Below are positions 1-64,000 of a stretch of 64,000 nt of DNA, piece after piece; within the stretch, counting starts at the first letter, position 1; each line of letters opens with the position of its first letter. The position numbers and the translations under genes are program-made. Source of the stretch: Natrarchaeobaculum aegyptiacum (GTDB lineage Archaea > Halobacteriota > Halobacteria > Halobacteriales > Natrialbaceae). The notes beneath the pieces were generated by a model, which worked only from the letters and a program-made list of their open reading frames with translations, was not told where the DNA came from and did not search any database. The DNA lies in the NCBI RefSeq assembly GCF_002156705.1, contig NZ_CP019893.1, positions 2,542,001-2,606,000 of the forward strand, in the 5' to 3' direction.

Positions 1-598
<598 letters not shown>

Positions 599-916
599 TG
601 GTGTCACCCCGGTGGCTCACGCACCATCTTTATCGACGGTCACGTGCTACTGGTAAACAATCATGACGATCATTATAAAATTTTCCACGGTCAACTGGTA
701 GTTACACCGGTTCGATTCGGTCGATCCACCGGACGGGCCGGACTCAGGGTGAGAAATTGTCGATCTGTGTGGCCGCTGGGACAGTCGACGGGTCCCCCTC
801 GGGTGCGCTGATCGGCTACCACCTCGTCCGTCGTCGCCGACTCTCCTATCTCTTACGGACGCTCTGCTGGTGCCGATAAAATAAAGGGAAGCGGGCTCGA
901 GGTACGAGTAACGGAA
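599..916. promoter_or_regulatory. divergent glpK / glpA promoter region
   Basis: This 318-bp gap separates the divergent glycerol kinase and glycerol-3-phosphate dehydrogenase genes. On the minus strand a TATA-like TTTTATAA at 673-680 faces glpK. On the plus strand GATAAAATAAA at 875-885 sits 32-42 nt before the glpA start, the usual archaeal TATA position. A short inverted motif (ATGA-3 nt-TCAT) at about 663-673 abuts the glpK TATA element and could be an operator. Haloarchaeal glycerol genes are known to be repressed by GlpR-type regulators, but no glpR is in the window. No gene is seen in the gap. Confidence 0.6.
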
Positions 917-2698
917 ATGCCATCGGACACCGACGTGCTCGTCCTCGGTGGCGGCTCGACCGGCTGTGGCATCGCCCGGGACCTGGCGATGCGCGGCCTC
1001 GAGGTCACCCTGCTCGAGCGCGGGACGCTGACGGACGGAACCACGGGTCGCATGCACGGACTCCTCCACAGCGGCGGCCGCTACGCGGTCTCTGACCGGG
1101 CGAGCGCCCGCGAGTGCATCGAGGAGAACCGGGTGCTGCGAGAGATCGCGGGCCACTGCGTCGAGGAGACTGGCGGGCTGTTCGTCAAGCGCCCCGAGGA
1201 TCCCGACGAGTACTTCGAGGAGAAACTCGAGGGCTGTCGCGACTGCGGGATTCCGGCGCGCGTGCTCTCCGGGCGCGAGGCCCGCGCGAACGAACCCTAC
1301 CTGGCCGCTGACGTCGAGCGCGCGATCGAGGTGCCCGACGGCGCGGTCGACCCGTTCCGCCTCTGTGTCGCGAACGCGATCGACGCCGAGAACCACGGCG
1401 CGCGCATCGAGACCCACGCCGAGGTGGTCGACCTGCTGTGCGACGGCGACGACGTCACCGGTGCCGTAGTCCGCCACGGCGCAGGCCCCGGTAAACGGAC
1501 CGACGTGGCCGCGGGGAGCCTCGAGGAGATCACCGCCGAGTACGTCGTCAACGCGACGGGCGCGTGGGCCGGCCAGATCGGGGCGATGGCCGACCTCGAG
1601 ATCGCCGTCCGCCCGTCGAAGGGTGTAATGACCATCATGAACGTCCGGCAGGTCGACACCGTGATCAACCGCTGCCGGCCGAAAGGCGACGCAGACATCG
1701 TGGTTCCCCACGAGACGACCGCCATCCTCGGCACCACGGACGTCGAAGTCGAGGACCCAGACGACTACCCCGAGGAGCGCTGGGAGGTCGACCTGATGAT
1801 CGACAGCCTCGCCGAACTCGTGCCGATCCTCCGGGAGGCCCGGACGATCCGCTCGTTCTGGGGCGTTCGCCCGCTGTACGAACCGCCGGGGACCGGAACC
1901 GTCGATCCGACCGACATCACGCGGGACTTCTTCCTGCTCGATCACGCAGACCGCGACGAGGTAGCTGGAATCTCGAGCATCGTCGGGGGGAAGTTCACCA
2001 CCTACCGCGCGATGGCGGAGGATATCGCAGACCACGTCTGCGACAAACTCGGCGTCCGGGCCTCGTGTGCGACCGCCGAGGAACCTCTGCCCGGGAGCGA
2101 GAACCTCGAGACGCTCGCGGCCGGCATGGACGACTTCGGGTTGCGCTCGCCGATCGCTCGCCGGTCGAAACAGCGTCTGGGAAGTCGCAGTCAGGCGGTA
2201 CTCGAGTGCTCGGACCCGAACCCGGTGATCTGCCAGTGCGAGGGCGTCACGCGAGCGGAGATCCGTGACGCAATCGAGCAGTCCGGCGCGGACCTGAACG
2301 CCGTTCGCATCCGGACCCGGGCCTCGATGGGCAACTGCCAGGGTGGCTTTTGCTGTCAGGCGATGGCGACCGAACTCCATCCCGACCACGACGCCGACAC
2401 CGTCCGCGCGGCCCTGTCGGAACTCGTTGCCGAGCGCTGGAAGGGCGAACGCCACGCCTGCTGGGGCGAACAGCTCTCCCAGGCGATGGTCAACTACGCG
2501 CTGTACGCGACGACGGCGAATCTGGACGCCGACCCGGCGAGCGACGCCGGGACGGATCCGGGGGATGGCTCGGACTCGCTCCCCTACGCAGCGTTCGACC
2601 GCGGTCCGGATCGCGAACCCGAGGGAGCGGCTCCTCGAGCGGGGACCGACCGCCCCGACACTCGAGGTGCCGGAACCGACGCCGGAGGTGGCCGCTGA
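917..2698 (+). CDS. glpA: anaerobic-type glycerol-3-phosphate dehydrogenase subunit A
   Basis: GlpA is the catalytic flavoprotein that oxidises glycerol 3-phosphate to dihydroxyacetone phosphate and passes electrons through GlpB/GlpC to the membrane quinone pool. The N-terminus has the FAD dinucleotide fold ([17 protein letters not shown], from about residue 8), followed by the DAO-type oxidoreductase domain. Near the C-terminus a BFD-like 2Fe-2S domain shows CQC at 439-441 and C474, C479, C480. At 593 residues it is somewhat longer than bacterial GlpA because of an acidic, low-complexity tail. The stop codon is immediately followed by the glpB start (ATG at 2699), so the two are almost certainly co-transcribed. 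Confidence 0.95.
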
Positions 2699-4024
2699 AT
2701 GGCCATCGAGGACGACGTCCTCGTAGTCGGTGGCGGCCTCGCCGGGGCGACCGCCGCGCTCGCGGCCGCGCGAGAGGACGTTCGCGTTCGCATCGTCAGC
2801 GCCACACAGAGCACCCTCCGGCAGGCGAGCGGACTGATCGACGTGCTGGGGTATCCGCCGGACGGTGCCGGTACCGAGGACCCGATCGTCGACCCGTTCG
2901 ACGCCATCGCCGACCTGCCCACGGGCCACCCCTACGAGCGAGTCGGAGCCGACGCCGTCCGCGACGCGCTCGAGTTCTTCGACAGGGTCGCCGGCGACGC
3001 CTACGCCGGTTCCCACACCGACGTGAACGCGCTCGTGCCGACCTACGCCGGTCGGGTCAAGCCGACCGCCCGCTACCCGGCCGCGACGGCCGCCGGCCTC
3101 GCGAGCGACCCGCGAGACACCCTCCTCGTCGGCTTCGACACGATCCCCGACTTCGACGCGCCGCTCGCCGCCGGCCACCTCGAGGCCGCCGGCGTCCCGT
3201 TCGCCGTCCGGGGCGTGACGGTCTCATTTCCCGGCATCGAGCGGGACGACGCGAAGGTCACTCGCTACGCTCACCTGCTCGACCGGAACGAGCCCGTCTG
3301 GCGTGGCGGGAGCGAGACCGGCTCGCGGGCGGCCCTCGCCAGCGTCGTCGAGGATCGACTCGCAGGCGAGTCCCGCGTCGGGTTTCCGGCCATTCTGGGC
3401 GACGACCACGCAACCGCGGTCAGGACCGACCTCGAGGCGGCTCTGGACGTCGACGTCTTCGAGGTCCCGATGGGACCGCCCAGCCTGCCGGGATTGCGAC
3501 TCGAGGACCTTCTTTACGGCGCGCTCGAGGACGCAGGCGTCCGGGTGACCACGGGAGTGCCGGTGGTCGACTACGAGTCGGCCCGCGGTGGGGCCGACGA
3601 TCGAACCGGAGCGGACAGCGACCGGATCGGCCACGTCGTCGTCGACCGCAACGGCGCTGCGGTGCCCCACCGGGCCGACCAGTACGTCCTCGCGACGGGC
3701 GGTCTCGTCGGAACCGGAATCGAGTCGGATCGCGAGCAGGTTACCGAACCGGTCTTCGACTGCCACGTCGCGCACCCGGACGATCGGTACGACTGGTTCG
3801 TCGACGACGTCTTCGGCGACCAGCCCTACGCCCGGTTCGGCGTCGACGTCGACCGCGACCTCCGACCGCTCGAGGCCGGCGGCGGCCTCGAGTTTTCCAA
3901 CCTGCGGGCCGCGGGTTCGGTCCTGAGCGGCTACGACTTCGCCGCCGAGAAGTCGGGCAGTGGCGTTTCGCTGGCGACGGGCTACGTCGCCGGCACGCGT
4001 GCAGCCGCGGAGGTGACGAGCTAA
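2699..4024 (+). CDS. glpB: anaerobic-type glycerol-3-phosphate dehydrogenase subunit B
   Basis: GlpB is the second flavoprotein-like subunit of the three-subunit dehydrogenase and is thought to relay electrons from GlpA to the membrane-bound GlpC. The 441-residue product opens with a Rossmann FAD motif (VLVVGGGLAGATAALAAAR) at about 6-24. It ends with the family's typical closing stretch around LEFSNLRAAGSVLSGYDF and a glycine/serine-rich SGSGVSLATGY that contacts FAD in relatives. It abuts glpA without a gap and is 4 nt before glpC. The family assignment rests on these motifs plus operon position; length matches bacterial GlpB. Confidence 0.93.
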   Translation: MAIEDDVLVVGGGLAGATAALAAAREDVRVRIVSATQSTLRQASGLIDVLGYPPDGAGTEDPIVDPFDAIADLPTGHPYERVGADAVRDALEFFDRVAGDAYAGSHTDVNALVPTYAGRVKPTARYPAATAAGLASDPRDTLLVGFDTIPDFDAPLAAGHLEAAGVPFAVRGVTVSFPGIERDDAKVTRYAHLLDRNEPVWRGGSETGSRAALASVVEDRLAGESRVGFPAILGDDHATAVRTDLEAALDVDVFEVPMGPPSLPGLRLEDLLYGALEDAGVRVTTGVPVVDYESARGGADDRTGADSDRIGHVVVDRNGAAVPHRADQYVLATGGLVGTGIESDREQVTEPVFDCHVAHPDDRYDWFVDDVFGDQPYARFGVDVDRDLRPLEAGGGLEFSNLRAAGSVLSGYDFAAEKSGSGVSLATGYVAGTRAAAEVTS

Positions 4025-4028
4025 TTCC

Positions 4029-5381
4029 ATGAGCGATGCAGATACCACGGCCGATGCTGGCCGACCGACAGACGAGCACGCTGACGACGAGAACGACGCG
4101 TTCGAACCGATCGAGGTCTTCCCCGAGGCCGAGTCGATGGACCTCCGGCCCGGTGCCGACAGTTGCTACAAGTGTTCGACCTGCGATACGAACTGCCCCG
4201 TCGCGGAGGTCGACGAGGAGTTCCCCGGGCCGAAGTTCCAGGGGCCGGAGCAGTGGCGGCTCAAACGGCAGGACGACCACGACATCGACGAGACGGTGAT
4301 GAAGTGCTCGAACTGCATGCGCTGCGATAGCGCCTGCCCGACGGACGTCCCGCTCTCCCAGATGCACAACACGGCTCGCGGGGCGTACGTCGACGACCAG
4401 ATGAACACCCTCTCCCGCGAGTACGTCCGCAACCGGCTGCTCGCGAACTACCGCCGACTCGCGCCGCTCGCAGCCACGTTCCCGCGTACCGCGAATTTCG
4501 TGATGGGCCTATCTGCCGTGCGCTGGCTCGGCGAGAAGACCCTCGGGATCACGAGCGAGCGCGAGTTTCCGGAGTTCGCGACCGAGACGTTCCGTGAGTG
4601 GTTCACGGCTCGAGGTGGCGCGCACGTCGAGAACCCCGAGAAACGCATCGCCTACTTCCACGGTTGCTACGCGAACTTCAACACCCCAGCGGTCGCGAAG
4701 GCGCTCGTCCGGGTATACGAACACTTCGGCTACGAGGTGCTGGTCCCCGAACAGGACTGCTCGGGCACGCCGATGTTCGCCAACGGAATGCTCGCAGACG
4801 CTCGCCGAGCAGCAGAGACCAACGTCCGGGAACTCGCCGGGGCCCTCGAGGAGGGGGCGGACGTCATCACCTCGTGCAGTTCGTGTTCGATGTCGCTCCG
4901 CCAGGAGTACCCCGAACTGTTCGACTTCGTGGACACGGAGACGGTCGCCGCGAACACCTGGGACGCCCTCGAGTACCTGCGGGTCCACGAGGACCTCGAG
5001 GCCGCACTCGAGGGGGCCGCAGTCGGCGAGGAGTTCGACGACGTCGTCTATCACGCACCGTGTCATTCACGTAACCAGGGACTCGATAGCCAGACGATCG
5101 AAGTGATGAACGCGATCGACGGGATCGAGGCACACGACGTGGGGGATTCCTGTTCGGGGATCTCCGGAACCTACGGGTGGAAGGCCGAACGCTACGAGAC
5201 GTCGATGGCGATCGGCGAGGAGATGTTCGAGCACATGGCCGCCGCACCGGCCGAAACGGGCCTGACGGAGTGTCCGACGTGTTCGATGCAGATGGAACAC
5301 GGCTCTGGCTACCCCGTCTACCACACCCTCGAGGTGCTCGAGGCGGCGCTCGTCGGGTCGGAGGCTGACGGCACCGAATGA
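4029..5381 (+). CDS. glpC: anaerobic-type glycerol-3-phosphate dehydrogenase subunit C, iron-sulfur
   Basis: GlpC anchors the GlpAB dimer to the membrane and hands electrons to quinone. The N-terminal third carries two 4Fe-4S ferredoxin motifs (CYKCSTCDTNCP and CSNCMRCDSACP). The rest has two cysteine-rich CCG-type domains. In both, the usual paired cysteines read as QDCSGTP and DSCSGIS, so the first Cys of each CCG is replaced, a point worth comparing with relatives. The start at 4029 is 4 nt after glpB. The last 4 nt (ATGA) overlap the next gene, the Orc1-like protein, suggesting translational coupling and one transcript. Confidence 0.93.
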   Translation: MSDADTTADAGRPTDEHADDENDAFEPIEVFPEAESMDLRPGADSCYKCSTCDTNCPVAEVDEEFPGPKFQGPEQWRLKRQDDHDIDETVMKCSNCMRCDSACPTDVPLSQMHNTARGAYVDDQMNTLSREYVRNRLLANYRRLAPLAATFPRTANFVMGLSAVRWLGEKTLGITSEREFPEFATETFREWFTARGGAHVENPEKRIAYFHGCYANFNTPAVAKALVRVYEHFGYEVLVPEQDCSGTPMFANGMLADARRAAETNVRELAGALEEGADVITSCSSCSMSLRQEYPELFDFVDTETVAANTWDALEYLRVHEDLEAALEGAAVGEEFDDVVYHAPCHSRNQGLDSQTIEVMNAIDGIEAHDVGDSCSGISGTYGWKAERYETSMAIGEEMFEHMAAAPAETGLTECPTCSMQMEHGSGYPVYHTLEVLEAALVGSEADGTE

Positions 5382-6541
5382 ATCTCCGGGATCGCATCGC
5401 GAGACGACGATCCGTCCACCGGGACGCCTCCGTCGTCGTCGACCGGAGTCACCTGAGTCCCGTCGTCCACCGTTCGGACCCGGTCGGTCGTGGCCCCGTC
5501 TTCGAGCAACTGCTCGACGCACTCGAGCCAGTCTTCGACGACGGCCTCCCGGAGCCAGTCGCGGTGGTCGGTCCGGCCGGCTCCGGGACGTCTGCGATCG
5601 TCACCGCGCTGTTCGACGCACTGAACGATCGACTCGGTGACGCGAGCCGGGCGATCGGGACGACCACGCGCGACGAGCAGGTCGAGCCGGTCACCTGGTT
5701 CGTCTACGTCGACGGCCGACGCGTCGAGAGTCCCTTCGCGTTCTACCGGGCCGTCCTCTCGGTTCTCTCACCCGATCCCGTTCCGCAGAGCGGCATCGGA
5801 ACCGATCAGCTTCGTGAGCGCCTGCGAGAGCGCCTCGCACGGCCCGACCGTCGCGCGGTCGTCGCCGTCGACCACCACGACGAACCGGAGACGCTGGCGT
5901 ACGAACAGGCGTGTGACCTCCTCGAACCCGTCGCGGACTCGGTCTCGACGGTTGCCGTCGGCCAGCGCGAACCGGCCGGGTGGGCCGGCGAACGCGTATC
6001 GGTGCCCGCCTATCGCAGTCACGAACTGATCGACGTCCTCACGGACCGCGCCTCGACGGGGCTCGCCGCGGGCGCGCTCGATCACGAATCGGTCCGCGAA
6101 CTCGCCGCGTGGGCCGACGGAAACGCCCACGACGCGCTCGCAGCGCTGTTCTCGGCTGCGGTGTGTGCAACCGCCGACGACGCCGACCGCATCGAAGAGG
6201 CCCACCTCGAACGAGCGAGGATGGACGTCCCCGACGACGGGGTCCACGTCGACCGTGCGCTCGCCCTCTCGAAGACGCGACAGCAGGTTCTCGTCGATCT
6301 CGTCGCGCTCGAAGACCGCGATCGGCCGATCAAAGCCATCGCGACGGAAATCGCCGACCGATCGGAACTGACCACGGGAACGGTGACGCGGTTTCTCTAC
6401 GAACTCGCAGATCAGGGGGTGATCGAGCGGGTTCCGCTGTCGCGCGCCGGCAGCGGTCGCCGTCCCAGCACCGTCGTGGCGCGGTTCCCGACGATCGTCT
6501 TTCGCGAACAGAGTTCGGCGTCCGCAGGTTGCCCGCAGTAG
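5378..6541 (+). CDS. degenerate Orc1/Cdc6-like AAA+ protein with winged helix
   Basis: This 387-residue protein has the layout of archaeal Orc1/Cdc6: an AAA+ core (about 30-290) and a C-terminal winged-helix domain (about 300-370, with IKAIATEIADRSELTTGTVTRFLYELADQGVIERV-like spacing). The nucleotide-binding motifs are degraded. Walker A reads GPAGSGTS at 65-72, with Thr where the essential Lys should be. Walker B reads VVAVDHHD at 161-168, with His for the catalytic Glu. The sensor-2 region reads GNAHDAL, where GDARRAL-like sequence is usual. I infer it cannot hydrolyse ATP normally and may act as a DNA-binding regulator or partner subunit. Its start overlaps the glpC stop by 4 nt. A CHAT protein follows 103 nt downstream. 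Confidence 0.72.
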   Translation: MNLRDRIARRRSVHRDASVVVDRSHLSPVVHRSDPVGRGPVFEQLLDALEPVFDDGLPEPVAVVGPAGSGTSAIVTALFDALNDRLGDASRAIGTTTRDEQVEPVTWFVYVDGRRVESPFAFYRAVLSVLSPDPVPQSGIGTDQLRERLRERLARPDRRAVVAVDHHDEPETLAYEQACDLLEPVADSVSTVAVGQREPAGWAGERVSVPAYRSHELIDVLTDRASTGLAAGALDHESVRELAAWADGNAHDALAALFSAAVCATADDADRIEEAHLERARMDVPDDGVHVDRALALSKTRQQVLVDLVALEDRDRPIKAIATEIADRSELTTGTVTRFLYELADQGVIERVPLSRAGSGRRPSTVVARFPTIVFREQSSASAGCPQ

Positions 6542-6644
6542 TTTTCGCCTGTGGGACGGCCGGACAACGCTGCTTCCTGCCAAATTGACGCCACAATCGT
6601 TTTGCACCCGCGGTCGAAAACAAGAGCCAGCCCTAGCCGGAGTT

Positions 6645-8732
6645 ATGACTATCACCTTCGACGCGACGACTGATCCTCCCGGCCTCGAGTTTCACGACTC
6701 GATCGAGCAGCGGCGACTGCAACTCGGGATCGACGGGTCCGTCGACCCCGAACCCGTCGCGGTCGAGACGTTCGAGTTTCCACTCAATACTGCCTGTACC
6801 GTCGAGACCGATGCGCTCAGGCTCGACCAGACCTGTTCGGTGACGATCCACGACGAAACCGGGCGAACCGAGGCCGCCCTCGGCACCGGCCAGACGGCCG
6901 AACTCGAGGATCGGCTGCAGTTCGTTGGCCTCAGTGGCCCGATCAAACTCTACTGTCGAGTCCCCGTCGCCGGAACGGTCGGAATCGGTATTACGGCGGT
7001 TCGGATCTCCCTCGAGCGCGAGGCGACCGTCGGCGTCGGCGCTCGTTCGTTGCACGACCGCCCCGCCGGCACGATCACGACCACTTCCGATATCGACGAC
7101 ATGATGGCGGCCGTCTCGGCGATGCCGTCGGCGTTGAAGACGACGTCACCGGAGCGCACGTGGCCGACCCTGCGCGGTCATCCGCCGCTGATCGAACTCG
7201 GCGATCGACTCGAGATTCCCGACCCGGTCGACGTTCCGGACAGTGACGTTTCTCTCGTCGTTCCGCCGAATTACCGCTCGGTGTTCCAGGCCGCCCCGCT
7301 CGCGTTCTTCCTCGGGGCGACCGTCCGTGCGGGCCAGGAGCCCCGGCTCGAGACGTCGGAATTTACCCACTCGCTGATCGAGGCCGGCTCGCTCGAGGAT
7401 GGGATCGCGACCCTGTTGAAGCGCGTCTTCTTCCTCGATTCACTGGTTCGGATGGAGGGGGTCTTCCAGTACGACCTCTACGAGCGGTCGGTCCTCGAGG
7501 ACGACCTGCCGTTCGAGTTCCGGGAGACCTACGACCTGTCGCTCACCGAGCGACTGGAACGGTACCTCGAGGTGCCGTTCGACCGGCTCGAACCGTACGT
7601 GCCGCGGTGGCCGTTGACCGCGCACGTTCCCGCGGATCCGGAGACCGTGGAACTGTTGCCGTTCGTGGTGAACGAACTGGGGATCGTCCGCGAGACTCGC
7701 GGGCAGGTCCCCGAGGCGATTCCGGAGCCCGAGCCTGCGACTGCCCAGCTGGTTCGGTCTGCAGCCGGGTCCCGGAGCCAGTCTCGCGCGCCACCGTCGT
7801 CGCCCGGCGAGTCGGTGTTCGTCCGTCCGGCGGTCGCCGACGAGTCGGTCGAACACGCCTGGTTTGGCGATGGGATTCCCAAGCAGGCCTCCAAGGCCAC
7901 GGTCGAAGCCTACCGCAACCAGCTCGATCACGACGAGCGCACCGCCTCGATCGAGATCCTGCTCGTCTGTAACGACGCCCGGATGCTCGAGGAACACGAC
8001 ATCCTCGACGAGACCTACGGCAACCGGGAGACCCTGCCGTTCGAGATCGATTCGGAGTTCGGCGTCAGTACCCGACGACTCACCGAGTTACTCACCGGGG
8101 GTGGCTACGACTTCCTCCACTACATCGGTCACGCGACCGAAGACGGGATCGAGTGTGCAGACGGCGACCTCGACGTCCGTACGCTCGAGGCCGTGGACCT
8201 CGGCGTCTTCTTCCTCAACGCCTGTCGGTCCTACGAACAGGGACTGGCCCTGACCGAACGCGGTGCGTTCGGCGGCGTCAGCACCTACGCCGACGTCGTC
8301 AACGAAGACGCCGTCGAAGCAGGCGAGACGATGGCCCGCCTGCTCAACAGGGGCTTCCCGCTCCGAGGAGCCCTCGAGATCGCACAGGATCACTCCGCAC
8401 TCGGCGATCAGTACCTGATCGTCGGTGACGGCTCAGCCGATATCGCCCAGTCGGACGGTGGAACGCCCGGCCTGCTCGAGTTTGATCCGATCGACGACTC
8501 GACCTATACACTCGGTGGACAGGCGTACACAACGAAGGAATACAAACTGGGAAGCGTCTCGACGCCCGCCATTCAAACGATTCAGCAACATCATTTGAGC
8601 CCCGGTGCTCTACCTCAGGAACGAGTCGAAAGGGACGCGCTTGAGGAGTATCTTACGTGGAGCAAATATCCGCTTCTATTCGAGGATGAAATTTACTGGA
8701 ACGACGAGGTTGGGACTGACCTATTAAGATAG
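6645..8732 (+). CDS. CHAT-domain (caspase-like) protein
   Basis: This 695-residue protein (start ATG 6645, MTITFDATTD) has an N-terminal half of unknown, beta-rich appearance and a C-terminal CHAT/caspase-fold domain from about residue 440. The putative catalytic pair is visible: His496 in HYIGHA and Cys527 in FFLNACRS, with the spacing and hydrophobic strands typical of clan CD CHAT peptidases. In known CHAT systems such proteases are effectors in immunity or regulated cell death; no substrate is evident here. The last 80 or so codons (after about 8,500) are distinctly richer in A+T than the rest, suggesting a variable or exchanged C-terminal tail. It lies downstream of the Orc-like gene and convergent with a tiny membrane protein. 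Confidence 0.72.
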   Translation: MTITFDATTDPPGLEFHDSIEQRRLQLGIDGSVDPEPVAVETFEFPLNTACTVETDALRLDQTCSVTIHDETGRTEAALGTGQTAELEDRLQFVGLSGPIKLYCRVPVAGTVGIGITAVRISLEREATVGVGARSLHDRPAGTITTTSDIDDMMAAVSAMPSALKTTSPERTWPTLRGHPPLIELGDRLEIPDPVDVPDSDVSLVVPPNYRSVFQAAPLAFFLGATVRAGQEPRLETSEFTHSLIEAGSLEDGIATLLKRVFFLDSLVRMEGVFQYDLYERSVLEDDLPFEFRETYDLSLTERLERYLEVPFDRLEPYVPRWPLTAHVPADPETVELLPFVVNELGIVRETRGQVPEAIPEPEPATAQLVRSAAGSRSQSRAPPSSPGESVFVRPAVADESVEHAWFGDGIPKQASKATVEAYRNQLDHDERTASIEILLVCNDARMLEEHDILDETYGNRETLPFEIDSEFGVSTRRLTELLTGGGYDFLHYIGHATEDGIECADGDLDVRTLEAVDLGVFFLNACRSYEQGLALTERGAFGGVSTYADVVNEDAVEAGETMARLLNRGFPLRGALEIAQDHSALGDQYLIVGDGSADIAQSDGGTPGLLEFDPIDDSTYTLGGQAYTTKEYKLGSVSTPAIQTIQQHHLSPGALPQERVERDALEEYLTWSKYPLLFEDEIYWNDEVGTDLLR

Positions 8733-8810
8733 CTCGATTATAATTTTCTTTATTTGTAGAACAGGTGTGGTTTCGTCCCGGAACGCGTAGATAATTCTAC
8801 ACTTAAAAAA

Positions 8811-8945
8811 TCACGGGCCAACTTGAGTAGCAATCGCTGCAGAGGCCGACCCTGCCTGACTCAGCAGGAGCAGGATGGTGAACAGTGCGCCGATCATTCG
8901 GGGGTGCTGTGCGAGGTAATCTTTCATGCTGTCGTTGTCGGACAT
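8811..8945 (-). CDS. 44-residue single-TM microprotein (DUF7503-like)
   Basis: A 44-codon gene not long enough for routine calling. It begins ATG at 8945 with MSDNDSMKDYLAQHPRMIG and continues into a hydrophobic helix (ALFTILLLLSQAG) before a short SASAAIATQVGP end. It matches, from memory, a small haloarchaeal family (I believe DUF7503) with the same DYLAxxPR-hydrophobic-GSA layout; this name is unverified. The helix suggests a membrane peptide or short signal-like protein. It is convergent with the CHAT gene (78 nt between stops) and is preceded by a perfect 7-bp-arm palindrome at 8952-8971 and a TATA-like element, so expression is probably regulated. Confidence 0.68.
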   Translation of the reverse strand: MSDNDSMKDYLAQHPRMIGALFTILLLLSQAGSASAAIATQVGP

Positions 8946-8951
8946 TGCATT

Positions 8952-8971
8952 CTAATGGTTATTTCCATTAG
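8952..8971 (-). promoter_or_regulatory. operator-like palindrome before the microprotein
   Basis: CTAATGG (8952-8958) and CCATTAG (8965-8971) form a perfect inverted repeat with a 6-nt AT spacer. It sits 6 nt before the ATG and directly after an AT-rich TATA-like stretch (about 8972-8982, read on the minus strand). The position overlaps the expected transcription start, so a bound protein would block initiation. The regulator is unknown. Confidence 0.5.
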
Positions 8972-9263
8972 TATTAAATTTTTCTTATACTTTCTTACGT
9001 ATCCAAAGATAATTCTGAGTTGGTGTGTTCAAACATAACAAGGAAACGTCGGCAAGCACGACTATCCGGCCGTGGCGACGGTACGAAAGACGGCGTGCAC
9101 TCTCGAGACCGCGGAACGGTAGCCGGGTGTGCCACCGATCGGCTCGCTCTCACCTGTCCTGGAACCTACGCGGTAGTCGTCGTCACTCGAGAAGTCGGTA
9201 GAACGTGTGCTCTCCGGGTCAGAGACTGCGTGTCACCGGCGTTCACCGGCTGCAGCTAAAATA
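8972..9263. other. intergenic, no gene seen
   Basis: The first 60 bases are very AT-rich and belong to the promoter of the microprotein. The rest is ordinary GC-rich sequence, in which I find no convincing gene, RNA or repeat before the aIF1A stop codon. Confidence 0.5.
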
Positions 9264-9548
9264 TCAGTCGATGTGGCCTTCGCGACGGAGCTGATCTGCG
9301 TCCTGGCTGGTGTAGCGCCACTCGATGGTGGCTTTCTCGTCCTGCCAGTCCCAGGGTTCGGCGACGACGATGTCGTCCTGCTCGATCCAGGTGCGGTACT
9401 TCATGCGGCCGGGGATGCGCCCGAGGCGCTCTTTCCCGTCCTGGCACCGAAGCTGGACGTGGTTTCCACCAAGGTGCTCGGTCACGATTGCGAATACTTC
9501 GTCGCTGTTTGGCATACGGAGGTTCCGTCGCCCTGATTCTTCTGTCAC
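9264..9548 (-). CDS. eif1A: translation initiation factor aIF-1A
   Basis: aIF1A is a small OB-fold (S1-like) factor that binds the small ribosomal subunit A site during initiation. The OB core is clear: [18 protein letters not shown], then [19 protein letters not shown] and a [14 protein letters not shown] segment. I choose the GTG at 9548 (94 residues, beginning [14 protein letters not shown]) over the in-frame ATG at 9572. The TATA box ATTTAAAT lies at 9571-9578, overlapping that ATG, and about 25 nt before the GTG, which fits a leaderless mRNA starting at or next to the GTG. The RRNLRMP lead-in is also typical of haloarchaeal aIF1A. Confidence 0.92.
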
Positions 9549-9570
9549 AACCCGACTACGTGCGGAAGAC

Positions 9571-9578
9571 ATTTAAAT
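9571..9578 (-). promoter_or_regulatory. TATA box of aIF1A gene
   Basis: ATTTAAAT is a near-ideal archaeal TATA element. Its spacing of about 23-30 nt to the GTG at 9548 predicts transcription beginning at the start codon, which decides the start choice. Confidence 0.65.
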
Positions 9579-9638
9579 GGTTGGAGATGCGTGGTAACAC
9601 GAGACAGCCACGTCTCCGGATCGTGACGGTCCCCGAAC

Positions 9639-10178
9639 TCACAGCACGCGGTCTGAATCGGGGTTCTCGAGCTCCCAGAGCAGTTCCGGTAAGAAGGCCT
9701 CGAGATTGTCGATCACTCGCCGGTCGCTGACGTCGAGTCCGTCGCAGTGGTCGTGGGCCGACTCCCGGATGTCGACGTGGAGGTCACCCTCGTCGAGCCA
9801 GACGCCAAGTGGAAAGACCGAACACCGCGTTGGCTTCCAGTCTTCCTCGAGATGGAGGGTACAGAGGCCGTCGTCGCGAAGGAACGCACAGGCGTGGCCG
9901 TCCTCGCCGACGTGGTCGTCCCGGGATTTCTCCTCGCGCGTGACGAACTTCTCTCCGCGGAAGTCGGTCGTCGTCTCCGCGAGGGTCGCCCGCTGGGCCA
10001 GCTCGAGGAGGTCCCGGTCGTAGAGCAAGACACCGTGGTGACAGCACCAGGTGCACTCCTCGACGCACTCGAAGGTGAGGTCGGGGTCGAATTCGACGAC
10101 GACCTCGCGGCCGGGGTAAACCTCGACGCGGCGGGCGGAATCAGCGCTCACATCTCGTCGGTGGCAGTCGGCGGTCAA
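9639..10178 (-). CDS. YkgJ-family cysteine-cluster protein
   Basis: A 179-residue protein of the YkgJ (UPF0153) type, whose conserved cysteines are thought to bind zinc or an iron-sulfur cluster; the biological role is not established. The clusters visible are ECVEECTWCCHHG near residue 40, CAFLRDDGLCTLH near 96-108 and PTRCSVFPLG near 117, in the usual family order. It starts 35 nt after the FAH-family gene and reads in the same direction, so the two are probably co-transcribed. A later start (VSADSARR, about residue 10) is possible. Confidence 0.8.
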   Translation of the reverse strand: MTADCHRRDVSADSARRVEVYPGREVVVEFDPDLTFECVEECTWCCHHGVLLYDRDLLELAQRATLAETTTDFRGEKFVTREEKSRDDHVGEDGHACAFLRDDGLCTLHLEEDWKPTRCSVFPLGVWLDEGDLHVDIRESAHDHCDGLDVSDRRVIDNLEAFLPELLWELENPDSDRVL

Positions 10179-10212
10179 AGGCGTTTCTCCACCGACTGCT
10201 CACGGGACTGCC

Positions 10213-10935
10213 TCACTCCCGACCCTCGACTACCGTATTTCGCAGGGTGCCGATCCCCTCGTAGGTAATCTCGACGGTGTCGCCTGGCTCGAGCAGGCCC
10301 GGATTGGCCGGACTCCCGAAGGCGACGACGTCGCCCGGCTCGACGGTAAAGCGCCTCGAGAGGTAGGAGACGATCTCGTAGGGATCGAACAGCATCAGCT
10401 CCGTGTTGGCCTCCTGCCGGCGCTCGCCCGCGACGTCGGTGTGCATGTCGATCGCGCGCGGATCGAGATCCGTCTCGAGCCAGGGGCCGAGCGGCCCCGA
10501 GCGGTCGAAGGCCTTCCGCGCCGTGCGGCCCTGCTGGTCGAGCGCGTCGACGTCGTTCATGATCGTGTACCCGCGGACGACGTCGGGGACGTCCTCGGGG
10601 TCGACGTTACGACAGCGGTCGTCGATCACGGCCGCAAGTTCGCCTGCGTAAGTCAACTCCTCGGTGAACGAAGGGTAGGGAATCGGTTGCTCGTGGCCGA
10701 CCACCGACGCCGGCGGCTTGATGAAAAAGTCCGGTTCCTCGGGTCGGTCGTACTCCATCTGCTCGAGCGTTTCGGCGAAGTTGCGCCCGACGCAGTAGAG
10801 TGCGGTTGGTTCCGCCGGTGGCAGGAGACGGCCGTCGACGCCGACCTCGTAGGCTCCGTCGTCGGCGTAGATGATACCCTCCTCGTACCTGCCGGCCACC
10901 GGTCCGTCCGGTGTCAGGAGTCGTGCGAGTCGCAT
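10213..10935 (-). CDS. fumarylacetoacetate hydrolase (FAH) family protein
   Basis: FAH-superfamily enzymes hydrolyse or decarboxylate beta-diketo acids and related compounds using a divalent metal. This 240-residue single-domain member shows the family series: LYCVGRNFAETLEQM, then DFFIKPPASVVGHEQPI, ELAAVID with the metal-binding acidic residues, GYTIMNDVDALDQQ and GDVVAFGSPANPGLLEPGD. The start is taken at ATG 10935 (MRLARLLTPDGP). An upstream in-frame ATG four codons earlier is less likely. The substrate cannot be read from the sequence. It leads a probable two-gene unit with the YkgJ protein. Confidence 0.88.
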   Translation of the reverse strand: MRLARLLTPDGPVAGRYEEGIIYADDGAYEVGVDGRLLPPAEPTALYCVGRNFAETLEQMEYDRPEEPDFFIKPPASVVGHEQPIPYPSFTEELTYAGELAAVIDDRCRNVDPEDVPDVVRGYTIMNDVDALDQQGRTARKAFDRSGPLGPWLETDLDPRAIDMHTDVAGERRQEANTELMLFDPYEIVSYLSRRFTVEPGDVVAFGSPANPGLLEPGDTVEITYEGIGTLRNTVVEGRE

Positions 10936-11204
10936 ATCCGGATTCACTGCTCGAGCGGGTTACCAGTGCCGATCGACGGCGGTTTTACGGCCCGAATCTG
11001 CGTCGGCGTTTCCGGGAGTTGTTGCCGGAAGTCGCCACGACGCAGGAGCCCGTCGGACGCCGGGTACGATTCTCGAAAGTGCCGGCTGACGTTTCCTCCG
11101 GCCCCTGTCTTCGGGGCGATTCGATGGCTGTCGCCGTCACAGCTAGCACCCATACATACCCATGCTGACACCTATTAGTGGCTCCTCGGGATAGAAAGAG
11201 GTGT

Positions 11205-12092
11205 ATGACCGACTACGACACCGACGTACTCGTTTCGGCCGACTGGGTCGAAGACCGACTCGACGACTTCCAGTCCGACGATCCGGCGTATCGTCTCGTG
11301 GAGATCGAGAGTCCGAGCCCACCGGACAACGACTTTCCGTCGCTGTACGACGAGGGCCACATTCCGGGTGCGATCGGCCTCAACTGGGACGACGATCTCT
11401 CGGACGACGATCAGCGTGACATCCTGAAGAAAGAGGACTTCGAGGACCTCGTGGGCGAAATCGGCATCGGCGAGGACTCGACGGTCGTCTTCTACGGCGA
11501 CGGCCACGTCCCCAACTGGTTCGCCGTTTTCGCCTACTGGCAGTTCAACTACTACGGTCACGAGGACACCCGGATCCTCGACGGTGGAAAGGACTACTGG
11601 GTCGAGAACGACTATCCGCTGACCGAAGAGCAGCCAGACTACCCGTCCCAGGAGTACGAGGCCCGCGGGCCGTTCGAGAGCATCCGCGCGTATCAGGGTG
11701 AGGTCGACAAGGCCCGCGAGGCTGGCCTCCCGATGGTCGACGTGCGCTCGCCAGAGGAGTTCTCCGGCGAACTCATCGCACCACCCGAACTCGACGAGAC
11801 TGCCCAGCGTGGCGGCCACATCCCCGGCGCGTCGAACGTTCCCGTGCCGACGAACCTGCAAGACGACGGGCGCTTCCTGCCGCCGGAGGAACTGCGGGAT
11901 CTCTACGAAGAGGCCGGCATCGACGGCGACGAGTCGGTCGTCACCTACTGCCGCGTCGGCGAGCGGTCGGCGATCGCCTGGTTCGCCCTCCACGAACTGC
12001 TGGGCTACGAAGACGTCCAGAACTACGATGGTTCGTGGACCGAGTGGGGGAATCTTATTCGAGCGCCGATTGCGAAAGGGGAGGACGACTGA
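11205..12092 (+). CDS. sulfurtransferase with two rhodanese domains
   Basis: Thiosulfate/3-mercaptopyruvate sulfurtransferases move sulfane sulfur to thiophilic acceptors via a cysteine persulfide. The 295-residue product has an N-terminal inactive rhodanese domain, where the active-site loop reads YGDGHVPNW without Cys. The C-terminal active domain carries the six-residue loop CRVGER starting at Cys249. That loop length is typical of thiosulfate sulfurtransferases. The start is ATG 11205 (MTDYDTDVLVSADW), just after a short leader. The gene is followed by a GC-rich tandem repeat. Confidence 0.9.
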   Translation: MTDYDTDVLVSADWVEDRLDDFQSDDPAYRLVEIESPSPPDNDFPSLYDEGHIPGAIGLNWDDDLSDDDQRDILKKEDFEDLVGEIGIGEDSTVVFYGDGHVPNWFAVFAYWQFNYYGHEDTRILDGGKDYWVENDYPLTEEQPDYPSQEYEARGPFESIRAYQGEVDKAREAGLPMVDVRSPEEFSGELIAPPELDETAQRGGHIPGASNVPVPTNLQDDGRFLPPEELRDLYEEAGIDGDESVVTYCRVGERSAIAWFALHELLGYEDVQNYDGSWTEWGNLIRAPIAKGEDD

Positions 12093-12410
12093 GCGAAGCG
12101 AGGGAGTGCTCCAAAATGCGAACGGGGAGCGAAGCGACCCGTGAGCAAGGCGAGGAGTGAACGTAGTGAACTCCTCGAGGCGGAGCGGTGACCGGGAGGG
12201 AACCGCGAAGCGGGCGAGGAGTGAGCGAAGGGAAGTTCTCGAGGCGGAGCGGTGACCGGGAGGGAACCGCGAAGCGGGCGAGGAGTGAGCGACGTAATTT
12301 TTCTGGAGCCGTTCCCTTCGAGTCGTGACCCTCGCATCTCCACTCGAGGAGAAGTGGCGGCGGCAATCGCAAGGTGAGGTGGTTTCCACTGTGCTGGCTC
12401 AACGAGGAGT
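12093..12410. repeat. intergenic region with 55-bp direct repeat, 64-bp period
   Basis: Two copies of a 55-bp unit lie at 12174-12228 and 12238-12292. They begin CTCGAGGCGGAGCGGTGACC and end GAGGAGTGAGCGA, giving a 64-bp period; the copies look identical. Further degenerate GAGCGAAGCGA-type blocks precede them from about 12090. The element begins right at the sulfurtransferase stop codon. No gene is evident. Such GAGCGAAGCGAG-rich tracts occur in haloarchaeal intergenic DNA, but their function is unclear. Confidence 0.75.
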
Positions 12411-12614
12411 ATGTCGACGACGACCGGCGACCGACGGAACCTGGTATCGAACGCGAGCACGATGACGACGATCGCCGACGCGGTCGTGGAGTTCGCGAAG
12501 GGGCGCCGAAAGGCCGGTGCGCTGTTGCTCGGGGCGGCGGCGATCTCGAGGCGGGTGCCCGGGTTCGGGACGGCGGTCTCGATCGGACTCCGGGTGTACC
12601 GGCGGCTCGGTTGA
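12411..12614 (+). CDS. small hypothetical protein, 67 residues
   Basis: A 67-residue product whose C-terminal 50 residues form an amphipathic to hydrophobic stretch (TIADAVVEFAKGRRKAGALLLGAAAISRRVPG followed by SIGLRVYRRLG in outline). An ATG at 12462 (MTTIADAV) is a plausible alternative start giving 50 residues. It is basic and alanine-rich, unlike most proteins here, and may associate with membranes. It ends 3 nt from the stop of the convergent amidohydrolase. I do not recognise a characterised family. Confidence 0.45.
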   Translation: MSTTTGDRRNLVSNASTMTTIADAVVEFAKGRRKAGALLLGAAAISRRVPGFGTAVSIGLRVYRRLG

Positions 12615-12617
12615 CGC

Positions 12618-13718
12618 TCACACGAGGAGCGACTGGAAATTCTGGTACCGGATGTCGGCCCACGCCTCGAGTGAGAGGTCGAATCGGTCGAAGAGGTCGA
12701 AGTGGTCGACCTCCTGGCCGGGATAGAGGTAGTCGGTTCCGAAGACGAGCTGGTCGTGGTGGTCCTCGAGGAACGACTGGCCGAAGTCTTCGTCGCGGGT
12801 GAGTGCAGTCCAGCCTGCGGCAGCGGAGAGATCACCGTAGAGGTTGTCGTAGCTAGCGAGGAGTTCCGGAACGCGGCCGCCTGGTTCGACCGGGCCTTCG
12901 TGGGCGCTCCCGCGTTCCATCGTGTCGACGTCACCGGAGACGTGGATCCACCAGCCGTGGGCGTGCGCGAGGAAGTCGACGTCGGGGAACGACTCGAGGA
13001 CCGACTCGAGTCCGGGGAGGCCGAGGTCGTCGGTCATCGCCCGGCCGTCGGTGTGGAGGGTGACGGGAAGGTCGTAGGACGAACACAGTTCGTAGGCCTG
13101 GCGAGCCATCTCGTCGTCGATACCGATGCCGGCTTTGAGTTCGCCGAAGCCGCGAGCGCCGCCCTCGAGGTACTGTTCGAGGACGTCTTCGATGACGTCG
13201 CGGTCGTGGACCAGCGTCCGCGGGTCGATGGTGACGAACGGCACGAGGCGATCGGCATACGGCTGGATTTCCTCGAGGAGCCACCAGCTCGTCGCCTGAA
13301 CGGGATAGGCCTCTGGTGACTCGAGTGCGAGAACGGCCGCGGTGTCGACGCCGTTGCTGTCCATCCAGTCGACGAGGGCGTCTGCCGAGAGCGCGTCGTG
13401 CCCGCGGGCTGCCATCGGCGTAATGTGGGTGTGGGCGTCGAACAGCGGGAGTTCGTCGACGCTGTCGGCCTCCTCGTGGTGGGGGTCTGCTCGGGACGAT
13501 GCCGGCGAGTCGTCGGAGTCCGTGTCGACGCATCCTGCGGTCGCCGAGAGGACGGTCGATCCGGCCGCGACGGTGAGGAAGCGTCGCCGCGGGGACGAGA
13601 GAGCGGACGAGGGCGCGGGCGAGGGCAGGGTGTGGCTCCGATCACGGTCAGAACTCGAGAGGGTCGACTGGCGCTGGTCGTGGTCGTCGCGCGACGGGCT
13701 GGCGGACCGGTCGGACAT
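12618..13718 (-). CDS. Tat-exported lipoprotein, amidohydrolase family
   Basis: A 366-residue amidohydrolase-2-type TIM-barrel protein. After an unusually long Ser/Asp-rich leader, a twin-arginine signal (SPRRRFLTVAAG, about 42-53) leads to a lipobox-like SATAGC with Cys63. This predicts Tat export and lipid anchoring outside the cell. The mature part opens with the metal-binding motif DAHTHI (D94, H96, H98). Later metal or catalytic candidates include ELKAG, TLHTDG, AHAHG and FGTDYLYPG, in the order usual for this superfamily. The substrate is unknown. The actual start could be one of several downstream codons closer to the twin arginines. Confidence 0.78.
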   Translation of the reverse strand: MSDRSASPSRDDHDQRQSTLSSSDRDRSHTLPSPAPSSALSSPRRRFLTVAAGSTVLSATAGCVDTDSDDSPASSRADPHHEEADSVDELPLFDAHTHITPMAARGHDALSADALVDWMDSNGVDTAAVLALESPEAYPVQATSWWLLEEIQPYADRLVPFVTIDPRTLVHDRDVIEDVLEQYLEGGARGFGELKAGIGIDDEMARQAYELCSSYDLPVTLHTDGRAMTDDLGLPGLESVLESFPDVDFLAHAHGWWIHVSGDVDTMERGSAHEGPVEPGGRVPELLASYDNLYGDLSAAAGWTALTRDEDFGQSFLEDHHDQLVFGTDYLYPGQEVDHFDLFDRFDLSLEAWADIRYQNFQSLLV

Positions 13719-13828
13719 ACGCCGCTGTGTGCCGACGGCTTACAAAGAACTGATTCCGTACGGTGAGCGTACACGCCGAGAAACGAGTCGATATCCATCC
13801 GTCCGCCGACGGTTTCTTCGGTAACGTG

Positions 13829-14137
13829 TCAGTTATCGTCTTCGCGCCACTTGTACTCACACTCGGTGCAGATGAAAAACCGCGTCTCGGACTCGTCTGC
13901 AGACCGGATCTGTTGCATGTACCAGTAGGCGCGGTCGTTGCCACACTCCGGACAGAAAGCGTCGGTCTCTGGCAACGAGGTTTCCTCCGAGGACTCGATA
14001 ATCTCGGTTGCCTCCTGGCTGTCGGTGACGGTGTACTGGGCGGCGTCACCTTTCGGCTTCGTAAAGCCACAGCTGCCACACTCCCAGACGCCGTCGACGG
14101 CTTTCATCATCGAACCGCAATCGTCGCAAAACTCCAT
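13829..14137 (-). CDS. tfs: transcription factor S (TFIIS/RPB9-like)
   Basis: TFS stimulates transcript cleavage by stalled archaeal RNA polymerase. The 102-residue product has an N-terminal zinc ribbon (CDDCG and CGSCG) and a C-terminal zinc ribbon (CPECG and CTECE). The start is ATG 14137 (MEFCDDCGSMMK). A TATA-like TTAA-containing element at 14166-14171 lies about 30 nt upstream, consistent with a leaderless or very short-leader mRNA, so longer in-frame extensions are rejected. The C-terminal ribbon normally carries an acidic DE tip; here the nearest is SADESETRFF, giving a plausible DE pair. Confidence 0.9.
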   Translation of the reverse strand: MEFCDDCGSMMKAVDGVWECGSCGFTKPKGDAAQYTVTDSQEATEIIESSEETSLPETDAFCPECGNDRAYWYMQQIRSADESETRFFICTECEYKWREDDN

Positions 14138-14298
14138 CAGTGTCGGGGATACGTCGGCCGAACGACTTAAGCGACGCGTTTGGATCGTCCACACTCGAGG
14201 GATAGGTCAGGCCATCCACCGACGGTCGGTGACACGTACGGTCCATCGTCGCCAGCCTCCGTTATGCTTCGAAACGTAATACTAATCGGATAGCCAAC

Positions 14299-15615
14299 GT
14301 GACGGGTGGTATGCAGCGGTTCGCCCGCCTGGTCGTCGCCCAGTTCGCCGTCGACCGGCGGGTCCTCGCGCTGGCGTTCGCGCGGATGGCCGACGGTATC
14401 GGGAACTCGTTTCTGATCATCGTGATCCCGCTGTACGTCACCAGCGACGTGATCGGCGGGGCGACCTTCGGCCTCGAGGAGGCGATGATCATCGGCATCA
14501 TCCTCTCGCTGTATGGCTTTCTCAACAGCAGTCTCCAGCCGGTTACGGGGCGTTTCTCCGACCGTGTCGGGCGACGAAAGGCGTTCATTCTCGTGGGCCT
14601 CGGCGGGCTCACCCTGACGAATCTGGCGTACCTCTTGGCGGAGTCGTACCTCTCGTTGCTCGTTATCCGCGGGTTGCAGGGGCTGAGCGTCGCGTTCATC
14701 GTTCCCGCGTCGATCGCGCTGGTGAACGAACTCGCCACGCGGGGCGATCGCGGTGGGAACATGGGCGTCTACAACACGTTTCGCCTGATCGGCTTCGGTG
14801 CCGGGCCGGTCGCGGCGGGGGCCGTCGTCAACCTCGGGCCGTACACGCTCCCCCTCGGCTCGTCGGGGGTGACGATCACCGGGTTCGACGCAGCGTTCTA
14901 CGTGGCCGCGATCACCGCCGCCCTCAGCACCCTCCTGGTGACGGTCCTGATCACCGACCCCGAAGGGACCCAGGCGAACGCGGCCGCAGACCTCGCGATC
15001 GACGTCCGCGACCCGAGCGGGCGGAACCTCCTCGACCCGATCTTCACCCTCGGGGTCGCGACGCTATTTATGGCCACGGCGATCGCGCTGCTCGCGACGA
15101 TCCAGCCGCAGGTCAACGCCCGACTCGAGCAGGGCTCGACCTGGTTTGGCATCCAGTTCGCCGCGTTCATCCTCGCACAGGTGCTCCTTCAGACGCCCGT
15201 CGGTCGGGCCTGCGACCGGTACGGTCGGCGCCCGTTCATCGTCATCGGAATGGTGTTGCTGATTCCCACGACGCTCGTTCAGGGACTCGTGACGACTCCG
15301 GAGACGATGTTCCTCGCTCGACTCGCTCAGGGGATCGCCGGCGCGCTGGTGTTCGCCCCCGCGCTGGCGCTGGCCGGCGACCTCGCGGGCGAGGGAGAGT
15401 CGGGTTCGAAGCTCTCGGTGCTCACGATGGCTTTCGGGTTCGGTATTGCCGTCGGCCCGCTCGCCTCCGGCGCGCTGGTCGGCTACGGCTTCGTCGTCCC
15501 GTTCGTCTTCGGGACGATCCTCGCCATCGTCGGGACCGTTCTCGTCTTCACACAGGTCGAAGAGACACTCGAGACACGGGCGTCGTTCCCGATTCCGCTC
15601 GTCGGCGGGGACTGA
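14299..15615 (+). CDS. MFS transporter
   Basis: A 438-residue, 12-helix major facilitator. The first half shows the loop 2-3 signature GRFSDRVGRRKAFI, and the second half has the matching GRACDRYGRRPFIV, a strong sign of the two-fold MFS repeat. Both halves have the usual blocks of hydrophobic helices. The substrate is not predictable; overall it resembles drug/metabolite efflux types. The start is GTG 14299, or ATG 14311 four codons later. Confidence 0.85.
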   Translation: MTGGMQRFARLVVAQFAVDRRVLALAFARMADGIGNSFLIIVIPLYVTSDVIGGATFGLEEAMIIGIILSLYGFLNSSLQPVTGRFSDRVGRRKAFILVGLGGLTLTNLAYLLAESYLSLLVIRGLQGLSVAFIVPASIALVNELATRGDRGGNMGVYNTFRLIGFGAGPVAAGAVVNLGPYTLPLGSSGVTITGFDAAFYVAAITAALSTLLVTVLITDPEGTQANAAADLAIDVRDPSGRNLLDPIFTLGVATLFMATAIALLATIQPQVNARLEQGSTWFGIQFAAFILAQVLLQTPVGRACDRYGRRPFIVIGMVLLIPTTLVQGLVTTPETMFLARLAQGIAGALVFAPALALAGDLAGEGESGSKLSVLTMAFGFGIAVGPLASGALVGYGFVVPFVFGTILAIVGTVLVFTQVEETLETRASFPIPLVGGD

Positions 15616-15717
15616 CTGTGCTCTCGTTCAGTCGCTCGCTCGCGACCTGACGGCGACCTGTCGGCCCATCACGGCCCACATAAACAGTTTTCATAGCGGA
15701 GTGTCCACACACTGAGT

Positions 15718-17124
15718 ATGAGTACGCAGGAGCAGTCGGCCGCCGGCGGGACGCCCGAGACGTACGACCCGGACGTGGTCGTCGTCGGGGCCGGAACCGC
15801 AGGCTGTTACGCCGCGGCGACCCTCGCCCACGAGGGCTACGACGTCGCCCTCGTCGAGCGCAAGTCCGAAGAACTGGCTGGCCACATCGCCTGTGGCGAC
15901 GCGCTCAAGGGCGCGAGTGCGTTCCCCGATTCGATCCCGAAATCACAGATCGAACCGGCGTTTACGAACACCGACGTCGACCACGGGCGTTTCGAAATCC
16001 CGCAGGAAGACACGGTCCTCGAGATTCCCGTCCCCGGCGAACTCGCCGTCATCGACCGCTGGGAGTACGGTCGGCTGATCATCGAGGGCGCGGAGAACGC
16101 GGGCGTCGACATTCACTACAACACCGTCGTTCAGGACGTCGTTCAGGACGCCGACGGCCGCGTTACGGGCGTCGAGGCGATGAGTCAGGGGACCCCACGC
16201 ACCTACGATGCGGAAGCCGTCGTCGACGCCGCCGGTTCACTGTCGGTGCTGCAGGACAACGTCGACTTCGGCGACTCGACGTTCGACACGAACGTCAACT
16301 ACACGCACTTCTGTTCGGCCTACCGTGAGATCGTCCACGTCGACGAGCCAGTCGAGTGGTCCGACGCGCTCGTGTTCAAGCCGACCGAGCGCGCGGCGGG
16401 CTATCTCTGGTACTTCCCGCGAACCGAGACCGAGATCAACGCCGGACTGGGCTTCCAGATGACCGAAGAGCCGATGGAACTGGTCGAGGACCTGAAACGC
16501 GACCTCGAGAATCGCTCGGAGTTTCAGGGTGCGGAAGTCGAGAACAAACTCGGCGCTGCGCTCCCGACCCGTCGACCCTACGACTCGGCGGTCCACCCCG
16601 GTTACGTCGCCGTCGGCGACGCTGCGGGCCACGTCAACCCGACCACGGGTGGCGGGATCGCTGGCGCGGCCTACGCCGGCAAGTACGCCGCCGAGGCGAT
16701 CGTCGACGGTCTCGAGAACGGTGGCGTAACCGAGGACGTCCTCTGGGAGTACAACGAGCGCGTGATGGACCACTTCGGGGCCCGGTACGCCGCCCTCGAC
16801 GTCTACAACATCCTCTCGACGGCCGTCGACGTCGACGACCTGATGGGGCTGCTCGCGGCCATGCCCGGCGAGAAACTCGCCGAGGCGCTCTACTCGGGCA
16901 GTACGGACATCGGCTTCAAACTCAAACTCGAGGCGCTGCTCAAGAGCCGCGGTCACTGGGGAACGGTCTGGAACCTCTACCAGACGAAACGCCGTGCCGA
17001 CGAGGTGCTCGCCCACTACGAGAACTACCCCTCGAGTCCCGACGGCCTCGCCGAGTGGCAGGCTCGCCGCGACGATCTGATGGAGTCCGTCTACGAGACC
17101 ACGGGCGCAGATCCGAAGTACTGA
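15718..17124 (+). CDS. geranylgeranyl reductase family flavoprotein
   Basis: Members of this FAD-dependent family reduce double bonds of isoprenoid chains, for example saturating archaeal lipid tails. The 468-residue product has an N-terminal FAD motif (VVVVGAGTAGCYAAATLA, about 20-37) and the second FAD contact GYVAVGDAAGHVNPTTGGGI near 300. It also has the family's characteristic cysteine region HIACGDALKG. The start at 15718 follows an AT-rich stretch ending CATAGCGGAGTG. Whether this is the main digeranylgeranylglycerophospholipid reductase or a paralogue cannot be settled from one window. Confidence 0.85.
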   Translation: MSTQEQSAAGGTPETYDPDVVVVGAGTAGCYAAATLAHEGYDVALVERKSEELAGHIACGDALKGASAFPDSIPKSQIEPAFTNTDVDHGRFEIPQEDTVLEIPVPGELAVIDRWEYGRLIIEGAENAGVDIHYNTVVQDVVQDADGRVTGVEAMSQGTPRTYDAEAVVDAAGSLSVLQDNVDFGDSTFDTNVNYTHFCSAYREIVHVDEPVEWSDALVFKPTERAAGYLWYFPRTETEINAGLGFQMTEEPMELVEDLKRDLENRSEFQGAEVENKLGAALPTRRPYDSAVHPGYVAVGDAAGHVNPTTGGGIAGAAYAGKYAAEAIVDGLENGGVTEDVLWEYNERVMDHFGARYAALDVYNILSTAVDVDDLMGLLAAMPGEKLAEALYSGSTDIGFKLKLEALLKSRGHWGTVWNLYQTKRRADEVLAHYENYPSSPDGLAEWQARRDDLMESVYETTGADPKY

Positions 17125-17279
17125 CCTGCGTCTCGACCCCCGTTTTCCCCGGTCGATCGAACAGTCGTGACCGTTCACCCGAACAGGGTGGTGCCTCCAG
17201 ATTGGCCACGTGTCGGATACGTACACCGGGGACAGGTCGACGAACAAAGTTATTTGCTTTCGTAGTCGAGTTGTACCAC

Positions 17280-17840
17280 ATGGCACGGACGACTGCCGCG
17301 GACATCATCGAAGAGGACGTCACGGCGTTCGAGGCGTCCCAGACAGTCGACGAGGCGATCGACGCGATCCGGACGTCGACCGCCAACGACGACGCTGAAC
17401 GGACGGTCTACTACGCGTACGTCGTCGACGAAGACGGCGCACTCGAGGGCGTCGTCTCGCTTCGAGAACTGTTGAATGCACCCGGTCAGACACCGCTATC
17501 GACGATCGAGACCGAGTCGGTCGTCACGGTTGGTGCCGACGACCCGGTCGACCAGCTCGCGACGACCTTCGCTCGCCACCGGTTCATGGCACTCCCGGTC
17601 GTCGACGAGGGACAGGTCCTCCGCGGCGTCGTCACCGCTGGCGACCTCATCGAGGCGTTAGACGAGGAGACCTCGAAGGAAGTGCTCGCGGCGACGATCC
17701 GAGACGTCGCCTACGACCCGGCCGAGGAGAGCACCTACGAGTGTTTCAATTGCGGGACGCTCATCCACGCGACCGACAATCCCGGCACCTGCCCGAACTG
17801 CGGCGGCGACGTGCGCCACCGCCAGACGTCGATCGAGTGA
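17280..17840 (+). CDS. CBS-domain pair with C-terminal zinc ribbon
   Basis: A 186-residue protein with two CBS motifs (about 1-60 and 65-140) that usually bind adenine nucleotides. It ends in a short rubredoxin-like zinc ribbon (YECFNCGTLIHATDNPGTCPNCGG, residues about 152-176, two CxxC pairs). The combination suggests a sensor whose CBS part reads energy charge and whose ribbon contacts nucleic acid or protein; that is inference. The start is ATG 17280 (MARTTAADIIEED), not an upstream extension that would overlap the reductase. Confidence 0.85.
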   Translation: MARTTAADIIEEDVTAFEASQTVDEAIDAIRTSTANDDAERTVYYAYVVDEDGALEGVVSLRELLNAPGQTPLSTIETESVVTVGADDPVDQLATTFARHRFMALPVVDEGQVLRGVVTAGDLIEALDEETSKEVLAATIRDVAYDPAEESTYECFNCGTLIHATDNPGTCPNCGGDVRHRQTSIE

Positions 17841-17989
17841 CTGCTCCTCGACGGCCGTCGGCCGTTTTCTGTCTCCCGTCTCCCACGTCCGCATCTCGAG
17901 ACGTGGCGTGGATCCGGTCATCGTCGTGAAGGCGCGAGCTGTTGCGTGAGGTCGGGTCCGTAACTCGAGGGAAAGCGGCGTCGGATCGG

Positions 17990-19282
17990 CTACTCGTACT
18001 CGCGTGTGACTTCCCGGAGACGTCGAACCCGGCGTTCGGTTCGCGGGTGGGTTCCGAACAGCCGTCGGCGGACGAACCGTCGGGTCCGATCGAAGAAACG
18101 GTGTTCTTCCCACGGTGGTGGGACGATCGAGAACGCCGCCGTCGAGCCGTGTCCGCGCAGGTCGCGTCCGGGTTGGCGAGTGACGTCCCGATCGAGGGTC
18201 TCGAGGGCGCTCGCCAGCGCGGCAGGATCGCCGGTGAGGGCGATGGCACCGCGGTCGGCGACGTACTCGCGGTACCGTGCGAGCGACGCGATGGCCAGTG
18301 AGGTCACGAGAAAGACTGGAACTGCTGCCACGAGTACGAATCCCGAGTGGGGCCCGGCTGTGCTGGGATCGGTGTTCGTCTCCTGCTCTTGTGCATCCTC
18401 GTGTTGCTCACCCTCGGCGAACATCGCTTCGACCTTGGTCGCAGGCAGCGACAGCGCGGTCAACACCGCGGCGTCGCGGTTGATCACGTGGGCGAGTTCG
18501 TGGGCGAGGACGGCCTCGAGTTCCCGCTCGGAGAGGCGATCGACGAGGCCGCGAGAGACGACGATCGAGGACGTGGCCGGACGGTAACCGACGGAGGCCG
18601 CGACGGGGACGCTGGATCTGCCGAGTAGAACGGTGGGGGACGGGGCGTCCGCCTGGGCAGCGAGTCTGTCGACGCGCGCCTGGACCGCCCGTCGCTCGGC
18701 CTCGAGCTCGTCGTCCGAGTCGGCGTCGTCCGAAGCCGGCACCCGCGCTGTCTCCGCGATGTCGTCGCGGACAGCACCGTCGGCGGTTACTTCCTCGTAG
18801 ACCAGTCGGCCAGTTCCGTAACAGACCAGCCCCACGCCGACGACGAATCCGAGCACGAACGGCGTGACGACCGGGAGCAGGTCGATCGCGAGGTAGCCGG
18901 CGAACGCGAGGACCGGACCGCCGACGGCGATCGCGAGCCCCCGTCGAGTGACGGGGACGGTCGGGTTCGCCAGACCGCGTGCCAGTGGCTCGAGCGCGTC
19001 TGCCATCCCGTCGTGGCTGACTCGCCCGACGACCAGGGGGGCGGGCATCAGGCGTCGGTACGTCGCCGCAACCGTGATCCAGAGTCCCAGCGTGACCGCG
19101 ACGACGGCGACGAGACCGAGGATGATGAGGGCGAACTCGGGAATCGCCTCGATGAACACCGCAGCCATCAGGGCGGCGAACGCGACCTCTGCGACGAAGA
19201 GCACCACCATCCCGACGCCGGCGACGACGCCAGCGACGAGCATCCGAATCCACAGGCCGAGTGTGAGTCGATCGAGTGCCAT
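17990..19282 (-). CDS. M48-family membrane metalloprotease (HtpX-like)
   Basis: A 430-residue zinc metalloprotease with two N-terminal helices, further helices near 110-160, and the active-site motif HELAH in EAVLAHELAHVINRD. The third zinc ligand is the Glu of REYVADRGA. Such enzymes degrade misfolded membrane proteins. The C-terminal PPWEEHRFFDRTRRF segment is shared with the upstream paralogue. The 6-nt gap to that paralogue indicates an operon of tandem duplicates. Confidence 0.9.
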   Translation of the reverse strand: MALDRLTLGLWIRMLVAGVVAGVGMVVLFVAEVAFAALMAAVFIEAIPEFALIILGLVAVVAVTLGLWITVAATYRRLMPAPLVVGRVSHDGMADALEPLARGLANPTVPVTRRGLAIAVGGPVLAFAGYLAIDLLPVVTPFVLGFVVGVGLVCYGTGRLVYEEVTADGAVRDDIAETARVPASDDADSDDELEAERRAVQARVDRLAAQADAPSPTVLLGRSSVPVAASVGYRPATSSIVVSRGLVDRLSERELEAVLAHELAHVINRDAAVLTALSLPATKVEAMFAEGEQHEDAQEQETNTDPSTAGPHSGFVLVAAVPVFLVTSLAIASLARYREYVADRGAIALTGDPAALASALETLDRDVTRQPGRDLRGHGSTAAFSIVPPPWEEHRFFDRTRRFVRRRLFGTHPRTERRVRRLREVTREYE

Positions 19283-19288
19283 CGTCGG

Positions 19289-21040
19289 TCACCTCGAGGG
19301 GAGTCGGTTTCGAAGCCGCTCGATTCGCGACGCGGTCGTCGGGTGCGTGCCGAAGATCCCACGAGCGACGAACCGTCGGGTCCGATCGAAGAAGCGGTGC
19401 TCCTCCCACGGCGGCGGGACGATGGCGAACGCGGTGGCCGTATCGCGCTCGCGCAGGTCTGCTGACGGCCGATGCTCGAGCTCGTCGTCGAGAGACTCGA
19501 GAGCACTGGCCAGCGCCGCGGGATCGCCCGTGATCGCGACAGCGCCGTCGTCGGCAGCGTACTCCCGGCCGCGGGAGACGAGGGCGACGTACCAGCGACT
19601 CGCGAACCGAACGGCCATCGCGAGCGGTTCGACGACTGGATTGTAGCCGTACCGGCTGCGCGCGAGCTGGGCGACGGCACCCGGGGCCGACAGCGCGGTC
19701 AGGACGGCCGCGTCCCGGTTGGCGACGTGGGCGAGTTCGTGGGCGATCACGGCCTCGCGTTCCCGCTCGGTGAGCGTCTCGAGAAGCCCCCGAGAGCAGA
19801 CGAGCGTCGTCGCGTCCGGGCGGTAGCCGACCGTCAGCGCGACGGGCGTGCTGTGTTCGAGTACTCGAACGTCGGGAGCCGGTAGGTCGGCCTGTCCGGC
19901 GAGTCGCGTGACGGTCGACTCGAGTGAGTCGTCGGTTCCGGGAGCACCAGTCGCGTCACTCGGACGCCCGGCGTCCTCGGCGTCGACAGTCGCGACCGGA
20001 CGGTCGGAGGCCCCGGCCGTGCGCGACTCGAGGTTGAATCGGTCCTCGAGGTCCCGGAGGACCGCGGTGTCGCCGGCGAACTCCGCGCGGATCGCGCCGC
20101 CGACGTGGACGCCGACGAACGCGAGCGCGCTCACGACGGCCACCGTGACGGCGAGCGTTTCGACCGACACGACGGTCGTCGACCAGTAACTCACACCGAT
20201 CACGGCGAGGGTGGCGACCATCGCCGGAACGGCCGGTCCCAGCCCGGTGGTCCGCTCGAGGCGGGTACGAACCCGTCGAACCTCGTCCGTGAACCCGTAG
20301 ACGTCGTCCGGGTCGACGGGTTCCTCCTCGGCGCTCTCGGCAGCACGCCGTTCGACGGCGTCTCGAACCCGTTCGACGTGGCCGGGGACGACGGTCGAGC
20401 CGAGGACGAGCCAGACGAGCGCGGCCACGACCAGCAGGGCGAATCCAGCCCAGTAGGAGACGCTGAGGTAGCCGACGGCGATCACGCCGATGACGAGCCA
20501 GTTGCCGCCGGTCGTCCGTTCGTCTTCGTCGTCGTCTCTCGAGTGGACCCACTCGTGGGCGGCCCAGGCGTACCCGACCGTCAGCAGGTAGAAGAACCCG
20601 AGCAGGATCAGGATGGCGAACACCGGGTCGGGAAGCACCGGTCGAACGAACGGCACTGCTGCGAGGACGATCAGCAGCGACGACAACAGGAGGACGTAGG
20701 AGGCGAGTTCGACGGTCCCCTGGGTGAGTGCGCCCGCCGGTGACGACCGCTCGCGGGCGCTCCGGACGGCTCGAAGCGACAGTTGGACGGCGACCAGACA
20801 GGGAATCGCGACCGCGACCACGAGCGCCGCGGCGAGCGGTTCAGCGACGAGTCCCGAATCGGTTCCTGGCACGAGTCCCGGTGCCGAAAGCGTCTCGATG
20901 CCGTAGTAGACGCCTGCGTAGACGGGGACGCCGACGAGCAAGAGCGCCGCGACGACGACGGTACTCGAGAGGACGAGACCACAACCCGCGGCGACGAGCG
21001 TCCGAACGAGGAGGCTGGCGCGGGTTCGAATCGAGGTCAC
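19289..21040 (-). CDS. M48-family membrane metalloprotease, larger paralogue
   Basis: A 583-residue M48 protease. The N-terminal half holds about eight hydrophobic helices, far more than the neighbour. The catalytic half has HELAH in EAVIAHELAHVANRD and the third zinc ligand in GREYAADDGA. The last 80 residues are nearly the same as those of the downstream gene (PPPWEEHRFFDRTRRF), showing duplication followed by divergence of the N-terminal membrane part. It is the first gene of the pair. Confidence 0.9.
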   Translation of the reverse strand: MTSIRTRASLLVRTLVAAGCGLVLSSTVVVAALLLVGVPVYAGVYYGIETLSAPGLVPGTDSGLVAEPLAAALVVAVAIPCLVAVQLSLRAVRSARERSSPAGALTQGTVELASYVLLLSSLLIVLAAVPFVRPVLPDPVFAILILLGFFYLLTVGYAWAAHEWVHSRDDDEDERTTGGNWLVIGVIAVGYLSVSYWAGFALLVVAALVWLVLGSTVVPGHVERVRDAVERRAAESAEEEPVDPDDVYGFTDEVRRVRTRLERTTGLGPAVPAMVATLAVIGVSYWSTTVVSVETLAVTVAVVSALAFVGVHVGGAIRAEFAGDTAVLRDLEDRFNLESRTAGASDRPVATVDAEDAGRPSDATGAPGTDDSLESTVTRLAGQADLPAPDVRVLEHSTPVALTVGYRPDATTLVCSRGLLETLTEREREAVIAHELAHVANRDAAVLTALSAPGAVAQLARSRYGYNPVVEPLAMAVRFASRWYVALVSRGREYAADDGAVAITGDPAALASALESLDDELEHRPSADLRERDTATAFAIVPPPWEEHRFFDRTRRFVARGIFGTHPTTASRIERLRNRLPSR

Positions 21041-21229
21041 GGCGGAGTCACCTCGAGTGCGTGCAGGCCAGTGGTGGAGGGAGGCTGCGGGGAACGCATT
21101 TCGTGTCGAAAATTCGTCTCGAGTGCCATATAGGTGTCCGGCTTCCAGGCCGAGTAGGAGTCACCGGAAGGGGTGGACGGTCACCGGAATGGGTCGGTGA
21201 TCACTGCGGCCGATACGACCGCGCGCGGC

Positions 21230-23470
21230 TCACTTCTTCCGCCGGGGTCGCTCTTTCTTGGTTCGCTTCGGGGGCTTGCGAACCCTGACCGGTGCCGGAA
21301 TCAGCACCGGTTCGGGTTCGGGGACCGGCGTCGGAACCGGATCTGGAACCGTAATTGGCTCCGGCAGTCCCTTGGTGAACGACTCGACCGCGCCGACGAT
21401 CGTCAGGCCGTCTGCCTCGACGACGGCGCGGAACTCGTATCTGAGTCCGAACGCCAGACCGTCGATCTCGGCGGCGAACGCGCCCGACTCGGTCCGGGTG
21501 AGTGGGCCAGTCTCGAGCCACGTGTCGGTGCCGGCGACGCGGTACTGGAACGAGACGTCGACTGCTGGGAAATCGCCGAGGGTCTCGAGCGTCGCGTTGA
21601 GCGTCGCCGAGGACTCGTTGACGTCCGTCGCAGGGTCGGTGGTGACCACCGGCAGGACCACGTCGGGGGCCTCCTTGACGAACGTCTCGAGGTCGCCCCT
21701 GATGGTGGTCGCCTCGGTGACGAGCACCGGCCGGAACTCGTACTGGACGCCCTGCTCGAGGTTCGTGACCTGCTGACTGATCGGGCCGGGTGCCTCGAGT
21801 GTGACGGTGTCCGTCGTGAGCCACGTGTCGGTGCCGACGGCGCGGTATTCGAAGCCAGCGGCGACGACGGGGAACTGTCCGAGGTCGGTGACGGTGGCGT
21901 TCAGGGTGGCGCTGAACTCGTTGACGTCGGTCGCTGGGTCGGTGTCGACTGTCGGCAGGTCGACGACGATCGGCGGCTCGATCGGAATCGGCTCCGGTGG
22001 TTCGAACGGCGGGGTGACTGGGGGTTCGAACGGCGGCTCGATCGGTGGCTGGATCGGCGGTTCCGGTGGCTCGGGCGGTTCGACTGGTGGCTCGACCGGC
22101 GGGTCGATGGGTGGTTCGACCTTGGCGAACCGCTGGATCGGCCCGACAACGACGCTGTCGTTCGCGAGCGCGACCGCACGGTACTCGTACTCCAGCCCCT
22201 CGGTCAGCCCGGGTATCTCGGCGCTGAATGGGCCGGGCCCAGTGAGCGTCTGGGGGGACGTCCCGGTCCACTCTTCGGTCCCCACGAGCCGGTACTCGAA
22301 GAACACGTCCACTTCGGTGAACGTTCCGGGATCGACGAGGACGCCGTTCGCGGTCGCAGTCGCCTCGTTGACCTCGGTTGCGGGTTCGGTGCCGACGGTC
22401 GGCAGCTCCTCATCTGGTGGGAGCAGGGGCTTCGTGAACGTCTGTGTGAGTCCCTCGATCCGGATCCCATCCGTGACGACGACGGCGCGGTATTCGTAGT
22501 CGTTACCGGGCTCGACATCGACCCCGGCGCTGAACGGTCCGGGTGCGGTGAACGGCTGGGGAGCCGTCTCGAGCCAGACGTCGCTGCCGACGATGCGGTA
22601 CTCGAAGAAGACGTTGACCGGGGAGAAATCGCCGAGTTCGACGAGCTCGCCGTTGAGCGTCGCGGTCGACTCGTTGATCTCGGTCGCGGGGCCGGTGAAG
22701 ACGACCGGGTCCATGACCGGCTCAGCAGACTTGGTGAACTGCATGATCGCACCCGTGCTGGTGGTTCCATCGGCCGCGACCGCGACGGCGCGGTACTCGT
22801 AGGTGGTGTCGAGGTTCAGCCCCTCGATCCTGACGCTGAACGGCCCGGGTGCGGTGAGCGTCGTTGCGCCGGTGGTGATCCAGATGGCATCGCCGGCAAC
22901 CCGATACTGGAAGAAGACCTCGACGGGAAACGGCTCACCGACGGTCATCAGCGTTCCGTTGAGGGTGGCCCCGCCGCCATTGACGTCGGTCGCCACGTCG
23001 GTCATCGCTGTGGCCTCCGGAATCTGGTCCGGATCTTCGATACACTCCCCTTCGCTGATCGTCAACACTGGGTTGTCTCCACCGCCAGTGAAGTCGGCGA
23101 ACGCGCTGACGATCGTCCCGCCGCCTGGACGCGTTACCTCGAACTGGATCGCACCCTCTCCACCACCCGGGAAAAATCCGGGCACAGTCAGGGTTTCACC
23201 GTCGGAGAAGACGACGGTCAACTGGGCCTCCTGAATCGCCGTTGGCCCACCGCGCGTGAGGTTCCACTTCCAGAACCCGAGTTCGCCGGGACACGCCTGC
23301 GTCGCGTTTTCACTGCCCATCCCACCCCACTGTATCACGCGCTCGAATCCCGGGGCGGGGTCTTGCTGGGCACCAGCGGTGCCATTCGCGAACCCAAACC
23401 CGGCACCGAGGCCGATGGCTGTCGTTCCGGACGCCGCAAGAAACCGCCGTCTGCTGGTCGAATCGACCAT
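21230..23470 (-). CDS. Tat-exported protein with five Fn3-like repeats and Pro-rich spacer
   Basis: A 746-residue surface-type protein. It has a twin-arginine signal (SRRRFLAASGTTAIGLG near residue 6), then a unique N-terminal domain containing two cysteines. Five repeats of about 95 residues follow. Each repeat contains a TDPATDVNESSATLNA-like start, an FEYR strand and a YEYRAV strand, as in fibronectin-III-type beta sandwiches. Three repeats precede and two follow a 50-residue linker built from EPP/DPP/QPP units. The C-terminus is a strongly basic tail (KPPKRTKKERPRRKK), odd for a halophile surface protein. No C-terminal membrane helix or sorting signal is seen. Function is likely adhesion or cell-wall association, by inference only. 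Confidence 0.78.
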   Translation of the reverse strand: MVDSTSRRRFLAASGTTAIGLGAGFGFANGTAGAQQDPAPGFERVIQWGGMGSENATQACPGELGFWKWNLTRGGPTAIQEAQLTVVFSDGETLTVPGFFPGGGEGAIQFEVTRPGGGTIVSAFADFTGGGDNPVLTISEGECIEDPDQIPEATAMTDVATDVNGGGATLNGTLMTVGEPFPVEVFFQYRVAGDAIWITTGATTLTAPGPFSVRIEGLNLDTTYEYRAVAVAADGTTSTGAIMQFTKSAEPVMDPVVFTGPATEINESTATLNGELVELGDFSPVNVFFEYRIVGSDVWLETAPQPFTAPGPFSAGVDVEPGNDYEYRAVVVTDGIRIEGLTQTFTKPLLPPDEELPTVGTEPATEVNEATATANGVLVDPGTFTEVDVFFEYRLVGTEEWTGTSPQTLTGPGPFSAEIPGLTEGLEYEYRAVALANDSVVVGPIQRFAKVEPPIDPPVEPPVEPPEPPEPPIQPPIEPPFEPPVTPPFEPPEPIPIEPPIVVDLPTVDTDPATDVNEFSATLNATVTDLGQFPVVAAGFEYRAVGTDTWLTTDTVTLEAPGPISQQVTNLEQGVQYEFRPVLVTEATTIRGDLETFVKEAPDVVLPVVTTDPATDVNESSATLNATLETLGDFPAVDVSFQYRVAGTDTWLETGPLTRTESGAFAAEIDGLAFGLRYEFRAVVEADGLTIVGAVESFTKGLPEPITVPDPVPTPVPEPEPVLIPAPVRVRKPPKRTKKERPRRKK

Positions 23471-23772
23471 ACGACGCCGTCGCCCAGGAGGTTCATTGTT
23501 ATCAACTGGTTGAACGATAGTGGGCCAGATGCTACAACCTGTTCGGTGGCACTACTGTAGCACCGTAGTAGAGGACGCCACTCGTCGGCTCCCCACTCGA
23601 GGTGTATCCACTCACTTCGGTACTGGTCCCGGTCACGTGGCCATCCCTGTATTCGTCGATTAGCGACGGATACGCCCTCGAGAACCGAATTGGTACGATC
23701 CGAGTACCCGCGTTCACACTGTCGTATCTCTGCTCGAACGCCCCCGAAAAGCACTGACACCCGCCCGCCCCG
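23471..23772. other. intergenic, nothing recognised
   Basis: This 302-bp stretch separates the repeat protein from a small membrane protein. Short open frames exist, but none has haloarchaeal acidic composition or a family match. No repeat or RNA is seen. It probably holds the promoter of the repeat protein. Confidence 0.4.
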
Positions 23773-24063
23773 TCACGAGGGAGTGCCAGCGACGCCGGTT
23801 CGCCACTCGAGAACCGACTGGAACGCGATCCAGAGGACGAGCCACGCTGCCGCCCAGCAGACGACGAGTGCGGTCGTCGAGAGGCCGCCGAACGTCTGCG
23901 TCACCGCGGCCAGTACCGGATACAGGCCGTAGACGAGGGGTATCGTGAGTCCGAATGCGACCAGACAGGTCGCAGCGGTCCACCGTGGTCGTTCCTCCTC
24001 ACCGGTCGACGTCGGGTCGTTCCCCGAGCGATACGGATCCGCGCCCGAATTCGGTGTGGTCAT
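23773..24063 (-). CDS. small membrane protein, two TM helices
   Basis: A 96-residue protein: an acidic, Ser/Thr-rich N-terminus of about 28 residues, then two hydrophobic helices (ATCLVAFGLTIPLVYGLY and TALVVCWAAAWLVLWIAF) and a short tail. The family is unknown to me. Composition and helix placement support a real gene. An AT-rich stretch upstream around 24,060-24,120 could be its promoter. Confidence 0.5.
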   Translation of the reverse strand: MTTPNSGADPYRSGNDPTSTGEEERPRWTAATCLVAFGLTIPLVYGLYPVLAAVTQTFGGLSTTALVVCWAAAWLVLWIAFQSVLEWRTGVAGTPS

Positions 24064-24144
24064 ACATACCAGCCCCTGATTCGAGGTTCTCGGCGTACGG
24101 TAATAATTGCTCGTATCGTTTCGTTGAAACGGGAATCTGCGGTT

Positions 24145-25419
24145 TCAGGGCCGCTCGATCGCGATCTGCTCGATCGTTTGCGAGAGGACGTCGACGCCGT
24201 GGCCGATACTCGTCTCGTCGACGTCGAACGTCGACGTGTGATGGCCACCGGGGTGGTCGGTGCCGATCCCCACGTAGGTCGCCAGCCCACCGTTTCGCTG
24301 GACCTCACGCATCAGGTAGGTCGCGTCCTCGCTTCCGCCGAGGTCGTCGCGCTCGAGCACGCGGTCGACGCCGGGCGTCCCGGCTGCGACGCTGGCGACG
24401 ATCGAGACCAGTTCCCCGTCGCTCGTCGCGCTCGGGGCCTCCGCACCCGTCTCGAGATCGACCTCGCAGTCGTGCATCTCGGCGGCACTGTGGAACACCC
24501 GCTCGGCTCGGTCTCGGACGTACTCCATGAGGTTGGTCGTCTCGCCGCGAACTTCGGCGACGATCCGGGCGTGCTCGGGGACGATGTTCGCGGCGCTGCC
24601 GCCCTCGACGATTCCGGCGTTGACCCGGGTCGCGCCGTCGTCGTGGCGCGGAATCGCGTACAGGTTCTGGACCGCCGTCGCCATCGCCTGGACGGCGTTG
24701 CGCCCGCGTTCCGGATGCCCGCCTGCGTGGGCTGGTTCGCCCGTAAACTCGGCCTCGAGCTGGGTGATCGCGAGGAAGCCGTCGATCCCGGCGACGACCT
24801 CGCCTGTCGGGTGGTCGAGTCCGACGTGCAGCGCCAGCAAGTAGTCGACGTCAGCGAGGTGGTCGCTCTTCGCCATCGGCTTCCCGCCGCCAACGACTTC
24901 CTCGGCCGGCTGGAAGAACACCTTCAGCGTCCCCGAAAAGTCACTTGTTGCAACCTGCTCGAGCACGCCGATTCCGATCGTCGCGTGCGCGTCGTGGCCG
25001 CAGGCGTGCATCGCGCCGTCGTTTGCCGAACGAAAGCCTTCTGCTGCAGGGACGTGCTCGGCGTCGGCGGCCTCCTCCCGCGGCAAGGCGTCGATATCGA
25101 CTCGCAACCCCACGGTCGGCCCCTCGCCGCGCTCGAGAACCGCCACCGCGCCGGTGTACCCTCCCTCGAGACGCTCGAGCGTCGCTTCGTCCGCACCGGC
25201 GGCGAGCGCGCGGTCGTACCAGTCCTCGAGGGCGTCGTCTTCGGGAACAGCCAGTCGGTGCTCGCCGGCGATGGCATCCGGGCCAGTGTACAGTTCGTCG
25301 AGGTCGACCCGGGACTCGAGTTCGTCGACGATCCGGGCCGTGGTGTAGAACTCACACCAGGCGGGTTCGGGCCGACGGTGGAGGTCCCGCCGGAGTGAGA
25401 CGAGGTCGTCTGCGGTCAT
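24145..25419 (-). CDS. M20-family amidohydrolase
   Basis: A 424-residue metal-dependent amidohydrolase of the M20D (IAA-amino acid hydrolase / aminobenzoyl-glutamate AbgA) group. Metal-site motifs are VDIDALP, MHACGHDAHATI and FQPAEE, with a later TDHPGGHHT histidine. The dimerisation domain contains PAHAGGHPERGRNAVQA. It is expected to cleave amide bonds of N-acyl or conjugated amino acids. A start at 25419 (MTADDLVSLRRDLHRRPEP) gives the family-typical opening. The 84-bp palindromic element lies just upstream. Confidence 0.88.
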   Translation of the reverse strand: MTADDLVSLRRDLHRRPEPAWCEFYTTARIVDELESRVDLDELYTGPDAIAGEHRLAVPEDDALEDWYDRALAAGADEATLERLEGGYTGAVAVLERGEGPTVGLRVDIDALPREEAADAEHVPAAEGFRSANDGAMHACGHDAHATIGIGVLEQVATSDFSGTLKVFFQPAEEVVGGGKPMAKSDHLADVDYLLALHVGLDHPTGEVVAGIDGFLAITQLEAEFTGEPAHAGGHPERGRNAVQAMATAVQNLYAIPRHDDGATRVNAGIVEGGSAANIVPEHARIVAEVRGETTNLMEYVRDRAERVFHSAAEMHDCEVDLETGAEAPSATSDGELVSIVASVAAGTPGVDRVLERDDLGGSEDATYLMREVQRNGGLATYVGIGTDHPGGHHTSTFDVDETSIGHGVDVLSQTIEQIAIERP

Positions 25420-25441
25420 ACCCGTATCTCGTCGCGCGAGC

Positions 25442-25525
25442 TATAGTAGCCACTGCAAGTCAGTGCACACCTGATCGCCAGACGAATCGGCGATCAGTGT
25501 GTGGATCGTTGCAGTTGTTACTATA
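25442..25525. repeat. 84-bp imperfect palindrome, MITE-like
   Basis: The outer arms TATAGTAGCCACTGCAA (25442-25458) and TTGCAGTTGTTACTATA (25509-25525) pair at 15 of 17 positions. The inner arms CTGATCGCC and GGCGATCAG pair perfectly around a 9-nt loop, so the whole unit can fold end to end. It lies in the gap between the M20 amidohydrolase and the uS10 paralogue. From memory, near-identical palindromes are dispersed in Natrialbales genomes. I therefore call it a candidate non-autonomous repeat, not verified by search. Confidence 0.65.
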
Positions 25526-25606
25526 AAAAGTGCTGTAGCTCGAGTCGCTGGAGCGTTCGAGAAGACGATCGTTCCCGCCGTGGCGTCTGGGGCGGTCCGG
25601 CGAGAG

Positions 25607-25942
25607 TCAGTTCGTCCGACCCGTCCCGCGAAGCTGTTCGATCTCGGCTTCGACGTGGACCGAGTCGGGGAAGTTTCGACTGGCGACCGTCCGGGCGAAC
25701 TGGGCGTGACCGTGGATCTCGAGTTCTCGGGTGAAGACGGTGTACTGCCAGGTGTCGAACTGGCGCTCGTCGTCGACGTGGAGCCGGCTGTGCTGGGGTA
25801 CCGAGAGCGTCTCGGGCGGATGGGTGTGTGGTCCTTTGAGTGCGGCTCCCTTGCGCTCTGCAGCGGATTTGATATCATCGACGACGCCGTCGAGAGCGGC
25901 GCGATCGCCGCTCTGGAGCGTGAGGCGGGTAACGAAGGTCAT
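25607..25942 (-). CDS. uS10/mL48-family ribosomal protein S10 paralogue
   Basis: A 111-residue protein with the S10 fold: MTFVTRLTLQSGDRAALDGVVDDIKSAAERKG, then KGPHTHPPETLSVPQH, and ending FPDSVHVEAEIEQLRG. The start is ATG 25942; upstream in-frame codons would add 31 residues with no S10 similarity. The canonical rpsJ normally sits with elongation factor genes, which are absent here. So this is more likely the second S10-like protein that haloarchaea carry; its role is uncertain. Confidence 0.78.
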   Translation of the reverse strand: MTFVTRLTLQSGDRAALDGVVDDIKSAAERKGAALKGPHTHPPETLSVPQHSRLHVDDERQFDTWQYTVFTRELEIHGHAQFARTVASRNFPDSVHVEAEIEQLRGTGRTN

Positions 25943-26187
25943 GGCTGTCACACCGTCTGCGGTCGGCGCGTAAAAGTCTGCTGAGATTCGACGGTTCGGG
26001 GCGGACGCTCCCGGGCGGAAGGCGGTGACGGTCACTCGAGCCCCTCGCGTAGCGTCGACACGTTGCGACCGCCTCGCCGACGCCCGCTCTTCGGCGACGA
26101 CGAAACGGTGAGTTCTCCAGTCCAGTTCGGGACACGCGTTGGGTCCGGTCCGATATTCTCTTAACGACGTATCTATTAGTTCGGGTA

Positions 26188-26634
26188 ATGGCAGTCGAAG
26201 CTACGAGCGCAGGCGCGATCCTCTTCCGCGACACGCGGGGCCGGCGCGAGTATCTTCTACTCAAGAGCCGCCCGGGTGACTGGGAGTTTCCGAAGGGCGG
26301 TGTCGAAGGAGAGGAAGAGCTACAACAGACGGCAATTCGAGAAGTACAGGAAGAGGCTGGAATCGAGGACTTCCGCCTCATCGACGGCTTTCGCGAGGAC
26401 TACGACTACGTCTTCGAAGCCAACGGCAAGACGATCCACAAGACGGTCCATCTCTTCATCGCGAAGTCGTTCGAAGCGAGTGCGGAACTCTCGAACGAAC
26501 ACCGCGACCTGCAGTGGCGCGACTACGAACAGGCCGTAAACACCGTCACACAGGACGGCCCCCGCGAGATCCTAGAGGAAGCCCACGAGTTCCTGGACGA
26601 ACTCGAGGCCGAGGCCGAAAGCGAGGAGGCGTAG
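26188..26634 (+). CDS. Nudix hydrolase, Ap4A-type
   Basis: A 148-residue Nudix protein. The Nudix box runs from Gly37 (GGVEGEEELQQTAIREVQEEAGI), with REVQEE providing metal ligands. The lead-in SAGAILFRDTRGRREYLLLKS and WEFPKGG are typical of bis(5'-nucleosyl)-tetraphosphatases, which clear Ap4A and related alarmones. The tail is acidic and coiled. The gene is single, with its own AT-rich upstream sequence (CTTAACGACG near 26,160). Confidence 0.88.
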   Translation: MAVEATSAGAILFRDTRGRREYLLLKSRPGDWEFPKGGVEGEEELQQTAIREVQEEAGIEDFRLIDGFREDYDYVFEANGKTIHKTVHLFIAKSFEASAELSNEHRDLQWRDYEQAVNTVTQDGPREILEEAHEFLDELEAEAESEEA

Positions 26635-26693
26635 TTTCTCCTGCCGGCGATCCATCGTGGTGACCGGCGGCGGACCGACCGACGATCGCCGGC

Positions 26694-27128
26694 CTAGCGC
26701 TGGCTGACGACGACCGTGTCGGCCGCGAGGTCGCCGACGCGCTGGTTCTCGTTCGTGACGAACAGCATGACGATGCCGAGGAGGTAGAAAAACGGCAGCG
26801 AGTCGACGATCAGCAACAGGTTTCGGATCGCCGAGGAGCCGAGCGTCATGTTCTTTCCGTCGGATTTTACCACGACGAGCCCGAGCAGGTGTTTTCCGGG
26901 CGTACAGCCGTACAGTCCCTCGAGGACGATGAAGTACGCGAATCCGAGCACGGGCGCGACGAACCAGCCGAACAGCATGGCGAGGCCCACGTCGCCGATG
27001 GCGACCAGAATACCGACGATGACGGCGTACGCGATGCCCAGCAGAAGGCTATCGACGACGAACGCGAGTACACGCTTGCCGACGACCTGTCCGTTCGTTC
27101 CCATCTGTGGCGTCGGGTACTTTTCCAT
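26694..27128 (-). CDS. RDD-family membrane protein
   Basis: A 144-residue protein with three or four helices. The RDD hallmarks are Arg and Asp in KRVLAFVVDSLLLG, followed by GCTPGKHLLGLVVV and the terminal QRVGDLAADTVVV. RDD proteins are small integral membrane proteins of broadly unknown function, some proposed to act in ion transport or osmoadaptation. It is convergent with the Nudix gene. Confidence 0.85.
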   Translation of the reverse strand: MEKYPTPQMGTNGQVVGKRVLAFVVDSLLLGIAYAVIVGILVAIGDVGLAMLFGWFVAPVLGFAYFIVLEGLYGCTPGKHLLGLVVVKSDGKNMTLGSSAIRNLLLIVDSLPFFYLLGIVMLFVTNENQRVGDLAADTVVVSQR

Positions 27129-27281
27129 ACGTGACTGTGTTTATCCAGCCAACTTAACAGTTGATGTTTCCTGCATCACGACGAGAGTATACGTCCCCGA
27201 TCAGTCGATCAGCCGGAACGGAACGGTCCGAAACGGTGCCAGCAGGTTTATCGGCTACCGGTGAGACCGGACGCCCGAACG

Positions 27282-28031
27282 ATGTCGCGACTCGAGGACC
27301 CACTCCGGTATCCGCTTCGTGGCAACTGGCTCGAGCGGACGCTCTACGGGTCGGCACTCGTCGTCGGTTCGATCCTCCTCGTCCCGCTCGTCGTCCTCGC
27401 GGGCTACGGCGTTCGCGTCCTCGAGACGAGCCTCGAGGGTCTCGAGGAGCCGCCGGCGTTCGACGGCTGGGGGTCCCTGCTCCGCCGGGGAGCGGGTGCG
27501 ATTGCGATCACACTTGCGTACCTTTTTGGTCCCCTCCTCGCGGGGACGCTGCTCGCGCTCGCCCTCGGCGTCGTCGGCTACTACGGATTACAGGGCCTCG
27601 TACCGGTGATCGGCGGTGAGACGACGATCGTCTGGCTGGTCAGCGGTGCAGCAGGGCTGTTCACGGCGCTCGTCGGCCTCGTCGTCGCCGGTGTCGTGTT
27701 CGTGAGTTGGCTCTGTCTGCCGGCGGGGCTGGTTCGGTACGCCCAGACAGGCCGCCTTCGGGCTTCGCTCGACCAGACGGCCGTCGGGTCGCTGGTCCGC
27801 ACTCGCGAGTACCTCGGTGCAGTCGTCGTCTTGCAACTCCTCCCACTGGTGGTCCCGCTGCTCGCCGTCGTAGCGCTGGTGACGATCGTCGGCGTCCTTG
27901 CACTCCCCGCACTCGGTTTCCTGACGGTGCTCGTGTTCGCTCGCGTACTCGGGGTCTTCCTCGCCGGTCCGGGGGCCAGCCAGGTGCCGACCGCTCGAGA
28001 CGCCCACCTCGAGCAGGCCGCACTCGAGTGA
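27282..28031 (+). CDS. DUF4013-type membrane protein
   Basis: A 249-residue integral membrane protein with about five hydrophobic segments. It opens with DPLRYPLRGNWLERTLYGSAL and GYGVRVLETSLEG, the pattern I associate with DUF4013 proteins of archaea. The start is ATG 27282 (MSRLEDPLRYP). The function is unknown. It is the first of two plus-strand genes. Confidence 0.68.
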   Translation: MSRLEDPLRYPLRGNWLERTLYGSALVVGSILLVPLVVLAGYGVRVLETSLEGLEEPPAFDGWGSLLRRGAGAIAITLAYLFGPLLAGTLLALALGVVGYYGLQGLVPVIGGETTIVWLVSGAAGLFTALVGLVVAGVVFVSWLCLPAGLVRYAQTGRLRASLDQTAVGSLVRTREYLGAVVVLQLLPLVVPLLAVVALVTIVGVLALPALGFLTVLVFARVLGVFLAGPGASQVPTARDAHLEQAALE

Positions 28032-28088
28032 GTCGGTCAGGGCTGCCGAATGGGCGAGTCTTTTCCTCTCTCGGTCCTAGTGGCACTC

Positions 28089-29144
28089 GTGACAGTCGAG
28101 GCTGGAGAGTTCGGGTTCGAACTGCGGACCTGTCGCTGGGCCGAACGCGAGTGGCCACCTCACGAACCGCTCGCGAGAGCGACGACCGTCCTCGTCGCGA
28201 GACAACTCGGGACCAGACGGCGACGCTGGGATACGATCGTCCTCGAGTGCGACCGCGAGGCTCTTCGCCAGCGCGCGAACTTCGGCCCGGAACGGCTCGA
28301 TAGCGACCTCCTGCACGTGGTCCGGAACGCGCCAGCAGAGTGGGAGTACTACCGGGATGCCCTCCCCCACCCCGGCTACCCGTGGCGATACGTCCGCGAG
28401 GCGATCCACCGGGCAGCCGACCGCGACGTTCTGGAAACCCGCAAGCGGTCGAACCGGATCGAGATCAGGCGCAAGTGGGCCTACCCGGACTGGCTCGAGC
28501 GCCTGATCGCCATCGAGAACAAGCCGGACCTCGACGCGAGCGCTGCTCGCGCACTTGGAACACAACTCGAGTACGACGTCGCGATGGCGCTGGCCGACGA
28601 GGTCTGGGTGGCGACCCGGGAGACCGGCGAGCGCGTCGAACCGGTGTTGCTCGAGGACTTGCCGATCCAGGCCGGCGTCCTCGCGCTCGACCCCGATGCG
28701 CTCGAGGCGAGCGTCGAGTGGTATCCCCGGTCGCTCGCCGTCGACGATCCGGGGACGCGCATCCTCGAGCGACCGGGTCGATCGACGGACGGTCGGAACG
28801 CCTCCGCCGCCCGCTTCGAGTACGTCGATCCCGACGAGAAGGCTGCGACGCGCCTCGAGATCGCCGAACGGGCCTACGAACGCGGCTGGCGCTCGTTCGT
28901 GGAGACGATGCGACCAGACTGCCGACACTTCGAGTTACGGGCCCGGGACGGCCTGCAGGCACTCCCCCACTGTGGCGCGAACGGGACTTGCCAGACGGCG
29001 TCGGCGTGTTCGGGCTCCTGCCCGGACTTCGAACCCGAGCCGCCGATCTGGCGGACCCACGACTGGCCGATCGAGGGTGGGCCCGGAAAACGGCTCAAAC
29101 GCGTGCTCGAGGAGCGCCGAGAGCGGCGACGGCCCGGGCTGTGA
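28089..29144 (+). CDS. DUF5787-like protein, possible PD-(D/E)XK nuclease with Cys cluster
   Basis: A 351-residue protein that I associate with haloarchaeal DUF5787. I prefer the GTG at 28089 (TVEAGEFGFELRTCRWAE) over an upstream ATG. Two features stand out. Residues 133-145 read PDWLERLIAIENK, i.e. PD (D134) and E143-N-K145 as in PD-(D/E)XK nucleases, followed by ALGTQLEYDVAMALADEVWVAT, the expected helix-strand. The C-terminus has five cysteines (C278, C295, C301, C307, C311) that could hold zinc or an Fe-S cluster as in Cas4/AddB-type nucleases. The nuclease role is inference. Confidence 0.6.
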   Translation: MTVEAGEFGFELRTCRWAEREWPPHEPLARATTVLVARQLGTRRRRWDTIVLECDREALRQRANFGPERLDSDLLHVVRNAPAEWEYYRDALPHPGYPWRYVREAIHRAADRDVLETRKRSNRIEIRRKWAYPDWLERLIAIENKPDLDASAARALGTQLEYDVAMALADEVWVATRETGERVEPVLLEDLPIQAGVLALDPDALEASVEWYPRSLAVDDPGTRILERPGRSTDGRNASAARFEYVDPDEKAATRLEIAERAYERGWRSFVETMRPDCRHFELRARDGLQALPHCGANGTCQTASACSGSCPDFEPEPPIWRTHDWPIEGGPGKRLKRVLEERRERRRPGL

Positions 29145-29188
29145 GTGGTGTGTTCGGCACCTGATTCGTGTGCCGGCGGGAACAGTCG

Positions 29189-29692
29189 TCAGTCCGAAAC
29201 GGAGACCTCGAGGTCGTCGGGATCGACAGCCAGCCGGAACGTCGGCACAGTGCGATACTCGACCTCGACGACGTCCTTTCGGCGCAGGCTCTGGAGGCTC
29301 GAGCGAACGTCCTCGGCGTCGGGATCGACGTCGAATTCGTCTCTGAGCTTGTGCAGGACGGAGACGACGCTCTCGGAGTCTTCGTCGGGTCGGGCGAGCA
29401 CCTCGACGATCTGGGCGTGTAGCTCCGGGACGCGGATGCGTGAGGGTGCGCCATCTGCGTCGGGATCGCTCTCGATGCCGGGTTCGACGTCGACGAGGTC
29501 TGCGGCCTCCTCGGTCGCGCGGATCAGACTGTTGTCGTCTCGAAAGTAGTAGTCCCCGAGTTCGTTCTCCAGATACTGGTGGACCTCGCTGCCGCTCTCG
29601 AGCCCCCATCGCTCTTGCAACTCGGCGTTTTTCGTCGGCTGTAACTCGACGACGTCGGCCAGCCGGTCTCTGGCCTCCTCCGAAAGCGTCAT
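29189..29692 (-). CDS. DUF5797-like protein with winged-helix features
   Basis: A 167-residue acidic protein. The N-terminal half (LSEEARDRLADVVELQPTKNAELQERWGL, then DYYFRDDNSLIRAT) and the C-terminal half (SSLQSLRRKDVVEVEYRTVPTFRL) both look like helix-turn-helix/wing units. I recall this as DUF5797, found only in haloarchaea. A transcriptional role is plausible but not shown. It is convergent with the DUF5787-like gene. Confidence 0.68.
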   Translation of the reverse strand: MTLSEEARDRLADVVELQPTKNAELQERWGLESGSEVHQYLENELGDYYFRDDNSLIRATEEAADLVDVEPGIESDPDADGAPSRIRVPELHAQIVEVLARPDEDSESVVSVLHKLRDEFDVDPDAEDVRSSLQSLRRKDVVEVEYRTVPTFRLAVDPDDLEVSVSD

Positions 29693-29800
29693 TGGCTGGT
29701 TCTTCGCGGAACCGGTACTTTTGCGTTGCGTCCCCCGATCAGTTCGTTGTCGCCGATCCAGACACTAACAATTTTGAGGGGGTCCTCCGTACCTGCCGGT

Positions 29801-30124
29801 ATGACCGAGTACACCGTCGAGTTCGTGGGGACGGGCGAGACCATCACCTGCTCCGACAAAGAGACTATCCTCAGCCGGTGTCTCGAGGAAGGCATCGCAC
29901 AGGAGTACTCCTGTCGCGTCGGGATGTGTCTCGCCTGTTCGGCCGAAATCATCGAGGGGGAGGTCACCCAGCCGGCCGCCCGGGGATTCACTGAGCAGGA
30001 AGCAGAGAACTACGCACTGACCTGCATGGCTCGCCCGCAGTCGGACCTGAAACTCGAGCGCGGTGTCTACCCACCGAGCATCGAGGGCGACCTCTCGGGT
30101 GACGCTGCGCCCGCGGACGACTGA
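29801..30124 (+). CDS. plant-type 2Fe-2S ferredoxin
   Basis: A 107-residue ferredoxin with cluster ligands C38, C43, C46 (CRVGMCLACS) and C75 (TCMA), the CX4CX2C...C plant/cyanobacterial layout. The start is ATG 29801 (MTEYTVEFVGTGE). It lacks the long acidic N-terminal insert of the main haloarchaeal ferredoxin, so it is a shorter paralogue. It probably serves a dedicated oxidoreductase. A strong hairpin follows 34 nt after the stop. Confidence 0.9.
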   Translation: MTEYTVEFVGTGETITCSDKETILSRCLEEGIAQEYSCRVGMCLACSAEIIEGEVTQPAARGFTEQEAENYALTCMARPQSDLKLERGVYPPSIEGDLSGDAAPADD

Positions 30125-30157
30125 CCGGTCGCTCGAGGTGCCGTTGTCCGCTGAACA

Positions 30158-30195
30158 GGCGCAATACCACGCCGTTTACGGCGTGGATATGCGCC
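30158..30195. terminator. strong hairpin after the ferredoxin gene
   Basis: Arms 30158-30174 and 30179-30195 pair at 14 of 17 positions around the loop TTTA, including an uninterrupted CCACGCCG/CGGCGTGG block next to the loop. No T-tract follows. It may terminate or stabilise the ferredoxin mRNA. Alternatively it may be the hairpin scar of an IS200/IS605-type end, since a GCCGTTTACGGC core is common at such ends. Confidence 0.45.
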
Positions 30196-31023
30196 GCCAC
30201 TTGATGGCACTTTCAACGATGACAGCATTTCTCGAGTTTTGATCCGTACTTTCAGACGCCAAGAAATACTATGCGTCAGTAAGGTCAGGTCGGAACGGAG
30301 CGGATTCCGAGCGACCTTCAGAGGTCGTTCGAAAATCGGAGATTTTCGTGATCACGAGAGGCTCCGTCTCTCGGACGACAGTATCCGAAACGCCGACGCG
30401 GTGAACGCGAATCCGTGAAGGGTTCGTCGCCTGCCTGTCGGTCGGGCACGCACGACGATACCTCCGAATGCGTCGAAGCGCTACGACCCCTTGCTGGCAA
30501 AAACAACAGGTGGGAGTCACCGGCGTCGAGGATAGGAGAACGGCGGTTTGGCACTGCCGGTCAGCTACCGCCACGACGGCTGGATCAAACGGGTTCTCGT
30601 GAAGTGGCGGGGCAATGATTGGGAATCTGACATTCTCACCGCTCGAGATTCCTCCGCGTGAACACGGAGGCGGACGTCAACCCACGTTTCGTCGTTTCGA
30701 ACACTGTCCGATCCTGTGCAACGACGGACACCCTCCCCGCGCTGAAGCCCGAGGGTTTGCGCCTGTTCATCCCAGACCCTCCGATACTCTCGAGCGAACA
30801 CTCCTGCGGTCGACTCGCGTTCCGAGTTGGAATCGAGACTGCCTCGTATTCGATTTCTGAGTTGTTCGATGCGTAGCTGGCGGTCGGGGATGAGAGGAAA
30901 GCAGTCACACCAGTGCACTCGAGTGCTTGCTGAGTGTAGTGTAACAACGCAGGTCCAGCGGGAGAACGAACAGCGCAGATACCTCGAGTGAGCGAACAGG
31001 GCGAAATAGGACGTGACGATCGT
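30196..31023. other. 828-bp gene-poor region with hairpins and decayed IS200/IS605-like ends
   Basis: No convincing gene is found. At 30312-30366 lie CGACCT/AGGTCG and CGAAAATC/GATTTTCG (loop GGA) hairpins, with a CGAGAG/CTCTCG pair next to them. Read on the minus strand, 30745-30775 gives CGCAAACCCTCGGGCTTCAG and then GGGGAGGGTGTC. Similarly 30630-30665 gives a CCGTG-TTCA-CGCGG-like hairpin and GGTGAGAATGTCA. Both resemble right ends of haloarchaeal IS200/IS605 elements, from memory. I read this as a graveyard of small insertion remnants upstream of the ferredoxin/ftsZ1 boundary. Confidence 0.35.
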
Positions 31024-32169
31024 TCAGTCGACGAAGTCGATGTCGTTCGTCATCTCGGGCTGGACGGCCTCGCTGCCGTCGGGGCGGCCGTAGATCTGTG
31101 GGGACTGGACGCCCGTGACGACGATCATGGTGCGCATGCTGCCCTCGAGTGTTTCGTCGATGGAGGTTCCCCAGATGATGCGGGCGTCGGGGTCGATGCG
31201 GTCGTAGATCTCTTCGACGACGCCTTCGGCTTCCTCGATGGACATGTCGTTGCCGCCGGTGACGTTGACGAGCGCGGAGTTCGCCCCGGAGATGTCGACG
31301 TCCAGAAGCGGCGAGCGCAGCGCGGTCTTGACGGAGTCTTCGGCTTTCGCCTCGGAGTCGGCTTCACCGAGGCCGATCATAGCGACGCCACCGCGTTCCA
31401 TGACCGTGCGGACGTCGGCGAAGTCCAAGTTGACGAGGCCGGGTTTCGTGATGAGTTCGGTGATGCCCTTCACCGAGCGCATCAGGACTTCGTCAGAGAC
31501 CTTGAACGCCTGACGGACGGGCAGTTTGCCAACCGAGTCGAGCAGGCGGTCGTTCGGGACGACGATGACGGTGTCGGAAACGTCGCGCAGACGCTCGAGG
31601 CCAGCCTCGGCGTTGGTCCGTCGGACCTCGCCTTCGGCGGTAAAGGGCGTCGTGACGATCGAAATCGTCAGCGCGCCAGCCTCGCGGGCGGCCTTGGCGA
31701 CGACGGGGGCCGAGCCGGTGCCGGTGCCGCCGCCGAGTCCGGCGGTGACGAACACCATGTCCGAGCCTTCGATGGCCTCGTAGATGTCTGCCTGACTCTC
31801 GAGGGCGGCCTCCTCGCCGACCTGCGGGAGCGAGCCGGCACCACGGCCGCCGGTCTTCTCCTCGCCCATGAGGATCTTGGTGTCGGCCTCGATTTCGACG
31901 AGGTGCTGGACGTCGGTGTTGGCGGCGACCATCTTCGCTCCGTGGATACCTTCCTCGAACATCCGGTCGATCGTGTTGCCTCCGGCACCGCCGCAGCCGA
32001 CGACGGTGATGTCCGTCTGGAGATCCTGCAGCACGTCTTCGAGCTCTTCGTCCGTCATCGTCCCCGATTTGCGCTCGCTCGAGGAGTCGGTCGGGGGCTG
32101 GCCGCCTTCCGTGGCCGGCGGCTCCCCCTCCTCGGCCTCGTCGATGGCGTCGTCGATGAGTGAGTCCAT
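31024..32169 (-). CDS. ftsZ1: cell division protein FtsZ1
   Basis: FtsZ is the tubulin-like GTPase of the division ring; haloarchaea use two paralogues, FtsZ1 assembling the ring first. This 381-residue protein has an acidic N-terminal extension of about 50 residues, then [17 protein letters not shown] and the tubulin signature GGGTGTGS starting at residue 146. The T7-loop region [11 protein letters not shown] comes later. The [15 protein letters not shown] opening is typical of FtsZ1 rather than FtsZ2. The C-terminus ends acidic without an obvious long linker. It is monocistronic here, with an AT-rich promoter region at 32,200-32,330. Confidence 0.93.
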
Positions 32170-32399
32170 TCTTGGACGCGTCTACACGATGGAGCGTAAT
32201 TACCTTTCCCCTGTACGTCAGTCAGGCGTCAGACATAGTACATTGTGATTACCTATCAAGAATGGTCTCTTTAGTCATCCTTAGACAGTGGTGAGTACTG
32301 TGTTATTACTATATGGGAAATTTCACATTGGAACTCGTCTCGAGGCGACAGGTAGACAGGTCGTTCGGTCGACGCCTGCTCGCGTGTGACGTATCCGTG
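32170..32399. promoter_or_regulatory. AT-rich upstream region of ftsZ1
   Basis: About 230 bp between the ftsZ1 start and the end of the insertion element. The part from 32,200 to 32,330 is AT-rich and includes GTAATTAC-like and TGTTATTACTATATGGG stretches. It should contain the ftsZ1 promoter. I see no gene in it. Confidence 0.4.
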
Positions 32400-32431
32400 G
32401 TTGGCGTAAATCGCCCCGGGGTCAAGTGGTT

Positions 32432-32528
32432 CGAGAGACTTCGTCTCTCGTCATCGAGCGAGATCGGAGGTCTCGCGGACATCGCGGAGCTTCGCTCCGC
32501 TCAGTCACGGAAGATCTCTGATCTTCCG
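32432..32528 (-). ncRNA. candidate omega-RNA scaffold part, short hairpin array
   Basis: Downstream of tnpB, in the position where TnpB guide RNAs are encoded, three perfect hairpins follow each other. They are CGAGAGAC/GTCTCTCG with loop TTC at 32432-32450, GCGGAGC/GCTCCGC with loop TTC at 32484-32500, and CGGAAGATC/GATCTTCCG with loop TCT at 32508-32528. They are nested between GCCTCGGGGTC-like and GACCCCGGGGC-like segments that can pair on a larger scale. Transcription is inferred from known TnpB systems, not shown here. Confidence 0.4.
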
Positions 32529-32624
32529 AACGACCCCGAGGCTTTCGCGTGGACTCCCGTTCTATGCCTCAACCGAAGCAGGAGGGTTGTACTCCTCACT
32601 CACGTTCAGCGTCCCGCGATCTGC

Positions 32625-33989
32625 TCACGGGCGCGCAGCGCCCGTTTGCATGGTATGCGGGACCTCTGGTCCCGCACTATTCAGGCGCACATCTACGGGT
32701 GCGCCTCCGTCGTCTGCGTTTTGCCGACGTTGACGAGACGCTCCGCGTCTCGTTCGCACACCAGAAATCGAACATTTCTGGGGACGACGGAGATACTGCA
32801 AACCGATGTTCTTCGAGGCGTTGTAGTCAGCGTGGTTCTCGTACCCACACTGCTGACACTCGAACGACTCCCCGTTACGGTTATCGTTGTGGGTGAACCC
32901 ACACGTCGAACAACGCTTGGACGTATTTCGAGGGTCTACGTGGACGACTTCAACACCGTGTTCTTCGGCCTTGTATTCGACGTACTCGTAGAGGCGTCGG
33001 AACGCCCAGACGTGTTGCCACGTTGCCTCGGGAATGTTCTCCCGAATGTGGGTCAAGTCCTCGAACACGATGTGCGAACAATCGTGTTCGACGGCTTCCT
33101 CGATAAGTTCGTTCGCCACCGTATGCAGGTATATCTCGAACCGTCCCTGCTCTTTCTGCCCGACGCTCTCGATGTTTTCGTGGGCGTGGCGAGAGCCACA
33201 CTGCTGGAGCGAGGCACGGCGCTTCTCGTACGCTCGACGCCAGTGATTGAACTCGTCTGCCGACCAGAACCGCCCCGTCGAAGCAACGGCGATGTTGTTC
33301 ACGCCCAGATCCACACCAAGGACTGTTCTGTGTCTGGACTCGGATTCGGACGATTCCTCGTCTGCTTCGACTTTCCGCATCGAAGCGTGGAGATACCAGT
33401 CACCGTCACGGTACTGGAGCTGGGCCATCCGAAACTCGAAATCCTCGTCGGAGACGTACTTCGTCGGCGGTGTCTCCGAGTCGTCGGGAAGGATGTAATC
33501 GCACTCGATTCGCCCGTCTACGGTCGAAAGGGAAACGTGGTCGCGGTGGAACGTCGCACTCCGCCTGTCGTAGACCGCGCTGTCTGCCGAGAAGTGTGGT
33601 TGCGACGTGTTCTCACCACGTTTGAGCCGTTCGACGCCGCTTTTGACGGCTTCGACCGCCCGTCGAATCCCTTTCTGGACGAGATTCGCGGTAAGGTCGG
33701 TTTCGTCACGGAGTCGGTCGTAGAGGGCGCGTTCGGCTTTCGCTTTCGAAGTGACGTGGTAGCCGTCGTCGTCACCAGAAACGCGCCGCGTTTCTGGTTG
33801 GCAGCCAGATTCCGCAGGAATCTGGCGACGCCCGTGCCAGCACCACTCGCTCGCGGTGTTGGCGCAGTGTTTGAACTGCCTGACAGTCTCTCGAAGGGAA
33901 GCCTCTGCTCCTTCAGGAGTGTCGAGTTTGATGACGGCGGTACGACGGTATTCCACTGTGTTTTCACATATACTGCTAGTGTTACTCAT
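32625..33989 (-). CDS. tnpB: TnpB, RNA-guided endonuclease of IS200/IS605 family
   Basis: A 454-residue TnpB with all RuvC residues: D227 in VLGVDLGVNN, E310 in HIVFEDLTHI and D388 in HADYNASKN. The zinc ribbon CSTCG...CQQCG (360-381) lies between. TnpB cuts DNA guided by an RNA from its own 3' end, maintaining the element. Residues 54-73 look like an in-frame insertion made of two tandem DNA hairpins (33774-33798, 33804-33826). The C-terminal 50 residues after LQYLRRPQ are coded by a run of further hairpins. It is probably functional in catalysis, though the insertions could disturb folding. Confidence 0.88.
   Translation of the reverse strand: MSNTSSICENTVEYRRTAVIKLDTPEGAEASLRETVRQFKHCANTASEWCWHGRRQIPAESGCQPETRRVSGDDDGYHVTSKAKAERALYDRLRDETDLTANLVQKGIRRAVEAVKSGVERLKRGENTSQPHFSADSAVYDRRSATFHRDHVSLSTVDGRIECDYILPDDSETPPTKYVSDEDFEFRMAQLQYRDGDWYLHASMRKVEADEESSESESRHRTVLGVDLGVNNIAVASTGRFWSADEFNHWRRAYEKRRASLQQCGSRHAHENIESVGQKEQGRFEIYLHTVANELIEEAVEHDCSHIVFEDLTHIRENIPEATWQHVWAFRRLYEYVEYKAEEHGVEVVHVDPRNTSKRCSTCGFTHNDNRNGESFECQQCGYENHADYNASKNIGLQYLRRPQKCSISGVRTRRGASRQRRQNADDGGAPVDVRLNSAGPEVPHTMQTGAARP
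32627..32781. repeat. five hairpin cassettes within the tnpB 3' coding end
   Basis: Perfect inverted repeats: ACGGGCGC/GCGCCCGT (32627-32645, loop GCA); TGCGGGACC/GGTCCCGCA (32656-32676, loop TCT); AGGCGCAC/GTGCGCCT (32683-32706, 8-nt loop); ACGAGACGC/GCGTCTCGT (32733-32753, loop TCC); CCAGAAAT/ATTTCTGG (32761-32781, loop CGAAC). They code the last 50 or so residues of TnpB, where the family is normally less structured, and would also be part of the guide RNA precursor. Confidence 0.8.
33774..33826. repeat. two tandem hairpins inserted in-frame in tnpB
   Basis: ACCAGAAACGC/GCGTTTCTGGT with loop GCC occupies 33774-33798, and GCCAGATTCC/GGAATCTGGC with loop GCA occupies 33804-33826. Together they encode residues 54-73 of TnpB, between a WCWHG segment and DDGYHVTSKAKAERAL. 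That second segment reads as a direct continuation of the first in relatives, as I recall them. Confidence 0.75.
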
Positions 33990-34173
33990 ACATTCGGGGG
34001 TCGGCCTATCACTCTGGCGTGGTTTGTGTCATCGAGTGTCGGCTTCCTCCACGGGGTCAAGCCCCGTGGCATCCGCCTCGGTTCTTCTGTGAAACGATCG
34101 GTCGACCGGTTCGTGGCTCGGACGGAAGCCGGGGTTCCGTGACACCGATTCCGGCTTGTTAGTTTCTGACCAG

Positions 34174-35535
34174 TCAGATCGAGAACCGATCCGTCCGGTG
34201 TCGCCGAACGTCGTTCGGGTCGATCCGCTCGCCGTCGACGGTCACCGACTCGCCGCTTGCCAGTTTGCCGAACGCCGGTCCCTCCGGGACACCCACCTCG
34301 CGGGCCAGTGCCGGATCAAACGCCAGCGTCTCGGCGACGACTTCGTCCTCGCCGACCGAGACTGACTCGTAATTCAGCTCGAGAATCGCTGCCAGTTCCT
34401 CGACGAGCGTCCGGTACGGGTCAGCCGAGGTTGCCGATGCGTCTGAACCGCCACCAGCACTCGAGTCCGGAATCGCCGCTTGCGACCCGATTCGGCTGCC
34501 ACCGTTGGTCGTCTCGAACGCCACCGTGGTCGCCTCGACGGTCTCCCGGACGGCTTCGGGGTCGATCCCCTCCGCGGTTCCGACGAGGTCGGTGGGGAGC
34601 GAGCGGATCGTGAACGACGTAGCGGGGCAGTCACCGAACCGGATGCCGTCCTCGACGCGGCCAAGGGCGGACTCGACGGCCTCGACGACCTCGAGCGGTC
34701 GATCACCCACGGCTCGAACCCACGTCTCGCTGACAGTCCGGTAGCCGAGGTCGGTGATTGTCGCCTCGAGGACGGGCCACTCGCCGTCGACGACGGCCAG
34801 ATCCGTGCCGCTGGCTTCGAACAGTGACGCGACGAGGTCCTCGTGGGCGCCGGGGTGGCCGAGCTCCTCGAGGCCCCAGTCTGCGGCGACGTGGCCCACC
34901 GCCCACGGAGTCTCCCGGAGGATTCGCTCGAACCGCGGTGCGTAGTGGTTCCCCCCGATTCCGACGACCGCTCGTCCGCGGTGAGGTTCGACGCCCCGAA
35001 GCTCGAGGATCGCCCGTGCGACGGCCTCGGCCCCGTCCGGATCGTCCCACTGCTCGTCGCCGCTGCCCAGTTCGGCGAACAGCGACGGGCAGCCCACGTC
35101 GGTCGGACCGTGATGGGTGCACTCCACGCCGGTCTCGTAGCCCTCGGGCGCGTACTCGTCGAAGGCCTCGCGTAGCCGTGCGAGGGCGTTCGGGGCTGCC
35201 TCGGCGACGGCGTGATCCGCACCGCCGAACTCCGCGGGACCGACGTTCCCCGTGAAGTGACCCGTCAGCAACGCGCCCGTGTCTCCGCTGTGGCGCGAGG
35301 CAAACACCAGCAGATCGGGCTCGCAGTCGAAGGCCGACGCCGGTCGCTCGAGCTCGAGGTGAAGGGCGTCGAACGACCGCAACTCGAGGTCGTCGGCCCG
35401 CCAGTAGGTGCCGCCGCCGTCGCTCTCGGCCCGGTCGTCGTGGCACACCTCCCAGTCGACCAGTTCCCGCAGGTGATCGCAAATGTGCACTGACGCCCGA
35501 TCCGCCCGGCTCTCCACGATCGCCAGCTCGGTCAT
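34174..35535 (-). CDS. dtdA: D-aminoacyl-tRNA deacylase, archaeal type
   Basis: DtdA (GEK1-like) removes D-amino acids wrongly attached to tRNA and other mischarged products; it is zinc-dependent. Landmarks in this 453-residue protein are PDLLVFASRHSGDTGALLTGHFTGNVG, ECTHHGPTDVGCPSLFAELGS, and GGNHYAPRFERI with VGHVAADWGLEEL. The C-terminal 170 residues are a halobacterial-style extension with a Ser/Gly-rich linker (near 360-375). A long hairpin lies about 110 nt upstream of the start. Confidence 0.92.
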   Translation of the reverse strand: MTELAIVESRADRASVHICDHLRELVDWEVCHDDRAESDGGGTYWRADDLELRSFDALHLELERPASAFDCEPDLLVFASRHSGDTGALLTGHFTGNVGPAEFGGADHAVAEAAPNALARLREAFDEYAPEGYETGVECTHHGPTDVGCPSLFAELGSGDEQWDDPDGAEAVARAILELRGVEPHRGRAVVGIGGNHYAPRFERILRETPWAVGHVAADWGLEELGHPGAHEDLVASLFEASGTDLAVVDGEWPVLEATITDLGYRTVSETWVRAVGDRPLEVVEAVESALGRVEDGIRFGDCPATSFTIRSLPTDLVGTAEGIDPEAVRETVEATTVAFETTNGGSRIGSQAAIPDSSAGGGSDASATSADPYRTLVEELAAILELNYESVSVGEDEVVAETLAFDPALAREVGVPEGPAFGKLASGESVTVDGERIDPNDVRRHRTDRFSI

Positions 35536-36060
35536 ACGCGTTCTCGAGGGTCCCCGATCCTTAACTCGCCGGATTCTCTGCTCGGTGGGTGGTCTCTCGA
35601 CCTCTCTTCCGATGATACACTTCGGCTAGTGGCGGTCCAGGCCTGAACTGAGAGGTCGATCCGACTGACGCCGATCGGTTCGACCTCTCAGTCGACGCTT
35701 GGAACGGTACTAGTAGTCTGTCAAAAAGACTTCACTCAATTCGCCCCCCATTCATAGAATGTAACACAGAACGAGAACACGACGAAAGCCCTCGGCACGC
35801 TCTCCCTTTCGATCCACCAGGGCCGCAGAACGCCTGCCCTTCCCCGTTGAGCGAACTCGACGAGTTCGCGAGCAACGCGAGCGAACGGCTCGGAAGACGC
35901 TCGCGTCTTCCGGTGGACGAGCGAACGCAGTGAGCGTGCCGGGGGCTTCCGAGGCGTTCTCGATCATTTTGACCGATGCTCGTGACGGGATACTATATCG
36001 AAAATGGACAAAATATTGATGGGTTGAGAGACGACTAGCCGACGTTTTTCAGCAGCAGTG
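35536..36060. other. 525-bp intergenic region with long hairpin and short hairpin cassettes
   Basis: No credible gene. It contains a long hairpin at 35647-35692, described separately. GCGAACTC/GAGTTCGC (loop GAC) lies at 35851-35869 and CGGAAGACGC/GCGTCTTCCG (loop TC) at 35891-35912. The flanks repeat a theme in opposite orientations: AAAGCCCTCGGCACGCTC near 35785, and on the minus strand AAGCCCCCGGCACGCTC near 35945. This suggests an inverted, decayed repeat or insertion around the hairpins. Confidence 0.5.
35647..35692. repeat. 46-bp hairpin, 18-bp arms
   Basis: ACTGAGAGGTCGATCCGA (35647-35664) and TCGGTTCGACCTCTCAGT (35675-35692) are reverse complements at 17 of 18 positions, with a 10-nt loop. 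It sits 110-160 nt before the dtdA start. It could be a transcription terminator-like structure, a regulator site or a small mobile repeat. Confidence 0.75.
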
Positions 36061-36885
36061 TTACTGCGTGGGCTGGGTGACGGCCTGGGCTTCGCGGGCT
36101 TCGTAGGCGTTGTAGCCGGCGAGCCCGGCGATCAGCAGTCCGGAGGCGAGCGTGCTCCAGAAGAGCCCGCCGAGCATCTCGAGCAGGGCGGCGGCGACGA
36201 TCAGCCAGATGCCGAGCAGGGCGACGAGCGTGGAGACGCCGATGCTGAGCGGGACGTCGTTCGAGAGCCGGTAGACGTTGTAGCCGGCGGCGAGCAGGAC
36301 GAGCAGGCCGACGAGCACGTTGTTCCAGATGGATGCGGTCGCGGCATCGAGTAGGAAGACCGAGATGGCGACCCAGAGGCCGACGGCCGCGGTGATCGCG
36401 CTGACGGCGACGGTCTTCCGGCGGCGTTCCTCGCTGGCGAGCTGGGTGGTGTCGTCGCGTCGGTCGATCCCCTGGTCGTCGCGGTCGCCGTACCCGGTCC
36501 CGGAGTCCGGCTGCTCCCCGGGTTCGGTGTGGCCCGGCTCGTCGACGTCGTCGGCGCTCGGGTCGCCGACCGGAGACGCCGCCTCGTCGTCTCGACCCGG
36601 GATCGACGGCGTCTCGTCGGCGCTCGAGTCGGTGTTCCACGGTTCGTCCTCGTCTCGCCTGTCGAGGATGCTCTCGTCCGACGTCGACTCCGCTGGACTC
36701 GAGTCCTCGGTCCGTGTGGCCGGCGTCTCCGGTTGCTCGCCGCGACCAGCGTCCTCGGCATCACCACGCTCCTCGTGGCGCTCGGGCGCGTCGCTCGAGT
36801 CCGAATTGGCTACTGGATCCGGCTGGTCGCGACCCGGACTCGAGTCGTCTCCCGGCTCGCCTTCGTCGCCGTCACGGTCGCTCAT
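36061..36885 (-). CDS. SPW-repeat membrane protein with long acidic N-terminus
   Basis: A 274-residue protein. The first 150 residues are Asp/Glu/Ser/Pro-rich and probably disordered in the cytoplasm. The last 120 form four helices with the pattern SIWNNVLVGLLVLLAAGYNVYRL and GLFWSTLASGLLIAGLAGYNAYE. These two tandem W-x-N/S motifs are typical of SPW-repeat proteins. Function is unknown. It is downstream of, and in the same direction as, the TrmB gene, 99 nt apart. Confidence 0.65.
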   Translation of the reverse strand: MSDRDGDEGEPGDDSSPGRDQPDPVANSDSSDAPERHEERGDAEDAGRGEQPETPATRTEDSSPAESTSDESILDRRDEDEPWNTDSSADETPSIPGRDDEAASPVGDPSADDVDEPGHTEPGEQPDSGTGYGDRDDQGIDRRDDTTQLASEERRRKTVAVSAITAAVGLWVAISVFLLDAATASIWNNVLVGLLVLLAAGYNVYRLSNDVPLSIGVSTLVALLGIWLIVAAALLEMLGGLFWSTLASGLLIAGLAGYNAYEAREAQAVTQPTQ

Positions 36886-36984
36886 AGCTGACGGGCCGCG
36901 TGCGACCGGGAAAAGGGCCGCGACCGTTTCGTTTCGACCGCGGAGCCGCGGGTCCGTAACCCGCCGTTACCGGGCACTGTCGTG

Positions 36985-37788
36985 TCAGTCGCCGCCGGGG
37001 TTCCACGCCGCCGCCCGCTCCCAGAGATCGTCGAAACTCCGGCCGAGACTGGCGGCCAGGTCGACGTCACGGAAGTCGACGACGGCGAGGAGTTCGTCGT
37101 CGGCGGCCGGGTTCACCACCTCGAGACAGACCTCCTGGTCGTCGAAGAGGATGAACCGCTGTGGTGGCACGCGTTCGGCCACGCGAACCTCGAGCCCGTC
37201 GTCGACGAGACGCTCGAGGGTCTCCGTTGCGTTCGCAAAGTCGGTCGCGAGCAGGCGAACCTCGACGCCGCGCTCGAGCAGTTGTTCGATTCGCGCGACG
37301 GCGGCCGATCGGAGTTCCGGCCCGACGTCGAGACTCTGGACGACCACCCGCACTGACGCGTCCGCTGCAGCGAACCGCTCGTCGAGCAGGTCGCGGGCAG
37401 CCTCGTCGCCGAGCGCGCTGGTCGCGAACCCCTCGCCGCCGTCGTGGTCTGGAGCGAGCGCAGAGAGCGTCGTCTCCGCGCGGTCTGCGACGTGTTCATA
37501 CGACGTGCGACGCTGCTCGAGTTCGTCTACCCGGCGCTCGAGCAGCCGGTCGACGGCGGCTGTCGGCTCGACGTGGGTGTACGTTCGCGGGCGGCCGTCG
37601 TCGGCCCTGACGAGCGCCCGATCGACGAGCCCGTTCAGCACGTCGTAGACTCGGCCACGCGGGACACCCGATTCCGCAGCGAGGTCGTCTGCGGTCATCG
37701 CACCGTGTTCTGCGAGCGTCACGTAGGCCCGGGCCTCGTAGTTCGAAAGGCCGAGTTCGGCCAGTAACTCGGCGCTGTCGTCGTCCAT
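36985..37788 (-). CDS. TrmB-family transcriptional regulator
   Basis: A 267-residue TrmB-like regulator. The winged-helix domain (about 5-75, ELGLSNYEARAYVTLAEHG and ESGVPRGRVYDVLNGLVDRAL) is followed by a coiled segment. The C-terminal phospholipase-D-like effector domain (SVRVVVQSLDVG to the end) normally binds sugars or other ligands. The start is ATG 37788 (MDDDSAELLAELGL). It is divergent from the exported CARDB-like protein and RND transporter across an 83-bp gap that contains the palindrome ACAAGCTTGT. It is therefore the likely regulator of that pair. Confidence 0.85.
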   Translation of the reverse strand: MDDDSAELLAELGLSNYEARAYVTLAEHGAMTADDLAAESGVPRGRVYDVLNGLVDRALVRADDGRPRTYTHVEPTAAVDRLLERRVDELEQRRTSYEHVADRAETTLSALAPDHDGGEGFATSALGDEAARDLLDERFAAADASVRVVVQSLDVGPELRSAAVARIEQLLERGVEVRLLATDFANATETLERLVDDGLEVRVAERVPPQRFILFDDQEVCLEVVNPAADDELLAVVDFRDVDLAASLGRSFDDLWERAAAWNPGGD

Positions 37789-37813
37789 ACTCGACCCACG
37801 ATCGGATGAAACA

Positions 37814-37823
37814 ACAAGCTTGT
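37814..37823. promoter_or_regulatory. palindrome in the trmB / CARDB-RND divergent promoter
   Basis: ACAAGCTTGT is a perfect 10-bp palindrome in an AT-rich, 83-bp divergent gap. An AT-rich TTTGTAATAGAAAAC follows, which could be the TATA element for the plus-strand gene. It is a candidate binding site for the adjacent TrmB protein, by position only. Confidence 0.4.
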
Positions 37824-37871
37824 GGTTTGTAATAGAAAACATTATGAATCAGCTGTCAGAACTGCCGGGCA

Positions 37872-39899
37872 ATGAGAGTCAACCGGCTTGCCACCCTGGG
37901 AGTCGTCCTGTTGCTGTTGGCCGGGTCCCCCTTCGTCGGTTCCGTCTCTGCCTCGAGTACGCCCGATTTCGAGGTGTACACCCCGGAGAACATCGTCGAA
38001 CCGGGCGAAGAGACGTCGTTCGAACTCGAGCTTCGGAACGCCGCTTCCGCCGAGGAGGAGTCCGATACCGATCCTGGCGACATCCCGACGACCGAGGCCC
38101 GGGACGTGACGGTGACGCTCGACGGTGACGGTGGGCCGGTCGAGGTGAAAAGCGACGAGACGCCGATGCCGACCATGTCGGCCCAGGCGCTGTTCTCGGA
38201 GACGTTCACGATCGCCGTCGACGAAGACGCCGACGCTGGCGTCCACGAGGTCGACGTCGAGATCGAGTACACCAGATCGACTTCGAGCGGTGCCGAGCGG
38301 TCCGAAACCGAGACCGAGACCATCGAGGTCGTCGTCGCCGACGAAGCCCGGTTCGAGGCGGGTACCGTCACCTCGGACCTCGTCGTCGGCGACCGCGGGC
38401 TCGTCGCGATCGAACTCGAGAACACCGGCGCTGACGCCTCCGACGCGGTCGTCAGATTCGACTCGCCCGACGAGAACCTCGAGGCACTCAGACCGGTCAC
38501 CGAGGATTCGGAACTCGAGACACAGGGGAGTAGGGCCTACGTGGGCGACTGGGACGCCGGTGAGAACCGGACCGTCGTCGTCGCGATGGAACTGGCAGAC
38601 GACGCCGTTGCGCGAACCTACCCCGTCTCCGCGACGGTCCAGTTCCGCGACGAGGAGGGCGTCGACCGGACCGCCCGAGAGGTCCGGGTCGGCGCACGCG
38701 CCGCCCACGAACAGTCGTTCGCCGTCGAGCAGCTCGAGTCCGACCTCTACGTCGGCGAAGACGGCACCGTCACCGGGAACGTGACTAACGAGGGGCCACA
38801 CGCGGTCGACGGTGCGGTCGTCGTAATCGCCGACAGGGGAAGCGTAGATCTGGTGCCACACTTCGACGATCGGCTCGGTCCGACGTCGAACGTCTACCCG
38901 CGAGAGACTCACTACGCCGTCGGTTCCCTCGAGCCCGGCGAGTCGGCACCGTTCGAGTTCCGGCTGGGCGTCGGTAGCGAAGCCGAACCCGGCCCACGCG
39001 TGCTCGAGGCCGACGTCAGGTATCGTAACGCCGACGGCGACGTTCGGATGACCAACGAGCCGGTCGACCTCACGCTCGACGTCCAGCCCGACCGCGACGA
39101 GTTCGCCGTCGAACCCGTCGACTCGACGCAGACCCTCGGGGAGACCCGCGTCGTAAAACTCGAGGTGACGAACCGGCTCGAGGAGACGGTGACCGACGTC
39201 GAGGCGAACGTCTACACCGACGATCCGCTCGACGACGAGGGTGACGACCCCCTGATCCCGGTGCTCGAGCCGGGCGAGACGGCGACGGTCGCCGTCGAGG
39301 TCTCGGTCGCCGACGACGCTACGCCCCAGACGTACCCACTGCGGGTCGACTTCCGGTACGACGACGAGCGCTCGAACTCACAGCTCACGGACACCTACCG
39401 GGTTCCCATCGAAGTCGTCGAACCCGACGACGGACCCATCTCCGCGCTCGGACTTGCCGTCGCCCTGCTGACACTCGGGGCCGCTACAGCCGTCGGCTGG
39501 CGCTACCGCGCCCGCCTCGAGCCCTACGTCGACGGTATCCCCTATCTCGAGAACCTGCCCCACGCGGAGACCCCAGAGCGGATCGCCGCACTGGTCGCCC
39601 GCCTGCCCGTCGGCGAGCCATCTGACACACTCGACGCTCGTTCGGGCAACGGCTCGGCCGGTCCACTGGCCGACGACTCGAACGGCGGATCGACCACGGA
39701 CGTGACCCAGACCTTCGACGAAGCCGCGGTCGCGCCAGCCGACCTGCTCGAGGACGACGAGGAGGCTGCTGGCGATGGCAGTGCTGTCACCGACGACGAC
39801 AGGCCTGACCCGCTCGCGACCGAGGCGTCGGATCGGGACGACACGCAGAACCGTGACGAAGAGCCGGCCGAACGACCGGCAGACGTCGACGACACCTGA
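37872..39899 (+). CDS. exported COG1361/CARDB-like protein with C-terminal TM helix
   Basis: A 675-residue protein with a Sec-type signal peptide (hydrophobic LATLGVVLLLLAGSPFVG followed by VSASS). Several Ig-like, NEW3/CARDB-type domains follow, with repeated ELENTGADASDAVV, VTNEGPHAVDGAV and EVTNRLEETVTDVEANV motifs. One membrane helix (ALGLAVALLTLGAATAVGW, about 520-540) is followed by a charged cytoplasmic tail. Its stop is 4 nt before an RND permease start. Such pairs are thought to act together as exporter and periplasm-like adaptor; substrate unknown. Confidence 0.8.
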   Translation: MRVNRLATLGVVLLLLAGSPFVGSVSASSTPDFEVYTPENIVEPGEETSFELELRNAASAEEESDTDPGDIPTTEARDVTVTLDGDGGPVEVKSDETPMPTMSAQALFSETFTIAVDEDADAGVHEVDVEIEYTRSTSSGAERSETETETIEVVVADEARFEAGTVTSDLVVGDRGLVAIELENTGADASDAVVRFDSPDENLEALRPVTEDSELETQGSRAYVGDWDAGENRTVVVAMELADDAVARTYPVSATVQFRDEEGVDRTAREVRVGARAAHEQSFAVEQLESDLYVGEDGTVTGNVTNEGPHAVDGAVVVIADRGSVDLVPHFDDRLGPTSNVYPRETHYAVGSLEPGESAPFEFRLGVGSEAEPGPRVLEADVRYRNADGDVRMTNEPVDLTLDVQPDRDEFAVEPVDSTQTLGETRVVKLEVTNRLEETVTDVEANVYTDDPLDDEGDDPLIPVLEPGETATVAVEVSVADDATPQTYPLRVDFRYDDERSNSQLTDTYRVPIEVVEPDDGPISALGLAVALLTLGAATAVGWRYRARLEPYVDGIPYLENLPHAETPERIAALVARLPVGEPSDTLDARSGNGSAGPLADDSNGGSTTDVTQTFDEAAVAPADLLEDDEEAAGDGSAVTDDDRPDPLATEASDRDDTQNRDEEPAERPADVDDT

Positions 39900-39903
39900 T
39901 CCG

Positions 39904-42330
39904 ATGGCCCCACCCTCGATCGAGCGAACGCTCGCGGCGTCCACCCGCGTCATCACGGAGCGACCGGGCACGATCGTGGTCGCGTTCTTGCTCCTGACGG
40001 CGCTGTTTGCCGGCGGGTTCAGCGACATCGAGATGGAAGAAGGACTCGACACCTTCGCCGAGGGTGTCGAGGCGCAGGAAGCGCAGGATCAGATCGAATC
40101 CGAGTTCGAGCCACCGTTCGAATCTGACGCGCCGACGACCCAGCTCATCCAGCGCGGCGAGAACGTCCTGACGAAAGACGCCCTGCTCCGGCTGCTCGAG
40201 TTCCAGCACCACCTCGAACGCGGCGACGACTATCGCGTCGAGGAGACCTCGAGCATCGCTGAGGCGGTCGTCCAGTCGATCGACCCGACCGCGGAGAGTC
40301 GCGAGGAGCAGATCCGGGCGCTCGAGGACGCCTCCGACGGCGAGGTTCGTGAAACGATCCGTGAGCTGTCCGAGGAACCGGCGTTCACCGCGTCCCTGAG
40401 CGACGACTTCAACCCCGACGAGCCATACGCGTCGGCGACGATCGCGACGGCGACCCACGATGGTGGTGCTGACGCGGAGGTGGTCCAGTTCCGGGTGCAA
40501 GACGCCGCCGCGTCGATGGACGGCGAGTTCGTCGTCTTCGGCGGCGGGATCCTCGACGCAGAGTTCGAGAACGTCATCGAGGATTCGCTCGCGATCATCG
40601 TCCCGGTGGTGATCGTCCTGATCCTCGCGTTCCTGGTCGCCGCCTACCGCGACCCGTTCGACCTGTTGCTCGGTCTGGTCGCGCTCGTGATGGCAGTGAT
40701 CTGGACGTTCGGGTTCACCGGCTACGCCGGCATCCAGTTCACCGACATGATGATCGCCATCCCGCCGCTGTTACTGGCGATCGGGATCGACTTCGGCATC
40801 CACGCCGTCAACCGCTACCGGGAAGAACGGGTCGACGGCGCCGGCATCCACGACGGAATGCGCGAGGCCGCGACCCAGTTACTGGTCGCCTTCTTCATCG
40901 TCACGGGGACGACTGTCATCGGCTTCGGCGCGAACGTCACCAGCGACCTCGAGCCGATCCGGGACTTCGGATTCGTCGCGAGCGTCGGCATCGTCTTTAC
41001 GTTCCTCATCTTCGGTCTCTTCCTCCCCGCGGCGAAGGTCTGGCTCGACGACGTTCGGGCGACCTACGGTCTCCCGACGTTCGGGTCGTCACCACTCGGC
41101 TCTGAAGACTCCACGCTCGGCCGGGTTCTCCCCGTCGGCGCACATCTCGGAAACCGGGCTCCCGTGACGATGTTGCTGGTCGCGCTCCTCGTCACGGCCG
41201 GGGGCGGCGCCTACGCCACGACCGTGGACACGACGTTCGAGGAAGAAGACTTCCTCCCGCCGGAAGAGCTCCCGGACTACGTCGAGGCCGTTCCCGGTCC
41301 CATGGCTCCCTCGGAGTACACCGCGACCGGGACGATCAACTACCTCGAGGACACCTTCGAGAGCGGCGAAGACGACGAGGTGACGGTCTACGTCGAGGGG
41401 CCGATCGCCGCCGATCACACCCTCGAGTCCATCTATCGCGCCAGCGAAGACCCTCCCGAGACGGTCGTCACGACGACCGACGGGACCGCCGTCGTCGCCG
41501 AACACGAGAGCGTCGTCGACGTCATGCACGAATACGCCGCCGACGACGTGGCCTACGCTCGCGCACTCGAGGCCAACGATCGGAGCGGCAGCGGCGTTCC
41601 CGACCAGAACGTCGAGTTTCTCCTCGAGGAACTGCTCGCTTCCGAGTTCCGCGAGGACGCCCTCGAGTACGTCACCGAGGATCTGGACAGCACCCGGGTG
41701 ATCTACACCGTCGAAGCCGACGCGACTCAGGCCGAGGTCACCGCCGACGCCGAGGAACTCGCCGACAACTACCGACTCGAGGCGACGCCGACCGGCGACG
41801 TCGTCGTCTTCCACGAGATTTCAGAACTCATCCTCCGCTCGTCGTTGCTCAGTCTGGGCCTCGCGATCGTTTTCACCGCGGCGTTTCTCGTGGCTATCTA
41901 CCACGTTTTCGAGGGGCGAGCCTCGCTCGGAATCGCGAATCTCGTCCCGATCGTGGTCACGGTGGGTGTACTGGGCGGGACGATGCCACTGCTTGGAATC
42001 CCGCTGAACGCGCTGACGGGGACCGTGCTCTCGATCACGATCGGCGTCGGCGTCGCCTACTCGGTCCACGTCACTCACCGGTTCGTCGACGAGTACAACG
42101 AGTGTGGCGACGGTTACGAGGCGCTACTGATCACGCTACAGGGAACCGGTGGTGCGCTCACCGGGTCGATGCTGACAACCCTCGGCGGGGCCGGGTCGCT
42201 CGTGCTGGCGATCACGCCGCTGCTCGGCCAGTTCGGCTTCCTCATGGTGGTCAGCGTCATCTACTCGTACCTCATGGCGGTCCTCGTCTTGCCACCGACG
42301 CTGTTGCTCTGGGAGCGGTTCGCAGGGTGA
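39904..42330 (+). CDS. RND/MMPL-family transporter permease
   Basis: An 808-residue permease with the RND architecture. There is one N-terminal helix (TIVVAFLLLTALFAGGF), a large extracytoplasmic loop, five or so helices including LLLAIGIDFGIHAVNRYREER, then a repeat of the same unit in the second half (TLSITIGVGVAYSVHVTHRF in outline). The start is ATG 39904, directly after the CARDB-like gene, whose tail would otherwise be overlapped. It probably exports lipids or hydrophobic compounds using ion gradients. Confidence 0.85.
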   Translation: MAPPSIERTLAASTRVITERPGTIVVAFLLLTALFAGGFSDIEMEEGLDTFAEGVEAQEAQDQIESEFEPPFESDAPTTQLIQRGENVLTKDALLRLLEFQHHLERGDDYRVEETSSIAEAVVQSIDPTAESREEQIRALEDASDGEVRETIRELSEEPAFTASLSDDFNPDEPYASATIATATHDGGADAEVVQFRVQDAAASMDGEFVVFGGGILDAEFENVIEDSLAIIVPVVIVLILAFLVAAYRDPFDLLLGLVALVMAVIWTFGFTGYAGIQFTDMMIAIPPLLLAIGIDFGIHAVNRYREERVDGAGIHDGMREAATQLLVAFFIVTGTTVIGFGANVTSDLEPIRDFGFVASVGIVFTFLIFGLFLPAAKVWLDDVRATYGLPTFGSSPLGSEDSTLGRVLPVGAHLGNRAPVTMLLVALLVTAGGGAYATTVDTTFEEEDFLPPEELPDYVEAVPGPMAPSEYTATGTINYLEDTFESGEDDEVTVYVEGPIAADHTLESIYRASEDPPETVVTTTDGTAVVAEHESVVDVMHEYAADDVAYARALEANDRSGSGVPDQNVEFLLEELLASEFREDALEYVTEDLDSTRVIYTVEADATQAEVTADAEELADNYRLEATPTGDVVVFHEISELILRSSLLSLGLAIVFTAAFLVAIYHVFEGRASLGIANLVPIVVTVGVLGGTMPLLGIPLNALTGTVLSITIGVGVAYSVHVTHRFVDEYNECGDGYEALLITLQGTGGALTGSMLTTLGGAGSLVLAITPLLGQFGFLMVVSVIYSYLMAVLVLPPTLLLWERFAG

Positions 42331-42474
42331 GGACTGTCAGCCGTGGAGGCCGAGTCGAATAAACTAAGAGTCGACGCTCGTTCGTTCACGAAAACGAGGG
42401 CGTCTCCTCGGGATCGAAATGTTATCTCAGCTATATTCAGTCGGAGGCAGCGGCTCGAGAGAGCGTGATCTACG

Positions 42475-44826
42475 ATGACGGGCGGAGACGAAGAACTCGC
42501 GAAAGACCTCGGTCTGATCTCGGCGCTGGCGATCGGCATCGGGACGATGATCGGCGCCGGGATCTTCGTCCTGCCGGGCATCGCCGCACAGGAGGCGGGT
42601 CCTGCCGTCGTTATCTCGTTCGTCATCGGCGGGATGATCGCGATGATCAACGCCTTCTCGGTGAGCGAACTCGGCACGGCGATGCCGAAGGCGGGCGGAG
42701 CCTACTACTACATCAATCGTGCCCTCGGGCCACTGTTCGGCTCGATCTCGGGTATGGGCGACTGGATCGGACTCGCCTTCGCGAGTGCGTTCTACGCGAT
42801 CGGCTTCGGCGGCTACCTCGCAGACTTCCTCGACGGTGCCACCGTTACGCTTCCTGCACTGGGGGAGGTCGCTCTGTTGCCGACGATCGTACTCGGTCCG
42901 CTCGTCCTCACTGACGTTCAGGTCGGGGCCGTCGTCGCCGGCATCATCTTCGTCGGCGTGAACTACATCGGGGCCAAAGAGACCGGCGGGGTCCAGACCG
43001 CGATCGTTACCCTCCTGCTCGGGATTCTCACGATCTTCGCCCTCGTCGGCTTCTTCTCGTTCGACTGGGGGACAGTCGCCGCCGACGGAAGCTACTTCCC
43101 GGAGGGAACGGTCACGATCCTCCCCGGCGCGGCGCTCGTCTTCGTCTCGTACCTCGGTTACGCGAAAATCGCCACCGTCGGCGAGGAACTCAAGAACCCC
43201 GGCCGTAACCTCCCGATCGCTATCATCGGCAGCGTGGCGATCGTGATGGTCATCTACACCATCCTCGTCGGCATCCTGATGGGGCTGATCCCCCACGAGG
43301 AATTCTTCCTCGAGACCGTCGAGAACGCACCGATGTCCTACGCCGCCGAGATCGTTTTCGACTACGAGTTCGCGGTCGTCGGCTTCGAGATCCCCGTCCT
43401 CGGCGTCGGCGTGACGTCGATTACGCTCGGGGCGCTGCTCGCGACCGCCTCCTCGGCCAACGCCTCGATCCTCGCGTCGGCGCGGATCAACTTCGCGATG
43501 GGCCGGGACAAGATCGTCACCCCTGCACTCAACGAGATCCACCCGCGATTCGCGACGCCGTACCGATCGATCGCCGTCACCGGGGCCATGATCGTCGTCT
43601 TCATCATCGGGCTCGGGGAAACCGTCGAGATCCTCTCGAGTGCCGCGAGCGTCCTCCACCTCGTCGTCTACGCGCTGATCAACGCCTCACTGATCGTCTT
43701 TCGCGAGACGCAGCCACCCGAGTACGATCCGGACTTCGAGGTGCCGTTCTACCCGTTCCTGCCGATCGCCGGGTTCGTCCTCTCGCTGGCGCTGATCTAC
43801 TTCATGGACCCGCTCGCGACACTGATCAGCGCCGTGTTCGTCGTCTTCGCCGTCTTCTGGTACTTCCTCTACGCTCGAAGCAAAACCGACCTGTCTGGAA
43901 TCCTCGGGACCTACATTCTGGACCGCTCCGAAGAGATGCCGGACGTCGCGGTGACGGCCGCGAGCGCGGTCCAGCCAGAGAGCGACGACGAGTACACCGT
44001 GGTCGTGCCGGTCTCGAACCCGAGAACCGAGTCGACGCTCCTCTCGCTGGCGAGCGTCGTCGCGAAGGCCAACGGCGGCCGCGTCCAGGCCGTCCACGTC
44101 GTCGAAGTCCCCGACCAGACACCCCTCGAGGAGGGCTCGGAACACCTCCGACAGATCGACGACGAGTCACAGAAACTGATGACACAGGTCCGCGAGCGCA
44201 CCGAGACGCTCGACGTCCCGGTCGACGTCCGAACCGTCGTCTCCCACCGCTCGTTCGAGGAGGTCTTCAACGTCGCCCGCCGGGAGAACGCAGACACCGT
44301 CGTGATGGGCTGGGGGCCGGACCGTCACTGGTCTGCCGGCCGCGTCGAACGCCCGCTCGACGAACTCACCCACGACCTCCCGTGTGACTTCCTCGTGCTC
44401 AAAGACCGCGGGCTCGACCTCGAGCGCGTCCTGGTGCCGACCGCGGGCGGCCCCGACTCGGTCCTCAGCGCCGAAGTCGCCCGCGACCTGCGCGATCAGG
44501 TCGACGCCGACCTCACCCTCTTGCACGTCGTCGACGACGAACGTCAACTCGAGGAGGGCAAGACCTTCCTCGAGACGTGGGCCGAGGAACAGGGGCTCGA
44601 GGACGCGACGATCCGCGTCGACGCCTCCGGGAGCCCGGACGAGGCGATCGCCGCCGCCGCGGCCGACCACACGCTCGTGATCCTCGGGGCGACCGAGCGG
44701 GGCCTCCTCTCGCGGCTCGTTCGTGGCTCGCTCGCGTACGACGTGGTCGACGACCTCGACACGTCCGTGGTCCTCGCCGAACGACCGACCTCGCGGTCGC
44801 TTCGCGAACGGCTGTTCGGTCGCTGA
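42475..44826 (+). CDS. APC amino acid permease fused to two UspA domains
   Basis: A 783-residue fusion. Residues about 8-480 form a 12-helix APC-superfamily transporter with GIGTMIGAGIFVLPG near the start and SSANASILASARINFAMGRD in the middle. The rest comprises two universal-stress-protein modules (VVVPVSNPRTESTLLSLASVV and VLVPTAGGPDSVLSAEVARDL). The second ends with the nucleotide-site-like LGATERGLLSRLVRGS. USP modules may let transport respond to ATP or stress. It has its own promoter region after the RND gene. Confidence 0.88.
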   Translation: MTGGDEELAKDLGLISALAIGIGTMIGAGIFVLPGIAAQEAGPAVVISFVIGGMIAMINAFSVSELGTAMPKAGGAYYYINRALGPLFGSISGMGDWIGLAFASAFYAIGFGGYLADFLDGATVTLPALGEVALLPTIVLGPLVLTDVQVGAVVAGIIFVGVNYIGAKETGGVQTAIVTLLLGILTIFALVGFFSFDWGTVAADGSYFPEGTVTILPGAALVFVSYLGYAKIATVGEELKNPGRNLPIAIIGSVAIVMVIYTILVGILMGLIPHEEFFLETVENAPMSYAAEIVFDYEFAVVGFEIPVLGVGVTSITLGALLATASSANASILASARINFAMGRDKIVTPALNEIHPRFATPYRSIAVTGAMIVVFIIGLGETVEILSSAASVLHLVVYALINASLIVFRETQPPEYDPDFEVPFYPFLPIAGFVLSLALIYFMDPLATLISAVFVVFAVFWYFLYARSKTDLSGILGTYILDRSEEMPDVAVTAASAVQPESDDEYTVVVPVSNPRTESTLLSLASVVAKANGGRVQAVHVVEVPDQTPLEEGSEHLRQIDDESQKLMTQVRERTETLDVPVDVRTVVSHRSFEEVFNVARRENADTVVMGWGPDRHWSAGRVERPLDELTHDLPCDFLVLKDRGLDLERVLVPTAGGPDSVLSAEVARDLRDQVDADLTLLHVVDDERQLEEGKTFLETWAEEQGLEDATIRVDASGSPDEAIAAAAADHTLVILGATERGLLSRLVRGSLAYDVVDDLDTSVVLAERPTSRSLRERLFGR

Positions 44827-44881
44827 CCGCCGTCGACGCGTTCGGGAACGGCTTTAGGCCCCCGGCCGCTACGGGACAGGT

Positions 44882-45781
44882 ATGACCGACGACGACGCAG
44901 CCGCGGGCTGGTTCGTGGCGCTCGATCCCGACGATCCGAGCCTCGAGTCGGCCACCGAGGCCGTACGCGACGGCTCCGCGTCGACCCCGCGTAACTGGCC
45001 GACGCTGGCTGTCGAGGCTGGCGTCGCCGACGACGCCGAGGACTACTACGACCTCCTACACGAGGCGACCGTCGACGCCACCCGTGAGGCCGTCCGTGAA
45101 CGAGAAGCGGCCGACGACCGCCAGCTCGTCCACGCCGTGCGCGCGATGGACGACTGCGAGCGAACCGCGAACGAACTCGCCGAGCGCCTCGCCGAGTGGG
45201 CCGGGTCGGTCGATCCCGACGCTGGCGTCGGCGTCGAGTACGCCCGCGATCTCACAGAGCGTGAGGACGTTCCGCTCCGGATCGCGTCGCTCGCCGAGCG
45301 CGTCGTCGCCCTCGACGACGAGACCGCCGACCTGCGCGAGTACGTCGAACGGGAGACGCCCACGATCGCACCGAACCTCGCCGCGCTGGCCGGCCCGGTC
45401 CTCGCCGCCAGACTGCTCTCGCTCGCTGGCGGCCTCGAGCCCCTCGCAAAGAAACCGAGTGGGACGATCCAGGTGCTCGGCGCCGAAGACGCGCTGTTCG
45501 CCCACTTGCAGGGCCACGCTCCCTCGCCGAAACACGGGATCATCTACGTCCACGACGCGGTCCGGGGAACACACCCGGACAATCGCGGCTCGGCCGCGCG
45601 GGCGCTGGCTGGCAAACTCGCCATCGCCGCACGCGTCGACCACTATTCCGGCGAGATGAAGCCCGAACTCGAGGCCGAACTCGCAGAACGGATCGAGACG
45701 ATTCAGTCGCGGACAGACGGATCGAACGCCGATGCCGACGACTCGAGCGACGACGAACCCGGAGGTGACGGTGATGACTGA
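44882..45781 (+). CDS. Nop5/Nop56-type C/D box RNP protein
   Basis: Nop5 is the scaffold of archaeal C/D box sRNPs that direct 2'-O-methylation of rRNA and tRNA. This 299-residue protein has a helical coiled-coil region and the Nop domain with APNLAALAGPVLAARLLSLAGGL and KKPSGTIQVLGAEDALFAHLQG. An SPKHGIIYVH motif and KLAIAARVDHYSGE follow. The C-terminal tail is acidic instead of Lys-rich, as usual in halophiles. The last 8 nt overlap the fibrillarin gene, its functional partner. Confidence 0.92.
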   Translation: MTDDDAAAGWFVALDPDDPSLESATEAVRDGSASTPRNWPTLAVEAGVADDAEDYYDLLHEATVDATREAVREREAADDRQLVHAVRAMDDCERTANELAERLAEWAGSVDPDAGVGVEYARDLTEREDVPLRIASLAERVVALDDETADLREYVERETPTIAPNLAALAGPVLAARLLSLAGGLEPLAKKPSGTIQVLGAEDALFAHLQGHAPSPKHGIIYVHDAVRGTHPDNRGSAARALAGKLAIAARVDHYSGEMKPELEAELAERIETIQSRTDGSNADADDSSDDEPGGDGDD

Positions 45782-46418
45782 ACCGGAATCGCTCCCCGAG
45801 GGCGTCGAACGCCGGGAAATCGACGGCCAGCAGCGACTCGCGACCCGCGGTGAACCCGTCTACGGCGAGCCGACCGAGGGAGAGTGGCGCGCGTGGGACC
45901 CCACTCGCTCGAAACTCGGTGCAATGTTGGAACTGGGGATGGACACCGCCCTCGAGGGCGGCGACACCGTCTGCTACCTCGGTGCCGCGAGCGGGACGAC
46001 GGTGAGCCACGTCGCCGACTTCGCCGGACCGACCTACGCCGTCGAGTTCGCGCCACGACCCGCACGCGACCTGCTCTCGGTCGCCGACTCGAGACCGCGA
46101 CTGTTCCCCCTGCTCGCCGACGCCCGCAAACCCGAGACCTACGCCCACGTCGTCGAGGCAGACGTCGACGCGCTCGTCCAGGACGTCGCCACGCGCGGGC
46201 AGGCGCGGGTCGCTCTCGAGAACCGGCAGTTCCTCGCCGACGACGGTCGCCTCCTGCTGGCAGTCAAGGCCCGCAGCGAGGACGTGACACGTGACCCGAA
46301 CGAGGTCTTCGCAGACGTTCGCGAGACGCTCGAGGAGGGCTACGAGGTGCTCGAGTCCCGGCGACTCGACGACTATCACGCCGACCACCTGGGGATCGTC
46401 GCGCGACCGCGGCGCTGA
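45774..46418 (+). CDS. flpA: fibrillarin-like rRNA/tRNA 2'-O-methyltransferase
   Basis: FlpA is the catalytic SAM-dependent methyltransferase of the C/D box sRNP. In the 214-residue product the family motifs are EWRAWDPTRSKLGAML, then the SAM-binding VCYLGAASGTTVSHVAD, followed by YAVEFAPRPARDLL and the VQDVATRGQA segment. The start is ATG 45774, overlapping the nop5 stop by 8 nt, a common translational-coupling arrangement for this pair. Confidence 0.93.
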   Translation: MTEPESLPEGVERREIDGQQRLATRGEPVYGEPTEGEWRAWDPTRSKLGAMLELGMDTALEGGDTVCYLGAASGTTVSHVADFAGPTYAVEFAPRPARDLLSVADSRPRLFPLLADARKPETYAHVVEADVDALVQDVATRGQARVALENRQFLADDGRLLLAVKARSEDVTRDPNEVFADVRETLEEGYEVLESRRLDDYHADHLGIVARPRR

Positions 46419-46489
46419 CAGGCCCCCGGAACTGAAGGCGTGCGCAGCAAATCACAACCACTACTTCACCCGCTCGCCGAGTGCACCCC

Positions 46490-47389
46490 ATGCAACTGGG
46501 CGTCATCGGACTCGGACGGATGGGACAGATCGTCGTCGACCGCGTGCTCGAGGCGGGCCACGACGTCGTCGCCTTCGACCTCGACGAGGAAGCCGTCGCG
46601 ACGGCGGCCGATGGGGGCGCGGACCCGGCGGACTCACTCGAGGACCTGCTCGACCGACTCGGCGACGAGAAACGCATCTGGCTCATGGTCCCCGCCGGCG
46701 AGGCCGTCGATATCACGCTCTCCGAACTCGAGACCCATCTCGACGAAGACGACGTCGTAATCGACGGTGGAAACTCCTACTTCGAGGATTCGGTCCGCCG
46801 GGCCGAGTCCTGCCCCGCGGCCTACCTCGACTGTGGCACCTCCGGCGGCCCCGCAGGTGCGGAACTCGGATTCTCGCTGATGATCGGCGGCCCCGAGTGG
46901 GCCTACGAGGAGTGCACGCCGGTCTTCGACGCCGTCGCGACCGGTCCCAACGGCCACGAACGCGTCGGGCCCGCCGGTTCGGGTCACTACGTGAAGATGG
47001 TCCACAACGGCGTCGAGTATGCGCTGATGCAGGCCTACGGCGAGGGCTTCGAGCTCCTCCACGAGGGCCGGTACGACCTCGACCTAGAGCAGGTGGCGTC
47101 GGTCTGGAACAACGGCGCGGTCATCCGCTCGTGGCTGCTCGAGCTCTGCGAGGAGGCCTTCCGCGAGGAAGGGACCGACCTCGGGGACGTGGCCGACCGC
47201 ATCGAAGGTGGCTCCACGGGGACGTGGACCGTTCAGGAGGGCCTCGAGCAAGAGGTTCCCCTCCCGTTGATCTACACGGCGCTCGGCGAGCGCTTCGGCT
47301 CGCGGGCCGACGACGGCCGGTTCTCGCGGCGACTGGCGAACAGATTGCGGTACGGCTTCGGGCGACACGAAGTGCAGCGACGGGACTGA
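46490..47389 (+). CDS. gnd: 6-phosphogluconate dehydrogenase, decarboxylating
   Basis: Gnd oxidises 6-phosphogluconate to ribulose 5-phosphate, the route haloarchaea use to make pentoses. This 299-residue short (GntZ/YqeC-type) enzyme has the dinucleotide motif LGVIGLGRMGQIVVDRVLEAG, substrate motif CGTSGGPAGAELGFSLMIGG and catalytic GSGHYVKMVHNGVEYALMQAYGEG. The start is ATG 46490 (MQLGVIGLG), three codons after an alternative. Cofactor preference (NAD vs NADP) cannot be settled by eye. Confidence 0.9.
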   Translation: MQLGVIGLGRMGQIVVDRVLEAGHDVVAFDLDEEAVATAADGGADPADSLEDLLDRLGDEKRIWLMVPAGEAVDITLSELETHLDEDDVVIDGGNSYFEDSVRRAESCPAAYLDCGTSGGPAGAELGFSLMIGGPEWAYEECTPVFDAVATGPNGHERVGPAGSGHYVKMVHNGVEYALMQAYGEGFELLHEGRYDLDLEQVASVWNNGAVIRSWLLELCEEAFREEGTDLGDVADRIEGGSTGTWTVQEGLEQEVPLPLIYTALGERFGSRADDGRFSRRLANRLRYGFGRHEVQRRD

Positions 47390-47469
47390 GGTCAGTTCGC
47401 GTTCGCTCTCTGCATCCGCTGTGCGGTACGTGACGTGGCTTTTTACCGCCGATCGTGATACCGCGTTGT

Positions 47470-47874
47470 ATGAGTTCCTGGGCCGGTGTGACGAGGTACA
47501 GTTCGTATCTGGTGGCAGTTGCGCTTGCGGTCCACGGGCTCATTCACTTCCTCGGAGTCGTGGTCTACTTCGAACTCCTTCAGCTCGCAGACCTTCCGTA
47601 CAAGACGACGCTGCTCGGCGGGGCCGTCGCCGTGGGTGGGACGGGGATTCGGGTCTTCGCTGTATTGACCGCCGTGGCGGGTGTCGGATTCCTCGTATCG
47701 GCCGTCGCACTGGTCACCAACTGGCGATACTGGTGGTCTCTATTGTTCGCAGTGACGGCGTTTTCGCTCGTGCTTACCGCTCTCGACTGGACGGTCGCGT
47801 CGATGGGTGTGCTGGCCAATCTGGCGATTCTGGTCGGACTCGTCGGTTACAGATTCCGCGCGACCGTCAGATAG
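47470..47874 (+). CDS. small membrane protein, four TM helices
   Basis: A 134-residue protein with four hydrophobic helices (SYLVAVALAVHGLIHFLGVVVY, FAVLTAVAGVGFLVSAVALV and two more, in outline). A histidine pair (HGLIHF) in the first helix might bind metal or haem. The start is ATG 47470. It overlaps the 3' end of the convergent trmI gene by 28 bp. The family is not recognised. Confidence 0.55.
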   Translation: MSSWAGVTRYSSYLVAVALAVHGLIHFLGVVVYFELLQLADLPYKTTLLGGAVAVGGTGIRVFAVLTAVAGVGFLVSAVALVTNWRYWWSLLFAVTAFSLVLTALDWTVASMGVLANLAILVGLVGYRFRATVR

Positions 47875-48659
47875 CCCGTGTGCCCCACGGGAGCCGTCGA
47901 CGGGCGCGAGCCGCGGTCGTCGAACTGCATCTCCCGCTGGATCGTCTCTCTGGTGGTGACCTCGACGAGACCGGCTTCGCGCGCGGCCTCAGCGACTGCC
48001 CGCGTGGACTCGATGAATGGGCTGTAGACCGCGAGAAAGCCGCCCTCGACCAGCAGGTCCGGCGCGTGCGGAACCACGTCGGGCGCGTCGCCCGTATCGA
48101 GGGTCAGCACGTCGAACGACGAGGCCTCGAGCCCCTCGAGTTCCGCGGTCAGGTCGCCGGTCCGGACGTCGACACGGTCTTCGACCCCGCCGAGGGCCAT
48201 GTTCTCGCGGGCGACGTCGGCGAAGTCGGGGTCACGCTCGTAGGTGACGACCGTCGCGCCCGCCCGGGCCATCGAGGCGGCGAGCACGCCGGTTCCGGTA
48301 CCCGCATCGAGCACGCGATCGCCTGCGGCGACGCCGGTCTCGCCGATCACGAGACCGATATCGCGGGGCACCATCGGCGCGCCGGTGCGCTCGAAGTGGT
48401 GAAAGAGGTCCGGCCCTCGCAGTCGCCGGACGGTGAACGCCTCGCCGAGATGGGTCTCGACGGTGTCGCCGGGTTCGACGTCCTCGGGAACCTCGAGCAC
48501 GCCGAGGTCGGTCCCCATTTCTTCGCCGGGTTCGACGAGAAACTCGCGGTCACCGCAGACGAGCAGGACGGGGACGCGGCCGGTGGACTCCGCCCCATCG
48601 GCGTCGCTGTCGTCGGCCGACGCGTCGCCTTCGAGGCCGGAATCGTCAGCGCCCGGCAC
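47847..48659 (-). CDS. trmI: tRNA (adenine-N1)-methyltransferase TrmI
   Basis: Archaeal TrmI methylates A57/A58 in the T-loop of tRNAs. The 270-residue product has the family's N-terminal beta domain (GEAFTVRRLRGPDLFHHFERTG) and the SAM-binding motif VLDAGTGTGVLAASMARAG. The catalytic LDTGDAPDVV and the terminal SPFIESTRAVAEA segment follow. An acidic leader of about 25 residues is present. The start is GTG 48659, one base after the NAC gene's stop, so NAC and TrmI form one unit. Confidence 0.9.
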   Translation of the reverse strand: MPGADDSGLEGDASADDSDADGAESTGRVPVLLVCGDREFLVEPGEEMGTDLGVLEVPEDVEPGDTVETHLGEAFTVRRLRGPDLFHHFERTGAPMVPRDIGLVIGETGVAAGDRVLDAGTGTGVLAASMARAGATVVTYERDPDFADVARENMALGGVEDRVDVRTGDLTAELEGLEASSFDVLTLDTGDAPDVVPHAPDLLVEGGFLAVYSPFIESTRAVAEAAREAGLVEVTTRETIQREMQFDDRGSRPSTAPVGHTGYLTVARNL

Positions 48660-48660
48660 G

Positions 48661-49041
48661 TCACTCGAGGGCGGCGATCGCCGCCGCGAGGTCGCCGTCT
48701 GCGTCCTCGAGGGCCTCGCGGGCCTCGTCCTCGCTCACGCCGGCGCGTTCGGCGACGAGCCCGACGTCTTCGTCGGGGATCGCGCTTCCGGCATCATCGG
48801 CGCTCGCGCCGGCATCGCCGCCCGCGGAGCCGGCTTCGACCTGCTCGGGCGAGCCGATGATCTGGTAGGTCTCCTGGCCGCGTGCGTCCATCTTGGTGAC
48901 GTCGGCGTCACTGAAGACGAGGTCGTACTCGTCGGTGCGGATGATAACCTCTTCGGCGTCGATGTCGTCGACGTCGATGCCCATCTGTTTCATCATCTGT
49001 TCCATCTTGCGCGGGTTGAGCCCGCCGCCTCCTCCGAACAT
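48661..49041 (-). CDS. nac: nascent polypeptide-associated complex protein
   Basis: Archaeal NAC binds the ribosome exit site and nascent chains. The 126-residue product begins [28 protein letters not shown], continues with the NAC barrel ([31 protein letters not shown]) and ends with a UBA-like domain ([34 protein letters not shown]). An acidic Ala/Gly linker of about 25 residues joins the two. It is co-directional with trmI. Confidence 0.94.
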
Positions 49042-49225
49042 AGGCGAACCGTCGGCACGCGCAGTCTTTTATGCTGTGGTTCCAGCTAGTGTCATGTCAC
49101 CCAGAGTGATGATCGACAGCACGGGTGAATCGAGTTGATTCTACCGAGACGGTACTCGACGGTGTCACACCCGGCGTACGAGAAGCGACCAAACGGCTAA
49201 GTGTCCGGTCGTCTACGCTCGAGAC

Positions 49226-49552
49226 ATGAGCGACAAAAAGTTCACGTTCGTCGAGTTGCATCTCGAAGGCGCACAGTTCGGTCCCAGCACGATTTCAGAC
49301 GCGCTTCCGTTCGGTGACGCCGGACCGGCCCTCGAGGGCGAGGCTGAGACCGAGACCGAATCCGCCATCGAGGAGACGAGCGGCGACCTCGAGGGCGACG
49401 ACGAGTCGGGATCGAAGGGAAAAGCTGCGATCGGTGCCATCGTCGCCCTCGCGTTCCTCGTCGGGATTGGCGTCGCCGTCAAGAAGTTCCGCGGCGGTGA
49501 CGAGGAAGAGGCAGACGCGCTCGAGGAAGAACCCGAAGTCATCGTCAACTGA
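49226..49552 (+). CDS. small acidic protein with one TM helix
   Basis: A 108-residue protein. The N-terminal 30 residues (KKFTFVELHLEGAQFGPS in part) suggest a short beta unit, followed by an acidic linker, a single helix (AAIGAIVALAFLVGIGVAV) and an acidic tail. Its family is not recognised; from memory similar proteins occur in other haloarchaea. Start at 49226 (MSDKKFTF). Confidence 0.55.
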   Translation: MSDKKFTFVELHLEGAQFGPSTISDALPFGDAGPALEGEAETETESAIEETSGDLEGDDESGSKGKAAIGAIVALAFLVGIGVAVKKFRGGDEEEADALEEEPEVIVN

Positions 49553-49645
49553 CGGCCCGCCCGTCTCACCGTTTCCGTTCGTTTTCACCCACCAGTCACT
49601 ACCACGTGCCAAACACTTTTCGTGTCGTATTGCTAACTGGTCGGT

Positions 49646-50959
49646 GTGAACCTCTCACGCCGTCGCGCACTCGCGGTCTGTGCCGCCGCGGCCGGCAGTG
49701 GCGGCCTCGTCTGGTACGCCCGGCGGGGTCACGAACCGATGGCCGGTCCGCAAACCCGCCCGCAAGCCACCGACGCGGGCCTCGAGGCGTTCGTCCGCGA
49801 CACCACCGAGTTTGGAACCACTCTGCTCTCGGAACTCGCCGCGGACGAGCCGACTGGCAACGCGATGCTCTCCCCGCTCAGCCTCACCAGCGCACTCGCG
49901 ATGGTCTGGGCCGGCGCTCGCGAGGAGACCGAACGACAGATCGCCGACACCCTCGAGTTCCCCCACGAGCAGGACGAACTCCACCCCACAGTCGGTGCGT
50001 TACTGTACGACCTCGACGGGCGCGCCGAGGACGCCGCCTCGCCCGGTCTGCTGGACCGCCTTCGGGGCGGTCGGGCGTTCGACCTCGCGGTCGCGAACGC
50101 CCTCTGGGGGCAGGAGCGCTTCCCCTACCGCGAGTCGTTCCTCGAGACGCTCGAGACCAACTACGGCGCTTCACTCCGGACCGTCGACTTCGTCGGCGAC
50201 CCCGATGGCGCTCGTGAGGTGGTCAACGACTGGGCCGCGGCCGCGACCGACGGCCGGCTCGAGGACCTCCTCTCGGCGCAGGCGGTCACCGAGGAGACGC
50301 GGCTGGTCCTCACGAACGCCGTGACGCTGCTGGCCGACTGGGACGAACCGTTCGACCCCGAGGACACGACCGACGAGCCCTTCACCGCCCTCGACGGCTC
50401 TACCGACGAGGTGGCGACGATGACCCAGACCGAGGACTTCCCCTATGCGCGTACCGGATCGGGTCTTCAGGCCGTCGAACTCCCCTACGTCGGCCAGTCG
50501 GTCAGCATGGTGGTCGTGCTCCCGCCCGAGGGCGAGTTCGAGTCGTTCGAGGATGACCTCGACGCCGACCTGCTCGCGGAACTGCTCGCAGACCTCTCCG
50601 AACGGGAACTCAGGCTCTCGCTGCCACGGTTCGAGTTCGAGGTGGGATTCGACCTTCGAGAAACACTGTCCCGTCTCGGCATGCCCGACGCGTTCGATCC
50701 GGAGGCCGCCGCCTTCGATGGTATCGTGTCGGCCGACGACGCCCCCGACCTCCACCTCACGGATGTCCGCCACGAGACCTACGTCGCCGTCGACGAGGAA
50801 GGCACCGAGGCCATCGCGGCGACCGGTATCTCCGGTGGGCTCGCCTCAGGCCCCGCCGATATGACCGTCGATCGGCCGTTCTACGTCCTCATCCGGGACA
50901 GAGAGACGAACGCGCCCCTATTCCTCGGGCGCATCGTCGACGCTGCTGTGGCGCAGTAA
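49646..50959 (+). CDS. Tat-exported serpin
   Basis: A 437-residue serpin, a suicide inhibitor of serine or cysteine proteases. A twin-arginine signal (SRRRALAVCAAAAGSGGL) precedes the mature domain. Serpin landmarks are NAMLSPLSLTSALAMVWAGA, LVLTNAVTLLADWDEPF, the hinge DEEGTEAIAATG starting at residue 383, and the closing RPFYVLIRDRETNAPLFLGRIVD. The reactive loop after the hinge reads ISGGLASGPADM, so P1 may be small or hydrophobic, suggesting subtilisin-like (halolysin) targets. The start is GTG 49646. Confidence 0.9.
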   Translation: MNLSRRRALAVCAAAAGSGGLVWYARRGHEPMAGPQTRPQATDAGLEAFVRDTTEFGTTLLSELAADEPTGNAMLSPLSLTSALAMVWAGAREETERQIADTLEFPHEQDELHPTVGALLYDLDGRAEDAASPGLLDRLRGGRAFDLAVANALWGQERFPYRESFLETLETNYGASLRTVDFVGDPDGAREVVNDWAAAATDGRLEDLLSAQAVTEETRLVLTNAVTLLADWDEPFDPEDTTDEPFTALDGSTDEVATMTQTEDFPYARTGSGLQAVELPYVGQSVSMVVVLPPEGEFESFEDDLDADLLAELLADLSERELRLSLPRFEFEVGFDLRETLSRLGMPDAFDPEAAAFDGIVSADDAPDLHLTDVRHETYVAVDEEGTEAIAATGISGGLASGPADMTVDRPFYVLIRDRETNAPLFLGRIVDAAVAQ

Positions 50960-51177
50960 CAGTAGCTGTAGCAGTACCTGGAACAGTACCGGTTCTGTTG
51001 AACTCCCTAGCAGACGACTGGAGGCGGCTGCTGAATCCAGAGTATAGATGCAGCACAGTGATATCGTTTGTATCACGTCTAATTCTCCAAACATCTAAAT
51101 ACCATGTATGGGGACTAACAATCAACTCTGGTTCACTACCCTGCAGACTTTTCCCCTCTCCCAACTAACATCTAACC

Positions 51178-51336
51178 ATGGAAATTGGCAACTTGCTGTC
51201 GCAATTTAGTGAATTCCTCGAAGGAGAGGATATGACTGGAAAACAGGCGGCTCTATTAGTTGCTGTCTGGATGGGGGCTACCGCTCTCTTTGGTATAGTT
51301 TCCTATATTGTAGTGTTCGTAATTATGGGTGTTTGA
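51178..51336 (+). CDS. 52-residue membrane microprotein
   Basis: A short gene with start ATG 51178 (MEIGNLLSQFSEFLEGEDMT), then a hydrophobic C-terminal helix (AALLVAVWMGATALFGIV and a second hydrophobic run to the end). It lies in an AT-rich patch with its own AT-rich promoter-like sequence (TCTAAATACC near 51,092). No family is recognised. The open frame, charge pattern and clear helix support a real peptide, but a conserved start is needed for certainty. Confidence 0.5.
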   Translation: MEIGNLLSQFSEFLEGEDMTGKQAALLVAVWMGATALFGIVSYIVVFVIMGV

Positions 51337-51659
51337 TATTATTGCTTGCTCTGTCTCTCACCTGTACTGACCGATCACTACTGTCGTAAATCGAGGTGAA
51401 ACCCGTGCAACATTCGCGCTTTGTATCTTGCAGGTCTCGTTCTAGTTATCCGGTAGCTGGCAGAAAGCGCGTGCAACATTCAGGCCAGCAACAAAGAGTC
51501 GGAAAGACGAAATGACAATAGCAGGCATGACTGAGTTTGTGTACCGAATAATCTGGGGCTGCTGATAAAAGGCCACGCTGATTTTAACAAACAGTACTAA
51601 GAATATTGTACATATTATAACAACCTTTTTTATGCGATGGTCGCCAACTTAGCAATACA
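51337..51659. other. AT-rich intergenic region with 12-bp direct repeat
   Basis: CGTGCAACATTC occurs at 51404-51415 and again at 51470-51481. Between them GCGCTTT (51416-51422) and AAAGCGC (51464-51470) form an inverted pair with a 41-nt loop. The A+T level is well above the surroundings. There is no credible gene. It could be a small RNA or a footprint of an insertion. Confidence 0.4.
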
Positions 51660-51812
51660 ATGGCAGTCACTTGCTCAAACTGCGACGAAGAGTTCGAAAC
51701 CGCAGCAGCACTCACCCAGCACCTTCCGCTCCACCACAACACCTGCGGCGTCTGTAGCGAGAAATTCGACGATACAGAGTCCCTGCGCGAACACGTCCAC
51801 GCATCGCACTGA
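51660..51812 (+). CDS. 50-residue protein with two C2H2 zinc fingers
   Basis: A short gene (ATG 51660) whose product is almost entirely two C2H2-type fingers. The first is CSNCDEEFETAAALTQHLPLHH and the second CGVCSEKFDDTESLREHVHASH, both with two Cys, a central aromatic/leucine core and paired His. Small haloarchaeal zinc-finger proteins are known as regulators or RNA/DNA-binding proteins; I recall C2H2-type members in haloarchaea. The upstream AT-rich sequence (TATTATAACAACC at about 51,612-51,626) fits a promoter. Confidence 0.72.
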   Translation: MAVTCSNCDEEFETAAALTQHLPLHHNTCGVCSEKFDDTESLREHVHASH

Positions 51813-52291
51813 CCGAACTGTCCCTTTTCGTTCGTATCGTTCAGCCGCATTCGTTCTATTCAGCACTGATTTTCGTGGTCGACAGAGGACTGTATCGATA
51901 GGTCGTAATTCCGACCAGTCGAGATACGAACAGCCACCAGATGCTTCCGCTACGATCCGCACCGGATTAATAACGCTAGATTTAATATTATTAAACCCCG
52001 TGTTACCAGGTGCGAGAGACGTGAAGCAAGTGCGGACTCAGCATCGTACCCGTCTCTCGCCACTGGTCGGTAGCCAGCATCCGCCATCGTATGGCAACGA
52101 CACCAGCATTCCCCTTTCTTCCTTTCGAACGGTAGCATCGAGACGGGGTAAGAGCAATCAACACCTCGAGTCGGCGCGCTGTCGACACGGCTACCCCGTC
52201 GAGATGAGCGATCGGTCGGTTCCCATCCCACGTCGCCTCCGTCACCGAAGTTCGGCCGAACGCTTTTGCGCGTCCTGCCCGTACGACAGGT
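51813..52291. other. 479-bp intergenic, no gene seen
   Basis: A very AT-rich segment occurs near 51,965-52,000 (TTAATAACGCTAGATTTAAT), flanked by ordinary sequence. Apart from promoter-like A+T runs I see no gene, RNA or clear repeat. It lies between the zinc-finger microprotein and the zincin. Confidence 0.45.
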
Positions 52292-53248
52292 GTGAATCTC
52301 TATCGTAGCGTCCGGACCGTCGCCGGCGCGTCCGGCCCCGACGCGATCGACTGGGAGTCGGCAGCCGACGCCGCCAGGGCCGGCACCGACCCCGGGTCGC
52401 TCGACCTCTCGGAAGCGGAGCGGCAGGGTTACGCCCGGGACGTCCGGGAGGCCCGGGCCGCCGTGCGATCGGTCTCCGGCGTCGACTTCGAGGTCCCCGA
52501 CGCCGTCGAGATCCAGAACCGCCACCACTGGATCGACGCCAACGTCGAGACCTTCGAGCGCGTGATGGGGACGCTCGAGCCCCACACCGACGACTTCCCG
52601 GGGATTGCCCGGACGATCAACACGGGGACGATGACGATTTTGCTCGCGTACCTCGGGCGAAACGTCCTCGGGCAGTACGACCCGCTGTTGCTCGCCGATT
52701 CTCCCGACGCCGACCACGCGCTGTACTTCGTCCACCCCAACATCTGTGCGGCCGCCGACGCACTCGAGGTCGACCGCGAGCGGTTTCGCCGCTGGATCGC
52801 CTTCCACGAGGTGACCCACGCCGCGGAGTTCGGTGCTGCCCCGTGGCTCTCGACGCACCTCGAGGATCGGATGGAAGATGGCATCGCGACGCTCTCGACC
52901 GGGCGATTCGATCGTGAGGCCTTCCGGGACCTCGACGCGGCGATGACCGTCGTCGAGGGCTACGCGGAACTGCTGATGGATCACGCGTTCGACGACGAGT
53001 ACGCGGATCTTCGGCGAAAACTCGACGAGCGCCGGCAGGGTCGAGGCCCGCTCCAGCGGACGTTTCGGCGACTGCTCGGACTCGGACTCAAGCAACGCCA
53101 GTACGAACGCGGCAAGCACTTTTTCGAACGCGTCGTTGCTGTCCGGGACCTCGAGACGGCGAGTCTGGTCTGGGAGGGCCCGGCGTACCTCCCGACCCAC
53201 GACGAACTGGATTCGCCGGGGCTGTGGCTCCGGCGGGTCGACCGCTAG
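52292..53248 (+). CDS. zinc-dependent metalloprotease (DUF2342 / F420-associated zincin)
   Basis: A 318-residue zincin-like protein. The active-site motif is FHEVTHAAEFGAAPWL, with H172, E173 and H176; a later VVEGYAELLMDHAF could supply the third ligand and flank the cleft. The overall pattern matches the DUF2342 family found in actinobacteria and haloarchaea. Its proteolytic role is not established. The start is GTG 52292 (LYRSVRTVAGASG). Confidence 0.82.
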   Translation: MNLYRSVRTVAGASGPDAIDWESAADAARAGTDPGSLDLSEAERQGYARDVREARAAVRSVSGVDFEVPDAVEIQNRHHWIDANVETFERVMGTLEPHTDDFPGIARTINTGTMTILLAYLGRNVLGQYDPLLLADSPDADHALYFVHPNICAAADALEVDRERFRRWIAFHEVTHAAEFGAAPWLSTHLEDRMEDGIATLSTGRFDREAFRDLDAAMTVVEGYAELLMDHAFDDEYADLRRKLDERRQGRGPLQRTFRRLLGLGLKQRQYERGKHFFERVVAVRDLETASLVWEGPAYLPTHDELDSPGLWLRRVDR

Positions 53249-53323
53249 TGCCATTTCCGCAAACCCACGAGGCCACCCTCCTCCGATCGACGCCGCTCGA
53301 GCGGTGTCCCAGATTCGACCGCC

Positions 53324-53785
53324 TCAGAATTCCTCGCTCGTACTCACGTGCAACGTCGCGAACCGCCATGGTGCGGTCGACCGGTCGCTCGCCATCACGC
53401 TCGTCGCTGCCGTCGACTGTTCGCCACCGCTCGGGTCGGTGGTGGCCTCGCGGACGAGCGTGCCGCTCCATCGGGTTTCGAACGCCTTGCGCTCTTCGCT
53501 CTCTGCGTCGGTCCAGGCCATGGTCACCTCGTCTGCCATCGTGGCGAACCCGTCGCGCTGGTCAACGACGAGGTGGTGGCTCTCGACGGTCCAGTCGGTC
53601 GTCGTCTCCGTCTGGGTGCGCAGGGCCTCACAGACCCGGGAAGCGCCGAACAGCGCCTCGCTAATTCCGAACTTGATCGTCGACTCGCCCGGGAGCACGA
53701 ACGGCTCGAGTGCCTCGCCGGCCCGGAGCGCGTCGTAGTACGCACGAACGGTCTCGTCGGCGCTTGCTGGGGCGTTCAGGCTCAT
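53324..53785 (-). CDS. NTF2/SnoaL-like domain protein
   Basis: A 153-residue protein starting at ATG 53785 (MSLNAPASADETVRAYYDALRAGEALEPF), which is the usual opening of SnoaL/NTF2-type cone folds. Further supportive segments are STIKFGISEALFGASRVCEAL, VESHHLVVDQRDGFATMADEV and RWSGTLVREA. These folds serve as small-molecule enzymes or binding domains; no substrate is evident. The longer in-frame version starting at 53812 is less likely. Confidence 0.68.
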   Translation of the reverse strand: MSLNAPASADETVRAYYDALRAGEALEPFVLPGESTIKFGISEALFGASRVCEALRTQTETTTDWTVESHHLVVDQRDGFATMADEVTMAWTDAESEERKAFETRWSGTLVREATTDPSGGEQSTAATSVMASDRSTAPWRFATLHVSTSEEF

Positions 53786-53861
53786 GACTGGGACGTCACC
53801 GACCGCGTACAAAGCGTTCGCGGGGACACTCGCAGGCTGAGACGAGTCTCTCGCGTTCCGA

Positions 53862-54413
53862 TCACATGAAGCCGCGGTCGACCTCGTCGGTCTCGATGAG
53901 GTCCTCGAGTTCCGCGTCCAGCAACTCGTCGGCCTCCTCGAACCGGGTTGCGAGGTCGTCGAGTTCGTCCGGACGGCCGTAGCCGTCGTACTCCATCGGG
54001 CCGAACGCCGGACTCTCGAGTGCGTCCATCACGTCGTCGAAGAGGTCTTGCGGCCGCGTCGGAGCGTCCGCGTGGGTCTCGAGAACCGTCTCGAGTCGCT
54101 TCGAGACCGTCTCGGCCTGGTCTTCGTCTTCGGGGGGCGACTGGACGGCGAAACGTCCGCCCGCGTCCTCCTCGGGGAGGAACGAGCCGATCTCGTCGTC
54201 CAGTTTGCGGGCGACTTGCGTGCCGACGCCACGTACCTGATAGGGATTTTTCGCGTATGTCTTGAGGAAGTAGACGCCGGCACGAGGGTGTGCGAGGTAC
54301 AGTTCCTCACCGACACCGCGGGCGCGGTCGCCGGCGACCGCCCGCCAGCCCTGGGAATCGACGCCGCTGCCGGTCACGTCCTGCAGGACGTCCTGCCACT
54401 CGCGAATCCGCAT
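53862..54413 (-). CDS. haloarchaeal hypothetical protein, 183 residues
   Basis: A 183-residue acidic protein starting at ATG 54413 (MRIREWQDVLQDVTGSGVD). Visible features: an N-terminal YFLKTYAKNPYQVRGVGTQVARKLDDEIG segment and a long acidic C-terminal half ending FEEADELLDAELEDLIETDEVD. No cysteine cluster, membrane helix or catalytic motif. I do not recognise the family. An upstream extension in the same frame is rejected because its composition is un-halophilic. Confidence 0.55.
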   Translation of the reverse strand: MRIREWQDVLQDVTGSGVDSQGWRAVAGDRARGVGEELYLAHPRAGVYFLKTYAKNPYQVRGVGTQVARKLDDEIGSFLPEEDAGGRFAVQSPPEDEDQAETVSKRLETVLETHADAPTRPQDLFDDVMDALESPAFGPMEYDGYGRPDELDDLATRFEEADELLDAELEDLIETDEVDRGFM

Positions 54414-54555
54414 GGCAGACGGTTTCGGCCCGCAGAGAAAGAACGTATCGGTTCGGAAAGAGTGACTGACAGAACGGACGATATATTCGCGTCGGAGCTC
54501 GTGAACCAAAAGAGATACCCTTGCTCGCTCGAAGAACTGGTAACTACCTGTTTCC

Positions 54556-54837
54556 ATGCCTGCCCGTCGATCACTTCCGCTCGTCGAACTGTTTCGGACC
54601 GCCCCAGCGAAGAGTTTCCTCCTTACAGTCGGTCCACTGGCGCTCGCACTCGGCCAGCTCGCAAACGCCGCACTCACCGACTTCTCACCGATCCTCGCCG
54701 TCGGCTTCGCTGCCGTCATGGTCGCGTTCGCCGTCGTCGCGACCCGCCACCACGCCGCGGAGGTCCGTCTCGAGCGTCTCGAGGGGTCTCTGTCCTGGGA
54801 CGATGCGACGCCCACGGCGGGCGAACTGAGTGACTGA
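54556..54837 (+). CDS. small membrane protein, two TM helices
   Basis: A 93-residue protein with two helices (FLLTVGPLALALGQLANAAL and ILAVGFAAVMVAFAVVATRHH), then a short acidic tail. The loop between is short. It is expressed divergently from the 183-residue gene. Its family is unknown. Confidence 0.5.
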   Translation: MPARRSLPLVELFRTAPAKSFLLTVGPLALALGQLANAALTDFSPILAVGFAAVMVAFAVVATRHHAAEVRLERLEGSLSWDDATPTAGELSD

Positions 54838-54962
54838 CGCGGTCGGACGGTTCTCTCGCAGCTCGTTTCGCAGGCCGGTCGTTTTCGCTCGAGTTCACCG
54901 GGTGAGCAACGTGTGATTGCGCCCGGTAATGGCTCCGAGTCGACACCGACGTTCGCGGACAG

Positions 54963-55913
54963 TCAGGGGACGAGGGCGTAGACGAATCCGACGTATCCGG
55001 CGAGTAATATCGCCCCGTCCAGCCGTGAGAGTCGGCCGCCGGTGGCCATCATCGCGACGAGAGCGAGCGTGAATCCGACGAGGACCGGAAACTCGAACTG
55101 CAGGGTCGACGTGGCCACCGGAATCGGCGTGACCACGGCCACGATTCCGAGGACGGCGAGCACGTTGTAGACGTTCGACCCGACGACGTTCCCGATGGCG
55201 AAGTCGACTTCGTCTCTGATCGCACCGACGACCGAGGCCGCGAGTTCCGGGAGTGACGTTCCGAGCGCGAGGACGGTGAGCCCGACGAACAGTTCCGAGA
55301 AGCCGAAGGCGAACAGTAACTCGCTGCCGCCGGTGATGAGCCACCGCGAACCGAGGACGAGGCCGACCAGTCCACCGAGCACGAGCGCCACGTCACGAAC
55401 CCCGAATCCCGCTCTCGAGCGCGCCTCACTCTCTCCCTTCGATCGGCCGGGCTCCCGGCGAGCCGATCGAAACAGGAACGCGGTGAACGCGGCGAGCGTC
55501 GCGAGGAGGATCGTCCCCTCGAGTCGCCCGATCGTGCCGTCGGCGGCGAGAACGACGAGCAAGAGCGCGGCGAACACCATAAACGGGACGTCACGGCGCA
55601 TGACGGTGTCGCTGACCGAGAGCGGACGGATCAGCGCCGCCAGTCCCAGTACGAGCCCGATATTGGCGACGTTCGATCCCAGGACGGTGCCGAGCCCGGT
55701 ATCGGTCGAGACGTCGAGTGCACCGAGGACGGCGACGAACAGTTCCGGTGCCGTGGTGGCGAACGCGATCACCGTCACACCGACGGTCACCGGGCGAAGG
55801 CCGAATCCCAGCGCGAGGCGACCGGCACCGGCGACGAGCAACTCTGCTCCGACGTAGAGGACGACGACCCCGGCGAGGAGGACGAGGACGGCGCCGCCGG
55901 TGCCCGTGAACAT
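54963..55913 (-). CDS. CaCA-family sodium/calcium antiporter
   Basis: A 316-residue, about 10-helix cation exchanger with the two alpha repeats. The first is VIAFATTAPELFVAVLGAL with GSNVANIGLVLG, the second LALGTSLPELAASVVGAI with GSNVYNVLAVLG. The acidic and Asn/Ser residues of these repeats form the ion site. It likely exchanges Na+ or H+ for Ca2+ at the membrane. It is a single gene. Confidence 0.9.
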   Translation of the reverse strand: MFTGTGGAVLVLLAGVVVLYVGAELLVAGAGRLALGFGLRPVTVGVTVIAFATTAPELFVAVLGALDVSTDTGLGTVLGSNVANIGLVLGLAALIRPLSVSDTVMRRDVPFMVFAALLLVVLAADGTIGRLEGTILLATLAAFTAFLFRSARREPGRSKGESEARSRAGFGVRDVALVLGGLVGLVLGSRWLITGGSELLFAFGFSELFVGLTVLALGTSLPELAASVVGAIRDEVDFAIGNVVGSNVYNVLAVLGIVAVVTPIPVATSTLQFEFPVLVGFTLALVAMMATGGRLSRLDGAILLAGYVGFVYALVP

Positions 55914-56277
55914 GCAGGTGGGTACTCGAGAGCGTCGTATAAACGGCGCGGGACGGTTCTCGAGCCCAGGGGAGTGCGACTGGTGCCCCAGTAACTGATG
56001 CCCGTCGGCACACTACACTCGAGAGTCGAGAGCGAGGACCAAAATCAACGATCGTCCTCCCGTCGTAGCTTCATCTTGTGACCAGAGACACTTAAGCGAC
56101 GCCGGCTCACCGGATCCGACTGGATCGTCACGAGCCTCGGACGGTCGTGGTCGCCCCCCGAGTCGAGTCGCTTGCTCTCGGCCCGCGTCGGGCCGCTGCC
56201 CCGGAATTTACTCGTCAGTCTGTGCGCAAAATGTGGGTTCCGAAACCCCTATTCACGCGCTGTCCCGAATGCGAGTA
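55914..56277. other. 364-bp intergenic with TATA-like element, no ORF
   Basis: CTTAAG at 56091-56096 sits in a context (ACACTTAAGCGACGCC) very similar to the TFS promoter (GACTTAAGCGACGCG at about 14165), so it may be a plus- or minus-strand promoter. No coding frame begins at a suitable distance. Sequence to about 56,210 is GC-rich with several short inverted CGAG/CTCG motifs. A small RNA or a long leader of mptA is possible. Confidence 0.35.
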
Positions 56278-57213
56278 ATGAGTCATCAGTTGCCCGACGT
56301 GCAGGCGACGTCGCCCGAGGTCACCGTCGGCCTCAGTCAGGTCGGCGTCACCGGCGTCGAGAAACTCGTGAAGATCGCTCGCGAGGACAAACGCCCGCTC
56401 GTCTTCACCGCGGAGTTCGAGGTCTTCGTCGATCTCCCCGCCTGGCGCAAGGGCGCGGACATGAGCCGCAATATGGAGGTCATCGACGAAATCCTCGAAG
56501 ACGCTACCCGCGAGGAGGCCTACCGCGTCGAGGAAGTCTGCGGGGAGGCCGCCGAACGCCTGCTCGAGAAACACGACTACACCTCCCGCGCAGAGGTATC
56601 CATGGAAGCTGAGTTCATGCGCCGCGAGCAGACGCCCGCGACAGACCGCGAGACCCAGCACACCGTCGACGTCATCGCCTCGGCCACCGCAACGGAGGAG
56701 GGCACCCGCGAGGAGATCGGCACCCGCGTCACGGGGATGACCGTCTGCCCCTGCTCGCAGGGGATGTCCGCCGCGCGGGCGAAACAGACCCTCGAGGACC
56801 TCGAGGTCGACGAGGAGACGATCACGCAGTTCTTAGAGGAGGTCCCACAGCCAGGTCACTCCCAGCGCGGGCACGCGACCCTGACCGTGGAGACACCCGG
56901 CGACCCCGAGGTCGACCTCAACGACCTGATCGACGTCGCCCGGGACGCGATGAGCGCGCGGATCTACAACCTGGCGAAGCGACCAGACGAAGATCACATG
57001 ACGTTCGCGGCCCACTCGGACGCGAAGTTCGTCGAGGACTGCGTCCGGTCGATGGCCGAGGGTGTCGTCGCCGAGTTCGACCACCTGCCCGACGACGCAG
57101 TGGTGACGATGAAGCAGTCCAACGACGAGTCGATCCACCAGCACAACGCCCACGCCGAGCGCGTCGTGGAGATGGCGACCCTTCGCGGGGAAGTCAACGG
57201 CGACGGCTCCTGA
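56278..57213 (+). CDS. mptA: GTP cyclohydrolase MptA (type IV / FolE2-like)
   Basis: MptA converts GTP to a cyclic dihydroneopterin phosphate, the first step of archaeal pterin cofactor synthesis. In the 311-residue product the landmarks are [49 protein letters not shown] and the metal-site region [15 protein letters not shown]. It closes with [14 protein letters not shown]. Residue Cys in VCPCSQ and downstream His are the expected metal ligands. Start is ATG 56278 (MSHQLPDVQ). Confidence 0.92.
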
Positions 57214-57219
57214 CCGGGG

Positions 57220-57666
57220 TTACTCGTCGTCCGGTCGTCGCGCGATGATCCCGTTCCCGATCATGGTGATGACGACCTCGTCGTCCTGATTGAACCCCTC
57301 CGTTTCCAGCTTGACGTATCCGCGGTCGTCTCGACTCTCCGAGGGTCGTTTTTCGATAACTTCGCTCCGTCGTCGGAGGGTGTCACCGGGTTTGACGGGT
57401 GCCTTCCACCGAAGTTCGTCGACTCCAAACGAGCCGAGAAAGGCCCTGTCCCGGCTACTTTCGACGCCGAGGCGCATCATGATTGACGCGGTGTGCCAGC
57501 CGGAAGCGACGAGTTCACCGAACATGGAGTCGGCTGCAGCCTCTTCGTCGACGTGAAACGGCTGTGGATCGTACTGCTCGGCGAACTCGACGATTTCCGC
57601 TTTGGTCACGTCGTACTCGCCGGACTCGTCGACGTCCCCGACCTCGATGTCTTCGAAGTATTGCAT
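57220..57666 (-). CDS. MaoC-type hot-dog dehydratase
   Basis: A 148-residue single-hot-dog protein of the MaoC (R-specific enoyl-CoA hydratase) family. Motifs are MQYFEDIEVGD, then the active-site stretch FAEQYDPQPFHVDEEAAADS with Asp and His, LVASGWHTASIMMRL, and ELRWKAPVKPGDTL. It likely hydrates enoyl-CoA or binds acyl chains. Its stop is 7 bp from the convergent mptA stop. Confidence 0.85.
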   Translation of the reverse strand: MQYFEDIEVGDVDESGEYDVTKAEIVEFAEQYDPQPFHVDEEAAADSMFGELVASGWHTASIMMRLGVESSRDRAFLGSFGVDELRWKAPVKPGDTLRRRSEVIEKRPSESRDDRGYVKLETEGFNQDDEVVITMIGNGIIARRPDDE

Positions 57667-57770
57667 CGACGTGATATTCTCTCACAACTATTGTTATCTT
57701 TGTGGACGGCCGGTGTTCTCACGCCTTCAGATCATTCGTCACTCGTTCGAGACGCGAACTCGAGTCGAAC

Positions 57771-59063
57771 TCACAGGTAGCCAAACAGCGGCATCGCGAG
57801 GCCGACGACCCAGCCGAGCAGTCCGATTCCGAAGATCGCCGCACCTTCCGCGTCGCTCCGAGCCGACCCCGCGGCGAGCAAGCCGAGTGCGACCATCAGT
57901 CCGAGCCGGTGGAGCAGCAACTCGATCGGGAGCGTCGTGATCCCGATCCCGAGGAAGTCGAGGACGAATCCCGCGCCGAGGCCGACCAGGCTGAACGCGA
58001 ACGCCGACTGGGGCGCTAGCGGCTTACCGAGCCAACTCGCGACCCGTTGCAACCGCAGGAACCGGCTCGCTCGCTCGAGTGGCTGGGTGAGCACGATCGC
58101 CGTCACCGGCAAGCCGACGACGAGTATCGGATAGAATACCGTGACGAACGCCTGTGGGGAGATCCACGGCACTGCCGCCTCCACGGCGAGACCACCGGCT
58201 CGGACTCCGACGACCAGTCCCGCGAGCGCGACGGCGAGGACGAACCCCCTGACGTTCAGATACGCCCACGTGAGTGCCCGACGGCTCCCTCGAAGGACGC
58301 CGCAGAGTGCGTCGGTGCTGAGAACACCGAGCAGCCCGAGGACGCCCCCGACGACGATCGGTGCGACGAGCGCCAGTTCGATCACCGAAAGCCAGCCGTC
58401 GTTCCAGCCCTCGTGGGTACCGTGGTACTCACGGCGCACCTCCTCGACGTACGGCTCCTCGAGAAACTCACCCTCGAGGGTGTTCTGGGACCTCTGGATG
58501 TCCGTCACCGAGTGGCGCAGCCGGAACCAGTCGAAGTACTCCTGGTGGACCTGAATCGCCGTCCAGTCGTCGTGCTCCGTCGTGTACGCGCGAATGTGGT
58601 GTCGGCTTCCGAGGTACGTCCCCGCGTGGAGCTGATAGCTCTCGTCGATCCAGATGCGTTCGCCGCCGTGTTCGGCGGCGTCGACGTAGGTATATCGCGT
58701 CGAGCCGTGGGCGTCGTCCCACTGGATCTGGTCGTCGGCGTCCTCGTACACCTCGGGTTCGTCTTCTTCGTCGGGATCCAGTTCCTCCCACTCGAGGTCC
58801 TCCTGGCCGACGAGCAACCGCTGGACTCGCTCGTCGGAACCGTGGACGACGAGGTTGATCGCGAGCGTCTGCTCGTCGGTCGACCGGTCGCGACTGGTGT
58901 ACGGCCAGAGGTAGCTGCCGTTGTCTGCCGGCTGGATCAGCTGCTCGCGGTCGAGGGTCTCGGGTTCGCCCGGATCGGGTAACGGGTCGACGAACCCGCC
59001 GGCGACCAGATAACTGGCAGCGAGGACGAGCAATCCGAGGACCAGGAGGTGGCGGCGCTTCAT
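57771..59063 (-). CDS. large membrane protein of unknown function
   Basis: A 430-residue protein with an N-terminal signal-anchor-like helix (LLVLGLLVLAASYLVAG), then an acidic extracellular domain of about 190 residues rich in Trp, Tyr and Glu (HVH..., YVDAAEHGGERIWIDESYQ in part). Six or so helices make up the second half. No motif is familiar. The arrangement suggests a surface domain tethered to a multi-helix base. It is a single gene between the MaoC and TrmB genes. Confidence 0.6.
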   Translation of the reverse strand: MKRRHLLVLGLLVLAASYLVAGGFVDPLPDPGEPETLDREQLIQPADNGSYLWPYTSRDRSTDEQTLAINLVVHGSDERVQRLLVGQEDLEWEELDPDEEDEPEVYEDADDQIQWDDAHGSTRYTYVDAAEHGGERIWIDESYQLHAGTYLGSRHHIRAYTTEHDDWTAIQVHQEYFDWFRLRHSVTDIQRSQNTLEGEFLEEPYVEEVRREYHGTHEGWNDGWLSVIELALVAPIVVGGVLGLLGVLSTDALCGVLRGSRRALTWAYLNVRGFVLAVALAGLVVGVRAGGLAVEAAVPWISPQAFVTVFYPILVVGLPVTAIVLTQPLERASRFLRLQRVASWLGKPLAPQSAFAFSLVGLGAGFVLDFLGIGITTLPIELLLHRLGLMVALGLLAAGSARSDAEGAAIFGIGLLGWVVGLAMPLFGYL

Positions 59064-59169
59064 CTGCGGCTCGACTCGAGTACGTCGTTACTCGCCGCCG
59101 GGCATGTAACACGAGTGCTTGCGTCACCCGGTGAGAACCGTGGGTGCAACGATACGCGTGGACTCGGGA

Positions 59170-59973
59170 CTAGAACTCGAGTGGCTCTGCGTCTCTCCAG
59201 CGCGGGAAGAACTCCTCCTGGACGCTGGCGGCGAACTCGGGGTCTTTGAGGTCGATCATGCCGAAGGCGTCACCCGAGGAGAGCGGGTTCGGCACCTGAA
59301 TGCAGATCTCGACGTCGTCGATGATGTTGAACGAGCCAGTGACGTCGTCGTTCGTCCGGACGCGGAAGTCCTCCCGGCCCTGCAGTTGGGTCCGGTAGCG
59401 CTCGCCGACCCGCTCGGAGAGTGAGGCGACCATCTTGCGAGTCATCAGGACGTCGACGGACACTCCGCGATCCAGCGCATCGTCGAGCTGGGCGTAGACC
59501 TCCTCGCTGACGGCCTGCATGTCCCGTTCTGGAACTGGGTCTGCGGCGACCATCACGATGTGGTCGTCGGCTGCGGCCAGCCGCTCGAGCAGGAGGTCAG
59601 TCGTCTCCTCGGGGCCGACGGCGGCGGTCCAGAACTGCTCTTCGACCGGGTCCGCGGCGTCGAGTTCGTCCGAGAGGTCGTCGACGATCGACTCGTACTG
59701 GTCGACTTTCTCCTCGAGTTCCCGTTTCTTGTCCTCGAGCAGGCGATCGAGTGCCGTCGCGGGCTCGACCGCGACGTACTTCTTCGGGCGACTCGCGGTC
59801 TGGCTGCGCACGAGATTGTACTGCTCGATGCTGTTCAAGACGTCGTAGATGCGTCCCATCGGGACGTCGCTCGCCCGGGACAACTCTTTGGCCGTTGTGG
59901 GACCGGTGTTCAGCAGCGCTCGGTAGGCTCGAGCTTCGTACTCCGAGAGTCCGAGATCCCTGAGGCTTGCCAT
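59170..59973 (-). CDS. TrmB-family transcriptional regulator
   Basis: A 267-residue regulator with a winged helix (DLGLSEYEARAYRALLNTG and ASDVPMGRIYDVLNSIEQYNL), a short coiled region (DKKRELEEKVDQYESIVDDLSDELDA) and a PLD-like effector domain ending in FPRWRDAEPLEF. No adjacent transport or sugar operon indicates the target. It is the second TrmB of the window, and unlike the first has no divergent partner. Confidence 0.82.
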   Translation of the reverse strand: MASLRDLGLSEYEARAYRALLNTGPTTAKELSRASDVPMGRIYDVLNSIEQYNLVRSQTASRPKKYVAVEPATALDRLLEDKKRELEEKVDQYESIVDDLSDELDAADPVEEQFWTAAVGPEETTDLLLERLAAADDHIVMVAADPVPERDMQAVSEEVYAQLDDALDRGVSVDVLMTRKMVASLSERVGERYRTQLQGREDFRVRTNDDVTGSFNIIDDVEICIQVPNPLSSGDAFGMIDLKDPEFAASVQEEFFPRWRDAEPLEF

Positions 59974-60053
59974 ACTGGTACAGACGACTGTGGAAACTTA
60001 AACACTGTGGTAGTTTGTCGAAATGGCCGATTCTTCGGTTCTGGGCTCAGAGG

Positions 60054-61703
60054 TCACTCGAGAACGGACTGGAGCCGTTCGCTCAACTCGTCAGGAGTTT
60101 CGGCGGTCGCGGAGGCGTGATCGCCCAGTTCGACGCGGGCAGTCCCGGCCTCGAGTTCAACCGCTTCGGGGACGACGACCTTCTCGTGGTCTGCCATCCG
60201 GAGTGCCGCCCGGTGGAGCTCCGTACCCGGCTCGTCACCGACGCGGATCACGAGTGGTCCCTCGAGTAACCGGGAGACGGTCGTGGCGTACCGTGCGACC
60301 TGCGGACCGAACCGGTCGCTGGCCCCCGCGAACGACTCGAGGGCTTCCCGGGCGTGCGTGCGGTGGGCCTCGTCGCCGGTCAGGATGGCGAGCTCGAGGA
60401 GGCCGTCGGCGAACGCCACGTTCGAATCGAGTGGACGGAGCTGACGCTCGAGCAAGCCTGCGCCTGCAGCGGGCCCGTCGAGGAACGACCCGTCGTCCTG
60501 CAGTCGGTCGATCGTCGCGTCGGCGACCTCGCGAGCGTCGGCGGTCGCCGTCGGATCGATCGTGCTCGCGACGGTCGTAAGCGCACCTAGCACGCGCGCC
60601 TGGTTCGAGAGGAGACAGGTCGGTCCCGCCTCTGACTCGAGGGCTGCCTCGCGCTCGTGGGCGACGACACCGTCTCTCAGGAGATCTTTCCGGAGGGTCT
60701 CGAGGGCGCGTTCGGCGTAGCGGCGGGCGCGTTCGTCGTCGGTGTAGGCGTAGTAGGTGAGCAAGCCTTCGATGGCGAGCGCGTTCGAGCCGGCGAAGAC
60801 GCCGTCGTCGACTGGTGGCTCGTCGGCGTCGGCGCGGTCGGTGGCGTCCAGCCCGTGTGCAGCGGGCTCGCCGGGTGCCTGGCTGTTGGCGAACGCGTCA
60901 GCCTCGTCGTTCCAGAGCGTCGTGGTCAGGAACTCGATGGTTCGTTCGGCGGGCTCGCGGTAGGCGTCTGCACCGGTGTGGAGGTAGGCGTTGGCGAACG
61001 CCCGGACGAGCGCCGCGTTCGAGTCCAGCAGCTTCTCGTGCTGGAGTCCGGACCAATCGCGCTCGGTCGCAAAGCGATAGAACCCGCCGTCGTACTCGTC
61101 GAGCAGGTTCGCGCTGACGGCGTCGAACGATCGCAGCGCCATCTGCCGATCTCGCTTGAGGGAGAACTCGAGGGCGTCGGGAAGGGGGAACTTCGGGCTC
61201 TCACCCCAGCCGCCGGCGTGCTCGTCGTAGGACTCCGTGAGCTGGCCGAGCATTGCGGCCTCGACGTCGCCCGTGAGGTCGCCGGCTGGTGGTTCGTCGT
61301 CGCGAAGCAGGCGGGGGACGCGTCCCGCGCCGCTACCGCGGGCCTGCCACGTCGAGCGGACGCTGTCGAGCACCTGTCGCATCCCGTCGGGGCCGAGGTA
61401 GCCCGCGCCCGTGAGGATCGTTCCGTCGGGTGCGAGAAAGACGGTCGAGGGGAATCCACCCGAATTGTAGCGGTCGCGAACGCGCGGATGGCGGTCCACG
61501 TCCACGCGCACGGGAACGAAGCTGTCGTTGACGTTCGCGGCGATACGCGGCTCGGCGTAGGTCGCTGCGTCCATCTCGTGACAGTGATCACACCAGGTTG
61601 CCGTCAGCGAGAGCAACACCGGGACCTCGGCTTCGGCAGCCTCCTCGAACGCCGCCTCACCCCACTCGCGCCACTCGACGCGCGTTGGATCGTCCACGTT
61701 CAT
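60054..61703 (-). CDS. YyaL/DUF255-type thioredoxin-domain protein
   Basis: A 549-residue protein. The N-terminal domain (about 1-110) is thioredoxin-like with the active-site motif TATWCDHCHEM (C38, C41), and the remainder is a six-hairpin glycosidase-like alpha/alpha barrel (GGWGESPKFPLP, EKLLDSNAALVRAFANAY). This two-domain layout is typical of YyaL/SPATA20-type proteins. Their function is not known; a role in redox or carbohydrate metabolism is suggested by domain content only. Confidence 0.88.
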   Translation of the reverse strand: MNVDDPTRVEWREWGEAAFEEAAEAEVPVLLSLTATWCDHCHEMDAATYAEPRIAANVNDSFVPVRVDVDRHPRVRDRYNSGGFPSTVFLAPDGTILTGAGYLGPDGMRQVLDSVRSTWQARGSGAGRVPRLLRDDEPPAGDLTGDVEAAMLGQLTESYDEHAGGWGESPKFPLPDALEFSLKRDRQMALRSFDAVSANLLDEYDGGFYRFATERDWSGLQHEKLLDSNAALVRAFANAYLHTGADAYREPAERTIEFLTTTLWNDEADAFANSQAPGEPAAHGLDATDRADADEPPVDDGVFAGSNALAIEGLLTYYAYTDDERARRYAERALETLRKDLLRDGVVAHEREAALESEAGPTCLLSNQARVLGALTTVASTIDPTATADAREVADATIDRLQDDGSFLDGPAAGAGLLERQLRPLDSNVAFADGLLELAILTGDEAHRTHAREALESFAGASDRFGPQVARYATTVSRLLEGPLVIRVGDEPGTELHRAALRMADHEKVVVPEAVELEAGTARVELGDHASATAETPDELSERLQSVLE

Positions 61704-61832
61704 ACGCGAGGGTAGCCCGTCGCGTGGGTAAGCCCTTCGCTCGCCACCGTGACGGCGCGGCTGGCCTCACGAGCGAATCGCCACTCGTCACGAGAGTAAA
61801 GCGTTTTCACCCTTCGCGGGTTACGTCGGGGT

Positions 61833-62447
61833 ATGTACCGGTGGATCGCGGTCCTGTTGCTCATCCCGTTTCTCGACGCCGTCTTGCTGGCGGTTCTCGT
61901 CAGCCAGTTCGAGGCAGTCGGCTGGGTCGCAATGGTCCTCTTCGTCGTGCTCACGGGCCTGCTCGGGATGCTCTTCGTCCGCGCCGAAGGCCGGCGCACC
62001 CTCCGGAAGATGCAACGCTCGCTCGTCGCGGGAGAGCCCCCGACAAACCAGCTCCTCGACGGTGGGCTGCTGATCGCCGCCGGGGCGTTCCTGCTTACGC
62101 CCGGTCTCGTCACGGACATCCTCGGGTTCCTGCTCGTCGTCCCGATCACCAGAGTTCCGATTCGGATGGGGCTCAAACGGTTCGTGATCGTCCCGTACCT
62201 CGACCGGAAGGCCGACGGGCTCGTCAGTGGCACCGTCTGGACTGCTGGCTTCCCCGACGAGACGATGGCCGGACAGGGGACGGCCGACTCGAGTGGCACC
62301 GGTGGCGGTGCTGGTGGCACCTACGACCTCGGCGCGGACGCCTACTCCGTCGACAGCGAGGGCCGCACCACCTACACCGTCGACCTCGGCGACGAGCGGA
62401 CCACGGATCGGTCGGACGACGAGGACGACGACCCCTCCGCTCGGTAG
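61833..62447 (+). CDS. fxsA: FxsA-family membrane protein
   Basis: A 204-residue protein with three helices in the first 110 residues (WIAVLLLIPFLDAVLLAVLV, VAMVLFVVLTGLLGMLFV and LLIAAGAFLLTPGLVTDILG). These match the FxsA pattern, including the LTPGLVTD motif. The C-terminal 90 residues are Gly/Ser/Asp-rich and probably disordered. FxsA in bacteria modulates phage exclusion, but the archaeal role is unknown. tRNA-Ile follows. Confidence 0.85.
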   Translation: MYRWIAVLLLIPFLDAVLLAVLVSQFEAVGWVAMVLFVVLTGLLGMLFVRAEGRRTLRKMQRSLVAGEPPTNQLLDGGLLIAAGAFLLTPGLVTDILGFLLVVPITRVPIRMGLKRFVIVPYLDRKADGLVSGTVWTAGFPDETMAGQGTADSSGTGGGAGGTYDLGADAYSVDSEGRTTYTVDLGDERTTDRSDDEDDDPSAR

Positions 62448-62477
62448 CGATTCGCACCCCTCCTCAGGAAGGAAACG

Positions 62478-62483
62478 CTTAAA
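62478..62483 (+). promoter_or_regulatory. TATA-like element of tRNA-Ile
   Basis: CTTAAA, in the context ACGCTTAAACC, lies 41-46 nt before the first base of the mature tRNA. This is a usual distance for a haloarchaeal tRNA promoter with a short leader. Confidence 0.5.
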
Positions 62484-62523
62484 CCTTCCACCCGGCAACG
62501 ATAGGATGCGAAGCACGAAACGC

Positions 62524-62597
62524 GGGCCGATAGCTCAATCAGGTTGAGCGCCACTCTGATAAGGTGGAGGCTCTCGGTTCAAATCCGAGTCGGCCCA
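62524..62597 (+). tRNA. tRNA-Ile (anticodon GAT)
   Basis: A complete cloverleaf. Acceptor stem GGGCCGA (62524-62530) pairs with TCGGCCC (62590-62596), discriminator A at 62597. D arm GCTC/GAGC, anticodon stem CCACT/GGTGG around CTGATAA (anticodon GAT), and T arm CTCGG/CCGAG around TTCAAAT. CCA is not encoded and there is no intron. The 3' end is duplicated downstream at 62681-62702, marking it as a likely integration target. Confidence 0.97.
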
Positions 62598-63025
62598 TGT
62601 TCTTGTCGTGAGCAAATCGGCGAGCGGAAGGTATCGAATTCAACTCGGATTCGAATCAGGGAGGAGTGTGCTCCGACCGTGGTTCGAATCCGAGTTGGCC
62701 CACTCAGTTTCTGAACGGTTCGTAGACACCCGGTACCGCTAGGTTTAGCGTTCAACAGTTCCGTTCACGGCGGTTGGGGAAATCGGTGCCCCCTCGATTT
62801 CGCCGCTTAGTTGATTCAACTTTGAACGCGGGTCACCTCCGTCTCGGGATTCCGGTTAGCCCAAACGATAAATCGAGTGATAAAACTAGGGGTGGTATTC
62901 GTTGAAACGGTGCCTCTTGACCTATTCGGGTCTATTCCGTGGCGAGTGCTCGCTCGCAAAAGTCCGGGCTGGTCATCGATGCGTTGCTCGCCTGCTCTGT
63001 CGATTTTCTCTCTGGCGCTGATCTC
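62598..63025. other. post-tRNA island-like region, no gene seen
   Basis: A 428-bp region with lower GC than the core genes. It contains the tRNA 3'-end copy (62681-62702) and an inverted part-copy (62641-62655), then sequence with no recognisable gene. Short hairpins occur, such as GAAATCG/CGATTTC near 62,785-62,812. Consistent with decayed integrated DNA. Confidence 0.45.
62641..62702. repeat. tRNA-Ile 3'-end copies (candidate att site)
   Basis: The 22 nt from 62681 to 62702 match the tRNA 3' end (62576-62597) at 20 positions. In addition CAACTCGGATTCGAA at 62641-62655 is the exact reverse complement of 62683-62697, giving a 15-bp perfect inverted repeat 27 nt apart. Direct tRNA-end copies are the footprint of tyrosine-recombinase integration. 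The inverted copy is unusual. Confidence 0.65.
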
Positions 63026-63328
63026 TCAAAGTAGTCGTTGACAACTTCTGCACGCCTCATGGCTCATGGCAGCGCGCAAGAGCCCCACTGACTCGATCGA
63101 TTCGCCCTCCACGAGATCAAATCTGGTTCTCTCGATTGGTTTTGTCATCGCTCGACCGAACGGTCTCATTGCTCCGAGCTCGGTGCTCTCGAACCGCTCG
63201 CTTATCGGGTCGAGCACGCTCGAACCGTATCGGTAGACAAACTCAATGTGCCCGTGGGTGTCTACTTTAGCCGGTTTCGACTGCCAACTGATTTCTGCCT
63301 TGGAATCACCGACTCGCTGAAATTTCAC
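63026..63328 (-). CDS. hypothetical protein or remnant, 100 residues
   Basis: An open frame of 100 residues (MKFQRVGDSKAEISWQSKPA ...) with acidic and Arg-rich stretches and a C-terminal Cys pair in SHEACRSCQRLL. Its composition is intermediate and no family is recognised. It lies in the island-like area between the tRNA copies and the transposase remnant, so it may be a mobile-element gene or a decayed fragment. Confidence 0.35.
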   Translation of the reverse strand: MKFQRVGDSKAEISWQSKPAKVDTHGHIEFVYRYGSSVLDPISERFESTELGAMRPFGRAMTKPIERTRFDLVEGESIESVGLLRAAMSHEACRSCQRLL

Positions 63329-63418
63329 GGAATACTGAGTGGGGGGTCGTCGATTCGAACCCGTACTTTGAGTACGTTGCTTCGTAGGCTCGCTAGACGA
63401 TGCTTGATTTCGGCGTTT

Positions 63419-64000
63419 TCACTCACTCTGCCATCCGGCGGAGCCGAGCGTGCGCTTGATCGACGAGAAGCCAGTCTCACCCATCCAGCGGTGGGTGTAC
63501 CAGCGGCTACTCATTCGGGCGTTATGTGCTCGGTCGAGCGAGGAGTAGATCCGATGCGTGATTGACAGGCAAATGCCGTCTGCACGAAGATCGTCGCGGA
63601 ACGGCTTTCGGTCGTAGCCACGATCAGCAGCCAGTGACGGAAGGTCTGCGGCGTTATGCCGCGCGACCTGTGGCCCGATCTTCGTGTCGTGTTTCTTCGT
63701 CGTCGTACAGTGAACGTCGAAGATGTACAGTGTTTTCACGTCCGCGAGGGCAGTGACTGTGAGCGAGCGAATCCGGGGTGTGCCCGCTGTGCGTAGTGAC
63801 GAGACGGCTGATGACGATCGAAGCCAGTCGTTTCGATCGCCGCGTGGCCAGTGCGTTTCTCGGCTGATTCGCCGAGAAACGCACGGTAGGTCTCCATCGA
63901 GATGGTCTCGAACCAGTCGCGGAGCACGGTGAAATGAGGAAGGCACGTAAGCCCGATTTCGTCGAGAATGCCGGGCATCTCGCTGAGGAGATCGATCGTC
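63419..64000 (-). pseudogene. IS5-type transposase, frameshifted, cut by window edge
   Basis: Read on the minus strand from the right edge, one frame gives FTVLRDWFETISMETYRAFL ... HAAIETTGFDRHQPSRHYAQRAHPGFARSQ, then ends near 63,736. A second frame continues with TVTALADVKTLYIFDVHCTTTKKHDTKIGPQVARHN ... LAADRGYDRKPFRDDLRADGI ... NARMSSRWYTHRWMGETGFSSIKRTLGSA. Together they match an IS5/IS4-like DDE transposase: D of GFD, D of DVHCTT, then DRGYD and E of GETGF are DDE candidates. A single frameshift near 63,740-63,770 and loss of the C-terminus make it non-functional. The 5' end lies beyond 64000. Confidence 0.72.

What the first reader, a model, noticed from the sequence alone, without database searches (positions are those of the whole stretch)
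32432..33826. Cluster of short perfect hairpins in and around a tnpB gene
Ten perfect inverted repeats, with 7-11 bp arms and mostly 3-nt loops (TTC, TCT, GCA, TCC, GCC), lie within about 1.4 kb. Three are downstream of tnpB, five are in its 3' coding end and two near its 5' end. Their sequences differ, so they are not copies of one repeat, yet size and loop length are the same. This looks like a family of hairpin cassettes, or a structured RNA far more elaborate than a typical omega RNA.
Basis: partly seen in the sequence, partly recalled or inferred. Interest (0 to 1): 0.72.

Follow-up and report, generated by a model that had tools for sequence, protein, structure and literature searches.

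The report
Mobile paired-hairpin inserts in haloarchaeal genes
The hairpins crowding this salt-loving archaeon's tnpB gene are inserts of about 50-60 bases, each made of two hairpins, that recur across haloarchaeal genomes, sit in frame even inside a core metabolic gene, and have enlarged the gene's predicted guide RNA while leaving its core fold intact.

Summary
In detail: nine perfect hairpins (arm >=7, loop 3-5) lie in 1.45 kb, against 0.45 expected and at most 4 in 300 shuffles. They are not ten independent hairpins. Nine belong to five two-hairpin units, one further imperfect hairpin was missed, and one (32683-32706) is a native omegaRNA stem. Against close relatives (83-93% protein identity) the units are clean insertions: 60 nt near the tnpB N-terminus, 57 and 60 nt in the 3' coding end, and 107 nt (two nested pairs) in the loop of the right-end hairpin. 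Coding inserts keep the frame. Between units, linkers recur while stems change with compensation and loops vary. The right-end and N-terminal units belong to families found in 100/125 and 67/125 Natrialbaceae genomes, mostly away from tnpB. A near-identical 57-nt unit sits in frame in purK and in an ABC transporter, flanked by GACGT on both sides; most orthologues lack it. On a tree of 72 tnpB genes, 11 carriers of the N-terminal unit need 10 changes. Best reading: small non-autonomous mobile palindromic DNA, an archaeal counterpart of Rickettsia palindromic elements, enriched in omegaRNA zones (0.60 versus 0.011 pairs per kb). What moves them, and whether the RNA uses them, is unknown.

The parts
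32625..33989 (-). tnpB (454 aa), IS1341-type/IS200-IS605 RNA-guided nuclease, reading frame intact
   Evidence: NCBIfam guided_TnpB 165 bits over cut-off 100, Pfam Cas12f1-like_TNB; D227, E310 invariant and D388 at least 90% conserved in 25 relatives
33772..33831 (-). N-terminal (beta) unit: 60-nt in-frame two-hairpin insert, hairpins 33804-33826 and 33774-33798, linkers GGCGTC / TGCCA / GACGAC
   Evidence: clean insertion versus empty relatives L022-L036; 11 carriers, 10 changes on tree; insert residues 54-77 modelled as disordered loop
32730..32786 (-). C-terminal (gamma) unit: 57-nt in-frame two-hairpin insert, hairpins 32761-32781 and 32733-32753, linker TGTGCGA; CGTC on both sides
   Evidence: same unit type at the same site in L062 and L085 and upstream of another tnpB of this genome, L002
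32621..32680 (-). C-terminal (delta) unit: 60-nt in-frame two-hairpin insert, hairpins 32656-32676 and 32627-32645
   Evidence: shared with L020, similar units in L017 and L127
32427..32533 (-). right-end (alpha) four-hairpin insert, 107 nt, in the loop of the right-end hairpin: outer pair 32508-32528 + 32432-32450 with nested inner pair
   Evidence: empty GCCTCGGGG-CTTGA-CCCCGAGGC in L022, L024, L029, L030, L035; two-hairpin forms in L020, L031, L032, L048; family in 100/125 genomes
32454..32504 (-). inner nested two-hairpin unit (51 nt): hairpin 32484-32500 and imperfect hairpin 32458-32476
   Evidence: absent in two-hairpin relatives, present in L021, L083, L129
32683..32706 (-). native omegaRNA stem B, not an insert
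   Evidence: all six predicted pairs unchanged in 25 insert-free relatives
32413..32542 (-). native right-end stem (arms 32413-32421 and 32534-32542) split by the 107-nt insert; element right end at 32406
   Evidence: alignment of right ends
32386..32405 (-). predicted guide segment just outside the right end
   Evidence: position relative to the right end only; inference from TnpB biology
34049..34069 (-). native left-end hairpin CCACGGGG-CTTGA-CCCCGTGG; element left end near 34098
   Evidence: conserved left end TTCACAG.. in relatives

Best explanation
The hairpins are copies of small, non-autonomous, mobile palindromic elements of haloarchaea. The unit is two adjacent perfect hairpins (stem 7-12 bp, mostly 3-nt loops closed by C-G) joined and flanked by short conserved linkers, 51-60 nt in all; units can nest. 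SHOWN: units are inserted cleanly at defined sites; the same unit types occur at unrelated loci, including in frame inside purK and an ABC transporter gene; stems keep pairing while their sequence changes; pairs are about 50 times denser in the 3' (omegaRNA) zone of tnpB elements than in flanking genome. INFERRED: coding copies survive when in frame and in a surface loop; omegaRNA copies survive because they fall in loops and junctions and leave the core fold intact, so the predicted guide RNA is enlarged by expansion-segment-like hairpins; spread is at the DNA level, probably through a folded single-stranded form (the C-GNA-G type loops, about equally frequent on either strand, are the motif known for very stable DNA mini-hairpins, from my own knowledge), and IS200/IS605 elements, which transpose as folded single strands, are natural targets. 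The mobilising enzyme is unknown.
For: Pure insertions with no target loss at five tnpB sites. N-terminal unit: 11 carriers in 72 tnpBs require 10 changes; right-end unit 9-10 changes for 11 carriers. Insert identity mostly 85-93% between carriers whose tnpB cores are only 72-78% identical. Alpha family in 100/125 genomes, 24 of 30 fetched copies without tnpB within 1.5 kb. Beta family in 67/125 genomes, mostly away from tnpB. purK (NCBIfam purK) carries the 57-nt unit at aa 311 in G067 and G077 only, of about 50 orthologues read; an ABC transporter in G081 carries the same unit, differing in the two loops only, one of them exactly inverted (TTC/GAA); GACGT lies on both sides in both genes. 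purK has hairpin pairs at two further sites. Coding inserts are multiples of 3, right-end ones are not held to that. Covariation: 97.4% paired, 106 double-change cells versus 33 in shuffles. Loop signature: 170/306 GNA or TNC and 262/306 C-G closing, versus 10/325 and 124/325 in single background hairpins. Density 0.60 versus 0.011 pairs per kb.
Against: No mobilising gene or consistent target duplication: flanking direct repeats are 5, 5, 4, 2-3 and 0 nt. Precise loss or short-tract recombination could replace some insertions: flanks within 30 nt are more alike between carriers (0.938) than between carriers and non-carriers (0.895). Compensatory changes and the sense-strand position of all 17 close matches (about 10 distinct copies) after stop codons also fit an RNA role. 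Many forks of the tnpB tree are poorly supported. Related copies inflate the counts.
Confidence: 0.72

Rival explanations
1. Functional RNA modules: the hairpins are kept by selection as parts of the omegaRNA (and, in solo copies, of 3' UTRs), for example for stability, processing or keeping guide RNAs of different tnpBs apart.
For: Strong compensatory change; positions in loops and junctions of the omegaRNA; solo alpha copies sit sense, 14-21 nt after stop codons.
Against: Close relatives keep intact tnpB genes without them (empty sites); copies occur in frame in purK, an ABC transporter and a macro-domain gene, and some decay there while the frame stays; GNA and TNC loops are about equally frequent, though an RNA loop would favour one strand.
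Confidence: 0.17
2. A mutational process (template switching, fold-back synthesis) makes and perfects hairpins in place; there is no mobile unit.
For: Perfect arms, exact loop inversion (TTC/GAA) and rapid compensated stem change fit quasi-palindrome correction.
Against: Whole units arise with no flanking source sequence; linkers are conserved across unrelated loci; near-identical units in purK and an ABC gene. It may still explain how stems stay perfect.
Confidence: 0.05
3. Known haloarchaeal or bacterial elements: PATE or SMR-A repeats, or REP repeats moved by a TnpA/RAYT transposase.
For: Some alpha copies lie in the loop of PATE-like ends; SMR-A elements target the same palindromes (PMC3119063); an intact Y1 transposase gene is in this genome; CGTC tags flank some units.
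Against: SMR-A are about 110 bp with terminal inverted repeats; PATEs carry IS605-like near-terminal palindromes (PMC3119063); stems here are not conserved as in REP families, and loops are mostly 3 nt, not the 4-5 nt of CGTC repeats (PMC3733652).
Confidence: 0.06

Closest known systems
Rickettsia palindromic elements (RPE)
   Same: Small palindromic selfish DNA inserted in frame in unrelated metabolic genes; presence/absence between relatives (as reviewed in PMC10969869)
   Different: RPEs are about 150 bp and encode a family-conserved peptide; these are 51-60 nt, two hairpins, stems free to change, in archaea, and concentrated in tnpB omegaRNA zones
REP dimers / GTAG- and CGTC-tagged repeats
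   Same: Hairpin pairs, intragenic copies known, CGTC tag near some units, CGTC class without dedicated transposase (PMC3733652)
   Different: CGTC repeats have 4-5-nt loops and more alike stems; no haloarchaeal case is named in that paper; here linkers are conserved and stems are not
Haloarchaeal PATE and SMR-A elements (Dyall-Smith 2011, PMC3119063)
   Same: Short transposase-free repeats of haloarchaea, associated with IS605 ends and their palindromes
   Different: Different size and architecture; not two-hairpin units; I found no mention there of in-frame inserts in housekeeping genes
Archaeal omegaRNA / sotRNA of IS1341-type tnpB (PMC12558985)
   Same: Predicted core stems, right-end hairpin, overlap with tnpB 3' end
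   Different: Carries eight extra inserted hairpins, roughly doubling the predicted RNA

Membership tests
TnpB (IS200/IS605, RNA-guided nuclease) | RuvC residues D, E, D and zinc ribbon | tested here: met
   D227, E310 invariant, D388 at least 90% conserved, CxxC pairs present; NCBIfam guided_TnpB over cut-off
TnpB (IS200/IS605, RNA-guided nuclease) | expressed omegaRNA guiding cleavage | not testable with these tools
   only a conserved predicted fold of the insert-free form
Rickettsia palindromic elements | palindromic unit inserted in frame into unrelated protein genes | tested here: met
   tnpB, purK, ABC transporter, macro-domain gene
Rickettsia palindromic elements | size of about 150 bp | tested here: not met
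   units are 51-60 nt
Rickettsia palindromic elements | sequence homology to a named RPE family | not tested
   no RPE sequence was compared; the original papers were not held
REP / BIME dimers | conserved stem with GTAG or CGTC tag and family-typical loop | tested here: not met
   stems vary with compensation, loops mostly 3 nt; CGTC/GACG only near some units
SMR-A | about 110 bp with terminal inverted repeats | tested here: not met
   units are 51-60 nt of two hairpins; the 106-nt insert of L048 may be SMR-A-like
PATE | IS605-like ends with near-terminal palindrome | tested here: not met
   units lack these ends, though some sit inside PATE-like loops
Known Rfam RNA family | match to a covariance model | tested here: not met
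   no match up to E = 1 in 31000-37000

The most novel reading that the evidence does not exclude
A class of archaeal mobile DNA defined by shape rather than sequence: two-hairpin units whose stems and loops are rewritten as they persist (perfect pairing restored, tips inverted), moving as folded single-stranded DNA by an unidentified enzyme, and serving as raw material for expansion of guide RNAs and proteins.
Probability: 0.35. Interest if true: 0.85.

Novelty: new variant of a known kind. Interest (0 to 1): 0.68.

Why it matters
In-frame selfish palindromes are known mainly from Rickettsia; a counterpart in archaea, found in more than half of the family's genomes, gives many natural replicates of insertion into working proteins and guide RNAs. 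It also suggests that omegaRNAs tolerate large loop insertions at defined places, which bears on guide-RNA engineering, and it makes the open question of how transposase-less palindromic repeats spread testable, because empty and full sites of near-identical units exist in close relatives.

Tried and rejected
Chance or composition: rejected by shuffles. Known RNA family: no Rfam match up to E = 1. Purely tnpB-bound feature: rejected, most copies lie elsewhere. Simple in-place template switching: rejected as the origin, because units lack a flanking source. IS608-type insertion 3' of one fixed tetranucleotide: the five tnpB sites share none. Viral source: no exact match of two unit cores in viral contigs and no phage record matching the element. 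RPE original paper not held. Literature searches found no description of these units in haloarchaea, but the library is partial.

Full report
THE OBSERVATION. All ten inverted repeats are present. In 32401-33850 there are 9 perfect hairpins with arm >=7 and loop 3-5, against a mean of 0.45 and a maximum of 4 in 300 first-order Markov shuffles. The gene is tnpB on the minus strand, 32625-33989, in a haloarchaeal chromosome of 3.93 Mb. Its RuvC residues are conserved across 25 relatives and the frame is intact.

THEY ARE INSERTS, IN PAIRS. About 80 relatives were fetched. Aligned to an insert-free relative (L024), this tnpB element has four pure insertions without loss of target bases: 60 nt near the N-terminus, 57 nt and 60 nt in the 3' coding end, and 107 nt in the loop of the right-end hairpin. 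Each unit is two adjacent hairpins. The 107-nt insert is two nested units: relatives show the empty right end (GCCTCGGGG-CTTGA-CCCCGAGGC), a 53-56-nt two-hairpin form, and the four-hairpin form. Coding inserts are multiples of three, apart from a 61-nt one in a broken gene (L051), 56/57-nt cases in L062 and L085 whose matched stretch is itself not one open frame, and a 52-nt one in L075; right-end inserts are not held to a multiple of three.

WHERE THEY SIT. The insert-free 3' region has a consensus fold of stems A, B, C and the right-end stem (modest covariation). The sites fall in the inner part of stem A, the B-C linker, a hairpin loop (in other relatives) and the right-end loop; the window sequence still folds with the same core. 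So the predicted omegaRNA is enlarged, not broken. In the protein, residues 54-77 (the N-terminal insert) form a low-confidence loop between two confident helices, and the C-terminal inserts lie in a disordered tail; overall model confidence is low (mean pLDDT 61). Across relatives, hairpin pairs occur at 0.60 per kb in the 3' zone, none in the tnpB body, and 0.011 per kb in flanking genome. Most of the other tnpB genes of this genome have pairs in or near them, one (L017) with four pairs; a 400-kb sample of the genome has 6 pairs, none in a shuffle.

REPEATED GAIN OR TRANSFER. On a tree of 72 tnpB genes built without the inserts, the 11 carriers of the N-terminal unit need 10 changes and the 11 carriers of a right-end unit need 9-10 (many forks weakly supported). 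Inserts of carriers from different subfamilies are mostly 85-93% identical although the genes are 72-78% identical (the lower values involving L048 come from its broken alignment). Flanks within 30 nt are somewhat more alike among carriers, so short-tract recombination or a target preference contributes.

FAMILIES DEFINED BY LINKERS. The right-end unit reads GTCGTT-hairpin-TGACTGA-hairpin-GATGTCC-hairpin-TTGATGA-hairpin-AACCAC, with linkers conserved and stems free. On 27 copies 97.4% of cells pair and 106 show changes on both sides, versus 33 in shuffles and at most 30 in slid controls. It was found by similarity in 100 of 125 genomes of the family and by a covariance model in 245 of 292 genomes of the class (E-values rough, and many matches fall on both strands because units are nearly palindromic). 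Of 30 fetched copies 24 have no tnpB within 1.5 kb. Some lie in PATE-like end loops; solo copies lie 14-21 nt after a same-strand stop codon in all 17 close matches, about 10 distinct copies (gene calls by codon-position GC). The N-terminal type is found in 67 of 125 genomes, mostly elsewhere.

IN HOUSEKEEPING GENES. A 57-nt unit sits in frame in purK (PurK by NCBIfam) of genomes G067 and G077, and in an ABC transporter of G081 (decayed in G067), just after the Walker A region. The nucleotide sequences are identical apart from the two loops, one of which is exactly inverted (TTC versus GAA), and both are flanked by GACGT. Orthologues at 85-93% identity lack it, as does this genome's own purK (82% identical). 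purK has hairpin pairs at two other sites in other genomes, one with a compensated stem change and with decayed copies. A macro-domain gene also carries one.

SIGNATURE. In paired hairpins 170 of 306 loops are GNA or its complement TNC and 262 of 306 close with C-G; in single background hairpins the counts are 10 and 124 of 325 (related copies inflate the first set). GNA and TNC are about equally frequent. Very stable C-GNA-G DNA mini-hairpins are known to me from the literature, not checked here. This favours a DNA-level origin.

MECHANISM. Shown: insertion, multi-locus occurrence of the same units, frame keeping, pairing kept through change. Inferred: non-autonomous mobile palindromic DNA, probably moving or being copied in a folded single-stranded state, tolerated in loops of proteins and guide RNA. 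Unknown: the enzyme, and whether the RNA makes use of the hairpins. Direct repeats at the ends vary (5, 5, 4, 2-3, 0 nt), so no standard target duplication can be claimed. The main rival is selection for RNA structure; it does not explain copies in purK but may add to retention in omegaRNA.

COMPARISON. Closest in behaviour are Rickettsia palindromic elements (reviewed in PMC10969869) and REP dimers (PMC3733652); closest in taxon are PATE and SMR-A elements of Haloquadratum (PMC3119063). Each fails at least one defining feature tested. I found no report of these units in haloarchaea in the papers searched, which are a partial library.

Noticed in passing
window 30323-30379: Another alpha-type two-hairpin unit (GTCGTT-CGAAAATCggaGATTTTCG-TGATCA-CGAGAG..CTCTCG-GACGAC) in the stretch between the 29726-30124 reading frame and the FtsZ-like gene (31024-32169).
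   Followed up: partly
window 35626-35965: Long imperfect inverted repeats (39-nt and 34-nt arms) and two more hairpins (35851-35869, 35891-35912) inside the second one; looks like a palindromic mobile remnant.
   Followed up: no
L048 (tnpB N-terminal hairpin): A 106-nt AT-rich insert exactly at the tip of the first N-terminal hairpin, resembling the SMR-A habit of targeting palindromes.
   Followed up: partly
L145, L149, L153, L154, L156, L157 around 1480-1800: Solo alpha copies begin right after stop codons of unrelated genes with a conserved AACNAACTTTTGCGCT lead and continue into further hairpins; an extended array of unknown role.
   Followed up: partly
own genome 2464171-2464608: A Y1 transposase (tnpA) gene with an in-frame TGA has two hairpin pairs in and next to it; the only intact Y1 gene found is at 508191-508550.
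   Followed up: no
L020 3973-4170: Tandem duplication of the whole right end including its two-hairpin insert.
   Followed up: no
L023 1968-2100: Upstream tandem repeats of 53 nt (CGCGAAAGCCCGCAAGGGG...), unrelated to the finding.
   Followed up: no
L289, L297, L298, L299 (ABC transporter, aa 420): A second, mostly decayed in-frame insert site in the same ABC transporter, possibly an old hairpin pair.
   Followed up: partly
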